From an uncultured Roseovarius sp. (GTDB lineage Bacteria; Pseudomonadota; Alphaproteobacteria; Rhodobacterales; Rhodobacteraceae), in assembly GCA_947503145.1 (NCBI GenBank), contig CANNCP010000007.1, positions 124,001 through 188,000 on the forward strand: 64,000 nucleotides of DNA. The letters are read 5' to 3'. The stretch's first letter is position 1; every line of letters starts with the position of its first letter. Shown here in pieces: positions 1-64,000 of the stretch. Both the position numbers and the translations under genes were made by a program. Under the pieces are notes generated by a model that did no database searches, had not been told where the DNA came from, and saw only the letters and a program-made list of their open reading frames with translations.

Positions 1-312
1 CTGAAGCTGGTCGATACCGGTGCCATTACCGGATCCACCAAAGGCGCAAAACACGGCGAGCTTGGCCATACCCAGTTCCTGCCCGGCAACGCGCTGCGCT
101 ACGGCGTCGATGCCAATGGCGACGGGCAGGTTGATTTCTATAATCAAGCCGACGCGCTGGCCTCCACCGCAAATTTCCTGCGTCAAAAAGGCTGGAAACC
201 GGGTGTGGGATACGGAGAAGGCCAGGCTAACTTTGACGTGATCAAGCAATGGAATGCAGCTGCTGTCTACCAAAAAGCCATTGCCATCATGGCCGCGCGG
301 ATCGACGGATAA
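1..312 (+). CDS. Lytic murein transglycosylase, C-terminal part (MltB/SLT_2 type), 5' truncated by window edge
   Basis: The reading frame is open from base 1 to the TAA at 310-312 and gives 103 residues, so the N-terminal part lies outside the window. The segment GHTQFLPGNALRYGVD, followed by a DANGDGQVDFYN stretch and DALASTANFL, matches the part of MltB-type (SLT_2) transglycosylases after the catalytic Glu: G-x-TQF-x-P, then DxDGDGxxD, then DALAS-AxxL. These enzymes cleave the MurNAc-GlcNAc bond of peptidoglycan in the periplasm and make 1,6-anhydro ends. The catalytic Glu and any signal peptide are not visible here, so activity and localisation are inferred from the family. A hairpin follows the stop codon. 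Confidence 0.85.
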   Translation: MKLVDTGAITGSTKGAKHGELGHTQFLPGNALRYGVDANGDGQVDFYNQADALASTANFLRQKGWKPGVGYGEGQANFDVIKQWNAAAVYQKAIAIMAARIDG

Positions 313-322
313 GGACGGGAAT

Positions 323-342
323 AGCAGCGTTTTTACGCTGCT
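323..342. terminator. Hairpin between transglycosylase gene and tRNA-Leu
   Basis: AGCAGCGT and ACGCTGCT form a perfect 8-bp stem around a TTTT loop. It sits 10 bases after the stop codon of the + strand gene and beyond the 3' end of the - strand tRNA. Flanking U-tracts are weak on both strands, so it may be a weak bidirectional terminator or only a processing hairpin. Confidence 0.4.
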
Positions 343-371
343 ATAAATATGGGGGCTTCGGCGTTTTTTTC

Positions 372-458
372 TGGTGCGGGCGGTGGGACTCGAACCCACA
401 CGGGGCTAAGCCCCAACAGATTTTAAGTCTGGTATGTCTACCATTCCATCACGCCCGC
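372..458 (-). tRNA. tRNA-Leu (anticodon UAA)
   Basis: Read on the - strand the sequence begins GCGGGCGTGATGGAATGGTAG and ends with the complementary CGCCCGC, a discriminator A and an encoded CCA (372-374). The anticodon loop CTTAAAA carries UAA, which reads leucine UUA codons. The long variable arm (GGGGCTTAGCCCC, a perfect stem) marks a class II tRNA and fits leucine. The T arm GTGGG-TTCGAGT-CCCAC is intact. The first anticodon-stem pair (C27:U43) appears mismatched. Length is 87 nt including CCA. Confidence 0.96.
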
Positions 459-506
459 ATCTGGGCGCGACAATAGCCAACGGCGGATGCGTGTAAACCC
501 GCGCCG

Positions 507-1064
507 TTACAATTCCTGCTCCATTGCCTCCAGCACCGGCAGCAGGCTGCGCTCGTTCAGCCAGGGGTTCATGTCCAGCGCGGCGCGCAGGGCCAGCGCC
601 GCTTCGCCGGTCCGCTCCAGCCGCATCAGCGTCAGCGCCAGACCGGTCCGCGCCGCGACGTGCTGCGGCACAAGGGCGATTGCGCGCTCCAGATCGGGCA
701 GTGCGGCCTCGTATTCCTCGCGCAGGAAGTGGGCAAAGGCGCGCTGGTTGTACCCTTCTGCATAGTCCGGGCAATATTCAACCAACGCATGAAACGCCTT
801 GAGCGCGCCGGCATAATCATAGACCTCGCGCCGCGCCATCCCGGTATCGAGCAACTCCTGCGCATAAGTGTCCGGTGCGATGGTCCAGTATTCCCACATC
901 GCGTTCGAAATTGCCCGCCCCGTCTGCTGGTCGGGCGCCACCTGCGCCGCCGTCACCAGCGCTTTCAGCGATTCGGTATTGTCAGGCGCCGCAGGGCAGG
1001 TATCGGCCAGCGCGGGCAACGCAGCTGAAGCGGTCAGGATCAGGCTCAGTATCGCGCATCTCAT
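507..1064 (-). CDS. Exported tetratricopeptide repeat protein
   Basis: This 185-residue protein opens with MRCAILSLILTASAALPALA, a clear Sec signal peptide with an A-x-A cleavage site, so it is probably periplasmic. I chose the ATG at 1064 because it starts directly at the signal peptide; an upstream in-frame start would add 12 unlikely residues. About residues 75-150 hold two to three TPR units (ALKAFHALVEYCPDYAEGYN, then a unit with ALPDLERAIALVPQHVAAR). TPRs mediate protein-protein contacts; no partner can be named. It lies downstream of the Lrp-type regulator on the same strand with a 32-base gap, so co-transcription is possible. Function unknown beyond the fold. Confidence 0.8.
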   Translation of the reverse strand: MRCAILSLILTASAALPALADTCPAAPDNTESLKALVTAAQVAPDQQTGRAISNAMWEYWTIAPDTYAQELLDTGMARREVYDYAGALKAFHALVEYCPDYAEGYNQRAFAHFLREEYEAALPDLERAIALVPQHVAARTGLALTLMRLERTGEAALALRAALDMNPWLNERSLLPVLEAMEQEL

Positions 1065-1096
1065 GACCCTGGATAATGACGCAACGCCCGCCTGGG

Positions 1097-1588
1097 TCAA
1101 ATCACGATCGCGCGGCCCACATCCGGCAGGCTGTTTTCCTTGACCGCCTGCATCGCCACATAGGTCGATGTTCCCGCCACATACGGCAGGGTCGATATAT
1201 GCTCGGCCAGCACCCGGCGGTAATCCGACACGCTCTGGGTGCGGACCTTGAGCAGGTAGTCGAAATTGCCCGCGATCAGGTGCGCCTGCTCGATCTCGGG
1301 CGTGCGCGCCACTGCGGCGTTGAACGCTGCCAGCGCCGTTTCGCGGGTATCGGTCAGCCGCACTTCGACGAAACTGACATAATCCAGCCCTAGCAGAATG
1401 GGGTCGATCAACGCGCGGTACCCGGTGATCACGCCCGCCTTTTCCAGCCGCCGCAGCCGCGCCTGTGTCGGTGATTTTGACAGGCCGATCTCGCGCGCCA
1501 AATCGGTGATGCTGATCCGGCCATCGCCGGTCAGGACCCGCAGAATCGCCCGGTCGAACCGGTCCAGCGGAATCTGGTCACTTTGCAT
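1097..1588 (-). CDS. putR: Lrp/AsnC family transcriptional regulator, probable PutR
   Basis: The protein has 163 residues, typical for Lrp/AsnC regulators. Residues about 8-60 form the winged helix-turn-helix (LDRFDRAILRVLTGDGRI, then ITDLAREIGLSKSPTQARLRRL). Residues about 70-150 form the RAM ligand-binding domain (YVSFVEVRLTD, IAGNFDYLLKVRTQS). It is divergent from putA with a 107-base gap. That is the arrangement of PutR, the Lrp-type proline-responsive activator of putA known from alphaproteobacteria, so the symbol rests on family plus context. The ATG at 1588 has GGAG 8 bases upstream; a GTG at 1597 is the alternative start. Confidence 0.88.
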   Translation of the reverse strand: MQSDQIPLDRFDRAILRVLTGDGRISITDLAREIGLSKSPTQARLRRLEKAGVITGYRALIDPILLGLDYVSFVEVRLTDTRETALAAFNAAVARTPEIEQAHLIAGNFDYLLKVRTQSVSDYRRVLAEHISTLPYVAGTSTYVAMQAVKENSLPDVGRAIVI

Positions 1589-1626
1589 CGTCTTCACTCC
1601 ATCCTTCGGGCGGTTTACCTTCTAAA

Positions 1627-1640
1627 CCCGATCTATCGGG
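1627..1640. promoter_or_regulatory. Candidate operator in the putR-putA intergenic region
   Basis: CCCGAT-CT-ATCGGG is an inverted repeat with perfect 6-base arms, in the middle of the 107-base gap between divergent putR and putA. A palindrome here suits an autoregulated Lrp-type dimer. I know of no fixed PutR consensus to match it against, so the assignment is inference from position and symmetry. Confidence 0.35.
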
Positions 1641-1695
1641 AGAAACAACTCCGCCACCCGTGATAACTAGGGTCAATTCACCTTGGAGAGCCCCA

Positions 1696-4600
1696 ATGCC
1701 ATATGCCACCGACCTGCGCCGCGCCATTGATCTGGAAACCTACCTCAATGAGTCCGAAACGATTGAACGCCTGACCGCCACGGCGGCGCTGAGCAAAGAG
1801 GATCGCAATCGCATCAGCGCCCGCGGAGCCAATCTGGTGCGCGACATTCGCGGTGCGTCCGACCCCGGCCTGATGGAGGTGTTTCTGGCAGAATACGGCC
1901 TGTCGACGGATGAGGGCATCGCGCTTATGTGTCTGGCCGAGGCGCTGCTGCGCGTGCCCGACGCCGAGACCATCGACGCACTGATCGAGGACAAGATCGC
2001 ACCCAGTGATTGGGGCAAGCATATGGGCCACTCCACTTCGTCGCTGGTCAATGCCTCGACATGGGCGTTGATGCTGACCGGCAAAGTGTTGAAGGAAGAT
2101 CGCAAAGGTCCGGTTGGCCACCTGCGCGGCGCGATGAAGCGACTGGGCGAGCCGGTCATCCGCACCGCCGTCGCCCGCGCGATGAAGGAAATGGGCCGCC
2201 AGTTCGTGCTGGGCGAAGACATCCAGTCTGCCATGAAACGCGCCGCCGGGATGGAGAAGAAGGGCTACACCTATTCCTACGACATGCTGGGCGAGGCCGC
2301 GCGCACCGACAAGGACGCGACCCGCTATCACCTCAGCTATTCGCGCGCCATTTCCGCCATTGCGCAGGCCTGCACCCATGATGAGATCGCCATGAACCCC
2401 GGCATCTCGGTCAAGCTGTCAGCGCTGCACCCCCGCTATGAGGTCGCCCAACGCGATCAGGTAATGGAGGTGCTGGTGCCACGCCTGCGCGGTCTCGCGC
2501 TGCTGGCAAAATCGGCTGGCATGGGGCTCAATATCGACGCCGAAGAGGCCGACCGCCTGGCGCTGTCGCTCGACGTGATCGAAGCCGTATTGAATGAACC
2601 GTCGCTGGCAGGCTGGGACGGGTTCGGCGTGGTGGTGCAGGCCTATGGCCAGCGCGCCGGGGCGACGCTCGATTTTCTGCATGACCTGGCCACGCGGCTG
2701 GACCGGCGCATCATGGTGCGGCTGGTCAAGGGCGCCTATTGGGATACCGAGATCAAACAGGCCCAGGTCGCGGGCATCGACGGCTTCCCGGTCTTCACCC
2801 ACAAGGCCGCGACCGATATCAGCTATATTGCCAATGCGCGCAAATTGCTGTCGATGACCGACCGGATCTATCCGCAATTCGCCACCCATAACGCCCATAC
2901 CGTCGCCGCAATCCTCGACATGGCCAGCCACATGCCCGACGCCAAGTCGAAATTTGAATTCCAGCGCCTGCACGGCATGGGCGAGGCGCTGCACAATATC
3001 GTGCTCAAGGCCGAAGGCACCCGCTGCCGCATCTATGCCCCGGTGGGCGCGCACCGCGATCTGCTGGCCTATCTGGTGCGCCGCCTGCTGGAAAATGGCG
3101 CGAATTCCAGCTTCGTGAACCAGATCGTGGACGAAGACGTGCCGCCCGAAGAGATCGCGCGCGATCCCTTCGACATATTGGCAGAGGCCAGGGTCAACCT
3201 GCCCACGGGGCCCGAGCTGTTCCTGCCCGAGCGGATCAATTCCAAGGGGTTCGACCTCAGGCACCAGCCGACCCTTGACAGAATCGAAGCCGCCCGCGCG
3301 CCCTTTGCCACTCACCAGTGGAAGGCGGTGCCGCTGCTCGCAAGCAATGCCAGGCCGAACAAGGCGCAGCTGATCGCCAACCCCGCCGATCCCGCCGACA
3401 GCCCCGGCACGGTCAGCACCGCCAGCGCCGCCGATATCGAAACCGCGCTGGCCAATGCGAAACCCTGGGATATCCCCCCCGCCGAACGCAAGAGTATCCT
3501 GAACCGCATCGCCGACCTCTACGAAGAGCGGTTCGGCGAGGTGTTCGCGATCCTCGCCCGCGAGGCCGGCAAGAGCCAGATGGACGCGGTGGCAGAACTG
3601 CGCGAAGCGGTGGATTTCTTGCGCTACTATGGCGCCAATGCCCCCAGCTCTGCGCCCGTGGGTGTCTTTACCTGCATCAGCCCGTGGAACTTCCCGCTGG
3701 CCATCTTTACCGGCCAGATCGCGGCGGCACTGGCGGCAGGCAATGCCGTGCTGTCGAAACCGGCAGAGCAGACCCCGATCATGTCGCATTTCGCGATCTC
3801 GCTGATGCACGAGGCGGGCGTGCCCAAAACGGCGCTGCAACTGCTGCCCGGCGGCGGCGACGTGGGTGCGACCCTCACTTCTGACGCGCGCGTCGGCGGC
3901 GTGGCCTTTACCGGCTCGACTGCAACGGCGATGAAAATCCGCCGAGTGATGGCCGAAAACCTCGCCCCCGGCGCGCCGCTGATTGCGGAAACCGGCGGCT
4001 TGAACGCGATGATCGTGGACAGCACAGCGCTGCCTGAACAGGCGGTGCAGGCCATCGTGGAGAGCGCATTCCAGTCCGCCGGGCAGCGTTGCTCGGCCCT
4101 GCGCTGCCTCTATGTGCAGGAAGACATCGCCGAGGATTTCATAAAGATGCTCAAGGGTGCGATGGACGCCCTGGTGGTCGGCCTGCCCTGGGATCTCAGC
4201 ACCGATTGCGGCCCGGTGATCGACGAGACCGCCCGCAAGGGGATCGACGACCACATCCAGACTGCCCGCGCCGAGGGCCGTCTGATGCACGAGTTGAAAA
4301 CGCCCAATTCCGGCACCTACATCGCCCCCACGCTGATCCGGGTAAACAGCATCGCGGATATGAAACGCGAGATTTTCGGCCCCGTGCTGCACCTCACCAC
4401 CTTTGACGGGACGGAACTGGACAAGGTGATCGACGCGATCAACGCCACCGGCTACGGTCTGACCTTTGGCCTGATGACCCGGATCGACGACCGCGTGCAA
4501 TACGTGACCGAGCGCGTCCAGGCAGGCAACCTCTACGTCAACCGCAACCAGATCGGTGCCATCGTCGGCTCCCAGCCCTTTGGCGGCGAGGGGCTGTCGG

Positions 4601-5139
4601 GCACCGGCCCCAAGGCGGGCGGACCGAACTACCTCACCCGCTTTACCATGCGGCCCGCGCCCGCCAAGGGTGGCGACTGGTCCGCCGAGATGAGCACGAC
4701 CGACGTGCAGAAGGCGCTGGACAGGACCAGCACCGCCCCCGAAACCCCGCGCGAGGCGCTCGTCCTGCCCGGCCCCACCGGCGAATCGAACCGGCTGACC
4801 ACCCATCAGCGCGCGCCATTACTGTGTATGGGGCCGGGCAAGGACGCCGCCGAGGCGCAGGCGCGGTCGATCACCGATCTGGGCGGTGCCGCGACCATCG
4901 CGACCGGGCATATCGCACCGGGTACACTGACCTCGCTTTCGGGTCTGTCCGGCGCGATCTGGTGGGGCGACACAGAAACCGCCCGCGCCTGCGCCCTCGC
5001 CCTGAGTGAACGGTCAGGGCCGATCCTGCCGCTGATCACCGGCGCGCCCGATACCGGCCACGCGCTGCACGAACGCCACGTCTGTGTCGATACCACGGCG
5101 GCAGGCGGAAACGCGGCATTGCTGGGCGGTGCGGCTTGA
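1696..5139 (+). CDS. putA: Bifunctional proline dehydrogenase / L-glutamate gamma-semialdehyde dehydrogenase
   Basis: PutA oxidises proline to P5C with FAD, then glutamate semialdehyde to glutamate with NAD+. The product is 1147 residues. The ATG at 1696 has GGAG 8 bases upstream and is preferred over an earlier in-frame start at 1660. The proline dehydrogenase barrel covers about residues 150-470, with RLVKGAYWDTEIKQAQ and the substrate-binding RRLLENGANSSFVNQ. The aldehyde dehydrogenase domain covers about 530-990, with FTCISPWNFPLAIFTGQ, a TGST NAD site, ETGG and the catalytic Cys near residue 799 (QSAGQRCSAL). The N-terminus lacks the ribbon-helix-helix DNA-binding domain of trifunctional PutA, which fits regulation by the separate, divergent Lrp-type gene. 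The tail beyond 1000 matches the usual C-terminal extension. Confidence 0.97.
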   Translation: MPYATDLRRAIDLETYLNESETIERLTATAALSKEDRNRISARGANLVRDIRGASDPGLMEVFLAEYGLSTDEGIALMCLAEALLRVPDAETIDALIEDKIAPSDWGKHMGHSTSSLVNASTWALMLTGKVLKEDRKGPVGHLRGAMKRLGEPVIRTAVARAMKEMGRQFVLGEDIQSAMKRAAGMEKKGYTYSYDMLGEAARTDKDATRYHLSYSRAISAIAQACTHDEIAMNPGISVKLSALHPRYEVAQRDQVMEVLVPRLRGLALLAKSAGMGLNIDAEEADRLALSLDVIEAVLNEPSLAGWDGFGVVVQAYGQRAGATLDFLHDLATRLDRRIMVRLVKGAYWDTEIKQAQVAGIDGFPVFTHKAATDISYIANARKLLSMTDRIYPQFATHNAHTVAAILDMASHMPDAKSKFEFQRLHGMGEALHNIVLKAEGTRCRIYAPVGAHRDLLAYLVRRLLENGANSSFVNQIVDEDVPPEEIARDPFDILAEARVNLPTGPELFLPERINSKGFDLRHQPTLDRIEAARAPFATHQWKAVPLLASNARPNKAQLIANPADPADSPGTVSTASAADIETALANAKPWDIPPAERKSILNRIADLYEERFGEVFAILAREAGKSQMDAVAELREAVDFLRYYGANAPSSAPVGVFTCISPWNFPLAIFTGQIAAALAAGNAVLSKPAEQTPIMSHFAISLMHEAGVPKTALQLLPGGGDVGATLTSDARVGGVAFTGSTATAMKIRRVMAENLAPGAPLIAETGGLNAMIVDSTALPEQAVQAIVESAFQSAGQRCSALRCLYVQEDIAEDFIKMLKGAMDALVVGLPWDLSTDCGPVIDETARKGIDDHIQTARAEGRLMHELKTPNSGTYIAPTLIRVNSIADMKREIFGPVLHLTTFDGTELDKVIDAINATGYGLTFGLMTRIDDRVQYVTERVQAGNLYVNRNQIGAIVGSQPFGGEGLSGTGPKAGGPNYLTRFTMRPAPAKGGDWSAEMSTTDVQKALDRTSTAPETPREALVLPGPTGESNRLTTHQRAPLLCMGPGKDAAEAQARSITDLGGAATIATGHIAPGTLTSLSGLSGAIWWGDTETARACALALSERSGPILPLITGAPDTGHALHERHVCVDTTAAGGNAALLGGAA

Positions 5140-5169
5140 CCTCCGGGGAACATGGAGCATTAATGCCCC

Positions 5170-5916
5170 ATGTTCCCCATCCGCGATCATAATCCTTCGG
5201 GCCGCACGCCTTATGTGACCTATGCGCTGATCGCGGCCAATGTCGCGATCTTTCTGGCCTACTGGCTGGCCATCGGCACGGATGAACGCGCACTGATGCA
5301 GTTCTTCTACGACTGGGGCATGACGCCGGTACTGGTCACACAGAGCGGCAGCTACGACACGCTCGCGACGTCGATGTTCCTGCATGGCGGCTGGATGCAT
5401 CTGGCGGGCAACATGCTGTTTTTGTACATTTTCGGTGACAATCTGGAGGATGAGATGGGCCATGTCGGCTATCTCGTCTTCTACCTTGCTGCAGGCGTGG
5501 CCGCAGCACTGGCCGAAGTGGTCGCCGCCCCGCTCTCGGAGGTGCCGACGGTTGGTGCATCCGGGGCCATCGCCGGGGTCATGGGCGGCTATCTGCTGCT
5601 ATTTCCCAGGGCCAGGGTCGATGTGCTGATTATCATCGTGATCATCTTTCGCATCCTGCCCATTCCTGCATGGCTGGTGCTTGGCCTCTGGCTGATCATG
5701 CAGATTTCCGGCGGATTCAGCGCTGTGCCGGGCGATGGCGGCGTCGCCTATTGGGCCCATGCGGGCGGCTTCATCGCCGGGGTCGTGCTGACTCTGCCCG
5801 TCTTTCTACGCCTCGGCGGCCCGCGTTTCTGGACACGCACCAAGGGGCAACCACCGCATCCCGAAGCACGCTATGAACTGGCCCGTTCCCGCATCCCGAA
5901 AGTGAGGCGCAAATGA
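5170..5916 (+). CDS. Rhomboid family intramembrane serine protease
   Basis: The 248-residue protein has about six hydrophobic segments. The catalytic serine lies in GASGA (Ser131) and the partner histidine in YWAHAGGF (His197). The loop motif HGGWMHLAGNM (His72, Asn81) is the expected oxyanion/L1-loop region. Rhomboids cut transmembrane substrates inside the membrane; the substrate here is unknown. The stop codon overlaps the ATG of the broken GFA-family gene (ATGA), so the two were once an operon. Confidence 0.93.
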   Translation: MFPIRDHNPSGRTPYVTYALIAANVAIFLAYWLAIGTDERALMQFFYDWGMTPVLVTQSGSYDTLATSMFLHGGWMHLAGNMLFLYIFGDNLEDEMGHVGYLVFYLAAGVAAALAEVVAAPLSEVPTVGASGAIAGVMGGYLLLFPRARVDVLIIIVIIFRILPIPAWLVLGLWLIMQISGGFSAVPGDGGVAYWAHAGGFIAGVVLTLPVFLRLGGPRFWTRTKGQPPHPEARYELARSRIPKVRRK

Positions 5917-6026
5917 ACCAAGCCACCAAGACCAGCTGTCATTGCGGCGCAGTGAAAGTGCGTTAACCCCTCGATCCGGGTCAGATCGGCTGGACCGATG
6001 GTATCAACTCCCCCTCGGACCGCCAG
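5913..6026 (+). pseudogene. Remnant of a GFA-family (glutathione-dependent formaldehyde-activating enzyme-like) gene with internal deletion
   Basis: From the ATG at 5913 the frame reads MNQATKTSCHCGAVKVR and then TAA (5964-5966). SCHCGAVKVR is the zinc-binding N-terminus of GFA/CENP-V-type proteins. In the same frame after the stop, LDPGQIGWTDGINSPSDRQ resembles the C-terminal end of these proteins (typically ...VPVxDGVNHPSD). Normal members have about 115-135 residues, so roughly 80-90 central codons, including the other zinc cysteines, are missing and a stop marks the junction. The ATGA overlap with the rhomboid gene is the relic of an intact operon. Family assignment is by motif recall; the deletion is inferred. 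Confidence 0.7.
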
Positions 6027-6083
6027 CTTCTCAAGCCCTCGCGGGCTTTCCTCGCGAAGACGCCCGCAAGGGCGGATGAGCGC

Positions 6084-6872
6084 TCAGGCGTTCCGGATGA
6101 CTTTTGCGAACTTGTCGAAGATCGGCGCGTTGGCGCAGATCACGGCGCCGCTTTCCAGCATCTCCTCGCCGGGCACCAGCGGCTCTACCAGCCCGCCCGC
6201 CTCGCGCACGATCACGATGCCAGCCGCGATGTCCCAGGAGTTCAGCCGCCGTTCCCAGAATCCATCATACCGGCCTGCCGCCACATACGCCATATCCAGC
6301 GCCGCCGCCCCCCAGCGCCGCACGCCGGCACAGGCGGGCATCAGCCGCGCCAGATCCTGCAAGGTCAACGGCAGATCGCGCCGCCCGCCAAAAGGCAGGC
6401 CGGTGGCAAAGATGCTCTCGATCATCTTGTCGCGCCCCGACACCCGCAGACGGCTTTCATTCATCCAGGCGCCCTCGCCCTTCTCGGCAAAAAACAGCTC
6501 GTCCTTGGAGGCGTCATAGATCACCCCCGCCACGATCTGCCCCTTGTGCTCCAGCGCGATGCTGACGGCCCAGTGCGGCAGCCCGTGCAGGAAATTCGTG
6601 GTGCCATCCAGCGGGTCGACGATCCAGCGGCGCGTCGGGTCCTTGCCCGGCTCCTCGCCACCCTCTTCGGCAATCCAGCCGTAAGTGGGGCGCGCGTTCA
6701 TCAGTTCGGACTTGATGATCTGCTCGGCGTTGATGTCGGCACGGCTGACGAAATCGCCCGCACCCTTCATGCTGACCTGCAGGTTCTCGACCTCTCGGAA
6801 ATCCTTGGCCAGGGCTCGGCCTGCCTTGCGGGCGGCCTTCATCATCACATTCAGGTTTGCACTTACTGCCAC
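6084..6872 (-). CDS. suhB: Inositol monophosphatase family protein (SuhB-like)
   Basis: The 262-residue protein carries the metal-binding motifs of the family in order: EEGGE (69-73), WIVDPLDGTTNF (83-94) and NSWDIAAG near residue 215. These ligands bind Mg2+ and hydrolyse phosphate from inositol-1-phosphate or similar sugars; SuhB also binds the transcription machinery in enterobacteria, which cannot be tested here. Length is standard. The start is GTG at 6872, followed by the usual rhodobacterial opening SANLNVMMKAARKAGRAL. It is a single gene convergent with the rhomboid/GFA pair. Confidence 0.92.
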   Translation of the reverse strand: MAVSANLNVMMKAARKAGRALAKDFREVENLQVSMKGAGDFVSRADINAEQIIKSELMNARPTYGWIAEEGGEEPGKDPTRRWIVDPLDGTTNFLHGLPHWAVSIALEHKGQIVAGVIYDASKDELFFAEKGEGAWMNESRLRVSGRDKMIESIFATGLPFGGRRDLPLTLQDLARLMPACAGVRRWGAAALDMAYVAAGRYDGFWERRLNSWDIAAGIVIVREAGGLVEPLVPGEEMLESGAVICANAPIFDKFAKVIRNA

Positions 6873-7111
6873 GACGCAACTCCGGTTAGGTTAAGAGCGC
6901 GGCTATAGAACGGCCCGCCGCGCCGCGCAAGGAGAACCCGCTGTTTCGCCCGCTTCGCGCAGGTACCGTTTTTCCGGCGGCAGCCGCGCAGGCTGAAACC
7001 GTACACCCTGATACCACGCGGCCAGCCAGTCGCACAATGCGCAGCAGGTTACCTGTTACGACATGAAGGGTCTTGTCGCGGAGTGCCGCGATTTGGAATG
7101 AGCCAGCAGCC

Positions 7112-8182
7112 TCAGTCCCTGCCTGACCCACACGCGGCCAGATCATAGGCGTTCAGCATGCGCACCTCATGGGCCTTCAGCGACGGCCGCACCGACGGGC
7201 CGTAGGCGCGCAGTCCGCTCTGGCGCAGTTCGGAAAAGAGCATCAGGATTTCGTCGCGCGATGCTGCCTCCAGCCGGTCCCAGGCCAGCGCGCCGGGGTG
7301 AAAGCTTTCGGATACGATCCCGGCGGCATGGACCAGTTCATGCCGGTCGAACATGATGTGGAAATACTCGACCATCCCGCCGTAGGCGCGCAGGATGTCA
7401 CGGCCATTGACCAGGTGCTTGGCCGCCGCCAGTGTCTCGGACAGGCCCAGATACATCTCGGCTCGCCAGCCGCTCAGCAGAATGCGATGCTGCGGCGACA
7501 CCCGCATATCGCAGTTGTTGCCCAGTGCACCCGCGCGGATCAGCACCGGCGCCAGCGCGCCCGCCGCCGACACACGCCGCCGCCCCACCCAGCGTAGTGG
7601 CCGCAACCCACGATCGACAGTCCAGACCAGATCACCCGGCACCAGGCGCTCTATTGGCACCGGTCCGCGTCCGGTGCGGATTTCGGTGCCACGCACGAAA
7701 CAGGTCACGAAATCCCACGACTCACGCGATGCCTCCATGCCCGAATACGTGTTGCCCTCCAGACTATCGAGGCTGATCGACCGGATCGCCCCGGCCTCCA
7801 GCGCCACCATGTCGGCATTGGCCGAGAATTCGGGCGCCAGATAAGTGTTGCCGTTCACATCCTGAAAGATGACAGCGGTAAAGCTTTGGGTCGTGCCGTC
7901 GACATAGGTGATCGTGGCGTTGTAGTTCGCCGAAGCGTCAAAGATCTGGGCCGGACCGCCATCAATCGAAAATCGGTCGGTATCCCGCTGGCTGTTCTGG
8001 TCATAGATAGAATCTGACGCGCCAACCCGGCTGAACGAGACGAAATCGTCCACCAGTGGCGCCCCAATGCCGCCAAAGGCCTGACCGACCAGCGCCGATG
8101 CATTCTCGGCCATCCAGTTGCCTTCTTTTGTGTCGATATCGTCCAACCGACCCAGCAATATGACATTGAATGTCGTCGACAT
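7112..8182 (-). CDS. Hint (Hedgehog/intein) domain-containing protein
   Basis: The 356-residue protein has an N-terminal region (1-155) with Asp/Ser/Gly-rich beta-type sequence. A Hint domain starts at Cys161 (CFVRGTEIRT) and continues through PVPIERLVPGDLVWT and GLRPLRWVGRR to a histidine-bearing SPQHRILLSG. The Cys at the domain start and the later TxxH/HRIL block are the autoprocessing core of Hint domains. Such proteins are common in Rhodobacterales and are often secreted, but no classical signal peptide is visible. There are no neighbours in an operon. Self-cleavage is inferred from the family; the biological role is unknown. Confidence 0.85.
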   Translation of the reverse strand: MSTTFNVILLGRLDDIDTKEGNWMAENASALVGQAFGGIGAPLVDDFVSFSRVGASDSIYDQNSQRDTDRFSIDGGPAQIFDASANYNATITYVDGTTQSFTAVIFQDVNGNTYLAPEFSANADMVALEAGAIRSISLDSLEGNTYSGMEASRESWDFVTCFVRGTEIRTGRGPVPIERLVPGDLVWTVDRGLRPLRWVGRRRVSAAGALAPVLIRAGALGNNCDMRVSPQHRILLSGWRAEMYLGLSETLAAAKHLVNGRDILRAYGGMVEYFHIMFDRHELVHAAGIVSESFHPGALAWDRLEAASRDEILMLFSELRQSGLRAYGPSVRPSLKAHEVRMLNAYDLAACGSGRD

Positions 8183-8253
8183 CCCCGCACCCCTCGAAAA
8201 AACACGCGCACATAACTGCTCGTAGTTTTAAGGGACACAGGTTTTGATTGGAT

Positions 8254-8297
8254 TAAAGCGTTTGGAGTTCAGATTGAATCACCGCTTGGGAACGTCT
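8254..8297. repeat. Degenerate copy of the dispersed palindromic repeat (copy 1)
   Basis: TAAAGCGTTTGGAGTTCAGATT followed by GAATCACCGCTTG aligns with the left half of the copy at 32408-32490 read on the - strand (TAAAGCGTTTCGAGTTCAGATG...). The palindrome is decayed. It lies 72 bases upstream of the Hint-domain gene start. Confidence 0.55.
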
Positions 8298-8429
8298 GAT
8301 TAACGCTATCGGCTACGCCGAGATTGTCGCGTGAACGTTGCGGCAATGTCTTTTTGAGGCAAGAGTATCCAGTTTGACGATTTATAAACCGCTCTTGCGG
8401 CGTGACACCCGTTTTCGGGCGGTCCCTTC

Positions 8430-8696
8430 CTTATGCCATGAGCTTTGGTACCGAAGAACCAGTCGTTGCCTTTTTTGTGGACAACATCTCGGGATCTCGC
8501 GCCCTGGCCTTGCTCCTGGCGACGAGGTGTGCATCAACCTCTGCAAACAGCGCCTCGGTCAGCCCGTGCCGTTCCAGCAGGTGGCGAAAGTTGAGGATGG
8601 TGGTCTCGTCCGGAATGCGGTCATCGCCCAACTCGATCCCGGCAAACGGCTCCAAGGCACCACTGTGTCCATCTCCGACAGGAACACCTCGCGCCG
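8430..8696 (-). pseudogene. IS5-family transposase relic with two internal deletions
   Basis: Three blocks of an IS5-type transposase can be read on the - strand. The first (from about 8696) gives RREVFLSEMDTVVPWSRL, the N-terminus. After a frame change near 8645 the second gives FAGIELGDDRIPDETTILNF and RHLLERHGLTEALFAEVDAHL. A third, SKARARDPEMLSTKK, is joined with most of the DDE region missing, and another frame slip in an A6 run precedes GNDWFFGTKAH. The full protein would be about 320 residues, so at least two deletions and two frame shifts have occurred and it cannot be active. The relic abuts the glpR stop codon. Family call is from motif recall; terminal inverted repeats were not located. 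Confidence 0.8.
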
Positions 8697-8699
8697 CGT

Positions 8700-9479
8700 C
8701 TACTTCTTCTTTATCGCATCTATTGCGATCTCGATAGTGACACCCGCACGCGCGCACAACGCGGCCAGCGTCCCGGGCAGCGCCGCGTCGCTGACGACAC
8801 GTCCGACATCCGCCAGGTTGGCGATTCGCACAGGGGCATTGCGGCGGAATTTTGACCGATCCGCCACCAGCACCACCTCGCGCGCGCGGCGTAGCAGCGC
8901 CTGACCGACCTGCACCTCCTGCAGATCGAAATCCAGCAGGTCGCCGGTCTCGTCCACCGCCGAACATGCCAGCACCGCGCAATCAAACCGGAAGCTTTCG
9001 ATACTCTGCACCGTCAAGGGCCCCACCAGCCCGTTATCGGCGGCGCGCAGCGTTCCACCAGTAACGATCACCTCGCCGCAGGCACCGGCGCGCAGAATCT
9101 CGGCCACGTGCAGATTGTTGGTCACCACCATCAGCCCACGATGAGCGCTAAGCGCACGCGCAACCGCCTCGGATGTGGTGCCGATGTCCAGAAAGACCGA
9201 CGCACCGTCCGGTATCCGTGTTGCAGCCGCCCGCCCGATCGCCTGCTTTTCGACCGCGTTCAGCCGTCGACGGGCCGCGTATTCCAGATTGGTCAGACCC
9301 GAGGCCAGAACAGCGCCACCATGCACCCGCTCCAGCGCTCCGGCGCGCGTAAGGTTGGCCAGATCGCGCCGGATGGTCTGCGAGGTGACGCCGAACCGCT
9401 CCGCGAGTCCGCCCACCGTCACACGTCCGTCGCGGCGGGCGATCTCCAGAATATCGGGGTGGCGAAAGGTGGTGGACAT
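8700..9479 (-). CDS. glpR: DeoR/GlpR family transcriptional regulator of glycerol 3-phosphate genes
   Basis: The 259-residue protein has an N-terminal DeoR helix-turn-helix (about 6-58: ILEIARRDGRVTVGGLAERF, then GVTSQTIRRDL and ERVHGGAV). A C-terminal sugar-phosphate sensor domain follows (about 75-235: FLDIGTTSEAVARAL, VVTNNLHVAEIL, VTGGTLR). It is divergent from glpD, with glpK further on, which supports a repressor that responds to glycerol 3-phosphate. I chose the ATG at 9479 because homologues begin close to the MSxTFRHP motif; an ATG at 9494 is possible and neither has a strong ribosome site. Confidence 0.9.
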   Translation of the reverse strand: MSTTFRHPDILEIARRDGRVTVGGLAERFGVTSQTIRRDLANLTRAGALERVHGGAVLASGLTNLEYAARRRLNAVEKQAIGRAAATRIPDGASVFLDIGTTSEAVARALSAHRGLMVVTNNLHVAEILRAGACGEVIVTGGTLRAADNGLVGPLTVQSIESFRFDCAVLACSAVDETGDLLDFDLQEVQVGQALLRRAREVVLVADRSKFRRNAPVRIANLADVGRVVSDAALPGTLAALCARAGVTIEIAIDAIKKK

Positions 9480-9662
9480 GTTTGGGCGACCCATTCGTTT
9501 CTGTTCGGTTTTTTTGTTTATATTCCGCAAACTCCGAATTAACAGTCGGATATGCCGAAACATAACGCAATTTCTCGTTAAACCGAAAGTAAACGAACAT
9601 CTCTGGATTGACTCGCACCCAAAGGCCGTGCTTTGCCTGCCACACGCACGAAAGGAAGCCAC

Positions 9663-11240
9663 ATGCCCGGCTCTGCCCCCTCCCGGCCCGTCGATCTGTT
9701 TGTGATCGGGGGCGGTATCAATGGATGCGGCATTGCACGGGACGCAGCCGGGCGCGGCCTCAGCGTGACGCTGGCCGAAATGAACGACCTGGCTTCGGCA
9801 ACCTCTTCCGCCTCGACCAAGCTCTTTCACGGCGGGTTGCGTTATCTGGAGTTTTTCGAGTTCCGCCTCGTGCGCGAGGCGTTGCAGGAACGCGAAACAC
9901 TGCTGCGGGCCATGCCGCATATCAGTTGGCCGATGCGTTTCGTGCTGCCGTATCACCGCGACATGCGGTTCGAGGTCGGCACGCCCACATCGCGCCTTCT
10001 GGGCCTGTTCATGCCCTGGATGCGCGGGCGCAGACCCGCGTGGCTGATCCGGCTCGGGCTTTTTCTCTATGACAATCTGGGCGGGCGAAAAATCCTGCCC
10101 GGCACAAGCTCTCTCGACCTCAGGCACGATCCGGCAGGCGCGCCACTCAAGGATAAATACAAACGCGCGTTCGAATATTCCGATTGCTGGATAGAGGATT
10201 CACGCCTTGTGGTGCTGAATGCCCGCGACGCCGAGGCCAAGGGCGCCACGATCCTCACACGGACCAAAGTCACCAAGGCCGAAAGGCGTGGCGATCTGTG
10301 GCATATCGTGATGTGCGACACCGATACCGGTGAAATCAGCCACGCCACTGCCCGCGCCATCGTCAACGCCGCAGGCCCCTGGGTCGAGCATGTCATCCGC
10401 ACCGATATCGGGCTGCGCCCGCAAGAGGGCGTGCGGCTGGTGCGGGGCAGCCATATCGTGACGAAACGCCTGTTCGATCATGATCGGTGCTATTTCTTTC
10501 AGGGCACGGATGGGCGAATTATCTTTGCCATCCCCTATGAGGGCGACTTTACCCTTATCGGTACCACCGACGCCGACCATCCGGACCCCGAGACGCCGGC
10601 CACATGCACGCCCAAAGAAGCTGCGTATCTATGCCGTTTTGCGTCGGAATATTTCGAGCGGCCCGTGACGCAGACCGATATTGTCTGGACCTATTCCGGC
10701 GTGCGCCCGCTCTATGACGATGGCGCATCATCGGCCACCGCCGCCACCCGCGACTATGTGCTGAAGCTGGAGAAATCCGGCCCTGCCCCGTTGCTCAACG
10801 TCTTTGGCGGCAAGATCACCACTTACCGGCGTCTGGCGGAAAGTGCTCTGGCGGAACTTGCCCCGTTCTTTTCGCAAGCAGGCGCGAAATGGACCGCCAA
10901 CGCCCCACTGCCGGGCGGCGATTTCCCGGTGGACGGGGTCCGCGCCCTGACAGCAGCATTAACAGCGGATTACCCGTTCCTGACCCCGGACTGGGCCGCC
11001 CGGCTGATCCGGGCCTACGGCACCGAAGCACGCGAGATGCTTGGCGATGCCAAAGCCGCAGCCGACCTCGGAACCGATTTCGGCGCGACCCTGACCACGC
11101 GGGAACTGGACTGGATGATGCGCCGCGAATATGCCCGCACCGCCGAGGACATGGTCTGGCGCCGCACCCGGCTGGGCCTGCGGCTGAGCCCAGAGCAGAT
11201 CGCGGCGATTGATGATTGGATCGCAAGCCGCCCGATGTGA
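9663..11240 (+). CDS. glpD: Aerobic glycerol-3-phosphate dehydrogenase
   Basis: GlpD oxidises sn-glycerol 3-phosphate to dihydroxyacetone phosphate at the inner membrane, passing electrons through FAD to quinone. The 525-residue length is normal. The N-terminus has the FAD dinucleotide fold DLFVIGGGINGCGIARDAAG (residues about 9-28) and the family signature STKLFHGGLRYLE. RLVRGSHIV and the TTDADHP segment, then FGGKITTYRRLAE near residue 380, are further GlpD marks. The ATG at 9663 follows AAAGGAAG at about 7 bases. It is divergent from glpR and followed by glpK after 141 bases. Confidence 0.96.
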   Translation: MPGSAPSRPVDLFVIGGGINGCGIARDAAGRGLSVTLAEMNDLASATSSASTKLFHGGLRYLEFFEFRLVREALQERETLLRAMPHISWPMRFVLPYHRDMRFEVGTPTSRLLGLFMPWMRGRRPAWLIRLGLFLYDNLGGRKILPGTSSLDLRHDPAGAPLKDKYKRAFEYSDCWIEDSRLVVLNARDAEAKGATILTRTKVTKAERRGDLWHIVMCDTDTGEISHATARAIVNAAGPWVEHVIRTDIGLRPQEGVRLVRGSHIVTKRLFDHDRCYFFQGTDGRIIFAIPYEGDFTLIGTTDADHPDPETPATCTPKEAAYLCRFASEYFERPVTQTDIVWTYSGVRPLYDDGASSATAATRDYVLKLEKSGPAPLLNVFGGKITTYRRLAESALAELAPFFSQAGAKWTANAPLPGGDFPVDGVRALTAALTADYPFLTPDWAARLIRAYGTEAREMLGDAKAAADLGTDFGATLTTRELDWMMRREYARTAEDMVWRRTRLGLRLSPEQIAAIDDWIASRPM

Positions 11241-11381
11241 AAGTTTGCGATTTACTGTCATGGATGAGCGCCCGACCGCCCCCATTGACCGGGACTGTCC
11301 TTACTCTGCTATCGCAAACGTTGCGAAGCCTCAGCCACTCGCCCTAGACTCTGATTCTGTTCATTCGTCCGGAGCCCGCCC

Positions 11382-12875
<1,494 letters not shown>

Positions 12876-13341
12876 GCGCCCCAAGGACCATATTAAAGCG
12901 CTCCGCCTTTAATGCAGCCCCCATAACCGCCGTCATTCCCGTCTTCAACGATGACAAGATAATCACCGCCGCAATTGACGCCAACAGAGCATTCCAGCCG
13001 TTCGTGCGGCACGCGGCACAGATCACGTTGCCGTTACAGGGCTTGGATGATGACGATTGAAGTGCAATGTTAAAATTGAGCCTTTGGCTCAGATGTAGCA
13101 AATGAAGGACAATCCGGCCATGCGCTGAGCTGTCCATTTTTCAAGTTGCCTCCCACCGCACGGCTGTCCCTCCGACGCGGTGACCTCCAGCCCCCCGTCA
13201 GCCTGTTCGCTGCGGGGGGTACTGCACTGGCATTGCGCCGGATACCTGCCACTGATCGTCGGCCCGCTGAATCGCCTCTGTCTCTGGTGGCTGTCGGCAA
13301 CGCATCAACGTCCCACAGTGATCGCAAATCGAACCCGTCTG
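12876..13341. other. Intergenic region between glpK and the HemY-like gene; no gene recognised
   Basis: This 466-base stretch between convergent genes has short open frames on both strands but none with recognisable motifs, ribosome sites or normal codon patterns. It contains a half copy of the dispersed repeat near its start. Base composition shifts along it (about 12920-13140 looks less GC-rich). It may be a decayed gene or insertion, but nothing specific can be supported. Confidence 0.5.
12891..12912. repeat. Half copy of the dispersed palindromic repeat (copy 2)
   Basis: TTAAAGCGCTCCGCCTTTAA differs by one base from the reverse complement of the 3' stem of the copy at 46322-46437. Only one arm is present, 16 bases after the glpK stop codon. 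Confidence 0.6.
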
Positions 13342-14850
13342 CTACCTGTCCGGCACACGCGCAGTATCATCGTTCTTTGCCTCTTCCACGATTTCCGCGT
13401 CGATCACTTTTGCATCCGTGGTGTCTGTGGCCGCCTCAGCCGACGACTTTTCCGCCTTGGCACGCTGATCCTCCAACTGGCCGACGATCAGTGGCAACAT
13501 CTCGACGCCAGTGGGCATTGCGATGCTGGATGCCGGTGGCGATTTCCACGCCAGCGTGTCGAAGGCGTGGCAATTTTCACAAGCAGGCACCCAATCGGCG
13601 TGAATGTGCAGACATTTATCACAGATCCATTGCGGGCCGCGCGGCGCTGTAAGCGCTCGGGCAAGCCAGCCTTTCACGACCGCGTCGGGCGCTCCTTCGC
13701 CACGTTCGATCGCCGCCATCACCGTCAGCACGCGGGCGTCCGGGTCACTTTCGGCCAGATCACCCAGCGCCCGGCGCGCTGCCGGGAAATCTTCTTTGGC
13801 GATGTGCAGTTCCGCATCCAGCAATCTGGCTTCGCGGTGATCAGGCTTGAGCTTGATCAGCTTGTCGAACCGCTTGCGCCGTTGGGTAGGGGTTTCGTCC
13901 GGCTCGATCGCGGCAAAGACCGCAGCGAGATCGGGATGCGGCTGTGCGTCCCACGCCTTGCGGATCACACGGGCCGCGTAACGCTTGTTGCCCTGATCAA
14001 TATAGCTGTGCGCAGCCATGACCGCAGCAGGCACCAGATGCGGTGACAGGCGATTGGCCTCGATCGCGATTTCACGGGCGGCGATGTCGCGTCCCTCTTC
14101 GGCCACTTCGCGGGCCTCCGACAGCGCCAGAACCGCATCGCGTCGCTTGTGCACGTCGCGCGGCAGCGTGCCATGCTTGAGCTTGGCATTGAGCGTGGCG
14201 CGCGCGCCCGTCCAATCCGCCTTTTGCGTTTGCAGTTGCAGCAGCGCGTCCTGGATTTCGGGATGTGCGGGCTTTAGCCCGAACGCCGTTTCGGCCAGTT
14301 TCAGCGCCGTTTCCGTATCGCCATCCACCAGCTTCTGCCGCAGGATGCCACGCACCCCGACAAAGCGCGTGTCCTTGTTGGCCACCAGACGCTTGTATGC
14401 TTCTTCGGCCTTGGCGCGATTGCCTGACAGTTCGGCGGCCTGAGCGGTCAGCAGCGTCGTCAGTTCCGGCTTTTTCAGGTAGCGCTCGGCCTTGCTGGCG
14501 CGGGACATGGCGGTGTTGCCATCGCCCGAGGCCAGCGCCATCATCCCTTCGGTCAGGGCGCGATAGCCTTTTTCCTGCCGATTGCGGTCGAAATGGCGCG
14601 AAATCGCGGTCTCGTCGCCGTTGATGAATTTCAACACCGCAATCAGCAGCGAGGCCAGCTTCAGCAGCAGCCACACCAGCACCAGCAGCAACACAAAGCC
14701 GATAACCGCCTTCATTGGCGTCAGGTTCAGTTCGACCCCGGCCATGACGATGCGCACGCCGCCATCCAGTTCGAGCAGGTAAGACGCGCCGAATGTCACC
14801 GCGACCACGAGCCCGAGGAAAACGACGATCTTGATGATAGACCAAAGCAT
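13342..14850 (-). CDS. hemY: HemY N-terminal domain-containing TPR membrane protein
   Basis: The 502-residue protein has two N-terminal membrane segments (about residues 5-25 and 45-68), the HemY_N topology, followed by a long TPR-like region up to about residue 400. It ends in a zinc-ribbon-like segment (ICDKCLHIHADWVPACENC, then HAFDTLAW) with two CxxC pairs. This is the HemY of the hemCDXY arrangement of Gram-negatives, not the Bacillus protoporphyrinogen oxidase with the same symbol. Its exact role in heme synthesis is unresolved. It is the third gene after hemD and the mitofilin-like gene, 20 bases behind the latter. The symbol follows common usage and is less certain than the family. 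Confidence 0.86.
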   Translation of the reverse strand: MLWSIIKIVVFLGLVVAVTFGASYLLELDGGVRIVMAGVELNLTPMKAVIGFVLLLVLVWLLLKLASLLIAVLKFINGDETAISRHFDRNRQEKGYRALTEGMMALASGDGNTAMSRASKAERYLKKPELTTLLTAQAAELSGNRAKAEEAYKRLVANKDTRFVGVRGILRQKLVDGDTETALKLAETAFGLKPAHPEIQDALLQLQTQKADWTGARATLNAKLKHGTLPRDVHKRRDAVLALSEAREVAEEGRDIAAREIAIEANRLSPHLVPAAVMAAHSYIDQGNKRYAARVIRKAWDAQPHPDLAAVFAAIEPDETPTQRRKRFDKLIKLKPDHREARLLDAELHIAKEDFPAARRALGDLAESDPDARVLTVMAAIERGEGAPDAVVKGWLARALTAPRGPQWICDKCLHIHADWVPACENCHAFDTLAWKSPPASSIAMPTGVEMLPLIVGQLEDQRAKAEKSSAEAATDTTDAKVIDAEIVEEAKNDDTARVPDR

Positions 14851-14870
14851 GAAGCGTTAACCTTTCGAGG

Positions 14871-16334
14871 TCAGTTGAGTTCCGCGCCGAGCGCATCAAC
14901 GGCGCGGGTCGCATCCATCCGTATGCGGGCGCTTTCAGCCCAGTCGGCCAGAGCCGCCCGCCCCGAGGGGGGCAGTGTCTCGATTTCTGCCAGCGCATCG
15001 CCCAGACGCGCCTCGCGCAGCGCAAACTCTGCCCGCGAAAGGATGGCATCAGGATCATCACCTTCGCGCGGCTCCAGTGATCGCGCGCCCAACTGATCGC
15101 TGAGGAAGGCCATAACGCCTGCCGGCGCCTCGCCGCTGTCACCCAGCTCCTTGCGGGCCTCAGCCAGAGCGATCCGCGCGGCGGGCGGAAACGCGTCCCG
15201 AAGGCTTGCCAGCGACGGCGCGCCCTCTGCGGCGACCGCGCGCAGCGCGTCGGGTACGTCCTGTCCAGCAGCCTCAAGATCGCCCAGCGCCCCGGCAAAA
15301 CCTGTGCCGGTGTCCAGCGAGGTGCGGATGCGTGTCAGCGCGGCACGCTGTAGCGTTGCGGCCGCCGAAGCCTGCGCTGCGGCCTCCTGCGCTGCGGCGT
15401 CGGCACTGAGTGCTGCAAGCTCGGCCTGTTGTGTCGCAAGCATCTGCTGTAACGCGGTGATCTCGCCCTGTGTCACCGAGGAACCACCGGAGGCCGGCCG
15501 CGATCCGAGCGCGGACACCTTGGCCCCCAACCCGGCAACCTGATCCGAAAGGGCGGCCATCTGCGTTTGCAGATCACTCTGCGTGGCCTCTATGCCGCTC
15601 AGATCCGGAGCGTCACCCGCGCTGCCGGATGCCGCCGCGGCCTCTCGCGCCTCTGCCACCGCGCTGCGCAGCGTTTCGATATCATCGGCCTGCACCGCAA
15701 TCTGCTCGGTCTGTACCGCCTGCACGCGCGTCACTTCGTCCCGAAAATCGGCGTCAGGCAGTCCAAGCACCCCCAGCTGCGGCAAAATGACATAGGCCAG
15801 CCCCGCGCCAATGCCGGCTGCGACAATACCGCCCCAGACCATCGGCCAGAACGCCGGTTTCCGCTCTGGCATTGGTGCGACGGGCACTAGCGCAGGCGCG
15901 GCACTATCGTCCGCAGGCTCTGGATGGGGCGTCTCGTGCGAAGTCTCATCATCGGCTCCGGGTGCGGCGGCGCCCTCCTCGGGCGCCTCGCTCTCTTTCG
16001 CGGTATCTTCTGGCGTGGCACCTTCTGGCGCGGTATCTGTTTGCACGCCTGTTGTTGCATCGTCTTCGGGCAGGTCCGAATCGGATTCGGCCCCGGTATC
16101 GGCAGGACCGCCACCAGCAAGGGCATCCACTGTCCCAGCCTTTTCGTCTGGCGCGGCACTGTCCTGCCCTGTCGCGTCCGGCGTGCTGTCAGCCGCGCGG
16201 TCTGCGGACGTGTTGTCCGCCTCCTCCGCCGCTTTCAGGCTGTCTTTGCCGAGATCCGCAGATACGGCACTCGCCTTCGCCGCATCCTTCTTGCGGGGTC
16301 GCACGCTTCTGGAAGGCTTCTTTTTTTCCGCCAC
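14871..16334 (-). CDS. Mitofilin-like (alphaproteobacterial Mic60-type) membrane protein
   Basis: The 487-residue protein has a charged start (MAEKKKPSRSVRPRKK), then an acidic Ala/Glu/Asp-rich disordered stretch to about residue 140. One membrane helix follows (about 148-172, WPMVWGGIVAAGIGAGLAYV). After it comes a coiled coil of about 140 residues and a helical C-terminal domain (DAFPPAARIALAEARKE to the end) resembling the mitofilin signature. This topology and the position beside hemD match the bacterial Mic60 homologues described for alphaproteobacteria, which shape intracytoplasmic membranes. It is the middle gene of hemD-this-hemY. The identification is by architecture and context; sequence identity to Mic60 is expected to be low. 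Confidence 0.75.
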   Translation of the reverse strand: MAEKKKPSRSVRPRKKDAAKASAVSADLGKDSLKAAEEADNTSADRAADSTPDATGQDSAAPDEKAGTVDALAGGGPADTGAESDSDLPEDDATTGVQTDTAPEGATPEDTAKESEAPEEGAAAPGADDETSHETPHPEPADDSAAPALVPVAPMPERKPAFWPMVWGGIVAAGIGAGLAYVILPQLGVLGLPDADFRDEVTRVQAVQTEQIAVQADDIETLRSAVAEAREAAAASGSAGDAPDLSGIEATQSDLQTQMAALSDQVAGLGAKVSALGSRPASGGSSVTQGEITALQQMLATQQAELAALSADAAAQEAAAQASAAATLQRAALTRIRTSLDTGTGFAGALGDLEAAGQDVPDALRAVAAEGAPSLASLRDAFPPAARIALAEARKELGDSGEAPAGVMAFLSDQLGARSLEPREGDDPDAILSRAEFALREARLGDALAEIETLPPSGRAALADWAESARIRMDATRAVDALGAELN

Positions 16335-16382
16335 TTTTTCAAAACCCTTTTCGAATCTGCCGTCGCCGAGCGTCCGGCAACC

Positions 16383-17138
16383 TTACTTCGGCCCTATTGC
16401 ACCCTCAAGCCGCTTGGCCGCCGCCAGCGCGTCTGCCAGCCCCGCCAGCATCGCCTCGCCGTCCGGGCGCGCGGCCACCAGCGCCGCTCTGGCCAATGGC
16501 GCGGGCAAGGCCGCCACGGCGGCATCGCTGATCGCCAGTGGCACCAGCGGGCAGGTCGGAACAGTGTCCGCGATCACCAGCCGTGCGCTGCGCGGTGAAA
16601 ACAGCGGCAGGATCACCGGGCACGCGCCAAGCAGAGCCTGTCGGGCCGTATCGTTCAGCGCGCGGGGCCGCTGCTTGTAAAGCACCGCATCGCGGGCCTC
16701 GATCCCCGCCTCGCGCAACGCGCCCGCCACATCGGCGGCTGCATGCTCACCGCGCAAATGCAACACTGGGCCTCGAACACCGTCCGCAAACATCAGCGCC
16801 AGCAGGTCCTCTGCCGCGCCTCTTGCCGAAATCGCCTGTATCCCTGCCGATTCGGCAGCCTCTGCGGTAGTATCCCCAACAGTATAACACGGAATGTCGC
16901 GCCGGTCGGTGCCCGCCGCATAGCCGAAAACGCCGTTCTGCGAGGTGAAGACCAGCGTTCTGATACCCGTCAGGTCCGGCACGGTCCCGTTCTGCTCGAT
17001 TTCCATCACTGGCGAAAACAGCATATGGGCCTGCCCGCCATAACGCGCCCGTACCGCTGCCGCGAACTGGCTTGCGCCCGGCTCGGGCCGGGTGATCAGC
17101 ACCAGTGGCGCCGTGGATGTGACCGGAGTTGTTTGCAT
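16383..17138 (-). CDS. hemD: Uroporphyrinogen-III synthase
   Basis: HemD closes and inverts ring D of hydroxymethylbilane to give uroporphyrinogen III. The 251-residue length fits. Diagnostic segments are [18 protein letters not shown] near the start, [13 protein letters not shown] (about 60-72), [15 protein letters not shown] and the C-terminal [15 protein letters not shown]. HemD is poorly conserved, but this set plus the adjacent HemY-like and mitofilin-like genes makes the call firm. It is divergent from tsaD: the 5' ends are only 49 bases apart, so the promoters overlap. In this genome hemC is about 10 kb away, not next to hemD. Confidence 0.93.
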
Positions 17139-17187
17139 GACCCTCTGGTGTTACCTGCCTAGAGGCGGCACCGCAACGGGCAGAACG

Positions 17188-18285
17188 ATGGTAAAGACGT
17201 GGACGATACTGGGGTTGGAGAGCAGCTGCGACGATACGTCGGCAGCCATCCTGCGTATGACCGCAGATATGCGCCCCGAAGTTCTGTCGCTTGTTACCGA
17301 AGGTCAGGATGCCCTGCACGCTGATTTCGGTGGCGTCGTGCCGGAAATCGCGGCCCGCGCGCATGTCGAAAAGCTGGATCAGTGCGTTAGCGACGCGCTG
17401 GCTGCCGCGGGGCTGAAGCTGTCAGACGTGGATGGTATCGCGGTGACAGCCGGGCCGGGGCTGATCGGTGGGGTGATCGCGGGTGTGATGTGTGCCAAGG
17501 GATTGGCCGCCGGTACGGGCAAGCCATTCGTTGGCGTAAACCATCTGGCCGGTCATGCGCTCAGCCCGCAACTGACAGAGGAAACTCCGTTCCCCTATCT
17601 CATGCTGCTGGTTTCGGGCGGACATTGCCAGTTTCTGATCGTACACGGACCTGACCGGTTCACCCGCTTGGGCGGCACCATCGACGACGCGCCGGGCGAG
17701 GCATTCGACAAGACCGCGCGCCTGCTGGGACTGCCCCAGCCGGGTGGCCCGCAGGTAGAACAGGCCGCAAAGGCGGGCGATCCGGTGCGTTTTGCCTTTC
17801 CCCGCCCGCTGCTGGACCGGCCCGGCTGCGACATGTCGTTTTCCGGGTTGAAGACCGCCCTGTTGCGCACCCGCGACACGGTGATGGCGCAACGCGGCGG
17901 GCTGACACGCGCCGACCGCGCCGATCTCTGCGCCGGGTTCCAGGCGGCGATGTGCGATGTGCTGGCGGAAAAAACATGGCGCGCGCTGACCCATTGCGCC
18001 GAGACGGGCGTGCCGGTCAGCGCGCTCGCCGTCGCGGGCGGCGTGGCCGCCAACCAGAGCATTCGCGCAGCGCTGGAAGGTGTCGCCGCCCAGGCCGGTA
18101 CGCGCTTTGTGGCGCCTCCCTTGAGGTATTGCACGGATAACGCGGCGATGATCGCCTATGCGGGCGGTCTGCTGCTGATGGACGGCCGCCGCGACGGCAT
18201 GGACCTGAGTGCGCGGCCCCGCTGGCCGCTGGATCAGACCAGCGCGCCGATGCTGGGATCGGGCAAGAAAGGGGCAAAGGCATGA
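17188..18285 (+). CDS. tsaD: tRNA N6-adenosine threonylcarbamoyltransferase subunit TsaD
   Basis: TsaD transfers the threonylcarbamoyl group to A37 of ANN-reading tRNAs, with TsaB and TsaE. The 365-residue protein begins [17 protein letters not shown]. It has the metal-binding [11 protein letters not shown] (HxxxH), the [10 protein letters not shown] phosphate loop and the C-terminal [16 protein letters not shown]. The ATG at 17188 is used because the family motif starts seven residues later; an upstream in-frame start would invade the hemD promoter. Its stop overlaps gpsA by ATGA, so the two are translationally coupled. Confidence 0.96.
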
Positions 18286-19247
18286 TTGGAGTCATGGGCG
18301 CCGGGGCCTTCGGGACGGCGCTGGCCATTTCGCTGGCCGGAAACGGACCTGTCACCCTCTGGGCGCGGGACAAGGCACATGTGGCCGAGATGCAGGCTGC
18401 GCGCGAAAACGCCCGCCGCCTGCCCGGTGCCGCACTGCCCGACGCGCTGCGCATAACTGCCGAAATCGGCGATCTGCAACACACCACAACCGTGCTGCTG
18501 GCCGTGCCCATGCAAAAGCTGCGCGCCGCACTGACAGAACACGCCACAGCCCTGACCGGCAAAACGCTGGTTGCCTGCTGCAAGGGGATCGAGCTGGACA
18601 CTGGGAAGGGCCCCGTGCAGGTCATCGCCGAAGTGGTGCCGGATGCCGTGGCCGCGATCCTGACCGGTCCCGGCTTTGCCCATGACATCGCACGCGGCCT
18701 GCCCGCCGCGATGACGCTGGCCTGCGCCGACGCGCTGGCCGGTGCGGCCCTTCAGGACACGCTCAGCACTACCAACCTGCGGCTTTACCGGACGACGGAC
18801 ACGATCGGGGCGGAGCTGGGTGGCGCGCTCAAGAACGTGATCGCGATTGCCTGCGGTGCGGCCATGGGCGCCGGGCTGGGCGAGAGCGCGCGCGCCGCCC
18901 TCATGACCCGCGGCTATGCCGAAATGCAGCGCATGGCGCAGGCGCTCGGCGCACGGCCCGAAACACTGTCGGGCCTGTCCGGCTTTGGCGATCTGGCGCT
19001 GACCTGCACCTCCGAGCAGTCGCGCAACACCCGCCTTGGCCGCAGCATCGGACACGGCGAGGATTTTGATCCGGCGGTGACTGTCGAAGGGGTCGCGACG
19101 GCCCGCGCCGTCCAGATCCGCGCCCGCAGCTTGCAGATCGACATGCCGATCACTGATGCTGTATGCGGATTGACAGATGGTGAACTGCGCGTGGATCAAG
19201 CTATGGACAAGCTTCTTTCGCGCCCATTGAAGGAAGAAAAATGCTGA
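18282..19247 (+). CDS. gpsA: NAD(P)-dependent glycerol-3-phosphate dehydrogenase
   Basis: GpsA reduces dihydroxyacetone phosphate to sn-glycerol 3-phosphate for phospholipid synthesis. The 321-residue protein opens with the Rossmann loop [20 protein letters not shown]. It has [25 protein letters not shown] and the catalytic-lysine region [21 protein letters not shown]. It overlaps tsaD by four bases upstream and the YciI gene by seven downstream. Together with glpD earlier in the window it closes the glycerol 3-phosphate node. Confidence 0.96.
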
Positions 19248-19510
19248 TCGCTCTCATGGCCAAGGACAAAGCCGGCGCGCTCCAGACGCGGCTCGACAAT
19301 CGCGATGCACATGTCGCCTACCTCAAGAGCAGTGGCGTGGTCAGTCAGGCCGGTCCGTTCCTCAATCAAGGCGGCGAGATGATCGGCTCGCTGGTGATCC
19401 TCGACGTGTCCGATATGGAAGCCGCCGAGAAGTGGGCCGCCGAAGACCCCTACGCCAAGGCTGGTCTGTTTTCCGAGGTCAGGATGATCGCGTGGAAAAA
19501 GGTAATCTGA
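19241..19510 (+). CDS. YciI family protein
   Basis: This 89-residue protein has the YciI dimeric alpha-beta barrel pattern: [20 protein letters not shown] at the start, [20 protein letters not shown] in the middle and [16 protein letters not shown] at the end. The conserved Asp-His pair of the family is represented by the N-terminal [10 protein letters not shown]. The biochemical role of most members is unknown. It overlaps gpsA and is followed one base later by the EVE gene, so it is inside the tsaD operon. Confidence 0.9.
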
Positions 19511-19511
19511 C

Positions 19512-19934
19512 ATGGCGTTCTGGCTCTTCAAATCCGAACCATCAGCCTGGAGTTGGGACGACCAGGTAGCCAAGGGCGAAACAGGCGAGGAATGGGACGG
19601 CGTGCGCAACTATCAGGCGCGCAACTTCATGCGTGAAATGACAGTGGGTGATCGTGGGTTTTTCTATCATTCACAGACCGAAAAGGCCGTGGTGGGCATC
19701 GTCGAAATCTGCGCCGCAGCGCATCCCGACAGCACCACCAAGGATGACCGCTGGGAATGTGTGGACATCAAGGCGATCAGGCCGGTGGTGCGCCCCGTGA
19801 CGCTGGACATGATCAAGGCCGATCCGCGTCTGGCCGACATGATGCTGGTCAGAAATTCGCGCCTGTCGGTGCAGCCGGTGACGGACGCGGAATGGGTAAT
19901 CGTTTGTGACCTCGCCAGAACGCCCCTCGATTGA
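19512..19934 (+). CDS. EVE domain-containing protein
   Basis: The 140-residue protein begins FWLFKSEPSAWSWDDQ and continues WDGVRNYQARNFMREM and GDRGFFYHSQ, the signature of EVE/PUA-like domains. These bind modified bases such as methylated cytosine or modified RNA nucleotides. It is the last gene of the tsaD-gpsA-yciI-EVE unit. Co-occurrence with tsaD, a tRNA modification gene, suggests an RNA-linked role, but that is inference. Confidence 0.92.
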   Translation: MAFWLFKSEPSAWSWDDQVAKGETGEEWDGVRNYQARNFMREMTVGDRGFFYHSQTEKAVVGIVEICAAAHPDSTTKDDRWECVDIKAIRPVVRPVTLDMIKADPRLADMMLVRNSRLSVQPVTDAEWVIVCDLARTPLD

Positions 19935-20062
19935 TCCATACGAGAGGGAAGGGAACTTTTACCCGCCTGCATAGTTAATACTCTACTGCCGAGGTGTCGA
20001 TGATACCCCCGGCGCTACTCTTGACGTCTTGTCAAAATCAACTGTGTACTGGAGTTTTAGTT

Positions 20063-20605
20063 ATGATCAAATTTCTCCCAATTCTTGCCGCCAGCGCCTT
20101 CGCCTTTTCCTCATCGCCTGCAGTTGCAGACGACGCAGCGACGCTCGCCCCGACTCAGGTTCTGCCCTCCGCCGGAGATGAGATTTCGCTCTTCCGCAAT
20201 GCCGGCGCATGGAGCATTCACAAGAACACAACGCGGAAATCATGCTTTGCCTCCTACGAGAGCGAGACCGGCGAGGTGGTTCAATTCGGTTTCACCGACA
20301 ATGAAAAGGTCGGTTATCTCGGGCTGTTCTCGCAGCGCGCCGAGGTCGAAGAAAGCGATCAGGAAGTGTCCGTGATCGTCAACGGCAATCTCTATGTCGG
20401 CGAAGCGACCGGTACGGGGGCCAATCTCAGCGATGGGTATCAAGGGGGCTACCTTCTGGTGAACAACCCCGAATTCATAAAAGACGTCGAGGCCGGACAG
20501 GAGCTGGTTGCCTTTCCCGAAATGCCGAACATGTATATCGTCGATATGAAAGGCGCAAAAAACGCAGTCTACGAAGTGCGCAAATGCACTCAAGAGATGA
20601 AGTAA
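20063..20605 (+). CDS. Secreted protein of unknown function
   Basis: The 180-residue protein starts with a signal peptide (MIKFLPILAASAFAFSSSPAVA, cleavage after A-V-A). I chose the ATG at 20063 because GGAG lies about 9 bases upstream and the signal peptide starts there. The mature part is mixed alpha/beta with two cysteines (KSCFASYES and VRKCTQEMK) that could form a disulfide. There is no family I recognise. It stands alone, with a terminator 34 bases after the stop and a palindromic TTGAC-N5-GTCAA upstream at 20021-20035. Confidence 0.75.
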   Translation: MIKFLPILAASAFAFSSSPAVADDAATLAPTQVLPSAGDEISLFRNAGAWSIHKNTTRKSCFASYESETGEVVQFGFTDNEKVGYLGLFSQRAEVEESDQEVSVIVNGNLYVGEATGTGANLSDGYQGGYLLVNNPEFIKDVEAGQELVAFPEMPNMYIVDMKGAKNAVYEVRKCTQEMK

Positions 20606-20638
20606 GGATCGCGTGCTGACGCAATCGGTAAACTTCGC

Positions 20639-20664
20639 AAAGGCCCCGTTCCACGGGGCCTTTT
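20639..20664 (+). terminator. Rho-independent terminator after the secreted-protein gene
   Basis: AAGGCCCCGTTCCACGGGGCCTTTT forms a strong GGCCCCG/CGGGGCC stem with a short loop and a T4 tail, 34 bases downstream of the stop codon. Confidence 0.85.
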
Positions 20665-20736
20665 CCGTGTCGCCCCCTGAAACCGGACCAGGCCCGGCTT
20701 CGCGCGCAGGCTCGGGCCAGAAAAAGATGGGCGCAT

Positions 20737-20775
20737 AAAAAACGGAGGGTTCTGGCCAAAGCCGAAACCCTCCGT
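20737..20775 (-). terminator. Rho-independent terminator, - strand
   Basis: On the - strand, ACGGAGGGTTTCGGCTTTGG leads into AACCCTCCGTTTTTT: a 10-base stem (ACGGAGGGTT/AACCCTCCGT) followed by T6. It lies 257 bases beyond the stop of the peroxiredoxin gene, so it may end that transcript or an independent small RNA. Confidence 0.8.
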
Positions 20776-20969
20776 CACCCCACGTGCTCCCTACGCACCA
20801 CACATGTAATCTATCGAAGGTCTCGACCATCCTGGCCTGTTATATCGTACCCTAGCGTCTCCTGCGGCTTGGGGCAATTTTCAAATGCCTAGAATGTGTT
20901 TCAAATCGGACACTTGGCACGAAATAGCCCGGCGGGCAGGTGCCAGCCGGGCCAATGGATTTCACCGTA

Positions 20970-21020
20970 TCAAAGCGTGTCGCCCTGCATCTGATTTCGC
21001 AAACAAGGCGAAACGCTTTG
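20970..21020. repeat. Single-hairpin copy of the dispersed palindromic repeat (copy 3)
   Basis: TCAAAGCGTGTCGCCCTGCA is followed by TCTGATTTCGC and CAAGGCGAAACGCTTT. The arms AAAGCG-TGTCGCC and GGCGAAACGCTTT pair. It lies immediately downstream of the peroxiredoxin stop codon. Confidence 0.7.
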
Positions 21021-21031
21021 GCGAACGGGAC

Positions 21032-21685
21032 TCAGGCCGACAGCTTGGTCTTGCGCAGATAGGGCAGGACTGTCTCGAACTCACCGAATTTTTCCTTTGC
21101 CGCCGCATCGTCCAGCGAGGTCGGGATGATGACATCTTCACCGACCTGCCAATCGGCGGGCGTGGCGACGCCTGCCTTGGCGGCGGTCTGCAACCCGTCG
21201 AGCGCGCGCAGCACTTCGGCAAAGTTGCGGCCCACGTTCATCGGATAGGTCATCGACAGCTTCAGCTGCTTGTCCGGGCCGATGATAAAGACACTGCGGA
21301 CGGTCGCGCTGTCATTCGGCGTGCGGCCATCGGGCAAATAGGCCTCGGCGGGCAGCATGTCGAACGCCTTGGACACCGCAAGGTCTTCGTCACCGATGAT
21401 CGGAAACCCGGCCTTGGTCCCCGCGACGGCCTCGATATCGCCTTTCCATTTCTTGTGATCCTCGACGCCGTCAACAGAAACGCCGATCACCTTGGTTCCA
21501 CGTTTTTCCCATTCCGCCGACAGTCGTGCGACCGCACCAAATTCGGTGGTGCAGACCGGCGTGAAGTCCTTGGGGTGCGAAAACAGGATTGCCCAGCTGT
21601 CGCCGATCCAGTCGTGAAACTTGATCGGTCCCTGATCGGTTTCGGCGGAAAAATCGGGAACGATATCGTTGATGCGCAGGCCCAT
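21032..21685 (-). CDS. 1-Cys peroxiredoxin (Prx6 type)
   Basis: The 217-residue protein has the peroxidatic cysteine in FTPVCTTEFG (Cys45) and no other cysteine, which defines the 1-Cys class. The C-terminal dimer domain is present (LRALDGLQTAAKAGVATPAD, then W), as in Prx6. It reduces hydrogen peroxide and organic hydroperoxides in the cytoplasm; the thiol reductant is not evident. AAGGAG lies about 8 bases before the ATG. It is a single gene; an oxidative-stress regulator is not adjacent. Confidence 0.95.
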   Translation of the reverse strand: MGLRINDIVPDFSAETDQGPIKFHDWIGDSWAILFSHPKDFTPVCTTEFGAVARLSAEWEKRGTKVIGVSVDGVEDHKKWKGDIEAVAGTKAGFPIIGDEDLAVSKAFDMLPAEAYLPDGRTPNDSATVRSVFIIGPDKQLKLSMTYPMNVGRNFAEVLRALDGLQTAAKAGVATPADWQVGEDVIIPTSLDDAAAKEKFGEFETVLPYLRKTKLSA

Positions 21686-21859
21686 GATGGCACTCCTTCG
21701 TTGTTGAATTTCGACTCAACCCGCAAGATAAGCACGCACCGGGCAAATTGCACGCCCCTGTCACTTGCCCCTGCCTGCAGTGGGTGACAAGGTGCGCAAA
21801 GCAACGCTGCCCGGCCATCGCGAGGCGGCGCATCACCCGTTTATTACATGGAGCAAGAC

Positions 21860-23302
21860 ATGATCGAGAAACGTCAATTCTACATCGACGGTGTCTGGAC
21901 CGATCCGGCCACCAAGAGCGATCACAACGTCATCAATCCCACCAACGAAGAACCCTGCGCCGTGATCACCCTGGGCGGGCAGGCTGATACCGATGCCGCT
22001 GTCGCCGCCGCCAAGGCAGCCTTTCCGGCCTGGGCCGCAACCGATCCGGCGACCCGGATCGCCCATGTGGAAAAACTGCTGGAGGTCTACAACAATCGCG
22101 CCGAGGACATGGCGCAGGCAATCAGCCTGGAGATGGGCGCGCCCATCGACATGGCCCGCGAACAGCAGGCAGGTGCAGGCAGCCACCACATCAGCACCTT
22201 CATCGACATTGCAAAGAAATTCAAATTCGTCCACGAAATGGACCCTAACGCCCCCGGCAGCATGATCGCGCATGAACCCATCGGCGTGACCGCGCTGATC
22301 ACGCCGTGGAACTGGCCGATGAACCAGGTCACGCTGAAAGTGATCGCGGCGCTGGTAGCAGGCTGCACCATGGTGCTGAAACCGTCCGAGGAATCGCCCC
22401 TCTCGGCGATGGTCTTTGCTGAAATGATGGATGAGGCGGGCATTCCCGCAGGCGTCTTCAACCTGGTCAATGGTGACGGCGTAGGTGTTGGCACGCAGCT
22501 CAGCACGCACCCGGACGTGGACATGGTCAGCTTCACTGGCTCGTCCCGCGCGGGCAAGCTGATCTCGAAGGCGGCCGCCGACACCCTCAAGCGCGTCAGC
22601 CTGGAATTGGGCGGCAAGGGGGCAAACCTGATTTTTGCCGATGCCGACGACAAGGCCGTAAAGCGCGGTGTGCTGCATTGCATGAACAATTCGGGCCAAT
22701 CGTGCAACGCGCCGACACGCATGCTGGTGCAACGCGAAATCTATGATCAGGCCGTCGAGACCGCCGCAGAGGTTGCCAGCAAGATAACCGTTGGCGCCGC
22801 CAACGAAACAGGCCGCCATATCGGTCCGGTGGTGAACGAGGTGCAATTCAACAAGATTCAGGGCCTCATCCAGAAGGGTATTGACGAAGGCGCGCGTCTG
22901 GTTACGGGCGGCACCGGTCGGCCCGATGGCCTGAACCGGGGGTTCTACGTCAAGCCGACGGTTTTTGCGGATGTGAACAACCAGATGACCATCGCACGCG
23001 AGGAAATCTTTGGCCCCGTCCTGTCGATCATCCCCTTCGACACCGAAGAGGAAGGCATCGAGATCGCCAACGACACGCCCTATGGCCTGACCAACTATGC
23101 CCAGACCCAGGACGGCGCACGTGCGAACCGTCTGGCACGCGCGCTGCGTGCCGGAATGGTCGAGATCAACGGCAAGAGCCGCGGTGCCGGCGCCCCCTTT
23201 GGCGGCATGAAGCAGTCCGGCAACGGGCGCGAAGGCGGCACCTGGGGCATCGAGGACTTTACCGAGGTGAAATCAATCTCGGGCTGGACCAAGGTCGGCT
23301 GA
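21860..23302 (+). CDS. NAD(P)-dependent aldehyde dehydrogenase family protein
   Basis: The 480-residue protein has all ALDH marks: TPWNWPMNQ, the FTGSSRAGK coenzyme loop, LELGGKGAN with the general-base Glu, and the catalytic Cys282 in NNSGQSCNAPTRM. FGPVLSIIPF and FGGMKQSGNGREGG close the fold. Substrate cannot be told from the sequence. I prefer the ATG at 21860 (GGAG 6 bases upstream) over the in-frame ATG at 21848. The gene is followed 1 base later by the GT25 gene, but codon use and base composition change there, so a shared transcript is not proof of a shared pathway. Confidence 0.93.
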   Translation: MIEKRQFYIDGVWTDPATKSDHNVINPTNEEPCAVITLGGQADTDAAVAAAKAAFPAWAATDPATRIAHVEKLLEVYNNRAEDMAQAISLEMGAPIDMAREQQAGAGSHHISTFIDIAKKFKFVHEMDPNAPGSMIAHEPIGVTALITPWNWPMNQVTLKVIAALVAGCTMVLKPSEESPLSAMVFAEMMDEAGIPAGVFNLVNGDGVGVGTQLSTHPDVDMVSFTGSSRAGKLISKAAADTLKRVSLELGGKGANLIFADADDKAVKRGVLHCMNNSGQSCNAPTRMLVQREIYDQAVETAAEVASKITVGAANETGRHIGPVVNEVQFNKIQGLIQKGIDEGARLVTGGTGRPDGLNRGFYVKPTVFADVNNQMTIAREEIFGPVLSIIPFDTEEEGIEIANDTPYGLTNYAQTQDGARANRLARALRAGMVEINGKSRGAGAPFGGMKQSGNGREGGTWGIEDFTEVKSISGWTKVG

Positions 23303-23303
23303 T

Positions 23304-24059
23304 ATGAAGGTATGCGCGTTCGTCCTTCATCTCAGGCGTGCCGAAACTCGGCGTGAGAATGCGCAAACCCTGCTAGACACCTGCGGGCTGGATGGTGAAA
23401 TCTGGCCCGCAGTTGATGGAGCAAAGCTGTCGGAGGCTGACATTGGTGCTGTCTATCATCCACGACTTTTTGCGCCCCACTACCCATTCCAGTTACGTCA
23501 CGGCGAGATTGGAGCTTTCTTGAGTCACCGCCAGATATGGGCCGAGATCCTGCGCCGCGATCTGGATGCCGCATTGATCCTTGAAGATGACGTGGCGCTT
23601 GATCAATCGCTTTTTGGCCCCGCACGTGATCTCGGATTGGAGAACGCCGCCCGATTTGGCTATATAAAAATGCGCCATAATGCTCCCGGTGGTCAATCAT
23701 CGGTGATCGACAGGAGGAGCGACGTTACTCTGGCTCAGGGGCAGTATCCGGGTCTTGGTGCAACGGGACAGATTGTCAGTCGTGAAGGTGCCGCCCGCTT
23801 GCTAGAGCGCTGCAAGCAGTTCGACCGCCCCGTTGATACATTCGTTCAGAGCCATTGGCACACCGGGTTGCGTCCCGCGACTGTCTTTCCGAGCGGCGTC
23901 ACGCATATCGACAAATATTTGGCTGGCAGCACAATTCAACAACAGAGTAAAACAGTCTTGCAAAAACTACATCGTGAAGGCGCACGCGTGCTCTACCGCA
24001 GTGCCGTTCACCGCTACGCACGACACAGCAACGCCACGGATTCGCTGGAGATGCCATGA
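23304..24059 (+). CDS. Glycosyltransferase family 25 protein
   Basis: The 251-residue protein starts KVCAFVLHLRRAETRRENAQ and carries HGEIGAFLSHRQIW and ALILEDDVALD, the GT25 (LPS beta-galactosyltransferase-like) motifs including the DxD-type EDDV. FGYIKMRH and GATGQIVSREGAARLLE follow as in the family. It transfers a sugar, probably galactose, in surface glycan synthesis; acceptor unknown. It lies 1 base after the aldehyde dehydrogenase and before the fucosyltransferase-like gene. Its composition is less GC-rich than the flanking genes, suggesting acquisition. Confidence 0.9.
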   Translation: MKVCAFVLHLRRAETRRENAQTLLDTCGLDGEIWPAVDGAKLSEADIGAVYHPRLFAPHYPFQLRHGEIGAFLSHRQIWAEILRRDLDAALILEDDVALDQSLFGPARDLGLENAARFGYIKMRHNAPGGQSSVIDRRSDVTLAQGQYPGLGATGQIVSREGAARLLERCKQFDRPVDTFVQSHWHTGLRPATVFPSGVTHIDKYLAGSTIQQQSKTVLQKLHREGARVLYRSAVHRYARHSNATDSLEMP

Positions 24060-24126
24060 CTGCGGACGCCGCCAAACGCGTCACTAAGCAACGCACCCGA
24101 CCCAGTCTATGAGAAGGAAGTATGCA

Positions 24127-24996
24127 ATGACCAATCCAGCAGAAGCAATTACGGTAAGGCTTCTTGGCGGGGCCGGGAACCAACTATTTCAATATGCCGC
24201 TGGGCGCGCATTAGCCGATCATCTGAACTGTCCACTCGCACTTGATTCTCGTTATGTTGCGGGGAGCAGAGATCGCGGCGATTGTTTCGAGCATTTCGGC
24301 AATGCCCGTTTCACCCGCGATATTCGGCTCCCCCCGGCCAAAAAAAACAGTATCCTGAAATATGGTCTTTGGCGCACGATTGGGCGCCTCCCGCGCCTCC
24401 CGCGCCTTCACCGTGAACGAAGCTTCAGCTTCGACCCGACATTTTTCAAACTGCCCCGCGGAACCTACCTGCAGGGGTACTGGCAATCCCCCCAGTACTT
24501 CGGCGATCCAGCAACATTGCGCCGGGATCTCGCTTTTACGACCGCGCTAGATGCATCAAACTCAGTAATGGCCACGCATATCAAAGCAGCCCAAGGTGCA
24601 ACAGCGCTGCATGTACGCCGGGGCGATTACTTGACGATTGACGCCCATGGCGCCTGTCCACCCGATTATTATCGCCAAGCTGTCGACGAGATATCTATGC
24701 GCACCAGCGGCCCATTGACCTGTTTCGTTTTTTCGAATGATCCCGACTGGGCACGCAGCAATCTGAACCTCAACCAAGAGACGATCATTGTCGATCTTAA
24801 CGACGAGTGCGCCGGTCATTTCGATATGGCTCTGATGGCCACCTGCACACATCACGTGATCGCCAATTCAACATTTTCATGGTGGGGTGCATGGTTAAGC
24901 AATGAACCGGGCATTACGGTCGCGCCAAAGGTTTGGTTTGCGGATCCCAAGCGGTACAACCCCGACATTTACCTCGCCGACTGGCTGCGCGTTTAA
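24127..24996 (+). CDS. Alpha-1,2-fucosyltransferase-like protein (GT11)
   Basis: The 289-residue protein begins with TVRLLGGAGNQLFQYAAGRA, the N-terminal GT11 motif that binds the nucleotide. It has LHVRRGDYLT (HxRRxDY at 162-168) and the C-terminal NSTFSWWGAWLS. These motifs define the alpha-1,2-fucosyltransferase fold, which uses GDP-fucose to cap glycans. The ATG at 24127 has AAGGAAG at about 7 bases; an ATG at 24122 is out of frame. No GDP-fucose synthesis genes are in the window. GC content is visibly lower than in neighbouring housekeeping genes. Confidence 0.9.
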   Translation: MTNPAEAITVRLLGGAGNQLFQYAAGRALADHLNCPLALDSRYVAGSRDRGDCFEHFGNARFTRDIRLPPAKKNSILKYGLWRTIGRLPRLPRLHRERSFSFDPTFFKLPRGTYLQGYWQSPQYFGDPATLRRDLAFTTALDASNSVMATHIKAAQGATALHVRRGDYLTIDAHGACPPDYYRQAVDEISMRTSGPLTCFVFSNDPDWARSNLNLNQETIIVDLNDECAGHFDMALMATCTHHVIANSTFSWWGAWLSNEPGITVAPKVWFADPKRYNPDIYLADWLRV

Positions 24997-25038
24997 CTCC
25001 ACCTAGGCGCGCGCAAGGAAACACACTAAGAGAAGTCC

Positions 25039-26079
25039 ATGACACTGCCCCCGGATATCGCCAACGCGCCCTTTGTCCCCGAGACCGTGCACAAGCGCGA
25101 TATCTTTTCCGAAACCATCTCGGGTCACCTGAAGGGCGTGCCGGATTTCCCCGTCGTCCTGCGCAGACTGGACGGCGTGCCGTTCTATGCGCGACCCCTG
25201 GCATGGGCGCTCGCACGCAGGGAAATCAAGGGGTTGCGGGCGGTACGGGGCATCGAGGGCGCGCCGTTGCTGATCCGGGTGGACCGCATCGGCCTGCTGC
25301 GCAGCTGGACACGCGCCACGCCGCTGCATCTGGCCAAACCCACCAGCGCCGACTGGTATCGCGACGCCAAACGGCTGCTGCGCGAGATGCGCCGTGCCGG
25401 TGTCACCCATAACGACATCGCCAAACCGCAGAACTGGCTGATGACACCGGACGGGCGGGCGGCGGTCATCGACTTTCAACTGGCCTCGGTGCACCGCCGT
25501 CGCGGGCGACTCTTTCGCGTAATGGCGCGCGAGGATCTGCGCCACCTGCTGAAACAGAAACGCGCCTATGCGCCCGATCTCCTGACCCCCGCCGAACACG
25601 CAATGCTGGCGCAAAAGGCGCTGCTCACACGGATCTGGATGGCCACCGCAAAACCAGCCTATAATTTCATCACCCGCCGCCTGATGAACTGGTCCGACGG
25701 CGAAGGCACCGAGGACCGAATCGCGCGTGACGGTCCCGCCCTGCGCGCCGCCCTGATGGCGCATCCGCAGATCGCCGATGTGGCACTGGCCACCTATGCC
25801 CTGCCTGCCAAGGGTGTCGGACTCTATGCCTTTGTCGAAACGCCGCTGAACACCACAGCGGTTGCAGCCCTCGCACCCGCCCCCCGGCCCGAACTGATCC
25901 AGACCGTGCCCGCCCTGCCGCGTGGCCCCGACGGCGACGTGCGCGAGGACGCGCTGCATCTGATCGCCGCCAACCGCCTTGATGAATTGCAACTGCTGAT
26001 GGACGCCGATCCCGGCCTTGCCGCTACCCTGCGCCCGATCGTCGCCGCCCGCCTCAACCTGACCGACCGCTCGCGCTGA
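25039..26079 (+). CDS. Protein-kinase-like protein fused to an acyl-CoA-synthetase C-terminal-like domain
   Basis: The 346-residue protein has a kinase-like N-terminal part (about 20-210). VTHNDIAKPQNWLM gives the HxD catalytic loop with Asp126 and Asn132, and VIDFQLA gives Asp145 of the DFG-equivalent. This resembles RIO/InaA/Kdo-kinase folds. From about residue 225 (ALMAHPQIADVALATYALP, KGVGLYAFVE, PDGDVREDALHLIA) it resembles the small C-terminal domain of ANL enzymes, with the HPxVADAAVVG pattern. It lies 42 bases after the GT11 gene and before a - strand RluA gene. A role in modifying a lipid or surface glycan is possible, but the substrate is unknown. The second domain is assigned by pattern only. 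Confidence 0.72.
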   Translation: MTLPPDIANAPFVPETVHKRDIFSETISGHLKGVPDFPVVLRRLDGVPFYARPLAWALARREIKGLRAVRGIEGAPLLIRVDRIGLLRSWTRATPLHLAKPTSADWYRDAKRLLREMRRAGVTHNDIAKPQNWLMTPDGRAAVIDFQLASVHRRRGRLFRVMAREDLRHLLKQKRAYAPDLLTPAEHAMLAQKALLTRIWMATAKPAYNFITRRLMNWSDGEGTEDRIARDGPALRAALMAHPQIADVALATYALPAKGVGLYAFVETPLNTTAVAALAPAPRPELIQTVPALPRGPDGDVREDALHLIAANRLDELQLLMDADPGLAATLRPIVAARLNLTDRSR

Positions 26080-26083
26080 CCGC

Positions 26084-26731
26084 TCAGAAAGGAGCCTTGG
26101 CGCGAAAGCTCAGGCCACGCCCGCCATCGGGATGCTTCAGCCGCAACTCTTCGGAGTGCAGCATCAGACGCGGATACTCCCGTGCCGCACCATTCGCATA
26201 GAACGGATCGCCCAGGATAGGGTGCCCCAGCGCCAGCATATGCACACGCAATTGATGGCTGCGCCCGGTCTTGGGCATCAGCCGTACCCGCGTCTCTGCA
26301 TCATTCGCACGCAGCACACGCCAGTCGGTCTGCGCCGCGCGCCCGGTCTCAAGGCACACCATCTGGCGCGGCCGGTTCGGCCAATCGACGATCAGCGGCA
26401 GATCGACCGTACCCGTCTTCGGCTCCAGCCGCCCCTGCACCCGCGCCACATAGCTCTTGCGCACATATCGCTTCTCGAACTGCAGCCCCAGATGCCGTTG
26501 CGCATGGCGCGTCAGGCCAAAGATCATAACGCCCGACGTATCGCGGTCCAGCCGGTGCACCAGCAGCGCGTCGGGAAAGGCATCCTGCACCCGTGTCAGC
26601 AGGCAATCGGCCAGATCCGGCCCCTTTCCCGGCACTGACAACAGGCCCGCAGGCTTGTCCAGCACGACGATCTCGTGATCGGCATGCAGCACGGCCAGCG
26701 GCACGTCGGGTGGGATATAAGCGTCACTCAT
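26084..26731 (-). CDS. RluA-family pseudouridine synthase
   Basis: The 215-residue protein has the catalytic motif VHRLDRDTSGVMIFG, with the aspartate that attacks the uracil, then KSYVARVQG and PKTGRSHQLRVHMLALGHPI, diagnostic for RluA-type synthases. There is no N-terminal S4 domain, so it is RluA-like (dual 23S rRNA/tRNA type) rather than RluC/RluD. The target uridine is not fixed by the sequence. It converges on the kinase-fusion gene with a 4-base gap and is co-oriented with hemC, which lies 93 bases upstream. Confidence 0.92.
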   Translation of the reverse strand: MSDAYIPPDVPLAVLHADHEIVVLDKPAGLLSVPGKGPDLADCLLTRVQDAFPDALLVHRLDRDTSGVMIFGLTRHAQRHLGLQFEKRYVRKSYVARVQGRLEPKTGTVDLPLIVDWPNRPRQMVCLETGRAAQTDWRVLRANDAETRVRLMPKTGRSHQLRVHMLALGHPILGDPFYANGAAREYPRLMLHSEELRLKHPDGGRGLSFRAKAPF

Positions 26732-26824
26732 CCCGTTCGCCTACCTGAACCGGCCAGCGTGGTCCAGCACCGCCATAGCCTTTCATTTTTCCAAAAATAC
26801 TCAGAATCGACCGGGCCGCAGACG

Positions 26825-27772
26825 CTACTGTCGCCAGTCAAAGAACCCCGGCCCGGCCTGCTCCAGCAGATCGCGCGCCATCGCCCGGCCCAGCTCCGCA
26901 CCATCCTCGATCGCGGCGCTGCGGTCATCCTTCAGGCATTCGGACCCGTCCGGGCGCAGCACTTCGCCGCGCAACCGCAACGTGCCGCCATCAAGATCGG
27001 CCAGCCCGGCAATCGGTGTTTCGCACGAGCCGTCCAGTTCTGCCAGAAAGGCCCGTTCGGCCGCCAGGCGCTGGCCGGTGGGCGTGTGGTGGATCGCCTC
27101 CAGCATCTCCGCCGCGCGGCTGTCATTGGCGCGCCGCTCGATACCGATGGCGCCCTGCGCAATGGCAGGCAGCATCACCTCGGGCGCAATCGCCGCCGTG
27201 ATCACGTCCGAGCGCCCCAGCCGGTTAAGCCCTGCAACAGCGAGGAAAGTGCATGCGGCGACGCCATCGTTGAGTTTTTTCAGGCGGGTCTGCACATTGC
27301 CACGAAACTCGACCACCTCAAGATGTGGATAGCTCACCAGCACCTGCGCCCCCCGGCGCAGTGACGAGGTGCCGACCCGGTCCCCCGGTGCAAGGTCCCC
27401 CAGCCCGCCCGCGTGGAGTGCGACAAATGCATCACGCACGTCCTCACGCGGCAGATAGGTGTCCAGCAGCAGCCCGTCGGGCTGCAAAACCGGCATATCC
27501 TTCATCGAATGCACGGCCAGGTCGATACTGCCCTCCAGCATCGCCTGTTCGATCTCCCTGGTGAACAACCCCTTGCCGCCGATCTCCTTCAACGGTCGGT
27601 CGATGATCCGGTCGCCTGTCGTCTTGATCACAACGATTTCAAACGCTTCGTCCGGCAGATCGAACGCGGCCGCAAGCTGTGCGCGGGTCTCGTGGGCCTG
27701 CGCCAGCGCCAATGGCGAGCCGCGCGTTCCCAGTCTCATCGGGGTCAAAGGGGTGGGTAATTGCAGTGTCAT
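26825..27772 (-). CDS. hemC: Hydroxymethylbilane synthase (porphobilinogen deaminase)
   Basis: HemC joins four porphobilinogens into hydroxymethylbilane. The 315-residue protein has [18 protein letters not shown], the [14 protein letters not shown] loop, AVHSMKDMP with the catalytic Asp, and the cofactor-binding cysteine Cys250 in [11 protein letters not shown], which anchors the dipyrromethane. It is divergent from hemE with 92 bases between start codons, so the two heme genes may share a control region. Confidence 0.97.
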
Positions 27773-27864
27773 GCGACCCGTCTAGTGCCCCCGCGCGGGT
27801 GGTGCAAGCATCAGGGTTGACATCGCACGCCCGTAAGGAGACGAACCTCGCAGGAGGACCGGAC

Positions 27865-28899
27865 ATGACCAAAGACAAGACGATCCTGCGCGCCCTCGCG
27901 GGCGAGACATTGCAGACACCACCAATCTGGATGATGCGACAGGCGGGCCGCTACCTGCCCGAGTATCGCGCGACGCGCGCCCAGGCGGGCGATTTCCTGT
28001 CGCTGTGCTACAACAGTGACCTGGCGACCGAGGTGACGCTACAGCCCATCCGGCGTTTCGGGTTCGACGCCGCCATCCTCTTTGCCGATATCCTGCTGAT
28101 CCCGCAGGCCCTGGGGGCGGACCTGTGGTTCGTGACCGGCGAGGGGCCGCGCCTGTCGACCATCACCAACGAGGCCGATTTTGCCCGGCTGGGCGACCCG
28201 GCGGATGTCCACGAAACACTCGGCCCGATTTACCAGACCCTGCGCAACCTCACCGGGGTGCTACCCCCCGAGACGACACTGATCGGCTTTGCTGGTGCGC
28301 CCTGGACTGTCGCCACTTACATGACCGCCGGGCGCGGCACGCCGGATCAAGGCCCGGCGCACGCGCTCAAGGACACGAACCCCGCACTCTTCGACGCGCT
28401 GATGGACCGGCTGACACTGGCCACGATCGAATATCTCTCGGCCCAGATCGAGGCCGGAGCCGAAGTGATCAAACTCTTTGACAGTTGGGCCGGATCGTTG
28501 AAAGGCGAGGACTTTGACCGCTATGCCATCGCCCCCACCAAAGAGATCATCACCGCCCTGAAGGCGCGCCATCCGGACACGCCGATCATCGCGTTCCCGC
28601 GCGAGGCAGGCGAAAAATACATCGGCTTTGCCGGGAAAACCGGTGCCGACTGCGTGGCCATCGACAATTCGGTGAGCGCCGATTGGGTGGCCGAACATGT
28701 GCAGGTCGATGGCTGCGTACAGGGCAATCTGGCCTCCTCGCACATGGTCACAGGCGGCGAGGCGCTGGCCCGCGAGACGCGCCGCATCGTCGACGCGCTG
28801 AGCAATGGACCGCATATCTTCAACCTCGGACACGGCATCACGCCCGACGCGGACCCTGACAACGTGCAACGGATGGTCGACGCGGTGCGCGGCGGCTGA
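27865..28899 (+). CDS. hemE: Uroporphyrinogen decarboxylase
   Basis: HemE removes four carboxyl groups from uroporphyrinogen III to make coproporphyrinogen III. The 344-residue protein carries the signature [17 protein letters not shown] at about 19-35, then [25 protein letters not shown] and the late [12 protein letters not shown] chose the ATG at 27865 because CAGGAGGA precedes it by about 8 bases and the family signature starts soon after. The product feeds HemN, whose gene is at the end of the window. Confidence 0.97.
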
Positions 28900-29029
28900 G
28901 CCACGTCGCGCCCGCCTCTTGCCATCCTTCAGCAGCCCGGAGACCACCGGCCAAGGCAGGCTCAACCGAGCCTGCCGCAGAATACTTTCGCCATATAGGG
29001 CGCATATCATAACGGCAGGGGAACAGGCG

Positions 29030-29137
29030 ATGAATGAGCAGCTGGATATCACAGAGTGGGCAATCGGATACCCCTGTCAGGGGTGCGGGATTGCTCGGGG
29101 CTGGCTGTTCGGCTCTGTCATGACGGTTCCCGCATGA
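29030..29137 (+). CDS. Putative 35-residue microprotein, translationally coupled to flavoprotein gene
   Basis: An ATG at 29030 preceded by AGGGGA at 7 bases opens a 35-codon frame whose TGA overlaps the ATG of the next gene (ATGA at 29134-29137). The product contains YPCQGCGIARGW, a CxxC pair, which could bind metal or be redox active. The downstream flavoprotein has no good ribosome site of its own, so this frame may also serve as a leader for translational coupling. There is no recognised family; it could be a leader peptide rather than a functional protein. Confidence 0.5.
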   Translation: MNEQLDITEWAIGYPCQGCGIARGWLFGSVMTVPA

Positions 29138-30315
29138 CCGATGCGTTGGTCATAGGGGCCGGGCCCGCCGGTCTGATGGCCGCAGAAGCGATGGCAAGCG
29201 CGGGTTTGCGCGTCACCGTCGCCGAGGCCAGACCGTCGCCCGCGCGCAAGTTCCTGATGGCAGGCAAGTCGGGTCTGAACCTGACCAAGGCCGAGCCTGT
29301 CGAAGCCTTCCTGACTGCCTTGGGCACCGATGCCGCGCCTTTGGAGCCGATGCTGCGCGCCTTTGGCCCGGCAGAGGTTCAGGCCTGGGCCGAGGGGCTC
29401 GGACAGCCGCTCTTTACCGGATCGACGGGGCGGATCTTTCCCAAGGTGATGAAGGCATCCCCGCTCCTGCGTGCGTGGCTGACGCGGCTCGATGGGCTGG
29501 GCGTCACGCTGCGCCGGGGCTGGCGCTGGGAGGGGTGGGACGGCGCGGACGTGCTGATGCAGACACCCGATGGACCCATGCGCCTGACACCATCCGTGAC
29601 CGTGCTGGCCTGTGGCGGAGCAAGCTGGGCACGGCTCGGCTCTGACGGTGCGTGGGCCGCGTATCTGCCGGATCAGACTGCCCCGTTCCAACCCGCGAAC
29701 ATCGGATTCCGCGTCAACTGGTCAGATCATATGCACCCCCATCTGGGCCATGCGATCAAGGGCGTGGCGCTGCATGCCGGGGGCGCGGTGTCGCGCGGCG
29801 AATTTGTCCTGACCAGACATGGGATCGAAGGCGGTGGCATTTACGAAGTATCGCGACAGATGCGCGAAGGTGCGGCGTTGACCATTGATCTGATGCCGGA
29901 TGTTTCCGTGGACAGCATCCGCGAGCGGCTGGCCCGCCCGCGTGGCAAGGCGAGCCTTGGCAACCACCTGCGCAAGGCGTTGAAATTGCCGCCCGTGAAA
30001 CAGACATTGCTGATGGAATTCGCACGCCCCCTGCCCGACGATATCGCCCCGCTGGTCAAGGCGCTGCCGATCAACCATGCGGGCCCGATGCCGCTGGATC
30101 AGGCGATATCGACTACGGGCGGGCTACGCTGGGACGCGGTGGACCAGACGTTGATGTTGCACGCCAGGCCCGGCACCTTCGCAGCCGGAGAGATGCTGGA
30201 CTGGGAGGCCCCGACCGGGGGCTACCTGATCACCGCCTGCCTTGCCACCGGCCTATGGGCGGGGCAGCATGCCGCCCAATGGGCGACCGATCAGGAGGAG
30301 ACTACAGCGCGCTGA
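29134..30315 (+). CDS. TIGR03862-type flavoprotein (HI0933-like FAD/NAD(P)-dependent oxidoreductase)
   Basis: The 393-residue protein starts DALVIGAGPAGLMAAEAMAS, the FAD-binding dinucleotide fold. It contains ARKFLMAGKSGLNLTKAEP, the HI0933 family hallmark, and CGGASWARLGSDG. The C-terminus has STTGGLRWDAVD and GEMLDWEAPTGGYLI. The function of this family is not established. It starts by overlap with the microprotein stop, and its 3' end runs 25 bases past the end of the - strand GST pseudogene. Confidence 0.9.
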   Translation: MTDALVIGAGPAGLMAAEAMASAGLRVTVAEARPSPARKFLMAGKSGLNLTKAEPVEAFLTALGTDAAPLEPMLRAFGPAEVQAWAEGLGQPLFTGSTGRIFPKVMKASPLLRAWLTRLDGLGVTLRRGWRWEGWDGADVLMQTPDGPMRLTPSVTVLACGGASWARLGSDGAWAAYLPDQTAPFQPANIGFRVNWSDHMHPHLGHAIKGVALHAGGAVSRGEFVLTRHGIEGGGIYEVSRQMREGAALTIDLMPDVSVDSIRERLARPRGKASLGNHLRKALKLPPVKQTLLMEFARPLPDDIAPLVKALPINHAGPMPLDQAISTTGGLRWDAVDQTLMLHARPGTFAAGEMLDWEAPTGGYLITACLATGLWAGQHAAQWATDQEETTAR

Positions 30316-30713
30316 AATACCCCGCGCACCTCCATCCAGGCTTTGAACCCGGCCAGCTTCTCGTCCGGTTTAAAGTGTTCCGCGAAAAACCTGGCTCACA
30401 GCTTTTCGCAGAACGCAGCGATACATATGAGCGTTGCACGCATTCCGCCTTAACTGAGTGCCTCAGGTTTAAGGCGGAACGCTCTAGGGAGCTTCGCGAC
30501 CTCGGACCAGCGCAGGCAATGGGCCAGCAGCATATCGGAAATGGTCATCTCTGCCCCCATCAGGAACGGCCCTTGAGGCGCATCCGACAGGCGGGCGATG
30601 TTGCGGCTGTATTCCCATTTCATCGACACCTTGATGGCAGGGCTGCGGCGTTCTTCGGGCATCCTCAAAACGCTCAGGGCGCGGCTGGCGCGGGTTCCGA
30701 TCACTTCGTACAT
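30291..30713 (-). pseudogene. Glutathione S-transferase pseudogene with internal deletion, split by a repeat element
   Basis: Read on the - strand, the ATG at 30713 gives MYEVIGTRASRALSVL, the GST thioredoxin-fold start. It then jumps to MPEERRSPAIKVSMKWEYSR, NIARLSDAPQGPFLMGAEMT and ISDMLLAHCLRWSEVAKLP of the helical C-terminal domain, so about 90 central codons are missing. At 30486-30371 a 116-bp repeat interrupts the frame. Beyond it, KPDEKLAGFKAWMEVRGVFQ and RAV complete the GST C-terminus, ending at the TGA at 30291. Joining the two sides across the repeat restores a normal GST ending. Calls are by motif recall, but the two flanks fit together well. Confidence 0.75.
30371..30486. repeat. 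Full-length two-hairpin palindromic repeat (copy 4), inserted in GST pseudogene
   Basis: The element runs from TAAAGTGTTCCGC to GCGGAACGCTCTA, with imperfect terminal inverted repeats of about 13 bases and TA at each end. Inside, GTTCCGCGAAAA pairs with TTTTCGCAGAAC (hairpin 1) and ATTCCGCCTTAA pairs with TTAAGGCGGAA (hairpin 2). It aligns over its whole length with the copy at 46322-46437. Confidence 0.85.
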
Positions 30714-30805
30714 CGGGCAGGCTCCGGGTTGAATATTCCCCAAGCGGTGGCGCCACCCCACTTCGATTGCAATGCTGCGCGTTGCTGGCAATTACTGACT
30801 ATGAA

Positions 30806-31834
30806 TCAGCGTGCCGCGCCCATCATCGCAAGCCGGATCAATGCGCGCTCTACCAGCGCCATCTGCGGCGCGGTTTGCCCCGCAGAGCGCAGGTGCAGGT
30901 CGGTATCCGTCAACAACACCAGCGCCGATTCCAGCCGTGACGCCCCCCATTGCTGGGCCTGTCGGATCATCCGGTCGCGGCGCGGGCCAAAGACCGGCGG
31001 GCGCATTCGCGCGATGCCCTGCGACGGCCCGCCAGGATCGGAAGCAGCCGTGTAGAGTGTGCGAAAATGGCGCGTCGCAGTGATGCACAGGCTGACCGGC
31101 TGCACCCCCTGCGCACGCAGGCGTTTCATGATCGGGCCGATCTCGCCCGAGCGCGCTTCGGCCACGATATTGAGCACATCGTCAAGATCGGCCTCGGTCG
31201 ATGCAGGTCCGCAGACCGCCACATCCTCGGGGCTGACGGCTGCACCGTCGCCTATCTTGTAAAGTGACAATTTTTCAAGCGTCTGCCGAAAATCTCCGGG
31301 ATCAAGCGCCCGCGAGAGGGTGACCAGATCGACCATCGCTTCGGGTGTGACATCCCTCAGCCCCGCCTTGCCCAGCATCGCTTCGATCTCGCTGCGCGAG
31401 GGCGGATCGTCGTAGATCGCGGCGGCATAGGCATTACCATGCCCCTCGAACGCCTTGCGCAGCTTCGATGTCGGCTTGAGCGCGCCGGCCGTCACGACGA
31501 TCTGCGCATCGCCCGCCTGCCAGTCGGCCAGCGCGGCGAGGATCGGCGTGGCCAGCGCCTCGGTCGCGTCCTCGACAAAGGCGACGCGCGGACCGGGAAA
31601 GAACCCCTGCGCCTTGATCGCATCCAACAGACGGGCCGGGTCCTTGCGCAGATCGGCGGCGAGCATGCGCGCAAGGCGCATTTCCGTCTCGCCCTGAGGG
31701 CCGATAAGGGCCGCGATCACCTCTTGCCGCCGTAATGCCACGCGCATCGCGTCATTGCCGTAGATCAGCAGGCCGGTGCGCGCAGGCTCTGGCCGCGCGA
31801 AATAGCCCGACGCATCCCGCGGGCCCAGCTTCAT
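30806..31834 (-). CDS. holA: DNA polymerase III subunit delta
   Basis: HolA is the clamp-loader subunit that opens the beta sliding clamp. The 342-residue protein shows GLLIYGNDAMRVALRRQEVI near the start, RVAFVEDATEAL, the middle Rossmann-like domain with TSKLRKAFEGHG and LSLYKIGDGAAVS, and the C-terminal collar LALLTD-type region. I chose the ATG at 31834. It starts 13 bases after the lptE stop codon, so it is the last gene of leuS-lptE-holA, the usual order in alphaproteobacteria. Confidence 0.93.
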   Translation of the reverse strand: MKLGPRDASGYFARPEPARTGLLIYGNDAMRVALRRQEVIAALIGPQGETEMRLARMLAADLRKDPARLLDAIKAQGFFPGPRVAFVEDATEALATPILAALADWQAGDAQIVVTAGALKPTSKLRKAFEGHGNAYAAAIYDDPPSRSEIEAMLGKAGLRDVTPEAMVDLVTLSRALDPGDFRQTLEKLSLYKIGDGAAVSPEDVAVCGPASTEADLDDVLNIVAEARSGEIGPIMKRLRAQGVQPVSLCITATRHFRTLYTAASDPGGPSQGIARMRPPVFGPRRDRMIRQAQQWGASRLESALVLLTDTDLHLRSAGQTAPQMALVERALIRLAMMGAAR

Positions 31835-31847
31835 GTGGCCAGCCTCT

Positions 31848-32345
31848 TCATGTCGCGGGCAGCGGTGCGGCGACAACAAGCCGGGTGATCAACATGTCTG
31901 CCAGGATCGACATCAGCCGGGCGCGCGCGTCGCGCTCTGCCGCCTGCGTCGCAACGGTGGAGCCGGACGCCGAGTAGCCGGTAAAGTTGTTCACCTTGCC
32001 AGAGGCCACCACGGCGCCGGTCGCCAGATGACGCAGGGCATAAGTAATCTCGCCCAGCAGGTTAAAGCGCTGCGTCACGTCGTTGAGGTCAATGGCAATC
32101 GCTTCACTCTGGACCGTGATCGCGTAGGACAGCCCGTAGGTGGCCGGGCTGCCGCGCCCCAGCCGCTGTTCGATCTCGCGCACCAGCAGAAACGCATCGC
32201 GCGTCGTGGGCGCATCGGCCAGCACGGCATCTTGCAGCGCGGCACCGCCACCGTCCGGCCCATAGACCGGCGTGAAACCGCAGGCGCCAAGCGCGGTAAG
32301 GCTGCCGAGGCAGAAGAAGCGGCGGGTATGGCGTGTATTGATCAT
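31848..32345 (-). CDS. lptE: LPS-assembly lipoprotein LptE
   Basis: LptE plugs the LptD barrel in the outer membrane and helps insert lipopolysaccharide. The 165-residue protein has an N-terminal lipoprotein signal (RRFFCLGSLTALGAC) with the lipidated Cys22, then GFTPVYGPDG, the typical LptE start. The following ALRHLATGAVVASGKV and later AERDARARLMSILADML are family features. It lies between leuS and holA, which is the expected neighbourhood. Confidence 0.92.
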   Translation of the reverse strand: MINTRHTRRFFCLGSLTALGACGFTPVYGPDGGGAALQDAVLADAPTTRDAFLLVREIEQRLGRGSPATYGLSYAITVQSEAIAIDLNDVTQRFNLLGEITYALRHLATGAVVASGKVNNFTGYSASGSTVATQAAERDARARLMSILADMLITRLVVAAPLPAT

Positions 32346-32407
32346 TTCAGGAACATATCACCATTTGCGTTCATGCGCGCGAGTTGACGGCAAGAGCCGG
32401 GTCAGGA

Positions 32408-32490
32408 GCAGAAAAGAACGCCCACAACCTAACCCGTGTGGTGAGCGTTTCGGGTTCAAGTCGTGTCTCATCTGAACTCGAAACGCTTTA
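32408..32490. repeat. Variant two-part palindromic repeat (copy 5) abutting the leuS stop codon
   Basis: GAGCGTTTCGGGTTCAAGTC is followed by GTGTCTCATC and TGAACTCGAAACGCTTTA, a hairpin with arms GCGTTTCGGGTTCA and TGAACTCGAAACGC. The end CTTTA coincides with the leuS TAA (read TAAAGCG on the - strand). The left part (AACGCCCACAACCTAACCCG) aligns with the copy at 45354-45457. Confidence 0.8.
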
Positions 32491-35037
32491 GATCACCACA
32501 TTCACGATCCGTCCGGGGACAACGATCACCTTCTTCGGTTGCCCGCCCTCCAGCGCCTTTTGCACAGCATCAAGCGCCAGCGCAATTTTTTCAACCTCTT
32601 CCTTGGTCGCGTCTTGCGCCACCTCGATTTCGCCGCGCCGTTTGCCGTTAATCTGGACCGGCAGCGTGATGGTGTCGTCGATCAACATCGCGGCATCGGC
32701 TACCGGCCAGGGCGCGGTCACGATCAGGCCGGTGCCGCCCAGCATCTGCCACAGTTCTTCGGACAAATGCGGCGTCATCGGTGACATGAGCTGCGCCAGC
32801 ACCGTGGCTGCCTGACGTTTGGCAGCCGCGCCTGCGGTGGATTTCGACAGGGTATTGGTAAAGGCATAGAGCCGCGCGACGGCGGCGTTGAAGCCAAAGC
32901 TCTCGACCCCGCCGGTCACATCATGGATCGCTCTGTGCATCTCGCGCAAGAGCGCCTCATCCGCCTCTGGCGAGGCATCTTTGGCTATGTCGTCGACGAT
33001 CTCGGACACGATCCGGTAAACCCGCGCGAGGTGTTTGTACGCGGCCTCGGCACCTGCTGCGGTCCATTCCACGTCGCGCTCGGGCGGGCTGTCGGACAGC
33101 ACGAACCAGCGCGCGGTATCGGCTCCGTAGGCCGAGATGATCCGCTCCGGGTCCACCACGTTCTTCTTGGATTTGGACATCTTGGCAGATGGCACGATGC
33201 TGACCTCGGTGCCATCGTTCAGCCTGCCATCAGTCACCTCTTCGGGGAGGTGATAGACCGGGCGACCCTTCGCGTCGCGGGTCTGGTAAATCTCGTGCGT
33301 GACCATCCCTTGGGTAAAAAGCGCGTTGAATGGTTCGATCGCGGATTTCGGCAGATGCCCGGTGATGTGCATCGCACGCGCAAAGAAGCGTGAATAGAGC
33401 AGGTGCAGAATCGCGTGCTCGATCCCGCCGATATACTGATCGACATTCATCCAGTAGGCGGCGTCTTCGGCATCTGTCGGCGTCGGCGCATGCGGAGACG
33501 TGAAGCGCGCATAATACCACGAGCTGTCCACGAACGTATCCATCGTGTCGGACTCGCGCAGCGCGGCACCGCCACAGGACGGGCACGACGTCTGCCGCCA
33601 GGTCGGATGGCGATCCAGCGGATTGCCCGGCACATCAAAGCTGACATCATCGGGCAGCCGCACAGGCAGGTTTTCCTTGGCCTCTGGCACCACGCCGCAG
33701 GTCGCGCAATGCACCACCGGAATCGGACAACCCCAATAGCGCTGACGCGAAAGCCCCCAGTCGCGCAGGCGGTACTTGGTCACCCCCTGGCCCACGCCCT
33801 GGCTTTCGCAGAACGCAATGGCAGCGTCGACAGCATCGTTTCCGGTCTGATGCGCTGCACCGGCAAAGCCACGATTATAATAGACTTCTTCGGTCTTGGA
33901 CGGCACGAACGCCTCGGTCAGTTCGTCGACGCTGTCTTGGGACGGCAGATAGGTCGAGATGATCGGCAGGCCGTATTTCGTCGCAAAGTCGAAATCACGT
34001 TGATCATGTGCCGGGCAGCCAAAGATCGCGCCGGTGCCGTAATCCATCAAGATGAAATTGGCCACGTAAACCGGCAATTCCCACGATGTATCAAAAGGAT
34101 GGCGCACGCGCAGTCCGGTGTCATAGCCGAGTTTCTCGGCTGTCTCCAGCGCTTCGGCGGTGGTTCCGCCCTTGCGGCATTCGGCGTTGAACTCCGCCAG
34201 CGCATCGTCGTCCTTTTCCAGCTGTCGGGCCAGCGGGTGATCAGGCGAAACCCCGATAAAGCTGGCCCCCATGAGCGTATCGGGCCGCGTGGTATAGACC
34301 TCTACCCGGTCGTGGCCTTCGAGACCGTCCACCATTGAAAACGAAAATTGCAGCCCGCGCGATTTGCCGATCCAGTTCTCCTGCATCAGCCGCACCTTGG
34401 CGGGCCAGTTGTCGAGCGTATCAAGCGCCTCCAGCAACTCTTCGGCCATGTCGGATATCTTGAAGAACCACTGCGTCAGCTCGCGCCGCTCGACCTCGGC
34501 ACCAGAGCGCCAACCCTTGCCGTCGATCACCTGCTCGTTGGCCAGCACGGTCATGTCGACCGGGTCCCAGTTCACGACCGCGTTCTTGCGGTAGACAAGC
34601 CCGGCTTCGAGCATGTCGAGGAAAAGCGCCTGTTGCTGGCTGTAGTATTCCGGGTCGCATGTCGCGAATTCCCGGCTCCAGTCAATGCTGAGGCCCAGCG
34701 GCTTCATCTGGCCGCGCATGTCGGCGATGTTCTGATAGGTCCAATCCTTGGGGTGGCCACCGCTGGCCATCGCCGCGTTTTCGGCGGGCATCCCGAAAGC
34801 GTCCCAGCCCATCGGATGCAGCACGTTATGGCCGGTCGCCAGCTTGTGCCGCGCGATCACGTCACCCATCGTGTAGTTGCGCACATGCCCCATGTGGATA
34901 CGGCCCGACGGATAGGGGAACATTTCAAGCACGTAATATTTCGGCTTGTCGTCCGAGCGTACGGCCCGAAAGACCGAAGCCTGTTCCCAGGCGTCCTGCC
35001 ATCTGGCTTCGATTTCGGCGGCTGAATAGCGCGACAT
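32488..35037 (-). CDS. leuS: Leucyl-tRNA synthetase
   Basis: LeuS charges tRNA-Leu. The 849-residue protein has the HIGH-type motif in [19 protein letters not shown] near residue 45, the CP1 editing domain (about 230-430), the zinc-type CxxC pairs ([21 protein letters not shown]) and [14 protein letters not shown] with KMSKS. The ATG at 35037 has AGGGG upstream and is preferred to in-frame codons further up. The stop codon is the first base triplet of a repeat copy. Confidence 0.98.
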
Positions 35038-35223
35038 GGGCGGCGCCCCTTTTGGTCTGAATGCGTCGATAGCGGTGATATGCCGGGCGACGCGCAGGGT
35101 CCAGAGGCAGGTGAAATTTTGCGCAAATGGCAACTGCGCCCATTACGCTATGAGCCGCTGCACTATGCAGCCCGACCTGCCCTGCCTATAACAGAAAAAA
35201 CGGGCATCAAGCAGTGCAGGCAC

Positions 35224-36474
35224 ATGAAAATCCTCTTTATTCACCAGAACTTCCCCGGTCAGTACAAGCATCTGGCCCCGACACTGGCGCAGGCCGGCCA
35301 CGAGTGCCTGGCCTTGACGCTGCGTGTGAAGGAACCGACGACGTGGAAAGGCGTCGAGATCCGCCCCTACACCCTGCCCAAGCGCGCCGGGCAGAATCTG
35401 CATCCCTGGCTGGTCGATCTCGATACCAAGGTGACGCGCGGCGAAGCCTGCTACCACGCCGCCCGTACCCTGCGCGATCAGGGATACAGCCCCGACATCA
35501 TTCTCGCGCATCCTGGCTGGGGCGAAGCGATGTTCCTGCGCGACCTGTGGCCGCGCGCGCGAATGGGCCTTTATTGTGAACTCTACCACGAGCCGGGCTA
35601 TCCGCATCTGGACTTCGACCCGGAATTTCCATCGCGTGACCCGGATTTGCAGCCGCTACGCATCCGGCTGAAGAACCTCAACAATCACCTGCATTTCCCG
35701 CTGGCCGAAGCAGGGATCAGCCCGACACGATTTCAGGCCGATACCTTTCCGGCTGAATTTCGCGACCGGATCACGATCTGCCATGACGGGATCGACACCG
35801 CACAGTCACGCCCGGACCCGAATGTCCGGATATGGATGAAAGGGTATCCTGAACTCAGCCGCAACGACGAGATCATCACTTTCGTCAATCGCAATCTCGA
35901 ACCTTACCGCGGTTATCATATCTTCATGCGGGCGCTGCCGCGCCTGCTGCGCGAACGCCCCAAGGCGCGCATCATCATCATCGGCGGTGACGAGGTCAGT
36001 TACGGTGCCCGCCCACCCGATGACAAAACCTGGAAGCAGATTTTCCGCGACGAGGTAACGGACCAGATCAGCACCGAAGACTGGAAGCGGGTGCATTTCC
36101 TGGGCCGCATTCCGCACGGCGATTTCACCCGCATCCTGCAACTCAGCCGCGTGCATGTCTACCTGACCTACCCTTTCGTGCTCAGCTGGAGCCTGATGGA
36201 GGCGATGGCCTGCGGGGCGGCCATCGTCGCCAGCGACACCGCGCCCGTACGTGAGGTCATTACTGATGATGAAACCGGTCGCATGGTCGATTTCTTTGAT
36301 GGCCTGACACTAGTGGACGAAATCTGCGAGCTTCTGGACGACGCAGAGGCCCGCAGCCGTCTGGGGCGCAACGCGCGAGCGCTGATGCAATCGCAATACG
36401 ATCTGGAAACGATCTGCCTGCCACGTCAGATCAAGTGGGTGACGAACCTGATGGATGTACCGCTGGTGGTATGA
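35224..36474 (+). CDS. Glycosyltransferase family 4 protein
   Basis: The 416-residue protein starts MKILFIHQNFPGQYKHLAP, a common start of this GT4 subgroup. It has a middle block NRNLEPYRGYHIFMRALPRL with the GT4 C-terminal lobe EVSYGARPPDDKTW, VHFLGRIPHGDF and SWSLMEAMACGAAIVASDTA, which has the E-x7-E donor-binding pattern (SLMEAMA and VREVITD). It uses a nucleotide-activated sugar in the cytoplasm; acceptor unknown. The start at 35224 matches the family N-terminus. It is divergent from leuS and its stop overlaps the next small frame. Confidence 0.9.
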   Translation: MKILFIHQNFPGQYKHLAPTLAQAGHECLALTLRVKEPTTWKGVEIRPYTLPKRAGQNLHPWLVDLDTKVTRGEACYHAARTLRDQGYSPDIILAHPGWGEAMFLRDLWPRARMGLYCELYHEPGYPHLDFDPEFPSRDPDLQPLRIRLKNLNNHLHFPLAEAGISPTRFQADTFPAEFRDRITICHDGIDTAQSRPDPNVRIWMKGYPELSRNDEIITFVNRNLEPYRGYHIFMRALPRLLRERPKARIIIIGGDEVSYGARPPDDKTWKQIFRDEVTDQISTEDWKRVHFLGRIPHGDFTRILQLSRVHVYLTYPFVLSWSLMEAMACGAAIVASDTAPVREVITDDETGRMVDFFDGLTLVDEICELLDDAEARSRLGRNARALMQSQYDLETICLPRQIKWVTNLMDVPLVV

Positions 36475-36800
36475 TCGCCGGCGCGCCCGCAACAGACAGT
36501 GCCAAGGCTGCAGCACGGCAAGAGATTCGCGCAGCCGGCCCCGAATCACAACCGGCCGAGCCAAAATCCGGAGCACGACGCATGAACCAGTCCAATTCCC
36601 TCTTCATTCAGAGCCACGGCTGCGGCCACGGACACTGCATGAACAGGTGCTGGATCGCCTGCCGGTGTCGCCGACGAAGAGAGAATAGAGCGCGGGTAGT
36701 CAAAGCGTTTCGCGAAGAACCTGGCTCACGGCTTCTTGCGAAACACGCACGACATACAAGCGTTGCGCGCGTTTCACTTTTATCTGATGTCTCAGATTAA
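36471..36800 (+). CDS. Uncertain small protein (109 aa) whose C-terminus lies in a repeat
   Basis: An ATG at 36471 overlaps the stop of the GT4 gene (ATGA), so translation could be coupled. The frame runs 109 codons to 36800. The N-terminal part is Ala-rich; the middle has GCGHGHCMNRCWIACRCRRRR, rich in Cys, His and Arg. About the last third, from 36701, is encoded by the repeat at 36701-36815, so the original end has been replaced. I know no homologue. It could be a decayed gene or a chance frame. Confidence 0.35.
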   Translation: MIAGAPATDSAKAAARQEIRAAGPESQPAEPKSGARRMNQSNSLFIQSHGCGHGHCMNRCWIACRCRRRRENRARVVKAFREEPGSRLLAKHARHTSVARVSLLSDVSD

Positions 36801-36815
36801 AGGCGAAACGCCTTA
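36701..36815. repeat. Full-length two-hairpin palindromic repeat (copy 6) abutting a stop codon
   Basis: It runs from CAAAGCGTTTCGCG to AAGGCGAAACGCCTTA, with hairpin 1 TTTCGCGAAGAA...TTCTTGCGAAA and hairpin 2 GTTTCACTTTTATCTGA/TCAGATTAAAGGCGAAAC. The TTA at 36813-36815 is the TAA stop of the DUF3576 gene on the - strand. Confidence 0.85.
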
Positions 36816-37313
36816 GTACCTGCCAGCCTGAATGCGCAATTGGCGCGCGCGCGACAGGATCGCATCCTCGACCGCGCGCTGGGTGCCTGCCGCAACCGGG
36901 CTGCCACCCCTGGATTGCAGCGCCACGTTGAGCGACCGCGCATCAAGCGCCGGGTCACTGATCAGGATCGTTGCGCGGTAGGCACGCCCACCGCCCGGCG
37001 GGATACCGTAGCCGGTAGAGATCACGCCGGTAAATGGATCAGCGGACTGTACCGGCAGAAAATCAAGCACATCCAGCGAGGCGGTCCAGAGAAAACGGTT
37101 CACCTTGACGCCCGATTTGTCGCCGCGGAACGCGTCGAAAATACTGGTGCCGCTGGTTATGCCCTTGCGCTTCATTTCAGGAGTAAGGCGTTCCTTGCGG
37201 GTATCGGAAGACTCACCTGGCGACTGATTGCCGCAGCCAGCGACGATGGCGACGCAGGCCAGCACAGTAAGAGCGCGCTTTGCAGAAGAAAAGATCATAC
37301 CACCGTCCGACAT
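36813..37313 (-). CDS. DUF3576 domain-containing lipoprotein
   Basis: The 166-residue protein has a lipoprotein signal (KRALTVLACVAIVAGCG, lipidated Cys near residue 27). The conserved block after residue 60 (GVKVNRFLWTASLDVLDFLP, DPFTGVISTGYGIPPGG) is the DUF3576 pattern of alphaproteobacteria. The ATG at 37313 has GAGGAGGGG 7 bases upstream. The stop codon lies in the repeat edge. It is divergent from yggS. Envelope location is inferred; the function is unknown. Confidence 0.88.
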   Translation of the reverse strand: MSDGGMIFSSAKRALTVLACVAIVAGCGNQSPGESSDTRKERLTPEMKRKGITSGTSIFDAFRGDKSGVKVNRFLWTASLDVLDFLPVQSADPFTGVISTGYGIPPGGGRAYRATILISDPALDARSLNVALQSRGGSPVAAGTQRAVEDAILSRARQLRIQAGRY

Positions 37314-37463
37314 TAATTGCCCCTCCTCTACTATCCAAGCTGCGCCATCGGAGCAAGCGCTTTAGCTTTGTACGTGCGAGGATACCCATTCACGGTTTGC
37401 ATCCGGCCCCGTGCCTGATTTATCTGTGTTCCAGTCCCCCAGTGCCAATCGGAGATACAAGCC

Positions 37464-38117
37464 ATGAGCCTTGACGATATTACTGCCCGCATCCGTGCCG
37501 CAGCCAAGAACGCCGATCGGCCCGTGGATTCCGTGACGCTGATTGCGGTGTCAAAGGTGCAGCCAGACGCGCGCGTGGCGGCGGTTCTGGACGCCGGCCA
37601 CAGATGTTTTGGCGAAAACCGCGTGCAGGAAGCTGCTGGCAAATGGCCCGGATTTCGTGAGATTTACAAGGGGATTGACCTGCATCTGATCGGCCCACTC
37701 CAGAGCAACAAGGTGCGCCAGGCGATGGAGTTGTTTCAGTCGATCCATTCGGTGGACCGGCCCAAGCTGGCCCGTGCAATTGCCCGCGTCGCGCAGGAGG
37801 AAGGGCATTGCCCGGATCTGTTCATCCAGGTCAATACCGGCGAAGAGGATCAAAAGGCAGGTGTCCTGCCCGCAGACACGGATTCATTCATCGCCGAATG
37901 TCGTGATCTTGATCTGCCGCTCAAGGGACTGATGTGCATTCCGCCCGTGGACGAAGAGCCAAGTCTGCATTTTGCGTTGCTGGCCAAAATCGCGGCACGC
38001 AACGGACTGAGCGGGCTGTCGATGGGCATGAGCAGTGATTTTGAAAGTGCCATCGCACATGGTGCCACACATGTGCGAGTCGGCAGTGCAATCTTTGGTG
38101 CGCGCCAAGCGGGCTGA
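37464..38117 (+). CDS. YggS family pyridoxal phosphate-binding protein
   Basis: The 217-residue protein has VTLIAVSKVQPDARVA with the PLP lysine (Lys31), FGENRVQEAAGKW, LHLIGPLQSNKVRQAM, VNTGEEDQKAGV and the late LSMGMSSDFESAIAHGATHV with VRVGSAIFG. These proteins buffer pyridoxal 5'-phosphate and influence amino acid pools; they have no known catalytic activity. Length is normal. A hairpin at its 3' end separates it from the convergent H-NS-like gene. Confidence 0.95.
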   Translation: MSLDDITARIRAAAKNADRPVDSVTLIAVSKVQPDARVAAVLDAGHRCFGENRVQEAAGKWPGFREIYKGIDLHLIGPLQSNKVRQAMELFQSIHSVDRPKLARAIARVAQEEGHCPDLFIQVNTGEEDQKAGVLPADTDSFIAECRDLDLPLKGLMCIPPVDEEPSLHFALLAKIAARNGLSGLSMGMSSDFESAIAHGATHVRVGSAIFGARQAG

Positions 38118-38133
38118 GGGAGCGCCTCAGCCC
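38111..38133. terminator. Hairpin between convergent yggS-like and hvrA-like genes
   Basis: GGGCTGAGG and CCTCAGCCC form a perfect 9-base stem that contains the yggS-type stop codon. There is no U-tract, so it is a structural stop or partial terminator rather than a canonical one. Confidence 0.45.
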
Positions 38134-38140
38134 AAAGACG

Positions 38141-38494
38141 TCAGGACTTGATTGCGAATGTTTCGATCGGTTTACCCGATGCGACGGCCTCTTTGAGCCA
38201 GTTCGGCTGACGGCCACGACCGCTCCAGGTCTGACTGGGATTTTCGGGATTGCGGTATTTCGGTGCGACGGGCTTGCGCGGTTTCGCTGGTTTTGCAGCT
38301 GTTGTTTTTTCGCCTGACTTCGCATTTCCCAGAAGTTCGCCCAGCGAATATCCCAGTTGTTTTGCTTTCACTTCGAGTGCAGACAATGCCTCTTTGCGCT
38401 CGCGTTTCTGGCGCGAGGCAATGGCACGTGCAACTCTTTTTTCAAGCGCGCGAAGCTCCGTCATATTCATTTTTTTCAGATCAATCTGAGACAT
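38141..38494 (-). CDS. H-NS family nucleoid-associated protein (HvrA-like)
   Basis: The 117-residue protein has an N-terminal helical oligomerisation region (LKKMNMTELRALEKRVARAI, about 7-50). The H-NS DNA-binding motif YRNPENPSQTWSGRGRQPNW (about 79-98) contains the TWSGRGRQP core that enters the DNA minor groove at AT-rich sites. Rhodobacterales homologues (HvrA/Spb) repress or tune photosynthesis and other genes. The ATG at 38494 has AGGA at about 8 bases; a longer in-frame start is less likely. It is followed on its upstream side by a long AT-rich region. Confidence 0.9.
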   Translation of the reverse strand: MSQIDLKKMNMTELRALEKRVARAIASRQKRERKEALSALEVKAKQLGYSLGELLGNAKSGEKTTAAKPAKPRKPVAPKYRNPENPSQTWSGRGRQPNWLKEAVASGKPIETFAIKS

Positions 38495-39048
38495 GACTAT
38501 TCCTGCTTTGTTTTTGTTTTGCTGATTCAGCACGCCCTTCCTTTAATATAAGGCGTAAACTTGTGCAAAGTAATTCTCGGCGATCAAGCGGTACGGCGCG
38601 CGCTCTGATATCTGGCTGTAACTGCATTACTCTCCATTAACAGGCATTGCTTATCCGATCTCGCAAACGCTCCTTGCAGGCTTGGACGCGTGAATTATCC
38701 TGAGGCCCAGATTTCATAATGTTTATCGACACACCAAAGGACCAATACTGATCCGTATTCTCATTTTTTGGGCAGGCATGTTTCACTCATTCCCTGCATG
38801 TTCCAAAATGACATTTAGTTTCAATCTAAGGCGATATTCCAGCTTGCAATTCGGACCATCCGAATACTGCCGGAAGCACGGCATTTACCGTCAAGGGCGC
38901 GCATGCGGGCACGATATTCATTGAATAAAACTACAATAATCTGAATACCCGTAGTTATAACCACGGCGTCGGCAAGGTGAAGATGTTCGGTGACGACAAA
39001 CTGTTATTCGGCATTTTCAAATACAACCCCCAGCACCGGGGACGGCGA
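38495..39048. other. AT-rich intergenic region upstream of the H-NS-like gene
   Basis: These 554 bases are clearly poorer in G+C than the rest of the window and contain no convincing gene. The segment 38930-39050 can be read as a short protein fragment that resembles an RTX-type repeat (KMFGDDKLLFG), but it has no start and is too short to call. The region probably holds the promoter of the H-NS-like gene and may be a remnant of acquired DNA. Confidence 0.5.
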
Positions 39049-39546
39049 TCAGTTGCTGATGATCAGGCGGGTTCCCGGAATGATCTGTGCCGCAATACGG
39101 TGCAAATGGTCGCGGCGCAGCGCAACGCAGCCTTCTGTCGGGATACCCGGCCTGCGCCACTGATGCATAAAGATGCACGATCCACGCCCGGCCTGCGAAT
39201 CCGGCCAGTTCCAGTCTGTCACGAAAATCAGATCATAGAGCGGATCGGCCCGGCGCAGTACCTCGTGGCTGGGTGCGTAGGGTGCGCGCACTAACTGGTT
39301 ATAAGCGGCATCGTCGCCGGCATCGGACCACAGATCGCCCGGCCGGATCGGGATTGCCCAGGGTGCGGGCCGCGCCAGACGGTCGGGTCGGTACATCAGC
39401 GCAACAATGAGATGCGTCCCGATGGGCGTCGCACCATCGCCCTCGCGTTTCGCGGCACTCAGGCCACCGCGCCCGATAGTGCAAGGGAAACGCTGGCCGC
39501 GATAGCGCAGGCCGGTGGGAGTGAGGACCAGATCGAAAGGTGTCAT
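39049..39546 (-). CDS. YkuD-type L,D-transpeptidase family protein
   Basis: The 165-residue protein has CIFMHQWRRPGIPTEGCVAL, the HxxxxxxxxxxTxGC active-site region of YkuD domains, with the catalytic Cys near residue 143. KREGDGATPIGTHLI is the usual N-terminal block. These enzymes form or exchange L,D cross-links in peptidoglycan, or attach lipoproteins. There is no signal peptide in this start, so export is uncertain. The ATG at 39546 has AAAGGGC about 6 bases upstream. It follows the FAD oxidoreductase gene by 41 bases. Confidence 0.85.
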   Translation of the reverse strand: MTPFDLVLTPTGLRYRGQRFPCTIGRGGLSAAKREGDGATPIGTHLIVALMYRPDRLARPAPWAIPIRPGDLWSDAGDDAAYNQLVRAPYAPSHEVLRRADPLYDLIFVTDWNWPDSQAGRGSCIFMHQWRRPGIPTEGCVALRRDHLHRIAAQIIPGTRLIISN

Positions 39547-39587
39547 GTGCCCTTTCTGCCCGATTGCCCCGTCAGGAGAAAGACCCC

Positions 39588-40619
39588 TCAATAGGACACT
39601 TCGGGCCGGAAACTATCCGGGATGCGGTCCACCCCGTCCAGCACCAGATCGGCCATCACCTCGCCGACCTTGGGGGCCATGCCGAACCCGATCTTGAAGC
39701 CGCCATTGGCGATGAAATCCCCTGCGCGCAGCGGATGCGCGCCCAGCATCGGCGCGCGGCTGCGGCTGCGCGGGCGCACCCCGGCCCAACGCTCGATCAC
39801 CGGCGCGTCCCGCAGGGCAGGCACAGCCTGGCGCGCGCGTTCGATCAGCGCATCCAATTGTGCATCGGTGCTGGCCGGGTCATCATAATAACGTTCAGAG
39901 GTCGAACCGATAGCAGTGGTGCCATCGTCATGCGGGACGATAAGAACCCCGTCCGCGAAAATCTGCGGCAGGTCCGGGGCCGCATGGTCCAGCAACACAG
40001 CTTGCCCTTTTACGCCATTGCCGACCTGCCGGGAATGCACGGCTGTCAGTGCCTCCAGCCCTGCAATGCCTGTGGCCCAGACGGCACCAGGCGTGGCAGC
40101 GCCCTCTGTCAATATCTCGCCGCCATGCGCCCTGATCGCCGCCGCAATCGCCGCACAGGCGCGGCGCGAATGCAGCCGCGCGCTCAGGGTGTCGTAGACC
40201 AACATTCCCGTCGGTGTGAGAGGCTCCCAGTCGGCATCCTTCGCTGCGACCACTTGCCAGTGCGCCTTCCCCTGCCAGAGGTCGCGGGCATCACTGATTC
40301 GCGCTGTTGCCAGTGCCAGAGCCGTATCATCCGCCACCGGCTGCAGCCGCCCAAGGCGGGCGTAGCCGAGATCTAGCCCCGAAACCTCCGCAATCTCGCG
40401 CCACCAGCTTTCGGCCATCAGCAGGCTATCGAGCTGAAACGCCTTCTTTTGGTTCCACTGTTCCGGCACATGCGGCACAAGCGTACCGACAATCCCACCC
40501 GAGGCCCCGGCCCCCGGCCCGCCCGGGTCGATCACCCGCACGCGCGCCCCGCGCCGGGCGCACGAATACGCAACCGACAGGCCGAATATTCCGGCCCCCA
40601 TTACCGTCACATCGACCAT
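39588..40619 (-). CDS. FAD-dependent oxidoreductase (DAO family), possible MnmC-type oxidase
   Basis: The 343-residue protein begins DVTVMGAGIFGLSVAYSCAR, the FAD fold, followed by GAGASGGIVGTLVPHVPEQW. A C-terminal GGFKIGFGMAPKVGEVMADL closes the fold. DAO-family members oxidise amines. E. coli MnmC joins a methyltransferase to a DAO-type oxidase for tRNA wobble uridine modification; here mnmD lies divergently with 76 bases between, so this could be the oxidase part. This is inference from position; it may equally be a glycine or D-amino acid oxidase. The ATG at 40619 is used. Confidence 0.78.
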   Translation of the reverse strand: MVDVTVMGAGIFGLSVAYSCARRGARVRVIDPGGPGAGASGGIVGTLVPHVPEQWNQKKAFQLDSLLMAESWWREIAEVSGLDLGYARLGRLQPVADDTALALATARISDARDLWQGKAHWQVVAAKDADWEPLTPTGMLVYDTLSARLHSRRACAAIAAAIRAHGGEILTEGAATPGAVWATGIAGLEALTAVHSRQVGNGVKGQAVLLDHAAPDLPQIFADGVLIVPHDDGTTAIGSTSERYYDDPASTDAQLDALIERARQAVPALRDAPVIERWAGVRPRSRSRAPMLGAHPLRAGDFIANGGFKIGFGMAPKVGEVMADLVLDGVDRIPDSFRPEVSY

Positions 40620-40695
40620 TGCCAAAGCACGTCCTCCCTTGCATGGTCGCGGCGTTCGCCGGGACCCTCCGGCGCATGTGATAAAGGAACCGGAC

Positions 40696-41373
40696 ATGCA
40701 GGACCAGTACGCCAAGCTGGACTGGCAGGCGGGCGATGTCCCGGTCTCCATCCGGTTCAATGACCCCTATTTCAGCTTTGAGGACGGGCTGGCGGAGACG
40801 CGGCACGTCTTTTTGCAGGGCAATGCGCTGCCCGACCGGTTCTGCGACGGGTTTCACATCGCCGAACTGGGCTTTGGCACCGGGCTGAACATGCTCACCG
40901 CGCTCGATGCGTGGCAGACGGCAGGAGCGCCGGGGCGGCTGCATCTCACGTCCTTCGAGGCCTATCCGATGCGCGCGGATGATATGGCGCGCGCGCTGGC
41001 GGCGCACCCCGGTCTCGCGGCGCTGGCGGCACCATTGCTTGCAGGATGGGCAGCGGGTGCATGTCGGATCGACCTGGGCCACGGCGCCCAGATGGAGGTG
41101 ATCACCGGTGACGCCCGCCAGACCCTGCCCCGGTGGCGGGGCGTGGCCGACGCCTGGTTCCTCGACGGGTTTTCCCCCGCAAAGAATCCTGAGCTGTGGC
41201 AGCCCGATCTGATGCAGGCCGTCTTTGACCACACCGCTCGGGGCGGCACGGCTGCGACCTATACCGCCGCCGGCTTCGTGCGGCGCGGATTGGCCGATGC
41301 AGGCTTTGACGTGACGCGCGTGCCGGGATACGGGCGCAAGAAGCACATGACGGTCGCGGAGCGCATAAAATGA
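40696..41373 (+). CDS. mnmD: tRNA U34 methyltransferase MnmD (MnmC methyltransferase domain only)
   Basis: The 225-residue protein has the methyltransferase motif LGFGTGLNMLTAL and the family marks FNDPYFSFEDGLAETRHVFL, WFLDGFSPAKNPELW and YTAAGFVRRGLADAGF. It is the MnmC methyltransferase domain, which finishes mnm5s2U at the wobble position of tRNA. The length covers only the methyltransferase domain and there is no fused oxidase. The ATG at 40696 is chosen by the family start. It overlaps the next transporter gene by four bases (ATGA). Confidence 0.9.
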   Translation: MQDQYAKLDWQAGDVPVSIRFNDPYFSFEDGLAETRHVFLQGNALPDRFCDGFHIAELGFGTGLNMLTALDAWQTAGAPGRLHLTSFEAYPMRADDMARALAAHPGLAALAAPLLAGWAAGACRIDLGHGAQMEVITGDARQTLPRWRGVADAWFLDGFSPAKNPELWQPDLMQAVFDHTARGGTAATYTAAGFVRRGLADAGFDVTRVPGYGRKKHMTVAERIK

Positions 41374-42242
41374 CTGAGCAGAACACCAGGCTGGGCATCA
41401 TGATGATGCTGCTGACCACCCTCATCTTTGCGATGCAGGACGGACTCTCGCGGCATCTGGCGGGCGAATACAACGTTTATATGGTGGTCATGATCCGCTA
41501 CTGGTTCTTTGCGGCCTTCGTGATCACCGTCGCGGGGCGCAAGGCTGGCGGCCTGCGGGCTGCGGCGCGTACGCGCCAGCCTGTATTGCAGGCGTTCCGC
41601 GCGCTGCTGCTGGTCGCAGAAATCTGCGTGATAGTAGCCGGCTTCACCTTGCTCGGCCTGATCGAGAGCCATGCGGTCTTTGCCTGCTATCCGCTGCTGA
41701 TCGCCGCCCTGTCCGGACCGGTTCTGGGCGAGCGGGTGGGCTGGCGGCGCTGGTCGGCCATCGGCGTGGGCTTTATCGGGGTGATCATCATCCTGGAGCC
41801 GGGATTCGGCGTCTTTCAGCCCGAAGCCATCTTGCCACTGATTGCCGCGTTGATGTTCGCGCTCTATGGGCTGCTCACGCGCTATGCCGCGCGGCAGGAC
41901 AGCGCCGCGACCAGCTTCTTCTGGACCGGGGTTGTGGGAGCGATCGGCATGACCGCCGTCGGTATGTGGTTCTGGGAACCTATGACAGCGTCCGACTGGG
42001 GATGGATGGTGCTCATGTGCATCACCGGGGCCGGTGGACATTATACGCTGATCAAATGCTATGAAGTAGCCGAGGCAAGCGCTGTACAGCCCTTTACCTA
42101 CCTGCAGCTCGTCTTCATCACTATCCTCGGGGTCACGGTGTTTGGCGAGACGATCCGCATCAACGTGGCAATCGGCGTGGGTATCGTCGTGGCGGCCGGG
42201 GTCTTTACCCTATGGCGGCAGCGCGTGACCGGGCATTCTTAA
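41370..42242 (+). CDS. EamA/DMT family transporter
   Basis: The 290-residue protein has ten hydrophobic segments and two EamA repeats (about 8-140 and 148-285), with MLLTTLIFAMQDGLSR at the start and AVQPFTYLQLVFITILGVTV in the second half. DMT carriers export or import small metabolites; the substrate is unknown. It overlaps mnmD by four bases, so it is probably co-expressed. Confidence 0.88.
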   Translation: MTEQNTRLGIMMMLLTTLIFAMQDGLSRHLAGEYNVYMVVMIRYWFFAAFVITVAGRKAGGLRAAARTRQPVLQAFRALLLVAEICVIVAGFTLLGLIESHAVFACYPLLIAALSGPVLGERVGWRRWSAIGVGFIGVIIILEPGFGVFQPEAILPLIAALMFALYGLLTRYAARQDSAATSFFWTGVVGAIGMTAVGMWFWEPMTASDWGWMVLMCITGAGGHYTLIKCYEVAEASAVQPFTYLQLVFITILGVTVFGETIRINVAIGVGIVVAAGVFTLWRQRVTGHS

Positions 42243-42349
42243 GTGTTTGAAGACCATTGAAAATGCTGCCCGGACAGCACCGACATGACCCGTATATGGA
42301 AGCTGCCCTGACCAGCTCCAAGACGCCCCCCAGGGGGGGGGTGCCCTGG

Positions 42350-44314
42350 CTACCTGATTTTCAACGTGGACGGCAGGCTGGCACCGATCAACTCCTGGCT
42401 GAACGGCACCGGATGCGGTGCCTTGCCCAGTCGCGCGCGGTAAATCGGCAGGCTCTCGGCAACACGTTGTACGTAGTTTCGCGTCTCGCGGAACGGAATG
42501 TGCTCGATCCAGTCGATCACATCCATATCGCCCGCGCGTGGATCACCATAGAGCGCCATCCACTGGGCCGGGCGGCGCGGCCCGGCATTGTAGCCGGCCG
42601 ACATCATCACGACATTCGCGCCGAATTTATCTGACAGTTGCGCCAGATAGGTAGAGCCCAGCCGCGCGTTATATTCCCAGACGTGCAGGATATGAGCCGG
42701 CTGATGGGCGAGCCCCAGATCACGCGCCACGTCGCTGGCAGTACCGGGCATCAGTTGCATCAATCCCTGCGCGCCCGCGCCGCTGGCCACCGACGGGTCG
42801 AACTCGCTCTCGCGGCGGGCAATGGCCAGCGCCAATTCCATTGGCACCGGCAGGTCCATGCCGCTCATCGCGTGCACAGGGTAATAGGCTTCGGGCAGGA
42901 TTACCTGCCGACTCGCCGCGTGTTTACCCAGCATCACCTGCAGATGCGGCGCCTCCAGATCGTCCAGCATCTGCGCCATCTGGCGCAATCCGGTCTCATC
43001 CAGAGTATCGGCCAGAGCCAGGAAGAACCGCTCGGCAAGGCTGAGCTGTCCGGCGCCCAGCGCCAATGCGCCGGCCCGCGCCAATAAGCCCGCCGCGAAT
43101 TCGGCATCGCGCCAGGGCGGCACACCGGGCGCACCCAGGCCGACATCAAAGGGCAGCCCGGCCTTTTCCGCAGCCAGCAGCCCGTAAAAGCTGGTCTGGT
43201 GCTGCGCACCTTCGGCATAGGCGATCTTCGCCGCCTCGTGATCGCCCAGCGCCTCCTGCGCCCGCCCGATCCAATAGCCCGCGCGCCCCAGCGAGATCGG
43301 CGTTTTCACTGCGGCCCGCAGCCGTTGGAAATGATCGCGCGCCAGTTCCGCCTCGTCGAGGAACCGCAGCGCCAGATAGCCGGCCAGCCATTCCAGGTCG
43401 GCATAGGCCGCGCCACCGGCGAGCTGATGATTGGCCGCCAGATCGTAAGCCAGCGCATGCTGGCCGTCGCGCATCATCTGCCGCGCGAGACTGCGCCGCC
43501 AGCCCGACCAGCGCTCGGCCTCGCCGAGCCCGCCCGCAATGTGGCTCTGCGATTGCAGCAGCGCGATGGCCTTTTCGGACTCGTTGCGCTTGATATAGAG
43601 ATTGAAACGTTCATGGGCGATGCCCGGATCGTTCCTGCGGCCCTCGGGCAGTTTGGCCAATGCGGCATCAATACCGCTTTCGCCGCGCACGATCTTGCGG
43701 CGCAGCTCTGCCACGGCGCGATCCTCCTCGGGCACCAGCGGCAGCATCTGCGCGCTATCCTTCAGCCCCCGCCAGAGCGTCATTTCCAGCCGAGCCACAT
43801 GGTGCGGCTCCAGCAACGGACCATGCGCATTGAGGAACGCAACATGTTCTTCGACACTCAGATCCATCGTGCGCCACGCCAGAACCACGCTGGCCTCTGC
43901 CTCGCCGCGCTGGCCACCTGCGATGAGCGCCTCGGCATAGCGCAGCACACCGTTGGCAGTCTGCGGCTGGGTGCCTGCGAAAAACGCGATCACATCCGCG
44001 TCGCCGGCATCCTTGAAAACCGGCTCGTTCCGCTTGCGCAGATAGGCGAGCCCCGGCCAGTCCGGATAGGCCGCAAGAAAGGCCAGAATTTCTGCAGTGG
44101 TACCGTGCCCGGCCCGCAGGCGGCTCCATTCAATGATCACCCCGGCGGCGGGTCCTTCGCGGGCCGCCAGTTCTGCCGCACGGGTCCAGCGCCCGTCGCG
44201 CGCCGCGTCAAGCGCGCTGGCCAGCGCGCTGGGGGGGCGTATGTCAGCCGCCTTGGCTCCCTCCGGCAAAGAGAAGCAGATCAGCACTAAAACCGCCGCA
44301 AATACGCGCAACAT
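42350..44314 (-). CDS. slt: Soluble lytic murein transglycosylase (Slt type)
   Basis: The 654-residue protein starts with a signal peptide (MLRVFAAVLVLICFSLPEGAKA). It has a long alpha-helical TPR-like ring (about 30-480) and a C-terminal SLT domain (about 490-620) with the catalytic ELALAIARRESEFDPS and GLMQLMPGTASDVA, then SAGYNAGPRRPAQW. It cleaves peptidoglycan glycan strands in the periplasm. I chose the ATG at 44314 since AGGA lies 9 bases before it, and an upstream ATG is too near the same site. It converges on the transporter gene with 107 bases between and is divergent from dapA. Confidence 0.92.
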   Translation of the reverse strand: MLRVFAAVLVLICFSLPEGAKAADIRPPSALASALDAARDGRWTRAAELAAREGPAAGVIIEWSRLRAGHGTTAEILAFLAAYPDWPGLAYLRKRNEPVFKDAGDADVIAFFAGTQPQTANGVLRYAEALIAGGQRGEAEASVVLAWRTMDLSVEEHVAFLNAHGPLLEPHHVARLEMTLWRGLKDSAQMLPLVPEEDRAVAELRRKIVRGESGIDAALAKLPEGRRNDPGIAHERFNLYIKRNESEKAIALLQSQSHIAGGLGEAERWSGWRRSLARQMMRDGQHALAYDLAANHQLAGGAAYADLEWLAGYLALRFLDEAELARDHFQRLRAAVKTPISLGRAGYWIGRAQEALGDHEAAKIAYAEGAQHQTSFYGLLAAEKAGLPFDVGLGAPGVPPWRDAEFAAGLLARAGALALGAGQLSLAERFFLALADTLDETGLRQMAQMLDDLEAPHLQVMLGKHAASRQVILPEAYYPVHAMSGMDLPVPMELALAIARRESEFDPSVASGAGAQGLMQLMPGTASDVARDLGLAHQPAHILHVWEYNARLGSTYLAQLSDKFGANVVMMSAGYNAGPRRPAQWMALYGDPRAGDMDVIDWIEHIPFRETRNYVQRVAESLPIYRARLGKAPHPVPFSQELIGASLPSTLKIR

Positions 44315-44480
44315 CTCTTGCATTTCCTGCCATTGCAAAGGATAGACAGCGCCAGCCTATGCGCCCATCGGCTGGCCGTCCACACGCAAACCTGCGGGCG
44401 GGGCCGGATATCGCCGGGCACATGCTGTTCTTTACCTGCGGGCCTGCGCGCCCGCCCATCTGATCCGAAAGGAGCGCGAC

Positions 44481-45356
44481 ATGATTAAAGGTTCTTTGCC
44501 TGCCCTGGTTACGCCGTTCAAGAACGACGCAGTGGATTTCGATACGCTCAAAAAACTGGTGGAACGGCAGATCAGCGCAGGCAGTCACGGCCTCGTCCCC
44601 GTCGGCACCACGGGCGAGAGCCCGACATTGAGCCACGAAGAACATGAGGCAGTGGTCGAGACAGTGGTGCGCACCGCAAATGGCCGCGTGCCTGTCATCG
44701 CGGGCGCGGGCAGCAACAACACGATCGAGTCGATGCGCCTCATGCAATATGCCCACAAGGTCGGTGCCGATGTCGCGCTGGTGGTCACACCCTACTATAA
44801 CAAGCCGACGCAACGCGGGCTGATCGCACATTTCCGTGCGCTGCATGATTGCTGCGATCTGCCGATCATCATCTACAACATCCCCGGTCGCTCGGTCGTG
44901 GACATGCTGCCTGCCACCATGGGCGAACTGGCAAGACTGCCGCGCATCATCGGCGTCAAGGACGCAACCGGCGATCTGGCGCGGGTCAGCCAGCAGCGGA
45001 TCACCTGCGGCACCGATTTCATCCAGATCTCGGGCGAGGACGCCACTGCACACGGGTTCAACGCGCAGGGCGGTATTGGCTGCATCTCTGTCACGGCCAA
45101 TGTCGCGCCCAAGCTCTGTGCAGAATTGCAGCAAACCATGCTGGCCGGCGACTATCGCAAGGCGCTGGAGCTTCAGGACCGGTTGATGCCACTGCATCAG
45201 GCTATCTTTACCGAGCCGGGCGTCGTCGGCGTGAAATACGCGATGTCGCGCCTGGATCTGTGCAGCGAAGAGGTCCGCTCGCCGCTGACCGAGCTGTCAG
45301 ACGAGACCAAGCTGCTGGTCGAAAGCGGCCTTCGCCATGCCGGGCTACTGAACTAA
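44481..45356 (+). CDS. dapA: 4-hydroxy-tetrahydrodipicolinate synthase
   Basis: DapA condenses pyruvate with aspartate semialdehyde in lysine and diaminopimelate synthesis. The 291-residue protein has [34 protein letters not shown] with Tyr132 and the Schiff-base lysine Lys160 in [10 protein letters not shown]. It starts with a good ribosome site (AAAGGAG). Its TAA stop is the first triplet of a repeat copy. It is the only gene of its pathway in the window. Confidence 0.97.
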
Positions 45357-45457
45357 AAAGCGTCTCGCCTTTCCTCTGAGACTTCAGTTAAAGGCGAAAC
45401 GCCTACAATCTGACCGCATGGCGGGCGTTTCGGGTTCAGCTCGTGTCTCGACTCGCC
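45354..45457. repeat. Variant two-part palindromic repeat (copy 7), from dapA stop codon into the next gene
   Basis: TAAAAAGCGTCTCGCCTTT begins at the dapA stop codon and pairs with AAAGGCGAAACGCCT (hairpin 1). Then CATGGCGGGCGTTTCGGGTT and CAGCTCGTGTCTC match the copy at 32408-32490. The last part overlaps the 3' end of the - strand EamA gene. Confidence 0.8.
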
Positions 45458-46311
45458 CCGCCCGCCCGCGCAGCCAGAAGCGCGCCACCGGCGATCAACA
45501 CCGCCGAGACCAGCAAGATTGCGCTCGGGGCAGCGACACCGGCGAGGATCAACGCCAGCGTCGACAGCAGTGGCGCGGCATAGGACGCCACGCCCAACAG
45601 CTGAATATCACCGCGCTTGACCCCGACATCCCAGACATAGAAGGCCAGCCCGACCGGCCCCAGCCCCAACGCCGCGACAGACACCCAGCCCAGCGCACCC
45701 ACAGGCCAGACCGTCGTCTCGACTGCCAGATGTGCGATCAGCGACAGCAGCGCCGTGCCCGCACAGAATACCGCGACGCTGTTTGTCGGCACATCGCCCA
45801 GCCGCCGCGACAGCACCGAATAGCTGGCCCAGATCAGCGCGCAGAGCGCCGCCGCGCCGTAACCGGGCAAGGCGCTGCGATCAAAGCTGGCACCACCCTG
45901 CGTGATGATCAGGGCGGCCCCGACAAAGGCGAGCATTGCACCGATCAGGTGCCCCGCGCGTAACCGTTCGCCCGGCAACAGGCCGGAAAACAACACAATC
46001 AAGAGCGGCCAAAGATAGGCGATCAGCCCCGCCTCGGCTGCCGGGGCCAGACGCAGCGCGGTGAAATAGAACAGGTGATAGCCAAAAAGCCCCGCCGTGC
46101 CGAAAACATAGACGCGCCAGGACACCGCCCGCAGATCGGCCATCCCGCCGCTGCGCCCGACCCAAACGAGGCCGATCAGGGTGGCGATCCCGAAACACAT
46201 CGCATTCAGCTGCAGGGGCGGCACCGGGGCCGATCCGACGGTAAAGAGCGCCAGCAACGACCACAACAGCACCGCCGCAAACCCGATTGCCGTCGCCTTG
46301 CTGCGTGTCAT
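45436..46311 (-). CDS. EamA/DMT family transporter, C-terminus repeat-derived
   Basis: The 291-residue protein has ten membrane segments in two EamA repeats (ATAIGFAAVLLWSLLALFTV at the start, a second repeat from about residue 150, and SAVLIAGGALLAARAG at the end). It exports or imports an unknown small molecule. The last residues, SRDTS and the stop, are encoded by the repeat at 45354-45457, so the natural tail was probably replaced or extended. It is divergent from nothing close by; a repeat copy precedes its start. Confidence 0.85.
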   Translation of the reverse strand: MTRSKATAIGFAAVLLWSLLALFTVGSAPVPPLQLNAMCFGIATLIGLVWVGRSGGMADLRAVSWRVYVFGTAGLFGYHLFYFTALRLAPAAEAGLIAYLWPLLIVLFSGLLPGERLRAGHLIGAMLAFVGAALIITQGGASFDRSALPGYGAAALCALIWASYSVLSRRLGDVPTNSVAVFCAGTALLSLIAHLAVETTVWPVGALGWVSVAALGLGPVGLAFYVWDVGVKRGDIQLLGVASYAAPLLSTLALILAGVAAPSAILLVSAVLIAGGALLAARAGGASRDTS

Positions 46312-46321
46312 CCCTGCCCCC

Positions 46322-46437
46322 TAAATCGTTCCGCGAAAAACCTGACTCACAGCTTTTCGCGGAACGCAGCGATACATATGATCGTTGCATGCATTCCACC
46401 TTGACCGAGTGCCTCAGATTTAAGGCGGAACGCTTTA
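46322..46437. repeat. Full-length two-hairpin palindromic repeat (copy 8)
   Basis: From TAAATCGTTCCGCG to GCGGAACGCTTTA, 116 bp, the same length as the copy at 30371-30486. Hairpin 1 is GTTCCGCGAAAA/TTTTCGCGGAAC (perfect 12-base arms). Hairpin 2 is ATTCCACCTTGA/TTTAAGGCGGAA. It lies between the EamA gene and the phaB terminator. Confidence 0.87.
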
Positions 46438-46441
46438 AACG

Positions 46442-46467
46442 AAAACGGCTGCCCCTCAGGGCAGCCG
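46442..46467 (-). terminator. Rho-independent terminator of phaB
   Basis: On the - strand CGGCTGCCCTGAGGGGCAGCCG is followed by TTTTCGTTT. The stem has GGCTGCCC/GGGCAGCC arms. It lies 30 bases beyond the phaB stop codon. Confidence 0.85.
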
Positions 46468-46496
46468 CCGCACGCTATGGTGCTGGTTCAGTTGCG

Positions 46497-47219
46497 TCAA
46501 ACGAAGAATTGCCCGCCATTCGCCGAAATGGTCGATCCGTTGATAAAGCCCGCATCGTCGGAGGCCAGGAAGGCTACGCAGCGCCCGATTTCTTCCGGTT
46601 CGCCCAGACGGCCTGTCGGAATCTGGCTGATGATCGATTCGCGCACCTTTTCCGGGACCGCCATGACCATTTCCGTGGCGATGTAGCCGGGGCAGATGGC
46701 GTTGGCAGTGATGCCCGCACGCGCGCCTTCCTGCGCCAGGGATTTCACGATCCCCAGGTCGCCCGCCTTGGTCGCGGCATAGTTAACCTGGGCAAACTGG
46801 CCTTTCTGTCCGTTGATTGAGCTGATGACGATCACGCGGCCGAACTTGCGCTCGCGCATGCCGGGCCAGACCGGGTGCACGGTGTTGAAAACACCCGTGA
46901 GATTGGTGTCGACCACCTGATGCCATTGCTCCGGTGTCATCTTGTGAAACGGCGCGTCGCGGGTGATGCCGGCATTGGCCACGACGATGTCGATGGGGCC
47001 AAGATCTGCCTCCACCTTGGCGATGCCTGCCTTGCTGGCGTCGTAGTCGGCCACGTCCCATTTATAGGTCTTGATGCCGGTCTCTTTGGTAAAGGCTGCT
47101 GCGGCTTCGTCATTGCCGGCATAGGTCGCGGCAACGTTGCAGCCCTGCTCTTTGAGGGCCGCGGAAATGGCCGCGCCGATACCGCGTGTGCCGCCGGTGA
47201 CGAGTGCTGTTCGTGCCAT
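46497..47219 (-). CDS. phaB: Acetoacetyl-CoA reductase
   Basis: PhaB reduces acetoacetyl-CoA to (R)-3-hydroxybutyryl-CoA with NADPH for polyhydroxybutyrate. The 240-residue SDR protein has the coenzyme loop TALVTGGTRGIGAAIS, the VANAGITRD motif, the catalytic Ser-Tyr-Lys set (SSINGQKGQFAQVNYAATKA) and the acetoacetyl-CoA-type ending NGGQFFV. A FabG would differ in the tail, and pairing with phaA supports PhaB. AAGGAG lies about 8 bases upstream of the ATG. It lies 265 bases after phaA, with a terminator between, so the two may be separately transcribed. Confidence 0.94.
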   Translation of the reverse strand: MARTALVTGGTRGIGAAISAALKEQGCNVAATYAGNDEAAAAFTKETGIKTYKWDVADYDASKAGIAKVEADLGPIDIVVANAGITRDAPFHKMTPEQWHQVVDTNLTGVFNTVHPVWPGMRERKFGRVIVISSINGQKGQFAQVNYAATKAGDLGIVKSLAQEGARAGITANAICPGYIATEMVMAVPEKVRESIISQIPTGRLGEPEEIGRCVAFLASDDAGFINGSTISANGGQFFV

Positions 47220-47369
47220 GATGTTTCTCCTTTGTGTCAGTGACTTGAGTGAGGGCTGGAAATCGAGCTTGCAATACTGTTACCGCCTGACCCAATGATG
47301 CGCAATATTATTGCGCTCATGATTTTCCATTATAGCCGATATATTTAACCATGCCGGACCTTGTTCCAC

Positions 47370-47399
47370 AAAAAAGGGCGCCGAATGCGGCACCCTTTG
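47370..47399 (-). terminator. Rho-independent terminator of phaA
   Basis: On the - strand AAAGGGTGCCGCATTCGGCG is followed by CCCTTTTTT. The stem AAAGGGTGCCG/CGGCGCCCTTT has one G-U pair and is followed by T-rich sequence, 85 bases beyond the phaA stop codon and ahead of phaB. Confidence 0.8.
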
Positions 47400-47430
47400 A
47401 TTGATCTGTGCGCCGCATACGCCGGGTTAT

Positions 47431-47487
47431 GGCGTTTCGCCTTTAACCTGAGACACCAGATAAAGGTGAAACTCGCGAAACGTTTAG
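47431..47487. repeat. Half-length copy of the palindromic repeat (copy 9) abutting the phaA stop codon
   Basis: GGCGTTTCGCCTTTAACCTG followed by AGACACCAGATAAAGGTGAAAC matches the 3' hairpin of the copy at 36701-36815 in reverse complement. The final TTTA includes the TTA of the phaA stop codon on the - strand. Confidence 0.8.
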
Positions 47488-48659
47488 TCCCGCTCGACGC
47501 ACATGGCGACACCCATGCCGCCACCGATGCAGAGCGTGGCAAGGCCCTTCTTGGCACCCCGGCGCTTCATCTCGAAGAGCAGCGTGTTCAGAATCCGGCA
47601 GCCCGATGCGCCGATGGGGTGACCGATGGCAATCGCGCCGCCATTGACGTTCACGATGGCCGGATCCCAGCCCATGTCCTTGTTGACCGCGCAGGCCTGT
47701 GCGGCAAACGCTTCGTTGGCTTCCACCAGATCCAGATCGTCCACGGACCAGCCTGCCTTTTCCAGCGCCTTGCGGCTGGCGTGGATCGGACCCGCGCCCA
47801 TGATCGACGGGTCAAGGCCGACAGTCGCGTAGCTGGCGATACGCGCCAGTGGCTCGATTCCACGTTTCATCGCTTCATCCGCGCTCATCAGCAAGGTCGC
47901 GGCAGCACCGTCATTGAGACCCGAAGCGTTGGCGGCGGTCACGCTGCCGTCCTTGGTAAAGGCCGGGCGCATCTTCTGCATCGCCTCGATGGTCGCGCCG
48001 TGGCGGATATACTCGTCCTTGTCGACGATGATTTCGCCCTTGCGTGTCTTGACGGTGAACGCGATCACTTCATCGTCGAACTTGCCCGCCTTTTGTGCCG
48101 CTTCGGCCTTGTTCTGGCTCGCGAGGGCAAATTCATCCTGCATCTCGCGGTTGATCTGCCATTGCTCGGCGACGTTTTCTGCGGTCTGGCCCATGTGGTA
48201 GCCATTGAATACATCCCACAGACCGTCCCGGATCATCGTGTCGATATATTTCATATCGCCCATCTTGTGCCCTGCGCGCAGATTCGCGGCATGGGGGCTG
48301 AGCGTCATGTTCTCCTGCCCGCCCGCGCAGATGATCGACGCATCGCCCAACAGGATATTCTGCGCGCCCAGCGCGACCGCGCGCAAGCCGGAACCGCAAA
48401 CCTGATTGAGGCCCCACGCCGAGCTTTCGATCGGCAGGCCCGCATTCACATGCGCCTGACGCGCAGGGTTCTGGCCCTGTGCTGCGGTCAGAACCTGACC
48501 GAGGATCGTCTCGGACACTTCGGATTTGTCGATCCCGGCGCGCTCCACGACGGCCTCCAGAACAGCGGCCCCCAGATCATGCGCGGGTGTATTGGCGAAC
48601 GCGCCCCCGAACGAGCCGACAGCCGTGCGGGCTGCGGATGCAATAACGACGTTGGTCAT
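47484..48659 (-). CDS. phaA: Acetyl-CoA C-acetyltransferase (beta-ketothiolase)
   Basis: PhaA condenses two acetyl-CoA to acetoacetyl-CoA. The 391-residue protein has the acyl-enzyme cysteine Cys88 in [11 protein letters not shown], the [10 protein letters not shown] histidine motif and the second catalytic cysteine in [29 protein letters not shown] is the usual thiolase start. The ATG at 48659 begins that motif. It is upstream of phaB on the same strand. There is no phaC in the window. Confidence 0.96.
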
Positions 48660-48819
48660 GTGTATGTCTCTCCACCAGAAAAATATCCAGGTGGATGATG
48701 ATCGCGACGCGCGACGGCTCAACACCGTGTCCGGCGACATCTCCACCTTTCCACGCCATCACATATCGCATGCGCAGAGTCGCTACAACGGTCGCGTTGT
48801 CACATCTGGCGGAACATGC

Positions 48820-49662
48820 TCAGGCTCTGGCACGGGTCGTGCCCGGGTTCAGCCAGACCGGTTTGACCGTCGGCGCACCAAAGAAGTAGCCCTGAAGGCA
48901 ATCAACCCCGATGGCGGTGAGGTAGGCCGCATCCTCGGCCCGCTCGACGCTCTCTGCCACGGTGAACATATCGAACTGCTGGGCGATCGTGGCCAGCGCG
49001 GTGGTCAGCACCTGATTGTCCGGGTCCTGCGCGATGCCGCGAATGAACTGGCCGTCGATCTTGAGGATATCGAAATAGAACTGCTTGAGATACCGGAACG
49101 AGGTAAAGCCGGCCCCGAAATCATCAAGCGCAAAACTGATCCCTTTTTTCTGCAAATCTCCCATGAAGCTCACCACCAGCTCGGGCACGATCATCGCCGA
49201 GCTTTCGGTGATTTCCAGAATCAGCCGTTCGCCTACGGTCGGATCGGCCTCAAGCCCCTCGCGCAGCGTGCGAATCCACGGCTCATACCCGATTGAGCGT
49301 GCCGACATATTGATCGAAAGCCGCAGATCCGCATGCCGGGCAAGCGTGCGCAACCCCTTGTCCAGCGCCAGGCAGTCGATCACCCGGCCCGTTTCAGTGG
49401 TTTCGATCGCGTCGATGAAATCCTTTGCCGGGATTATTCGCCCGGTTTCGTCCAGAACCCGGATCAGCCCCTCGTAAAAGGCGACACGCGTGGCCTGCCC
49501 TGCCGGCACAACCGGCTGATAGGCCAGCATGATCTGTTTGTGCCGAACCGCCTGATCCACCATCGAAATCACTGACCGGTCCCGGGCGGAGACTGCGTAT
49601 GACAGCGGGTCTTGATGATCCGCCGGAACGTCTGCCCAATTGCGTTTGTTATGCGCGCTCAT
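48820..49662 (-). CDS. EAL domain cyclic-di-GMP phosphodiesterase (EGL variant)
   Basis: The 280-residue protein is a stand-alone EAL domain (about 45-275) without an N-terminal sensor. The signature motif is FYEGLIRV, so EAL is EGL, but the metal-binding Glu is kept. Other ligands appear intact: SINMSARS (Asn), LEITESSAM (Glu), FALDDFGAG (Asp-Asp), KIDGQFI (Lys), AESVER (Glu) and LQGYFFG. It should hydrolyse c-di-GMP, if the dimerisation loop is functional. The ATG at 49662 is used. It is divergent from tag with 90 bases between start codons. Confidence 0.9.
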   Translation of the reverse strand: MSAHNKRNWADVPADHQDPLSYAVSARDRSVISMVDQAVRHKQIMLAYQPVVPAGQATRVAFYEGLIRVLDETGRIIPAKDFIDAIETTETGRVIDCLALDKGLRTLARHADLRLSINMSARSIGYEPWIRTLREGLEADPTVGERLILEITESSAMIVPELVVSFMGDLQKKGISFALDDFGAGFTSFRYLKQFYFDILKIDGQFIRGIAQDPDNQVLTTALATIAQQFDMFTVAESVERAEDAAYLTAIGVDCLQGYFFGAPTVKPVWLNPGTTRARA

Positions 49663-49752
49663 CTGCCTCTCCGAATTCTCCTCGCCTAAACTGCACCTTT
49701 GACGATAAAGAACTGTTAATGAGACAATTTGAACGATCCGGCGGAGGTCCGA

Positions 49753-50325
49753 ATGAGTGAACGATGCGACTGGGTGGGGCACGAGCCGATCTACAAGGCC
49801 TACCACGACACCGAATGGGGCGTGCCGGAATATGACAGCCGCGCCCTCTGGGAGAAGCTGATCCTGGACGGATTTCAGGCCGGGTTGAGCTGGATCACCA
49901 TTTTGAAAAAGCGTGATAATTTCCGCGCCGCCTTTGCCGGGTTCGACCCCGACGTGATCGCTCTTTGGGGCGAACCCGAGGTCACCCGCCTGCTAAGCGA
50001 TCCGGGCATCATCCGCCATCGCGGCAAGATAGAGGCGACGATCAAGAATGCCTGCGCCTGGCAGCGGATCGAGGCCGAACAGGGGTTCGATACCTATCTC
50101 TGGAATTATCTGGGCGGCGAGCCGCTGCAAAACACCTGGCAGAGCATGGCCGACGTGCCCGCACATACGCCGCTGTCCAATGCGATCTCGAAGGACCTCA
50201 AGAAACGCGGCTTCACTTTCTGCGGGCCGACCATCGTCTATGCGTTCATGCAGGCCTGCGGGCTGGTCAACGATCACCTCGTCACCTGCCCCCGCCACGA
50301 CGAGGTCGCGAAACTCGGCCGGTAG
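49753..50325 (+). CDS. tag: DNA-3-methyladenine glycosylase I
   Basis: Tag excises 3-methyladenine from alkylated DNA. The 190-residue protein has CDWVGHEPIYKAYHDTEWGV with the zinc-site start and the base-stacking Trp, LILDGFQAGLSWITILKKR with the catalytic Glu region, and a C-terminal CxxH region (TCPRHDEV). Length is normal. The ATG at 49753 follows GGAGG by 6 bases. It is divergent from the EAL gene. Confidence 0.95.
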   Translation: MSERCDWVGHEPIYKAYHDTEWGVPEYDSRALWEKLILDGFQAGLSWITILKKRDNFRAAFAGFDPDVIALWGEPEVTRLLSDPGIIRHRGKIEATIKNACAWQRIEAEQGFDTYLWNYLGGEPLQNTWQSMADVPAHTPLSNAISKDLKKRGFTFCGPTIVYAFMQACGLVNDHLVTCPRHDEVAKLGR

Positions 50326-50635
50326 GCTGCGCCGACGCGGTGATACCTCGCACGAACAGCACCGAGGGTGTCGCATGAAAACCGTGCCGGACGGTCGAAA
50401 CCTGTCACTTCACACCCGCCACATTGCCGCCGATATTCGCCACAATACCGCCACATTCGCCAGTGTTGTGGGTGGCCATCCACCGCGCCCAACATGTGGA
50501 CGTCTCGATATGCAAAATGGCATAAACTCCATTAAAATGAGTTCTTTATCGAAGTTCTCTCATGTGCTAGCCTTTCAGACATAAATCAAAGCCAGTCGGA
50601 AAACCGGCGGCGCGAGGCAGAAAAAGAGTAGTTCC
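50326..50635. other. Intergenic region between tag and the D,D-carboxypeptidase gene
   Basis: No gene is visible. The segment 50415-50465 contains repeated CGCCACA/CGCCACATT words (CGCCACATTGCCGCCGATAT, then TCGCCACAATACCGCCACAT), a short degenerate tandem. The last 100 bases are AT-richer and include AAAATGAGTTCTTTATCG, suited to a promoter for the carboxypeptidase. No operator can be named. Confidence 0.45.
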
Positions 50636-52093
50636 ATGAAGGCCCGGAAAATGCAGCAGATCCGGTGGGGTCTGTTGGCCATTGCCACTATCTGGATGTT
50701 CGTGATCGTCCCGCTCAGCGCGACGGCAGCGCCCTATGCTGCGCTGGTGATAGATGCGAGATCCGGCAAGGTGCTGCATGCCGAAAATGCCGATACGCGT
50801 CTGCACCCTGCCTCGCTGACCAAGATGATGACCCTCTACATCGCGTTTGAAGCCATTGAGAATGGCGAGATCAGCCTGGACGACAGCGTGCTGGTGTCGA
50901 GACATGCAGCAAGCGAGCCCCCCTCCAAGCTGGGCCTCAAGGCCGGGCAGCGGATCAAGCTGCGGTTTCTCATTCGCGCGGCAGCGGTGAAGTCAGCGAA
51001 CGACGCCGCTACCGCCATCGGCGAGGCAATCGAAGGGTCGGAGGCCAAGTTCGCCCGCCGGATGAACCGCACCGCCAAGGCGATGGGCATGACCCGCACC
51101 ACCTTCAAGAACGCACACGGGCTGACGGAAACGGGGCACATGTCCACCGCGCGGGACATGACCGCGCTGGGGCGCCACCTGTTCTACGACTACCCTGCAT
51201 ATTATAACCTGTTTTCCCGCCGCGAGGCCTATGCCGGCGTGCGGACCGTTCGGCATACCAACCGGCGGTTGCTGGACGCCTACAAGGGCGCAGACGGGAT
51301 CAAGACCGGTTATACCCGCGCTGCCGGGTTCAATCTGGTGGCCAGCGCCGAACGCGGCCAGGAGCGCGTCATCGCCACCGTCTTTGGCGGGCGTTCCACC
51401 CATACGCGCAACGCGCGGGTGGCAGAGCTACTCGATCTCGGCTTTCGCAAATCGCCCACACGGGTCGCAGTCTCGAAACCAAAGGCGCCGCCCTACATGG
51501 GCAAGGTTGGCGCGCCCGGCAGCGTCGGTCGAACCGTGCGTCTGGCCAGCGCCGCTGCGGTCAAGAAAAGCCTCAGACCGCACGCACGTCCCATTCCCGA
51601 CACGCCGGCTGTCACGGCTGAGCCGGTGCTGATCGCATCAAAGGATGACATCGAAAAGGCCGTGATGGCCGCTCAGACGGCCGCTCTCGAAACCCAGAGC
51701 AAGCCAAAATCCCAGCCGCAGGTCTCCGCCGAAAAGGTGATGGTGGCCGCATTGCCCGCAGACACGGTCAAGCCCGTAAGGCGCCCCGCGTCGTTGGTAG
51801 CAGAGACACGCGCCGACCCCGTACAAGAGGTCGTCACCCGCGTCTCGACCTCGGGCGGGCGCAACTGGGGCATCAACGTAGGCCGCTACCCCAGTCAGTA
51901 CAAGGCACAGAAAATCCTGCTCAAGACCGCACTGAGCGAGATCACCACGCTGGACGGCTCGCTGCGCAAGGTCGTGAGACGCCCCAGCGGATTCGACGCC
52001 AATTTCATGGGGCTGTCGCGCCAGACGGCCGATCTGGCCTGCCGCCGCCTACAGGCCAAGAAATACACCTGCTTCATGATCGAACCGGGCTGA
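50636..52093 (+). CDS. D-alanyl-D-alanine carboxypeptidase with C-terminal SPOR-like domain
   Basis: The 485-residue protein has a signal peptide (about 1-32, ending SATAAPYAAL). It has the penicillin-binding SxxK (Ser60 in PASLTKMM), the SxN motif KSANDAA and KTG in GIKTGYTRAAG. After residue 280 is a Pro/Lys/Ala-rich linker and at about 410-480 a SPOR-like repeat (WGINVGRYPSQYKAQKILL, then CRRLQAKKYTCFMIEP) that could bind denuded septal peptidoglycan. It trims the terminal D-Ala of peptidoglycan in the periplasm. The start at 50636 is weakly supported by a ribosome site; an ATG at 50651 is an alternative. Confidence 0.92.
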   Translation: MKARKMQQIRWGLLAIATIWMFVIVPLSATAAPYAALVIDARSGKVLHAENADTRLHPASLTKMMTLYIAFEAIENGEISLDDSVLVSRHAASEPPSKLGLKAGQRIKLRFLIRAAAVKSANDAATAIGEAIEGSEAKFARRMNRTAKAMGMTRTTFKNAHGLTETGHMSTARDMTALGRHLFYDYPAYYNLFSRREAYAGVRTVRHTNRRLLDAYKGADGIKTGYTRAAGFNLVASAERGQERVIATVFGGRSTHTRNARVAELLDLGFRKSPTRVAVSKPKAPPYMGKVGAPGSVGRTVRLASAAAVKKSLRPHARPIPDTPAVTAEPVLIASKDDIEKAVMAAQTAALETQSKPKSQPQVSAEKVMVAALPADTVKPVRRPASLVAETRADPVQEVVTRVSTSGGRNWGINVGRYPSQYKAQKILLKTALSEITTLDGSLRKVVRRPSGFDANFMGLSRQTADLACRRLQAKKYTCFMIEPG

Positions 52094-52123
52094 CCGTCCT
52101 GCCTGAAGCGCAGCCAGACCGCC

Positions 52124-52178
52124 TAGAGCGTTTTGCCCTTAACCCGAGACATCAGATAAGGTGAAACGCGCGCAACGG
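52124..52178. repeat. Half-length copy of the palindromic repeat (copy 10)
   Basis: TAGAGCGTTTTGCCCTTAAC followed by CCGAGACATCAGATAAGGTG and AAACGCGCGCAACG matches the reverse complement of the 3' part of the copy at 36701-36815. It lies between the convergent carboxypeptidase and ccoS genes. Confidence 0.75.
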
Positions 52179-52180
52179 CC

Positions 52181-52339
52181 TCAGGGCTTGGGGCGGTCAT
52201 CCCAATCATCAGACAGGATGCGGCGGCTGTCACCTTGGGGGTCGTCGTATTGATTGCTGCGCACCGTGTAGATGAACGCGATCAGGCCGATACCCCCCAG
52301 AAACAGTGAAATCGGGATGAGGTAGACGAGAATGTTCAT
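52181..52339 (-). CDS. ccoS: cbb3-type cytochrome oxidase assembly protein CcoS
   Basis: The 52-residue protein reads MNILVYLIPISLFLGGIGL, then IAFIYTVRSNQYDDPQGDSR and RILSDDWDD, the CcoS pattern: one N-terminal membrane helix followed by a short soluble tail with QYDDPxGxSxRIL. It is needed for copper and heme insertion into the cbb3 oxidase. The ATG at 52339 overlaps the ccoI stop (ATGA), as is usual for the last gene of ccoGHIS. Confidence 0.93.
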   Translation of the reverse strand: MNILVYLIPISLFLGGIGLIAFIYTVRSNQYDDPQGDSRRILSDDWDDRPKP

Positions 52340-54534
52340 GTCCGCCCCCCGCGCAGGCGCAGCGCATTGAGCGACACGATGATCGAGCTGGTGGACATCG
52401 CCAGCGCCGCAATCAGCGGCGTCGCAAGCCCGGCCACCGCCAGTGGAACGGCGATGAGATTATAGAAAGTGGCAATGCGGAAATTCTCGCGAATCCGTTT
52501 GGTTGCGGACTTGGCGATGCTGCAGGCCTCGACCAGCACGCCCAGATCAGACCCCAGCAGCACCATGTCCGACGCCACACGCGCCGCATCAAGCGCACTG
52601 GCAGGCGAGATCGATACATGCGCCGCAGCCAGCGCACCGGTATCGTTCAGCCCGTCACCGACCATCAGCACATGACGGCCCGCAGCGCGCAGCGACTCGA
52701 TTCGATCGGCCTTGTCGGCGGGCAGCGCCTCGGCCATCCACCGCCCAATGCCGAGCCGGTCGGCCATTGCCTCGGTTACGGGGGCGCTGTCGCCAGAGAT
52801 CAGGATAACTTCGAACCCGCGGGCGATGAGCTGCGCAACAGCCTCTGACGCACCATCGCGCAACCGGTCCTCGAACCGCAGGGGGATAGGCGCACCCTCG
52901 CCCACCTGCAGATAGGTTGCGGTAACGGCCAAGGGGGTGGCGCCCATCCAGGACGCGCGGCCCAGCCGGACCGCCTGCCCCTGCCAGACGCCCCTGGTGC
53001 CGTATCCCGGCACTTCGGTGATCTCGCTGACCGACGCGGGCGCGATCCCGGCCATCTGCCCCCCCTGCACGATCGCCCGCGACAGCGGATGCGCCGAGCC
53101 AAGCGCCAGCGCCAGCGCGATGCCCGCCTCATGCGTGCCGAGCCTATCCATATCCATCAGAACAGGCGTGCCTGTCGTCAGCGTGCCGGTCTTGTCGAAC
53201 ACCACGGTATCGACCTCGGCCAGCCGTTCCAGCGCGGTTGCGTGTTTGATCAGCATGCCACGCCGAAAGAGCCGCCCGCTGGCCGCCGTCGTCACCGCAG
53301 GCACCGCAAGGCCCAACGCGCAGGGGCAGGTGATGATCAGGACGGCAGCGGCGATATTAAGCGCGGTGCGCAGGTCAAACGTCGCCAGATACCAGCCGAT
53401 GAATGCCAGCGCCGACAGAATATGCACCCCCGGCGCATAGAGCTTGGCCGCCTTGTCGGCGAGCGATGTGTAATTCGCACGCCCCGACTCGGCCACCGCG
53501 ACCAGATCGGCCATACGGTGCAGCGACGTATCCCGCCCCACAGCGGTGGCGCGGATGGTCAGCGGTCCGGTCAGGTTCATCTCACCCGCGGACACTGCCT
53601 GCTCGGGTCCGGCAAAGACCGGCAGCGTCTCGCCGGTCAGCAGCCCGCGGTCCAGTTCCGACACGCCCCCAGTGATTTCACCGTCAACCGGCATGCGTCC
53701 GCCGGGGCGCACAACGATCAGGTCACCGACCCGCAGCTGTGCCACCGACACTTCGCGCTCGGTGCCGTCCTCCAACAGCCACGCGCGGGGCACTTCGAGT
53801 GCAGTCAGCTCTTCCGCGGCAGAGCGCGCGATGGCACGCGTGCGATGATCCAGGTAGCGCCCACCGAGCAGGAAAAAGGTCAGCGTCAGTGCTGCGTCAA
53901 AATAGGCGTGATGGCCGCTCAGCGCGGTCTCCCACAGCGACATGCCCACCGCCAGAACGATGGCCAGCGTGATCGGCACGTCCATGTTCAGCCGCCCGGC
54001 CCGCAGGGCAGACCATGCGTTGCGGAAAAACGGCTGCCCGGCAAAGGCGATGGCAGGCAGTGCGATGGCCGCCGAAATCCAGTGGAACATATCGCGCGTC
54101 GCATCCGCTGCCCCGGACCAGACCGCGACCGACAGCAGCATGACGTTCATGCTGGCAAACCCGGCCACGGCAAGGCGCATCAGCAGGTCGCGGCCCACCC
54201 GGTCCGTCGCCGTCGCCCCAAGCGCGCTGGCGTCCAGTTCATGCGCCTCATAGCCCAGCGCGGTCACCGCCGCGACCATGTCACCCGCGGTGATGCCCGG
54301 CGCTGCATCAATGGTCGCGCGCTTCAGGGTAAGGTTCACCCGCGCTGCGTTGACACCCTCGTGTTCGGCCAGCCCGCTCTCGATCCGCGCGATACAAGCC
54401 GCACAGTGGATCGTCGGAAGTGACAGCACGATCTCGCCCGCCTGTGCCTCTTGTGCGTCTGCCGCTGCCAAGGCTGCCGGGGCGGCAGAGCATGCCGGAC
54501 AGGCCGAGACCGGAGGGCGCAGCGCGGCAGTCAT
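52336..54534 (-). CDS. ccoI: Copper-translocating P-type ATPase CcoI (FixI)
   Basis: CcoI pumps copper for the CuB site of the cbb3 oxidase. The 732-residue protein has an N-terminal CPAC, a heavy-metal-associated domain with CAAC (Cys44 and Cys47 in TIHCAACIARIE), eight membrane segments, the CPC ion motif in ITCPCALGLAVP, the phosphorylation site DKTGTLTTG and the hinge GDGLNDTGAL. CPC and the HMA domain define the copper subgroup. It overlaps ccoH upstream and ccoS downstream by four bases each, so ccoGHIS is one operon. Confidence 0.96.
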   Translation of the reverse strand: MTAALRPPVSACPACSAAPAALAAADAQEAQAGEIVLSLPTIHCAACIARIESGLAEHEGVNAARVNLTLKRATIDAAPGITAGDMVAAVTALGYEAHELDASALGATATDRVGRDLLMRLAVAGFASMNVMLLSVAVWSGAADATRDMFHWISAAIALPAIAFAGQPFFRNAWSALRAGRLNMDVPITLAIVLAVGMSLWETALSGHHAYFDAALTLTFFLLGGRYLDHRTRAIARSAAEELTALEVPRAWLLEDGTEREVSVAQLRVGDLIVVRPGGRMPVDGEITGGVSELDRGLLTGETLPVFAGPEQAVSAGEMNLTGPLTIRATAVGRDTSLHRMADLVAVAESGRANYTSLADKAAKLYAPGVHILSALAFIGWYLATFDLRTALNIAAAVLIITCPCALGLAVPAVTTAASGRLFRRGMLIKHATALERLAEVDTVVFDKTGTLTTGTPVLMDMDRLGTHEAGIALALALGSAHPLSRAIVQGGQMAGIAPASVSEITEVPGYGTRGVWQGQAVRLGRASWMGATPLAVTATYLQVGEGAPIPLRFEDRLRDGASEAVAQLIARGFEVILISGDSAPVTEAMADRLGIGRWMAEALPADKADRIESLRAAGRHVLMVGDGLNDTGALAAAHVSISPASALDAARVASDMVLLGSDLGVLVEACSIAKSATKRIRENFRIATFYNLIAVPLAVAGLATPLIAALAMSTSSIIVSLNALRLRGGRT

Positions 54535-54986
54535 TTCTTGATCAGCACGACGCGCTGGCGAAACTCGGTGCCGTCTGCGGCCCTGGCCACCATGCGAATG
54601 TTCCAGTTGCCCGCGCCCAGCTCCAGTGGGGCGCTGTAGGCCCGTCCGTCAAAGACAAAATCCGGCGTCACATCATCCTGCACATTTGTCGCGCGCCCAA
54701 GTACGGCGTCAAGCCCGGCCACCTCGACCGGCGCGCCGTCCCGTTCGGTGATCGACAGCGTCAGGATGCCCGCGTGATGCGAGGCGTCAATATGCCAGCC
54801 CAGCGATTCCTGTGCGGTGCGGCGCGTGTCGAATTCCTGGCTCGCGACATAGGAGTTCTTGACCTCCAGACCCGGAAACGTCTTGACCGCGTTATAGGCC
54901 AGCACGAGGTTGACCGAGATGATCACGCCAAACGCGCCGACAAAGCCGAACAGGACGTGACGCCCGGTGATCTGTCGCTCTGTCAT
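54531..54986 (-). CDS. ccoH: cbb3 oxidase assembly protein CcoH (FixH)
   Basis: The 151-residue protein has one N-terminal membrane helix (about 10-32, HVLFGFVGAFGVIISVNLVL). A periplasmic domain follows with YVASQEFDTRRTAQESLGWH, which is the FixH pattern, and ends with the Ig-like core NWNIRMVARAADGTEFRQRV. FixH acts with FixI and is needed for cbb3 oxidase assembly. It overlaps ccoG upstream and ccoI downstream by four bases each. Confidence 0.93.
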   Translation of the reverse strand: MTERQITGRHVLFGFVGAFGVIISVNLVLAYNAVKTFPGLEVKNSYVASQEFDTRRTAQESLGWHIDASHHAGILTLSITERDGAPVEVAGLDAVLGRATNVQDDVTPDFVFDGRAYSAPLELGAGNWNIRMVARAADGTEFRQRVVLIKK

Positions 54987-56539
54987 CGCTCTGCCTTTCC
55001 GTTGAACACGGTGTTCTTCTCGGCCCGTTCGCCATTCGCCTCGTCCTCGACCCAGAGCCGCACGTCGGTGCGTGCGCTCTGCGCTGCCTGGGACCCGGCA
55101 GGCGCCTCCAGATAGACCCGCTGGTTGGTGGTATCATCGGCGGGCACGGTGATTGTATCACCCTCGATCCCTTCCAGCGACAGCCGAATTTCCGGATCGC
55201 CTGTGACCGACAGAACAAAGGGGCGCGCTTCGCCATGTTTGTTCAACAGCCGCACCTCATACGTATTGCGGATGGTGCCGTCGGACATGGTTACAAAGGT
55301 GGGGTTGCGCACCGGGGCTACGGTCATCTCGATCTCGGGGCGGATAAAGAGCGCAAAGATCAGACCGACACCGACCAGCGCCCACAGGCCCGTATAAAGC
55401 AGCGTGCGCGGCCGCAGGATATGCCTGAGGATCGGGCGTGCCGCGTTGCCCGCGCGCTCGCTCTGCTCATCGGTGAGCGCCATGTAGTCGATCAGGCCGC
55501 GCGGCTTGCCGATCTTGGCCATGATGTCGTCACAGGCATCGATACACAGCGCGCAGGTGATGCATTCCATCTGCTGCCCGTCGCGGATGTCGATCCCCAT
55601 CGGACAGACATTGACGCAAGCCATGCAGTCGATGCAGTCGCCGAGCTCGCCCTGGTCAGCAGCCACAGGATCATTCAGCGGCACACCGGGATAAGGGGTC
55701 GGCGCGTATTTTGCGCCCCCCGGCCCTGCCGCGCGCGAGTCCGCCTCTGCTGCGGCAGCCTTGGCCGCATCGCGTCGGCGCACGTTGCTCTTGCCACGCG
55801 GTTCGCCGCGCCATTCACGGTAGGCGACGGTCAGCGTATCCTCGTCCAGCATCGCCGCCTGAATGCGCGGCCAGGGGCAGGCATAGATGCAGATCTGTTC
55901 GCGCGCAAACCCGCCAAAGACAAAGGTGGTCGCGGTCAGGATCGCCACGGTGGTGTAGGCAACCGGATGGGCATTGAGCGTAAAGAGATCGACAAGCAGC
56001 GTCGGCGCATCGGCAAAATAGAAGACCCACGCCCCCCCCGTCGCGACGGCGATCAGCAGCCATGTGATCCACTTGATCAGCCGTAGACGCGCCTTGCGCA
56101 GATCCCATTTCTTCTGCCGGTGCAGCCGCAGGCGGGCGTTGCGGTCGCCCTCGATCCAACGCTCCACCAGAATGAACAGATCGGTCCAGACGGTCTGTGG
56201 GCAGGCATAGCCACACCAGACCCGCCCGAGCGCCGATGTAAACAGGAACAGGCCGAGCCCCGCCATCACCAGCAGGCCCGCCACGAAATAGAATTCGTGC
56301 GGCCAGATCTCGATCCAGAAGAAATAGAACCGGCGGTTCGCCAGGTCGATCAGCACCGCCTGGTCAGGCAGGTTCGGCCCGCGATCCCACCTGATCCAGG
56401 GTGTCAGGTAATAGATACCCAGCGTAACCGCCATGATCGCCCATTTGAGATTGCGGAAATTGCCGTAAACCTTCTTGGGAAAGATCGGTTCACGGGCGGC
56501 ATAAAGGCTGGGCGGGGTCTCTGTAGGAGTATCGGCCAC
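54983..56539 (-). CDS. ccoG: cbb3 oxidase maturation protein CcoG (FixG), 4Fe-4S membrane ferredoxin
   Basis: The 518-residue protein has an N-terminal membrane part with five helices and WCGYACPQTVWTDLF, an NapH-like core. Next is the cluster-binding region CIDCMACVNVCPMGIDIRDG and CITCALCIDACDDIM, with two CxxCxxCxxxCP motifs for two [4Fe-4S] clusters. The C-terminus is an FixG-C immunoglobulin-like domain. CcoG supports reduction of copper for oxidase assembly. An FNR-type box lies 66 bases before its start codon. Confidence 0.96.
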   Translation of the reverse strand: MADTPTETPPSLYAAREPIFPKKVYGNFRNLKWAIMAVTLGIYYLTPWIRWDRGPNLPDQAVLIDLANRRFYFFWIEIWPHEFYFVAGLLVMAGLGLFLFTSALGRVWCGYACPQTVWTDLFILVERWIEGDRNARLRLHRQKKWDLRKARLRLIKWITWLLIAVATGGAWVFYFADAPTLLVDLFTLNAHPVAYTTVAILTATTFVFGGFAREQICIYACPWPRIQAAMLDEDTLTVAYREWRGEPRGKSNVRRRDAAKAAAAEADSRAAGPGGAKYAPTPYPGVPLNDPVAADQGELGDCIDCMACVNVCPMGIDIRDGQQMECITCALCIDACDDIMAKIGKPRGLIDYMALTDEQSERAGNAARPILRHILRPRTLLYTGLWALVGVGLIFALFIRPEIEMTVAPVRNPTFVTMSDGTIRNTYEVRLLNKHGEARPFVLSVTGDPEIRLSLEGIEGDTITVPADDTTNQRVYLEAPAGSQAAQSARTDVRLWVEDEANGERAEKNTVFNGKAER

Positions 56540-56604
56540 GGGGAATCACTCCGATCTTGCGGGTATTACTACGGCCCTTTTCGCAGCACGCGCCCTGCAC
56601 AGCC

Positions 56605-56618
56605 TTGACCTGCATCAA
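56605..56618. promoter_or_regulatory. FNR-type box upstream of ccoG
   Basis: TTGAC-CTGC-ATCAA matches the FNR/FnrL consensus TTGAT-N4-ATCAA with one difference. It lies 66 bases before the ccoG start codon, a usual place for anaerobic activation, and the fnrL gene is in the same window. Confidence 0.75.
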
Positions 56619-56666
56619 ATCCCGAGTCTGGAAGTAATGATTTATGCAGCCGGTTCCGTAACGTCC

Positions 56667-56745
56667 AGAGCGTTTCGGGAAATACCTGAGACGGGAACAT
56701 CACGTAACGCAGAGCAACATGACAATATTGCACGCGTTTCGCGAC
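56667..56745. repeat. Degenerate copy of the palindromic repeat (copy 11)
   Basis: AGAGCGTTTCGGGAAATACC is followed by TGAGACGGGAACATCACGTA, ACGCAGAGCAACATGACAAT and ATTGCACGCGTTTC. It aligns with the copy at 30371-30486 through the hairpin-1 and spacer parts (ACGCAG...ACATATGAGCGTTGCACGC), but the hairpin is decayed. Confidence 0.55.
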
Positions 56746-56814
56746 GGCCGGAGGCGGCTTGTCCAGGCGGCCACCGGATACGACATCCGCCCGGCGTAAC
56801 CTGTCAGCAGATAC

Positions 56815-56850
56815 AAAACGGCTCCACGCAACAACGCGGAGCCGTTTTTT
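56815..56850 (-). terminator. Terminator after ccoNOQP (- strand)
   Basis: On the - strand AAAACGGCTCCGCGTTGTTG is followed by CGTGGAGCCGTTTTG. The stem AACGGCTCC/GGAGCCGTT ends in T4. On the + strand the tail is even richer in T, so it could work in both directions. It is 121 bases beyond the ccoP stop codon. Confidence 0.75.
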
Positions 56851-56970
56851 CCTTTTGAACTTTGATGAATATTGGCGCCAACCTTCCCAGAAACGCGCGA
56901 ACAGGACGGGCGGCTGGTGCCTCTCCGCTGGCCCTTGCGGGCCTGCGGGTATCTTATGACCCGATCAGGT

Positions 56971-57837
56971 CTATTCACCGCCGCCCAGCTGGTGGACATA
57001 TGCCGCGACCGCACGCACTTCGGCCTCGGTCAGGCGCTGGTTCCACGACGGCATGACACCAAAGCGGCTGTAGGTCACGGTTGCCTTCACCGTGTCGTAA
57101 TCCCCGCCATAGAGCCAGATGGCGTCTTTCAGGTTGGGCGCGCCCTGCATCTGGTCGCCGGTGGCGTCTTCACCATGACAAGACGCACAATTGTCCGCAA
57201 AGACGGTCTCGCCTGCGCTGACCAGGGTCGCATCACGCGGCGTGCCCGACAGGGACATCACATAATTCACGACTTGTTCAATTTCGTCGCGCGCCAGAAC
57301 CTCGCCAAAGGCGGGCATTTCCGAGTAATGCGCATCCGGGTCGTCCTCGTTACGGATACCGTGGGCGATGGTGGTGTGGATCGCCTCGATATCTCCGCCC
57401 CAGAGCCAGTCATTATCCAGCAGGTTGGGATACCCCTTGAAGCCCGCCGCCCCCGATCCGTGGCACTGCGCGCACCAGGTCCTGAACACCGCCGCGCCAG
57501 CCTTTGTCGCGTAGTCGTTCAACTCGGGGTTTTCTGCAAGTTGCGTCATGTCGACCGCAGCCAGTTGCGCCCAGTTTTCGGCATTGGCCTCTTCGACAGC
57601 CGCAATCTCGGTGATCACGTCGCCGCGCGTCGACCAGCCAAGCACGCCTGCGGTGGCGCTGTTTATCATCGGCCAGGCCGGATAGGCGATGACATAGCCG
57701 ATGCCCCAGATGATAGTGGCATAGAAGCTCCACAGCCACCAACGCGGCAGCGGATTGTTGAATTCCTCGATCCCGTCCCAGGAATGGCCTGTGGTGCTGG
57801 GATCATTATCCTGCTTCTTGGATGGTTTATTGGCCAT
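56971..57837 (-). CDS. ccoP: cbb3-type cytochrome c oxidase diheme subunit III
   Basis: CcoP carries electrons to the CcoNO core. The 288-residue protein has an N-terminal membrane helix (about 40-60). It then has two heme c sites, CAQCHGSG (heme 1) near 125 and CASCHGED (heme 2) near 220, each followed by a distant axial Met (AFGEVL region and GVMPSWN). The ATG at 57837 starts MANKPSKK, the usual opening. It lies 4 bases after ccoQ. Confidence 0.97.
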   Translation of the reverse strand: MANKPSKKQDNDPSTTGHSWDGIEEFNNPLPRWWLWSFYATIIWGIGYVIAYPAWPMINSATAGVLGWSTRGDVITEIAAVEEANAENWAQLAAVDMTQLAENPELNDYATKAGAAVFRTWCAQCHGSGAAGFKGYPNLLDNDWLWGGDIEAIHTTIAHGIRNEDDPDAHYSEMPAFGEVLARDEIEQVVNYVMSLSGTPRDATLVSAGETVFADNCASCHGEDATGDQMQGAPNLKDAIWLYGGDYDTVKATVTYSRFGVMPSWNQRLTEAEVRAVAAYVHQLGGGE

Positions 57838-57841
57838 GATC

Positions 57842-58039
57842 TTACAACTCCTCGGCATCGTTGCCTGCACTGCGTGGCGCGGGCTTGTCTTCGTGGCGAA
57901 AGGGGATATTGCGCGGGTTTTCGTATTTCTTGGTGCCGCCCGGGCGGAACACCCAGAAGATTATACCGACGAAAAAGACGAAAAGAACCAGCAACATCCA
58001 ACTGTCGGCGAACTCGCGAAGGAACGAATAGGTTTCCAT
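57842..58039 (-). CDS. ccoQ: cbb3-type cytochrome oxidase subunit CcoQ
   Basis: The 65-residue protein has one membrane helix (about 13-33, SWMLLVLFVFFVGIIFWVFR). A basic, proline-containing tail follows (PGGTKKYENPRNIPFRHED), typical of CcoQ/FixQ. It stabilises the oxidase and links it to oxygen control. It lies between ccoO and ccoP, with 14 and 4 base gaps. Confidence 0.94.
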   Translation of the reverse strand: METYSFLREFADSWMLLVLFVFFVGIIFWVFRPGGTKKYENPRNIPFRHEDKPAPRSAGNDAEEL

Positions 58040-58053
58040 ATCCTCCCTCCTCC

Positions 58054-58779
58054 CTAGCGGTTGGCGTCAGGCGTGAAGGTCGAGAAATCGACCAGCGTGC
58101 CCAGCATCTGCAGATAGGCGATCAACGCATCCATCTCGGAAATGCCCGCCGCCCCGTCAAAGTTGCGGATCTGCGCACCCGGATACCGTTCCAACATGGC
58201 GTCATAATCGCCAAACGGGTCGATCTGCACCTTGAAGTCAGCCGCCGCGTTTTCGATCATCTCGTCGGTATAGGGTACGCCGACCATCTTGTGCGCCTGC
58301 AGCAGGTCCGTGATATGCTTCGGGTCGATCATCCTCCGTTCGAGATAGCCGTATTTCGGCATCACCGATTCCGGCACCACTGATTGTGGATTGCGCAGGT
58401 GGTCCAGATGCCACTCATCCGAGTAGCGCCCGCCGACGCGCGCCAGGTCCGGCCCGGTGCGCTTGGACCCCCACTGGAACGGATGGTCGTATTTCGACTC
58501 TGCCGCCAGTGAGTAATGGCCATAGCGCTCGACCTCGTCGCGCATCGGGCGGATCATCTGGCTGTGACAAGTGTAGCAGCCTTCGCGCACATAGATGTCG
58601 CGCCCGGTCAACTCCAGCGGGGTATAGGGGCGCATGCCCTCTACATCCTCGATGGTGTTTTCCAGCCAGAACAGCGGCGTGATCTGCACGAGGCCCCCGA
58701 TCGTGACCACAAGGAAGGCGAAGATCGCCAGAAGGGTCACGTTCTTTTCTAGGATTGCGTGTTTGTCCAGGAATGCCAT
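58054..58779 (-). CDS. ccoO: cbb3-type cytochrome c oxidase monoheme subunit II
   Basis: The 241-residue protein has an N-terminal membrane anchor (about 11-32, [19 protein letters not shown]) and the heme c site [12 protein letters not shown] near residue 70. It ends in the conserved [17 protein letters not shown]-type tail. CcoO transfers electrons from CcoP to CcoN. It follows ccoN by 15 bases and precedes ccoQ. Confidence 0.97.
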
Positions 58780-58794
58780 TTACCGGTCCCCCTC

Positions 58795-60399
58795 TTATTC
58801 AGCCGGGACAGCGGAGTTTTCTGCTGTCACAGCAGGGCTCCGTCTGACGGTCATGTAAAGATTGTAGCACATGATGATACCGCCACTCAGGAACAGCACC
58901 CCACCAAGGCCGCGTACGACATACATCGGGAACTTGGCCGCCACGGTATCGGCGAAAGAATTCACGAGGAAACCGTTGGCGTCCACTTCGCGCCACATCA
59001 GGCCCTCCATGATGCCGGTCACCCACATGGATGCCGCGTAGAGGATGATCCCGATGGTGGCCAGCCAGAAGTGCCAGCTGACCAGGCTCAGGCTATAGAG
59101 CCGCTCGCGATTCCACAGCTTTGGCACCAGGAAGTAGAGCGCGCCGAATGTGATCATGCCGTTCCAGCCCAGTGCGCCGGAATGCACGTGCCCGATGGTC
59201 CAGTCGGTGTAGTGCGACAGCGAGTTCACCGCGCGGATCGACATCATCGGCCCTTCGAATGTGGACATGCCGTAGAAGCCGATGGAGATGACCATCATCC
59301 GGATGATCGGATCAGTGCGCAACTTGTCCCACGCGCCCGACAGCGTCATCAGTCCGTTGATCATGCCGCCCCAGCTGGGCATCCACAGGATGATCGAGAA
59401 CACCATGCCCAAGGTCGTGGCCCAGTCCGGCAGCGCCGTGTAGTGCAGGTGGTGCGGACCGGCCCAGATATACAGGAAAATCAGCGCCCAGAAGTGGATG
59501 ATGCTGAGCTTGTAAGAGAAGACCGGGCGTTCGGCCTGCTTGGGCACGAAGTAATACATCATGCCGAGGAAACCGGCAGTCAGGAAGAAGCCCACGGCGT
59601 TATGCCCGTACCACCATTGCACCATCGCGTCCTGCACACCCGAGAAGACCTGCACGGATTTTGAGCCGAAGATGCTGACCGGGATGCTGAGGTTGTTGAA
59701 CACGTGCAACATTGCCACGGTGATGATGAACGACAGGTAGAACCAGTTGGCCACATAGATATGCGGCTCCTTGCGCCTGGCGATGGTGCCGACGAAAACC
59801 GCGAGGTAGGACAGCCAGATAACGGTCAGCCACAGGTCCACGTACCATTCCGGCTCTGCGTATTCCTTGGATTGCGTAGCGCCCAGCAGGTAGCCGGTGG
59901 CGGCTAGCACGATAAACAACTGATAGCCCCAGAAAACGAACCATGCCAGATTTCCGCCCCAGAGCCGTGCAGCGCTGGTGCGCTGCACCACATAGAGCGA
60001 TGTCGCGATCAGGGCGTTGCCGCCGAACGCGAAAATCACTGCCGACGTGTGAAGGGGCCGCAACCGCCCGAAATTCGCGTATCCCTCGGCCCATTCGAAA
60101 TTGAGTTGCGGAAAGGCCAGCTGAAAGGCGATGAATGTGCCGACCAGAAAGCCGACCACACCCCAGAGCGCCGTCGCAACCACCCCGGCGCGGATCACGC
60201 CATCCATGTATTCTCCAGAGAGATCAACCGTTTCTCGCGGCTCATCGGTATGGCGCAGCACCCACAGGAACAATCCTGCCGCGGCCAGCGCAACAGTAAG
60301 AGCGTTGACCAGATAGGCCAGATCGCGCGCAAAGTTGGCAGCGATCAACGCCAGAAACGTGATCAGGCCAAGTACGATCAACTTGATATAATTCGACAT
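58795..60399 (-). CDS. ccoN: cbb3-type cytochrome c oxidase catalytic subunit I
   Basis: CcoN holds the high- and low-spin hemes and CuB. The 534-residue protein has about twelve membrane helices and conserved histidines, for example [19 protein letters not shown] and [13 protein letters not shown]. It also has the late [20 protein letters not shown]. Reduction of oxygen at low concentration is the role. FNR-type box upstream at 60496-60509. It is the first gene of ccoNOQP, read leftwards. Confidence 0.98.
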
Positions 60400-60495
60400 A
60401 GTGCGTCCCTTCGTCCTTTTCCACGCGATCGAACCCGAACCGCGCGTGCGCGTTTAGACTTTAGCCGTACATGCCGCGGCGCGGCGTGGTGCGCT

Positions 60496-60509
60496 TTGAT
60501 CTGCATCAA
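60496..60509. promoter_or_regulatory. Perfect FNR-type box between ccoN and a universal stress gene
   Basis: TTGAT-CTGC-ATCAA is a perfect match to the FNR/FnrL consensus TTGAT-N4-ATCAA. It lies 97 bases before the ccoN start and 124 bases before the divergent universal stress protein gene, so one site may serve both. Confidence 0.85.
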
Positions 60510-60632
60510 GGATTTTGATCGAATTTCCTGACATTTATCAATGTAAGAGGCGCACATCTGCGTCAATCTATCGGCGGAAACCACGGTCAGGGCAAATGCC
60601 CTGCGGGTAGCCCTTCCTGCAAGGAGCATGTC

Positions 60633-61472
60633 ATGGCCTACAAGACGATCGCATCAATTTTCACAGATGAAAGCCTGATGTCCACCGCGCTGAACTGCGC
60701 GATAGACGCCGCGGGCGCGCATGATGCGCACCTGGACGTTCTGGCGCTGGGAGTCGACCGGTCCTCGGCTGGGTATTACTATGCAGGAGCTTCCGCACTG
60801 GTGCTGGAACAGGCGATCAACCGCGCCGACGAAGAGGCGCAGCAGATCATGGCGTCGGTACGGTCCCGGCTGACCAAGAGCATTCTGCGCTGGTCGTGTG
60901 ACGCCGATGTGGCACAGCTCGTTGATCTGGCGCGGCGGGTAACGCAACGCGTGCGGTTTTCCGATCTGGTGATTCTGCCGCAACCCTACGGCGAAGGCCG
61001 CGGCGCAGAGCTGGAGCCGGTGACTGAGGCCTGCCTTTTTGATGCCCAGGTGCCAGTTCTGATCGTACCCGACGGCGCAACGCCTGCTGTCCATCCCGAA
61101 CGGGTCACCATCGCCTGGAACGAAAGCGCCGAGGCGATGACCGCGGTACGTGCCGCGTTGCCGCTCTTGCTGGGCGCTGAGAAGGTGCATGTTGTCATTG
61201 TCGACCCACCCGTCCACGGTGCCAGCCGCTCGGACCCCGGTGGGCTCTTGTCGCAGTTCCTGGCGCGGCACGGCATCCGGGTCGAGATCGACGTGCTGTC
61301 TAAGACGATGCCGCGGGTTTCGGACGTTCTGATGCGCCATGCTGCGGACATGGACGCGGATATGATGGTGCTGGGTGCCTACGGGCATTCGCGCTTTCGC
61401 CAGGCGGTCTTTGGCGGTGCGACCCGCGATCTGCTGGAACGCACGACCCTTCCGCTGCTGATGGCGCACTGA
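60633..61472 (+). CDS. Universal stress protein (tandem UspA-type domains)
   Basis: The 279-residue protein shows two UspA domains: about 1-150 and 155-279. The second has the nucleotide-binding pattern MVLGAYGHSRFRQAVFGGAT (G-x2-G-x9-G-S/T type). FSDLVILPQPYGEG and VPVLIVPDGATP close the first. Tandem USPs are common next to microaerobic respiration genes. AAGGAG lies 6 bases before the ATG. It is divergent from ccoN and shares its FNR-type box, which suggests induction under low oxygen. Confidence 0.92.
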   Translation: MAYKTIASIFTDESLMSTALNCAIDAAGAHDAHLDVLALGVDRSSAGYYYAGASALVLEQAINRADEEAQQIMASVRSRLTKSILRWSCDADVAQLVDLARRVTQRVRFSDLVILPQPYGEGRGAELEPVTEACLFDAQVPVLIVPDGATPAVHPERVTIAWNESAEAMTAVRAALPLLLGAEKVHVVIVDPPVHGASRSDPGGLLSQFLARHGIRVEIDVLSKTMPRVSDVLMRHAADMDADMMVLGAYGHSRFRQAVFGGATRDLLERTTLPLLMAH

Positions 61473-61479
61473 CCTGCCC

Positions 61480-61524
61480 AAAGCCTTTCGCCTTGTTTTC
61501 TGAACCAGATGCAAGGCGAAAGGG
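61480..61524. repeat. Single-hairpin copy of the palindromic repeat (copy 12)
   Basis: AAAGCCTTTCGCCTTGTTTT is followed by CTGAACCAGATG and CAAGGCGAAAGGGC. The arms GCCTTTCGCCTTG and CAAGGCGAAAGGGC pair almost perfectly. It lies just after the stress-protein stop codon and before the convergent fnrL gene, so it may also act as a terminator. Confidence 0.7.
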
Positions 61525-61547
61525 CGGGGAGCTTGCGGCGTGGTCGG

Positions 61548-62288
61548 TTACACCAGCATTCCACCGTCGCTGTCATCGCCGGCCTCAGCCAGCAGACCTT
61601 CGAAATCCGGAACCGTCACGCGGCGCTTGCCCTCCAGCTGGATAATGCCCTCGCGTTTGAGTGCGGACATCTGGCGGCTCACGGTCTCCAGCGTCAGCCC
61701 GAGGTAATCGGCCATCGCTTCTCTGGTCAGCGGCAACTCGAACACCATCGAACTGCTCCCGCCAATCATGTTGAGGGCCGCACTGCGCCGCCCGATAATC
61801 GACAGCAGCGAAGCAATTTTCTCGCGGGCCGTCTTGCGTCCCAGCACCAGCATCCATTCACGGGCCGCATCCAACTCGTCCAGCGTCATCTCCAGCAGGC
61901 GCTGCGATACGGCGGGCGTGTGGCTCAGCAGATCCTCAAACGGCTTCTTGCGGAAACAGCACATCACCAGATCGCTGGTCGCGACGACGTCATACGCCGC
62001 AGCCTGGCGCCCCGGGCGTCCGACGAAATCGCTGGGCAGAAGCAACCCAACCATCTGCCGCCGCCCGTCCTCCATCGTTTGGGCCAGCGTCGCGATTCCC
62101 GACACGACAGAACCGACAAAATCCATGCGGTCGCCCGACCAGATGACGGTCTGGCCTGCCTGAAAATTGCGATAATATTTGATCTCGTCGAGCTTCTCCA
62201 ACTCATCAACCTCGCAACGCGCGCAGACGGCGCGATGTCGGATCGGGCATTCGCCACAATCATGTGGAGGCATCCGGGTAGAAGTCAT
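61548..62288 (-). CDS. fnrL: Crp/Fnr family oxygen-responsive regulator FnrL
   Basis: FnrL activates microaerobic genes when its [4Fe-4S] cluster is intact. The 246-residue protein has the N-terminal cysteine cluster CGECPIRHRAVCARC. A cyclic-nucleotide-like domain follows (about 35-150, with MCC near residue 122). The C-terminal helix-turn-helix is LGLTLETVSRQMSALKREGI near residue 195. The N-terminus matches FnrL proteins of the group when the ATG at 62288 is used; ATGs at 62303 and 62294 are alternatives. It is divergent from hemN and shares the FNR-type box at 62326-62339. Confidence 0.96.
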   Translation of the reverse strand: MTSTRMPPHDCGECPIRHRAVCARCEVDELEKLDEIKYYRNFQAGQTVIWSGDRMDFVGSVVSGIATLAQTMEDGRRQMVGLLLPSDFVGRPGRQAAAYDVVATSDLVMCCFRKKPFEDLLSHTPAVSQRLLEMTLDELDAAREWMLVLGRKTAREKIASLLSIIGRRSAALNMIGGSSSMVFELPLTREAMADYLGLTLETVSRQMSALKREGIIQLEGKRRVTVPDFEGLLAEAGDDSDGGMLV

Positions 62289-62325
62289 TCCCATTGTCCC
62301 CATTGTCGGGTCCGTCCTCTCATTC

Positions 62326-62339
62326 TTGATCTGGGTCAA
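62326..62339. promoter_or_regulatory. FNR-type box between fnrL and hemN
   Basis: TTGAT-CTGG-GTCAA differs from TTGAT-N4-ATCAA in one base. It is 35 bases before the hemN start codon and 38 bases before the fnrL start codon. The position fits activation of hemN and/or autoregulation of fnrL. Confidence 0.75.
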
Positions 62340-62373
62340 GGTTGCCGACCCCCGCTCTTTATAAGTTATGCGC

Positions 62374-63729
62374 ATGGACACCAAAGCACAACTAGACAGG
62401 CTTGGGCTCTTTGACGCCAAAGTTCCGCGTTATACCAGCTATCCGACCGCCGTGCAGTTTGTCGGCGGCGTCGGTCCGCAGCTTCACTCCGAATGGATCA
62501 AAAGCATCCCGGAAGGCAGTGAAATCTCGCTATACGTGCATATTCCCTTCTGCCGGAGGCTATGCTGGTTCTGCGCCTGCCGCACGCAGGGCACCCAGAA
62601 TGACCGTCCCGTAATCGCCTATCTGGAGGTGTTGAAGGCAGAGCTGGCCCTGCTCAGCGCCGATTTGCCGCAGGGAACCACGCTGTCGCGGCTGCACTGG
62701 GGCGGCGGCACGCCGACGTTGCTGAACCCGACGATGATGGACGAACTGGCAGGCGCCATTCGCGACGTCGTGCCGTTTTCCGATAATACCGAATTCTCGG
62801 TCGAGATCGACCCGAACGAGATCGACGCGCCGCGCCTCGATGCTCTGGCGCGCGCAGGCATGACCCGCGCCTCGATCGGGGTGCAGGATTTCGATCCGAT
62901 GATCCAGAAAAGTATCGGCCGCATCCAGAGTTTCGAGTCCACCCGCGATGCAGCGCTGGAACTGCGCGCGCGCGGCGTGCAGAGCCTCAATGCCGATATT
63001 CTCTTTGGACTGCCGCACCAGACCCAGGAACGCATCACCGAGAGCGTGCAGAAGCTGCTGTCGCTCAGCCCGGACCGTGTCGCGCTTTATGGATATGCCC
63101 ATGTCCCCTGGATGGCCAAGCGCCAGCAGTTGATCCCGTCCGCCGACCTGCCGACCCCACAAGAGCGGCTGGCGCTTTTCGAGGCCGCGCAGAAGCTCTT
63201 TGTCTGGGACGGCTATGCCGAGATCGGCATCGACCATTTCTCTGCCCCCGGCGACGGGCTGCAACAGGCGCAGCGCACGGGGCGGTTGCGGCGCAATTTC
63301 CAGGGCTATACCGACGATCAGGCGGATGTGCTGATTGGCATCGGTGCCTCTTCGATCTCACGTTTTCCACAAGGTTACGCGCAGAACGCATCTGCGACGG
63401 GGCTGCATACCGGCTTCATCCAGGCCGGGCGATATTCGAGCCAGCGCGGCCATGTCTTCAAGGGCGACGACCTGATGCGCGGACGCATCATCGAGGCGCT
63501 GATGTGCGATTTCGCTGTGCGCAGCGCCGATATCTGCCAAAATTTCGATATTTCGCCCTCGCGCCTGCATGCGCTCCTTGTGGACGTCGCCGCGCAATTC
63601 GACGGGCTGTTGTTAGTCAACGACGAAGGCCTCGCCATTCCCCCGGTGGCCCGGCCCCTGACCCGGATGATTGCGCGTGCCTTCGACACCTATGCGATGG
63701 ACACTGCCGGCCACAGCTCGGCGATCTGA
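62374..63729 (+). CDS. hemN: Oxygen-independent coproporphyrinogen III oxidase
   Basis: HemN is a radical-SAM enzyme that converts coproporphyrinogen III to protoporphyrinogen IX without oxygen. The 451-residue protein has the cluster motif YVHIPFCRRLCWFCACR (CxxxCxxC), LHWGGGTPTLLNP and a C-terminal HemN domain. I use the ATG at 62374; an ATG at 62368 is equally possible. It is divergent from fnrL. Confidence 0.97.
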   Translation: MDTKAQLDRLGLFDAKVPRYTSYPTAVQFVGGVGPQLHSEWIKSIPEGSEISLYVHIPFCRRLCWFCACRTQGTQNDRPVIAYLEVLKAELALLSADLPQGTTLSRLHWGGGTPTLLNPTMMDELAGAIRDVVPFSDNTEFSVEIDPNEIDAPRLDALARAGMTRASIGVQDFDPMIQKSIGRIQSFESTRDAALELRARGVQSLNADILFGLPHQTQERITESVQKLLSLSPDRVALYGYAHVPWMAKRQQLIPSADLPTPQERLALFEAAQKLFVWDGYAEIGIDHFSAPGDGLQQAQRTGRLRRNFQGYTDDQADVLIGIGASSISRFPQGYAQNASATGLHTGFIQAGRYSSQRGHVFKGDDLMRGRIIEALMCDFAVRSADICQNFDISPSRLHALLVDVAAQFDGLLLVNDEGLAIPPVARPLTRMIARAFDTYAMDTAGHSSAI

Positions 63730-63767
63730 GCCGTGTCAGGCACGCCACCGTGCCGCGACCGCCCGCA

Positions 63768-64000
63768 TCACGCAGGCTTTGCCTTCAGGTCGAGCGCTGC
63801 GGCCAGCAGGGTCTGTGCATATTCGGTCTGCGGCGCATCAAACAGCGCCTGCGCCTCGCCCATCTCGATGATATCACCCTGGCGCATCACCACGACCCGG
63901 TGGCTCATCGCGCGCACCACATTGAGATCGTGACTGATAAAGAGATAGGCCAGCCCGTGCTTGACCTGTAGCCGGCGCAACAGTTCCACAATCTGCACCT
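63768..64000 (-). CDS. ABC transporter ATP-binding protein, C-terminal part (oligopeptide/nickel type), truncated by window edge
   Basis: The visible 77 residues cover the H-loop and C-terminal end: LFISHDLNVVRAMSHRVVVM contains the SHDL switch, and RQGDIIEMGEAQALFDAPQT is the D-loop-distal strand of the oligopeptide-type OppD/OppF tail. Walker A and the signature lie outside the window. The tail EYAQTLLAAALDLKAKPA matches the dipeptide-uptake ATPase family. The gene reads leftwards and starts beyond base 64000. Substrate cannot be set. Confidence 0.85.
   Translation of the reverse strand, partial: VQIVELLRRLQVKHGLAYLFISHDLNVVRAMSHRVVVMRQGDIIEMGEAQALFDAPQTEYAQTLLAAALDLKAKPA

Follow-up and report, generated by a model that had tools for sequence, protein, structure and literature searches.

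The 116-bp repeat at positions 30371 to 30486 of the window, the 64,000-nt stretch of Roseovarius DNA analysed here, is very probably a non-autonomous MITE of the IS630/Tc1-mariner type that was mobilised in trans by IS630 into a GST gene. The element lies on the + strand with its left end at 30371 and consists of 112 bp plus a TA at both ends. It is short, non-coding, and multi-copy, and has terminal inverted repeats, its inverted ends reading TAAAGCGTTCCGC and GCGGAACGCTTTA.

The interrupted gene is a GST-family pseudogene on the − strand (30291–30713; start codon 30713, stop 30291–30293) that is broken by the element and also lacks about 90 internal codons. Its 5′ part (30487–30713, − strand) encodes MYEVIGTRASRALSVLRMPEE fused to RRSPAIK...SEVAKLP and corresponds to profile positions 1 to 21 and 111 to 169. 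Its 3′ part (30291–30370, − strand), in the same frame, encodes KPDEKLAGFKAWMEVRGVFQRAVVSS up to the stop. Peptides AHCLRWSEVAKLP and KPDEKLAGFKAWMEVRGVFQ thus flank 30371–30486 on the − strand, one on each side. The first-pass annotation had placed a repeat copy inside a GST pseudogene and proposed that removing the element gives the usual GST C-terminal order, and both readings are borne out by a profile built from 23 uninterrupted relatives of the genus. When 114 bp (112 plus one TA) are removed, the joined protein reads EVAKLP-KPDEKLAGFKAW and matches the profile without a gap over positions 111 to 192 at 125.4 bits, versus 102.4 bits for the head alone. Removal of 112, 115, or 116 bp gives 101.6 to 103.2 bits, which is about the score of the head because the tail is then out of frame. 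The tail alone scores 10.1 bits, versus 6.8 bits for the best of 5000 shuffles.

Since the net insert is 114 bp, the two GST flanks share one frame. The fact that only the 114-bp removal restores this frame points to a net insertion of 112 + 2 bp, as a TA duplication predicts. A TA is present at both positions where a duplication had been proposed (30371–30372 and 30485–30486), and the frame is restored only if one of them is kept. The insertion point is the TA in the CCT-AAA codons of the GST gene. Alignment to the GSTs of relatives, put forward earlier as a check, finds the flanking segments contiguous in the 23 relatives of the genus whose frames are uninterrupted, and a non-contiguous ancestral arrangement was not seen among them. 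These observations support a 2-bp TA duplication at the GST site, where the empty site is reconstructed from different species, belonging to the same genus and family.

The assignment as a GST comes from relatives, through the domains of L036, a member of the profile in which Pfam GST_N and GST_C are both above cut-off. The pieces encoded in the window have no Pfam match, and the NCBIfam matches of the relatives to GstA/maiA are below cut-off. Orthologues in relatives are 195 to 196 aa long, and the window gene fits their profile at positions 1 to 21 and 111 to 192. This gap reflects a second lesion, in which about 90 codons separating positions 21 and 111 of the family (195 aa) were lost and the remaining parts were fused at the codons MPEE (30651–30662, − strand, counted from the start codon), with approximately profile positions 22 to 110 gone. 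Both source segments at this junction encode a similar short stretch, which makes a deletion between short repeats plausible. As this deletion is a separate event, the GST gene may already have been non-functional when the element inserted.

Gene order around the site is conserved. A flavoprotein of the HI0933-like type (29128–30315, + strand; Pfam PF03486, E 7.8e-58) converges with the GST gene and is kept in 22 of the 25 relative loci. On the other side lies an ORF (30806–31879, − strand) that is found by tblastn at 69 to 79% identity in 16 of the 25 loci within the flank that was fetched. We take its product to be holA-like, although the protein has no Pfam match. Among 80 named Rhodobacteraceae loci, the flavoprotein flank contains a GST match in 36, and blastn at E 1e-3 found the element in none of the 80. 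Judged from this shared neighbourhood, the GST gene is an old syntenic gene.

When the GST ORF is read through, its final 11 residues are coded by the element, and two in-frame stops fall within the element. Rickettsia palindromic elements (RPEs) are likewise palindromic repeats inside genes, but in the description of PMC2229807 they are translated parts of protein genes, whereas the present element introduces stops and disrupts its host gene. An identity as an RPE was rejected on the two in-frame stops.

At least 40 copies of the element are present in the genome (3.55 Mb in 44 contigs), with 84 to 100% identity to the window copy over the aligned parts. This count is a lower bound, as 40 of 108 candidates were scored; of 41 rows, the last was excluded as the reverse of a copy already counted. 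A TA is found at both ends of 23 of the 40 copies, at the left end of 31, and at the right end of 29. The window holds a second full copy at 46322–46437 (+ strand, 91% identity) and a third, more divergent full copy at 36701–36815 (+ strand, E 5.8e-24). Further relatives of the element, degraded or divergent, lie in the window at 47428–47569, 52124–52231, 56666–56780, 45356–45406, and 20971–21020.

Each copy consists of two hairpins and a linker. In the GST copy, the left arm hairpin spans 30375 to 30416 and the right arm hairpin spans 30440 to 30482, both on the + strand. With the structure drawn by hand from the sequences, 91.7% of the cells in 37 aligned copies are paired, whereas controls with slid partners reach at most 48.4%; at 10 of 26 pairs, both sides have changed. 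When folded as DNA, the GST copy lies 5.5 standard deviations below shuffles. RNAalifold omitted most of the right arm. At Rfam gathering thresholds, no match falls on the element, and a tRNA at 375–458 is the only match in the window. L248:400-514, a divergent 115-bp element with two arms but other loops, perhaps represents another subfamily.

Shorter forms exist as well. From 31 further loci with an isolated end, we picked 15 single-hairpin units of 49 to 52 bp with TA-like ends, which could have arisen from the long form by deletion between its repeated GCGGAACGC motifs. A 50-bp single-hairpin remnant lies in the window at 32441–32490, at the 3′ end of an ORF (32488–35133, − strand) that we presume to be leuS-like and whose TAA stop is formed at the edge of the remnant. 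Six copies (L010, L012, L014, L017, L064, and L066) sit exactly at the TA of a stop codon and leave the frames intact; according to Pfam, the frames that end there encode cytochrome bd subunit II, glutaminase, two ABC permeases, an ArsR-type HTH protein, and a GGDEF protein. At 58 boundaries, the frame that uses the stop codon has at least 200 open codons in eight cases, versus zero and one in the other frames. A preference for stop-codon TAs was considered and rejected, in that nine of 23 copies with TA at both ends versus 220 of 710 control TA sites is no clear enrichment.

The element is patchily spread. Matches occur in 32 of the 84 genomes of the genus and in 16 of 295 sampled family genomes, seven of them near full-length (the own genome included) and nine only partial. 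A class-wide covariance search found it in the own genome alone among 289, although this is a weak test in which 12 candidates per genome were scored. In another genus, three copies 89 to 91% identical to the consensus lie within 7.3 kb of a single contig (G613:C82:12291-19607; L277, L291, and L299), possibly as a result of recent horizontal transfer. In genome G088, seven of the listed copies (e.g., L087) share one and the same score against the query, suggesting a recent burst; searches of this genome for DDE_3 and Y1 transposases gave no match.

This architecture recalls the CIR (CcrM-associated intergenic) repeats of Caulobacter and Brucella, which PMC2229807 describes as about 110 bp long with TA termini, two arms with a linker, and GANTC at the loop of one arm. 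The present element shares with them its size, its TA termini, its arms and linker, its multi-copy and mostly intergenic occurrence, and its alphaproteobacterial host. It resembles CIR and can be called CIR-like, a likeness to CIR1 to CIR4 drawn by description and not by sequence. The part of that source dealing with CIR records the target duplication as unknown and intragenic copies as not found, states that the mechanism of mobility needs more information, and gives the role of the GANTC as undetermined. The element differs from the CIR description in that one copy is intragenic with a frame-supported TA duplication and the ends are IS630-like. Furthermore, the CIR entry in the table of PMC2229807 gives no terminal inverted repeat, whereas the ends of this element are inverted.

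Likeness to CIR in architecture and GANTC content (as described in PMC2229807) also brings in the original view of those repeats, according to which the element would be a host regulatory or structural intergenic sequence that is spread by recombination and whose GANTC serves host gene regulation. That no other convincing intragenic copy emerged from the own and relatives' copies screened fits such a role. This explanation nevertheless appears improbable, given the TA-flanked insertion into a once contiguous gene, the resemblance of the arms to IS630 ends with handedness mostly kept (see below), and the patchy spread across genus and family. The intragenic screen joined the flanks of each copy and relied on open-frame length and inspection by eye, with Pfam run on five frames and the remainder judged by eye only. 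Neither the 39 other own copies nor 41 copies in relatives provided a second convincing case. Among the five frames (L071, L082, L088, and L091, flagged by script, and L022, picked by eye), three had no Pfam match, L082 and L088 had a Pfam domain to one side of the junction, and no domain spans the junction in any of the five. Hence the proposal made in the first-pass annotation, that this sequence can enter a gene, stands for a single copy, the one in GST, and for a gene that also carries a separate deletion.

Two other families provide parallels. RUP of Streptococcus pneumoniae, which is 107 bp long and targets TA, has been proposed to be mobilised in trans by IS630 (IS630-Spn1) through shared ends (PMC2229807). 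In contrast to RUP, the present element has arms and a linker, a form that this source calls unique to CIR; its account of RUP mentions no GANTC, and the hosts are unrelated. The Correia/NEMIS elements of Neisseria (about 107 and 155 bp) similarly have terminal inverted repeats, TA termini, a target duplication, and many copies, but they fold end-to-end as a stem, the long form contains an IHF site, and a CcrM site is not mentioned in their description (PMC2229807).

A link to IS630 is indicated by the element ends. IS630 matches (E 1e-3 or better) occur in 44 of the 84 genus genomes, with NCBIfam transpos_IS630 at E 2.4e-39. The two 27-nt arm sequences were slid along 30 IS-bearing loci, which together have 4148 TA sites, giving a mean of 8.3 matches out of 27; 13 sites reach at least 19 of 27 with the left arm and 18 sites do so with the right arm. 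These sites are the expected IS630 ends except for two in a MITE copy (L238) and two that are unassignable (L235 and L241). Overall, the MITE arms share 15 to 23 of 27 positions with IS630 ends, and the right arm hairpin of the GST copy resembles IS630 right ends.

Handedness was examined on five left and 10 right ends picked by hand. With genus-type arm sequences, which were typed by hand, all five left ends favour the left arm, and eight of 10 right ends favour the right arm with one tie and one against. With arms from the own genome, four of five left ends and eight of 10 right ends agree, with one tie in each set. An end at L220, outside this table, is a tie between the arms. Given this likeness between its arms and IS630 ends found in the genus, the element is best read as an IS630-mobilised MITE.

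The own genome contains one DDE_3 match, an IS630 whose right end differs (TAGAGTGCGTTGCG); its left end was not found, nor was any intact matching IS630 in this genome. A DDE_3 match is also absent from four of 14 element-bearing genomes (G030, G088, G104, and the 76%-complete G002). The case for the mobilising enzyme thus comes from the ends rather than from its presence. By eye, the genomes that bear IS630 are not those richest in element copies.

A different transposase would be involved if the repeat were a REPIN, a pair of inverted REP hairpins that a RAYT (Y1 HUH) enzyme moves. The two inverted hairpins and the solo hairpins do resemble REPIN/REP architecture, and partial matches to Y1_Tnp that clear the Pfam cut-off occur twice in the own genome (46 and 42 of 121 positions), but Y1_Tnp is found in just two of 12 element-bearing genomes, of which the own genome is one. 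REP and REPIN hairpins carry a GTRG-type tetranucleotide at the foot, whereas the hairpin foot of this element has none, and its TA ends with a probable 2-bp duplication likewise argue against a REPIN. We consider this reading very unlikely.

On the IS630 reading, an IS630 transposase acting in trans would recognise the left and right ends of the MITE and excise it. The element would then insert into a GST gene already in place, at the TA of its CCT-AAA codons, and thereby duplicate the TA. The mobilising IS630 would be a copy that is now lost or unassembled.

The left arm loop of the MITE carries a CcrM-type GANTC at 23 to 27 nt from the TA in 29 of the 40 own copies. The GST copy has GGCTC in its place, such that the site is lost. 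Among rows from relatives, 14 of 29 have the GANTC, a count in which three misaligned rows were kept. The A of the MITE GANTC is less conserved than the G, T, and C, and thus no selection for GANTC is seen within the MITE copies (40 own copies and 29 relatives' rows). The left-arm GANTC may have been inherited from an IS630 left end; in the IS630 elements themselves, the pattern is a different one.

IS630 ends were called from TIR similarity alone, and 62 of 110 loci passed: nine of 30 from Roseovarius, 18 of 21 from plasmids, 20 of 29 from a class-wide set, and 15 of 30 from a last search. L386, which belongs to another class and is among the 110, was rejected as too short. The 62 accepted loci yield 57 distinct left ends, including ends from Rhodobacterales, Hyphomicrobiales, Sphingomonadales, and Rhodospirillales plasmids. 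In this alphaproteobacterial IS630 group, a GANTC lies at exactly 23 to 27 bp from the TA in 53 of the 57 left ends and in none of the 57 right ends. Its N is A in 45 cases, T in four, and G in four. The left-end GANTC is carried, for example, by the IS630-like ISRm2011-2 of Sinorhizobium meliloti (L316). By comparison, the background is 16 GANTC in 27,904 positions of the transposase frames of 47 accepted elements. The last search set replicated the pattern, with the GANTC in all 11 new ends. The exceptions are L216, where the motif is one base nearer the end, L227 (GAATT), L307 (AAATC), and L343, whose called end appears to lie within coding sequence. A second GANTC is present at 33 to 37 in 32 of the 57 left ends, often within GGGATTCCC; it is placed roughly one helical turn further inward and forms an inverted GAATC...GATTC pair with the first. 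Among the titles and abstracts listed by targeted searches of open-licence papers, none reports GANTC in IS630 ends.

According to PMC3973325, most Alphaproteobacteria have retained CcrM, and their genomes contain fewer of its sites than expected. One explanation for the IS630 site involves this enzyme: hemimethylated GANTC after fork passage may license expression of the IS630 transposase or recognition of its end, and CIR-type repeats would be non-autonomous derivatives whose GANTC is a transposon-end site and not a host regulatory one. We advance this model tentatively, judging it somewhat more likely to be wrong than right. A precedent is provided by Tn10 and Tn5, which have Dam sites both at the promoter of the transposase and within one of the inverted repeats; these are reported to couple transposition to replication (PMC5390034). 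Like these transposons, the IS630 group has a host methylation site at the transposase-proximal end. The systems described in that source differ in using Dam and GATC with transposases of other families, whereas for IS630 it is the placement of the GANTC that has been shown.

The same motif, usually GAATC, could simply belong to the site that the transposase binds and be unrelated to methylation; we give this explanation an even chance. The motif falls within the terminal region that the transposase should bind, and the preponderance of GAATC (45 of 53 sites) indicates that the N is not free. With its near-fixed A at N, the motif is compatible with a plain binding-site explanation. Against this, G, A, T, and C are 95 to 98% conserved versus 82% for the N, which includes A, T, and G; the GANTC is confined to one end; and it is otherwise rare in these elements. 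Moreover, plasmid controls from outside the Alphaproteobacteria lack a left GANTC in all four accepted cases (of five), although the Azotobacter element has GATTC at 23 to 27 of its right end.

More distant IS630 loci (n = 20, 28–36% identity; 12 from class members with small genomes and eight from other classes) were scored with a slightly wider search window. Among these, 18 of 20 were scorable, and a left GANTC at 23 to 27 was found in none of the 12 that passed. These GANTC-less IS630s also belong to another subgroup, a point in favour of the binding-site explanation, and an effect of CcrM is therefore confounded with ancestry. Control of IS630 and the MITE by methylation is inferred from the pattern of sites, with the GANTC possibly coupling transposition or transposase expression to CcrM methylation.

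The GST insertion itself, as an IS630-type event, is ordinary for a MITE. For the CIR-like family, it provides a copy within a gene whose reading frame supports a TA duplication, and the IS630 elements with similar, handed ends offer a candidate mobiliser and perhaps the source of the GANTC. The wider value of these findings lies in the tie between CIR-like repeats and IS630 and in the near-invariant CcrM site at one end of that IS630 group. This near-invariant left-end GANTC makes methylation-coupled transposition testable in Alphaproteobacteria, analogous to the Dam-linked control of Tn10 and Tn5.
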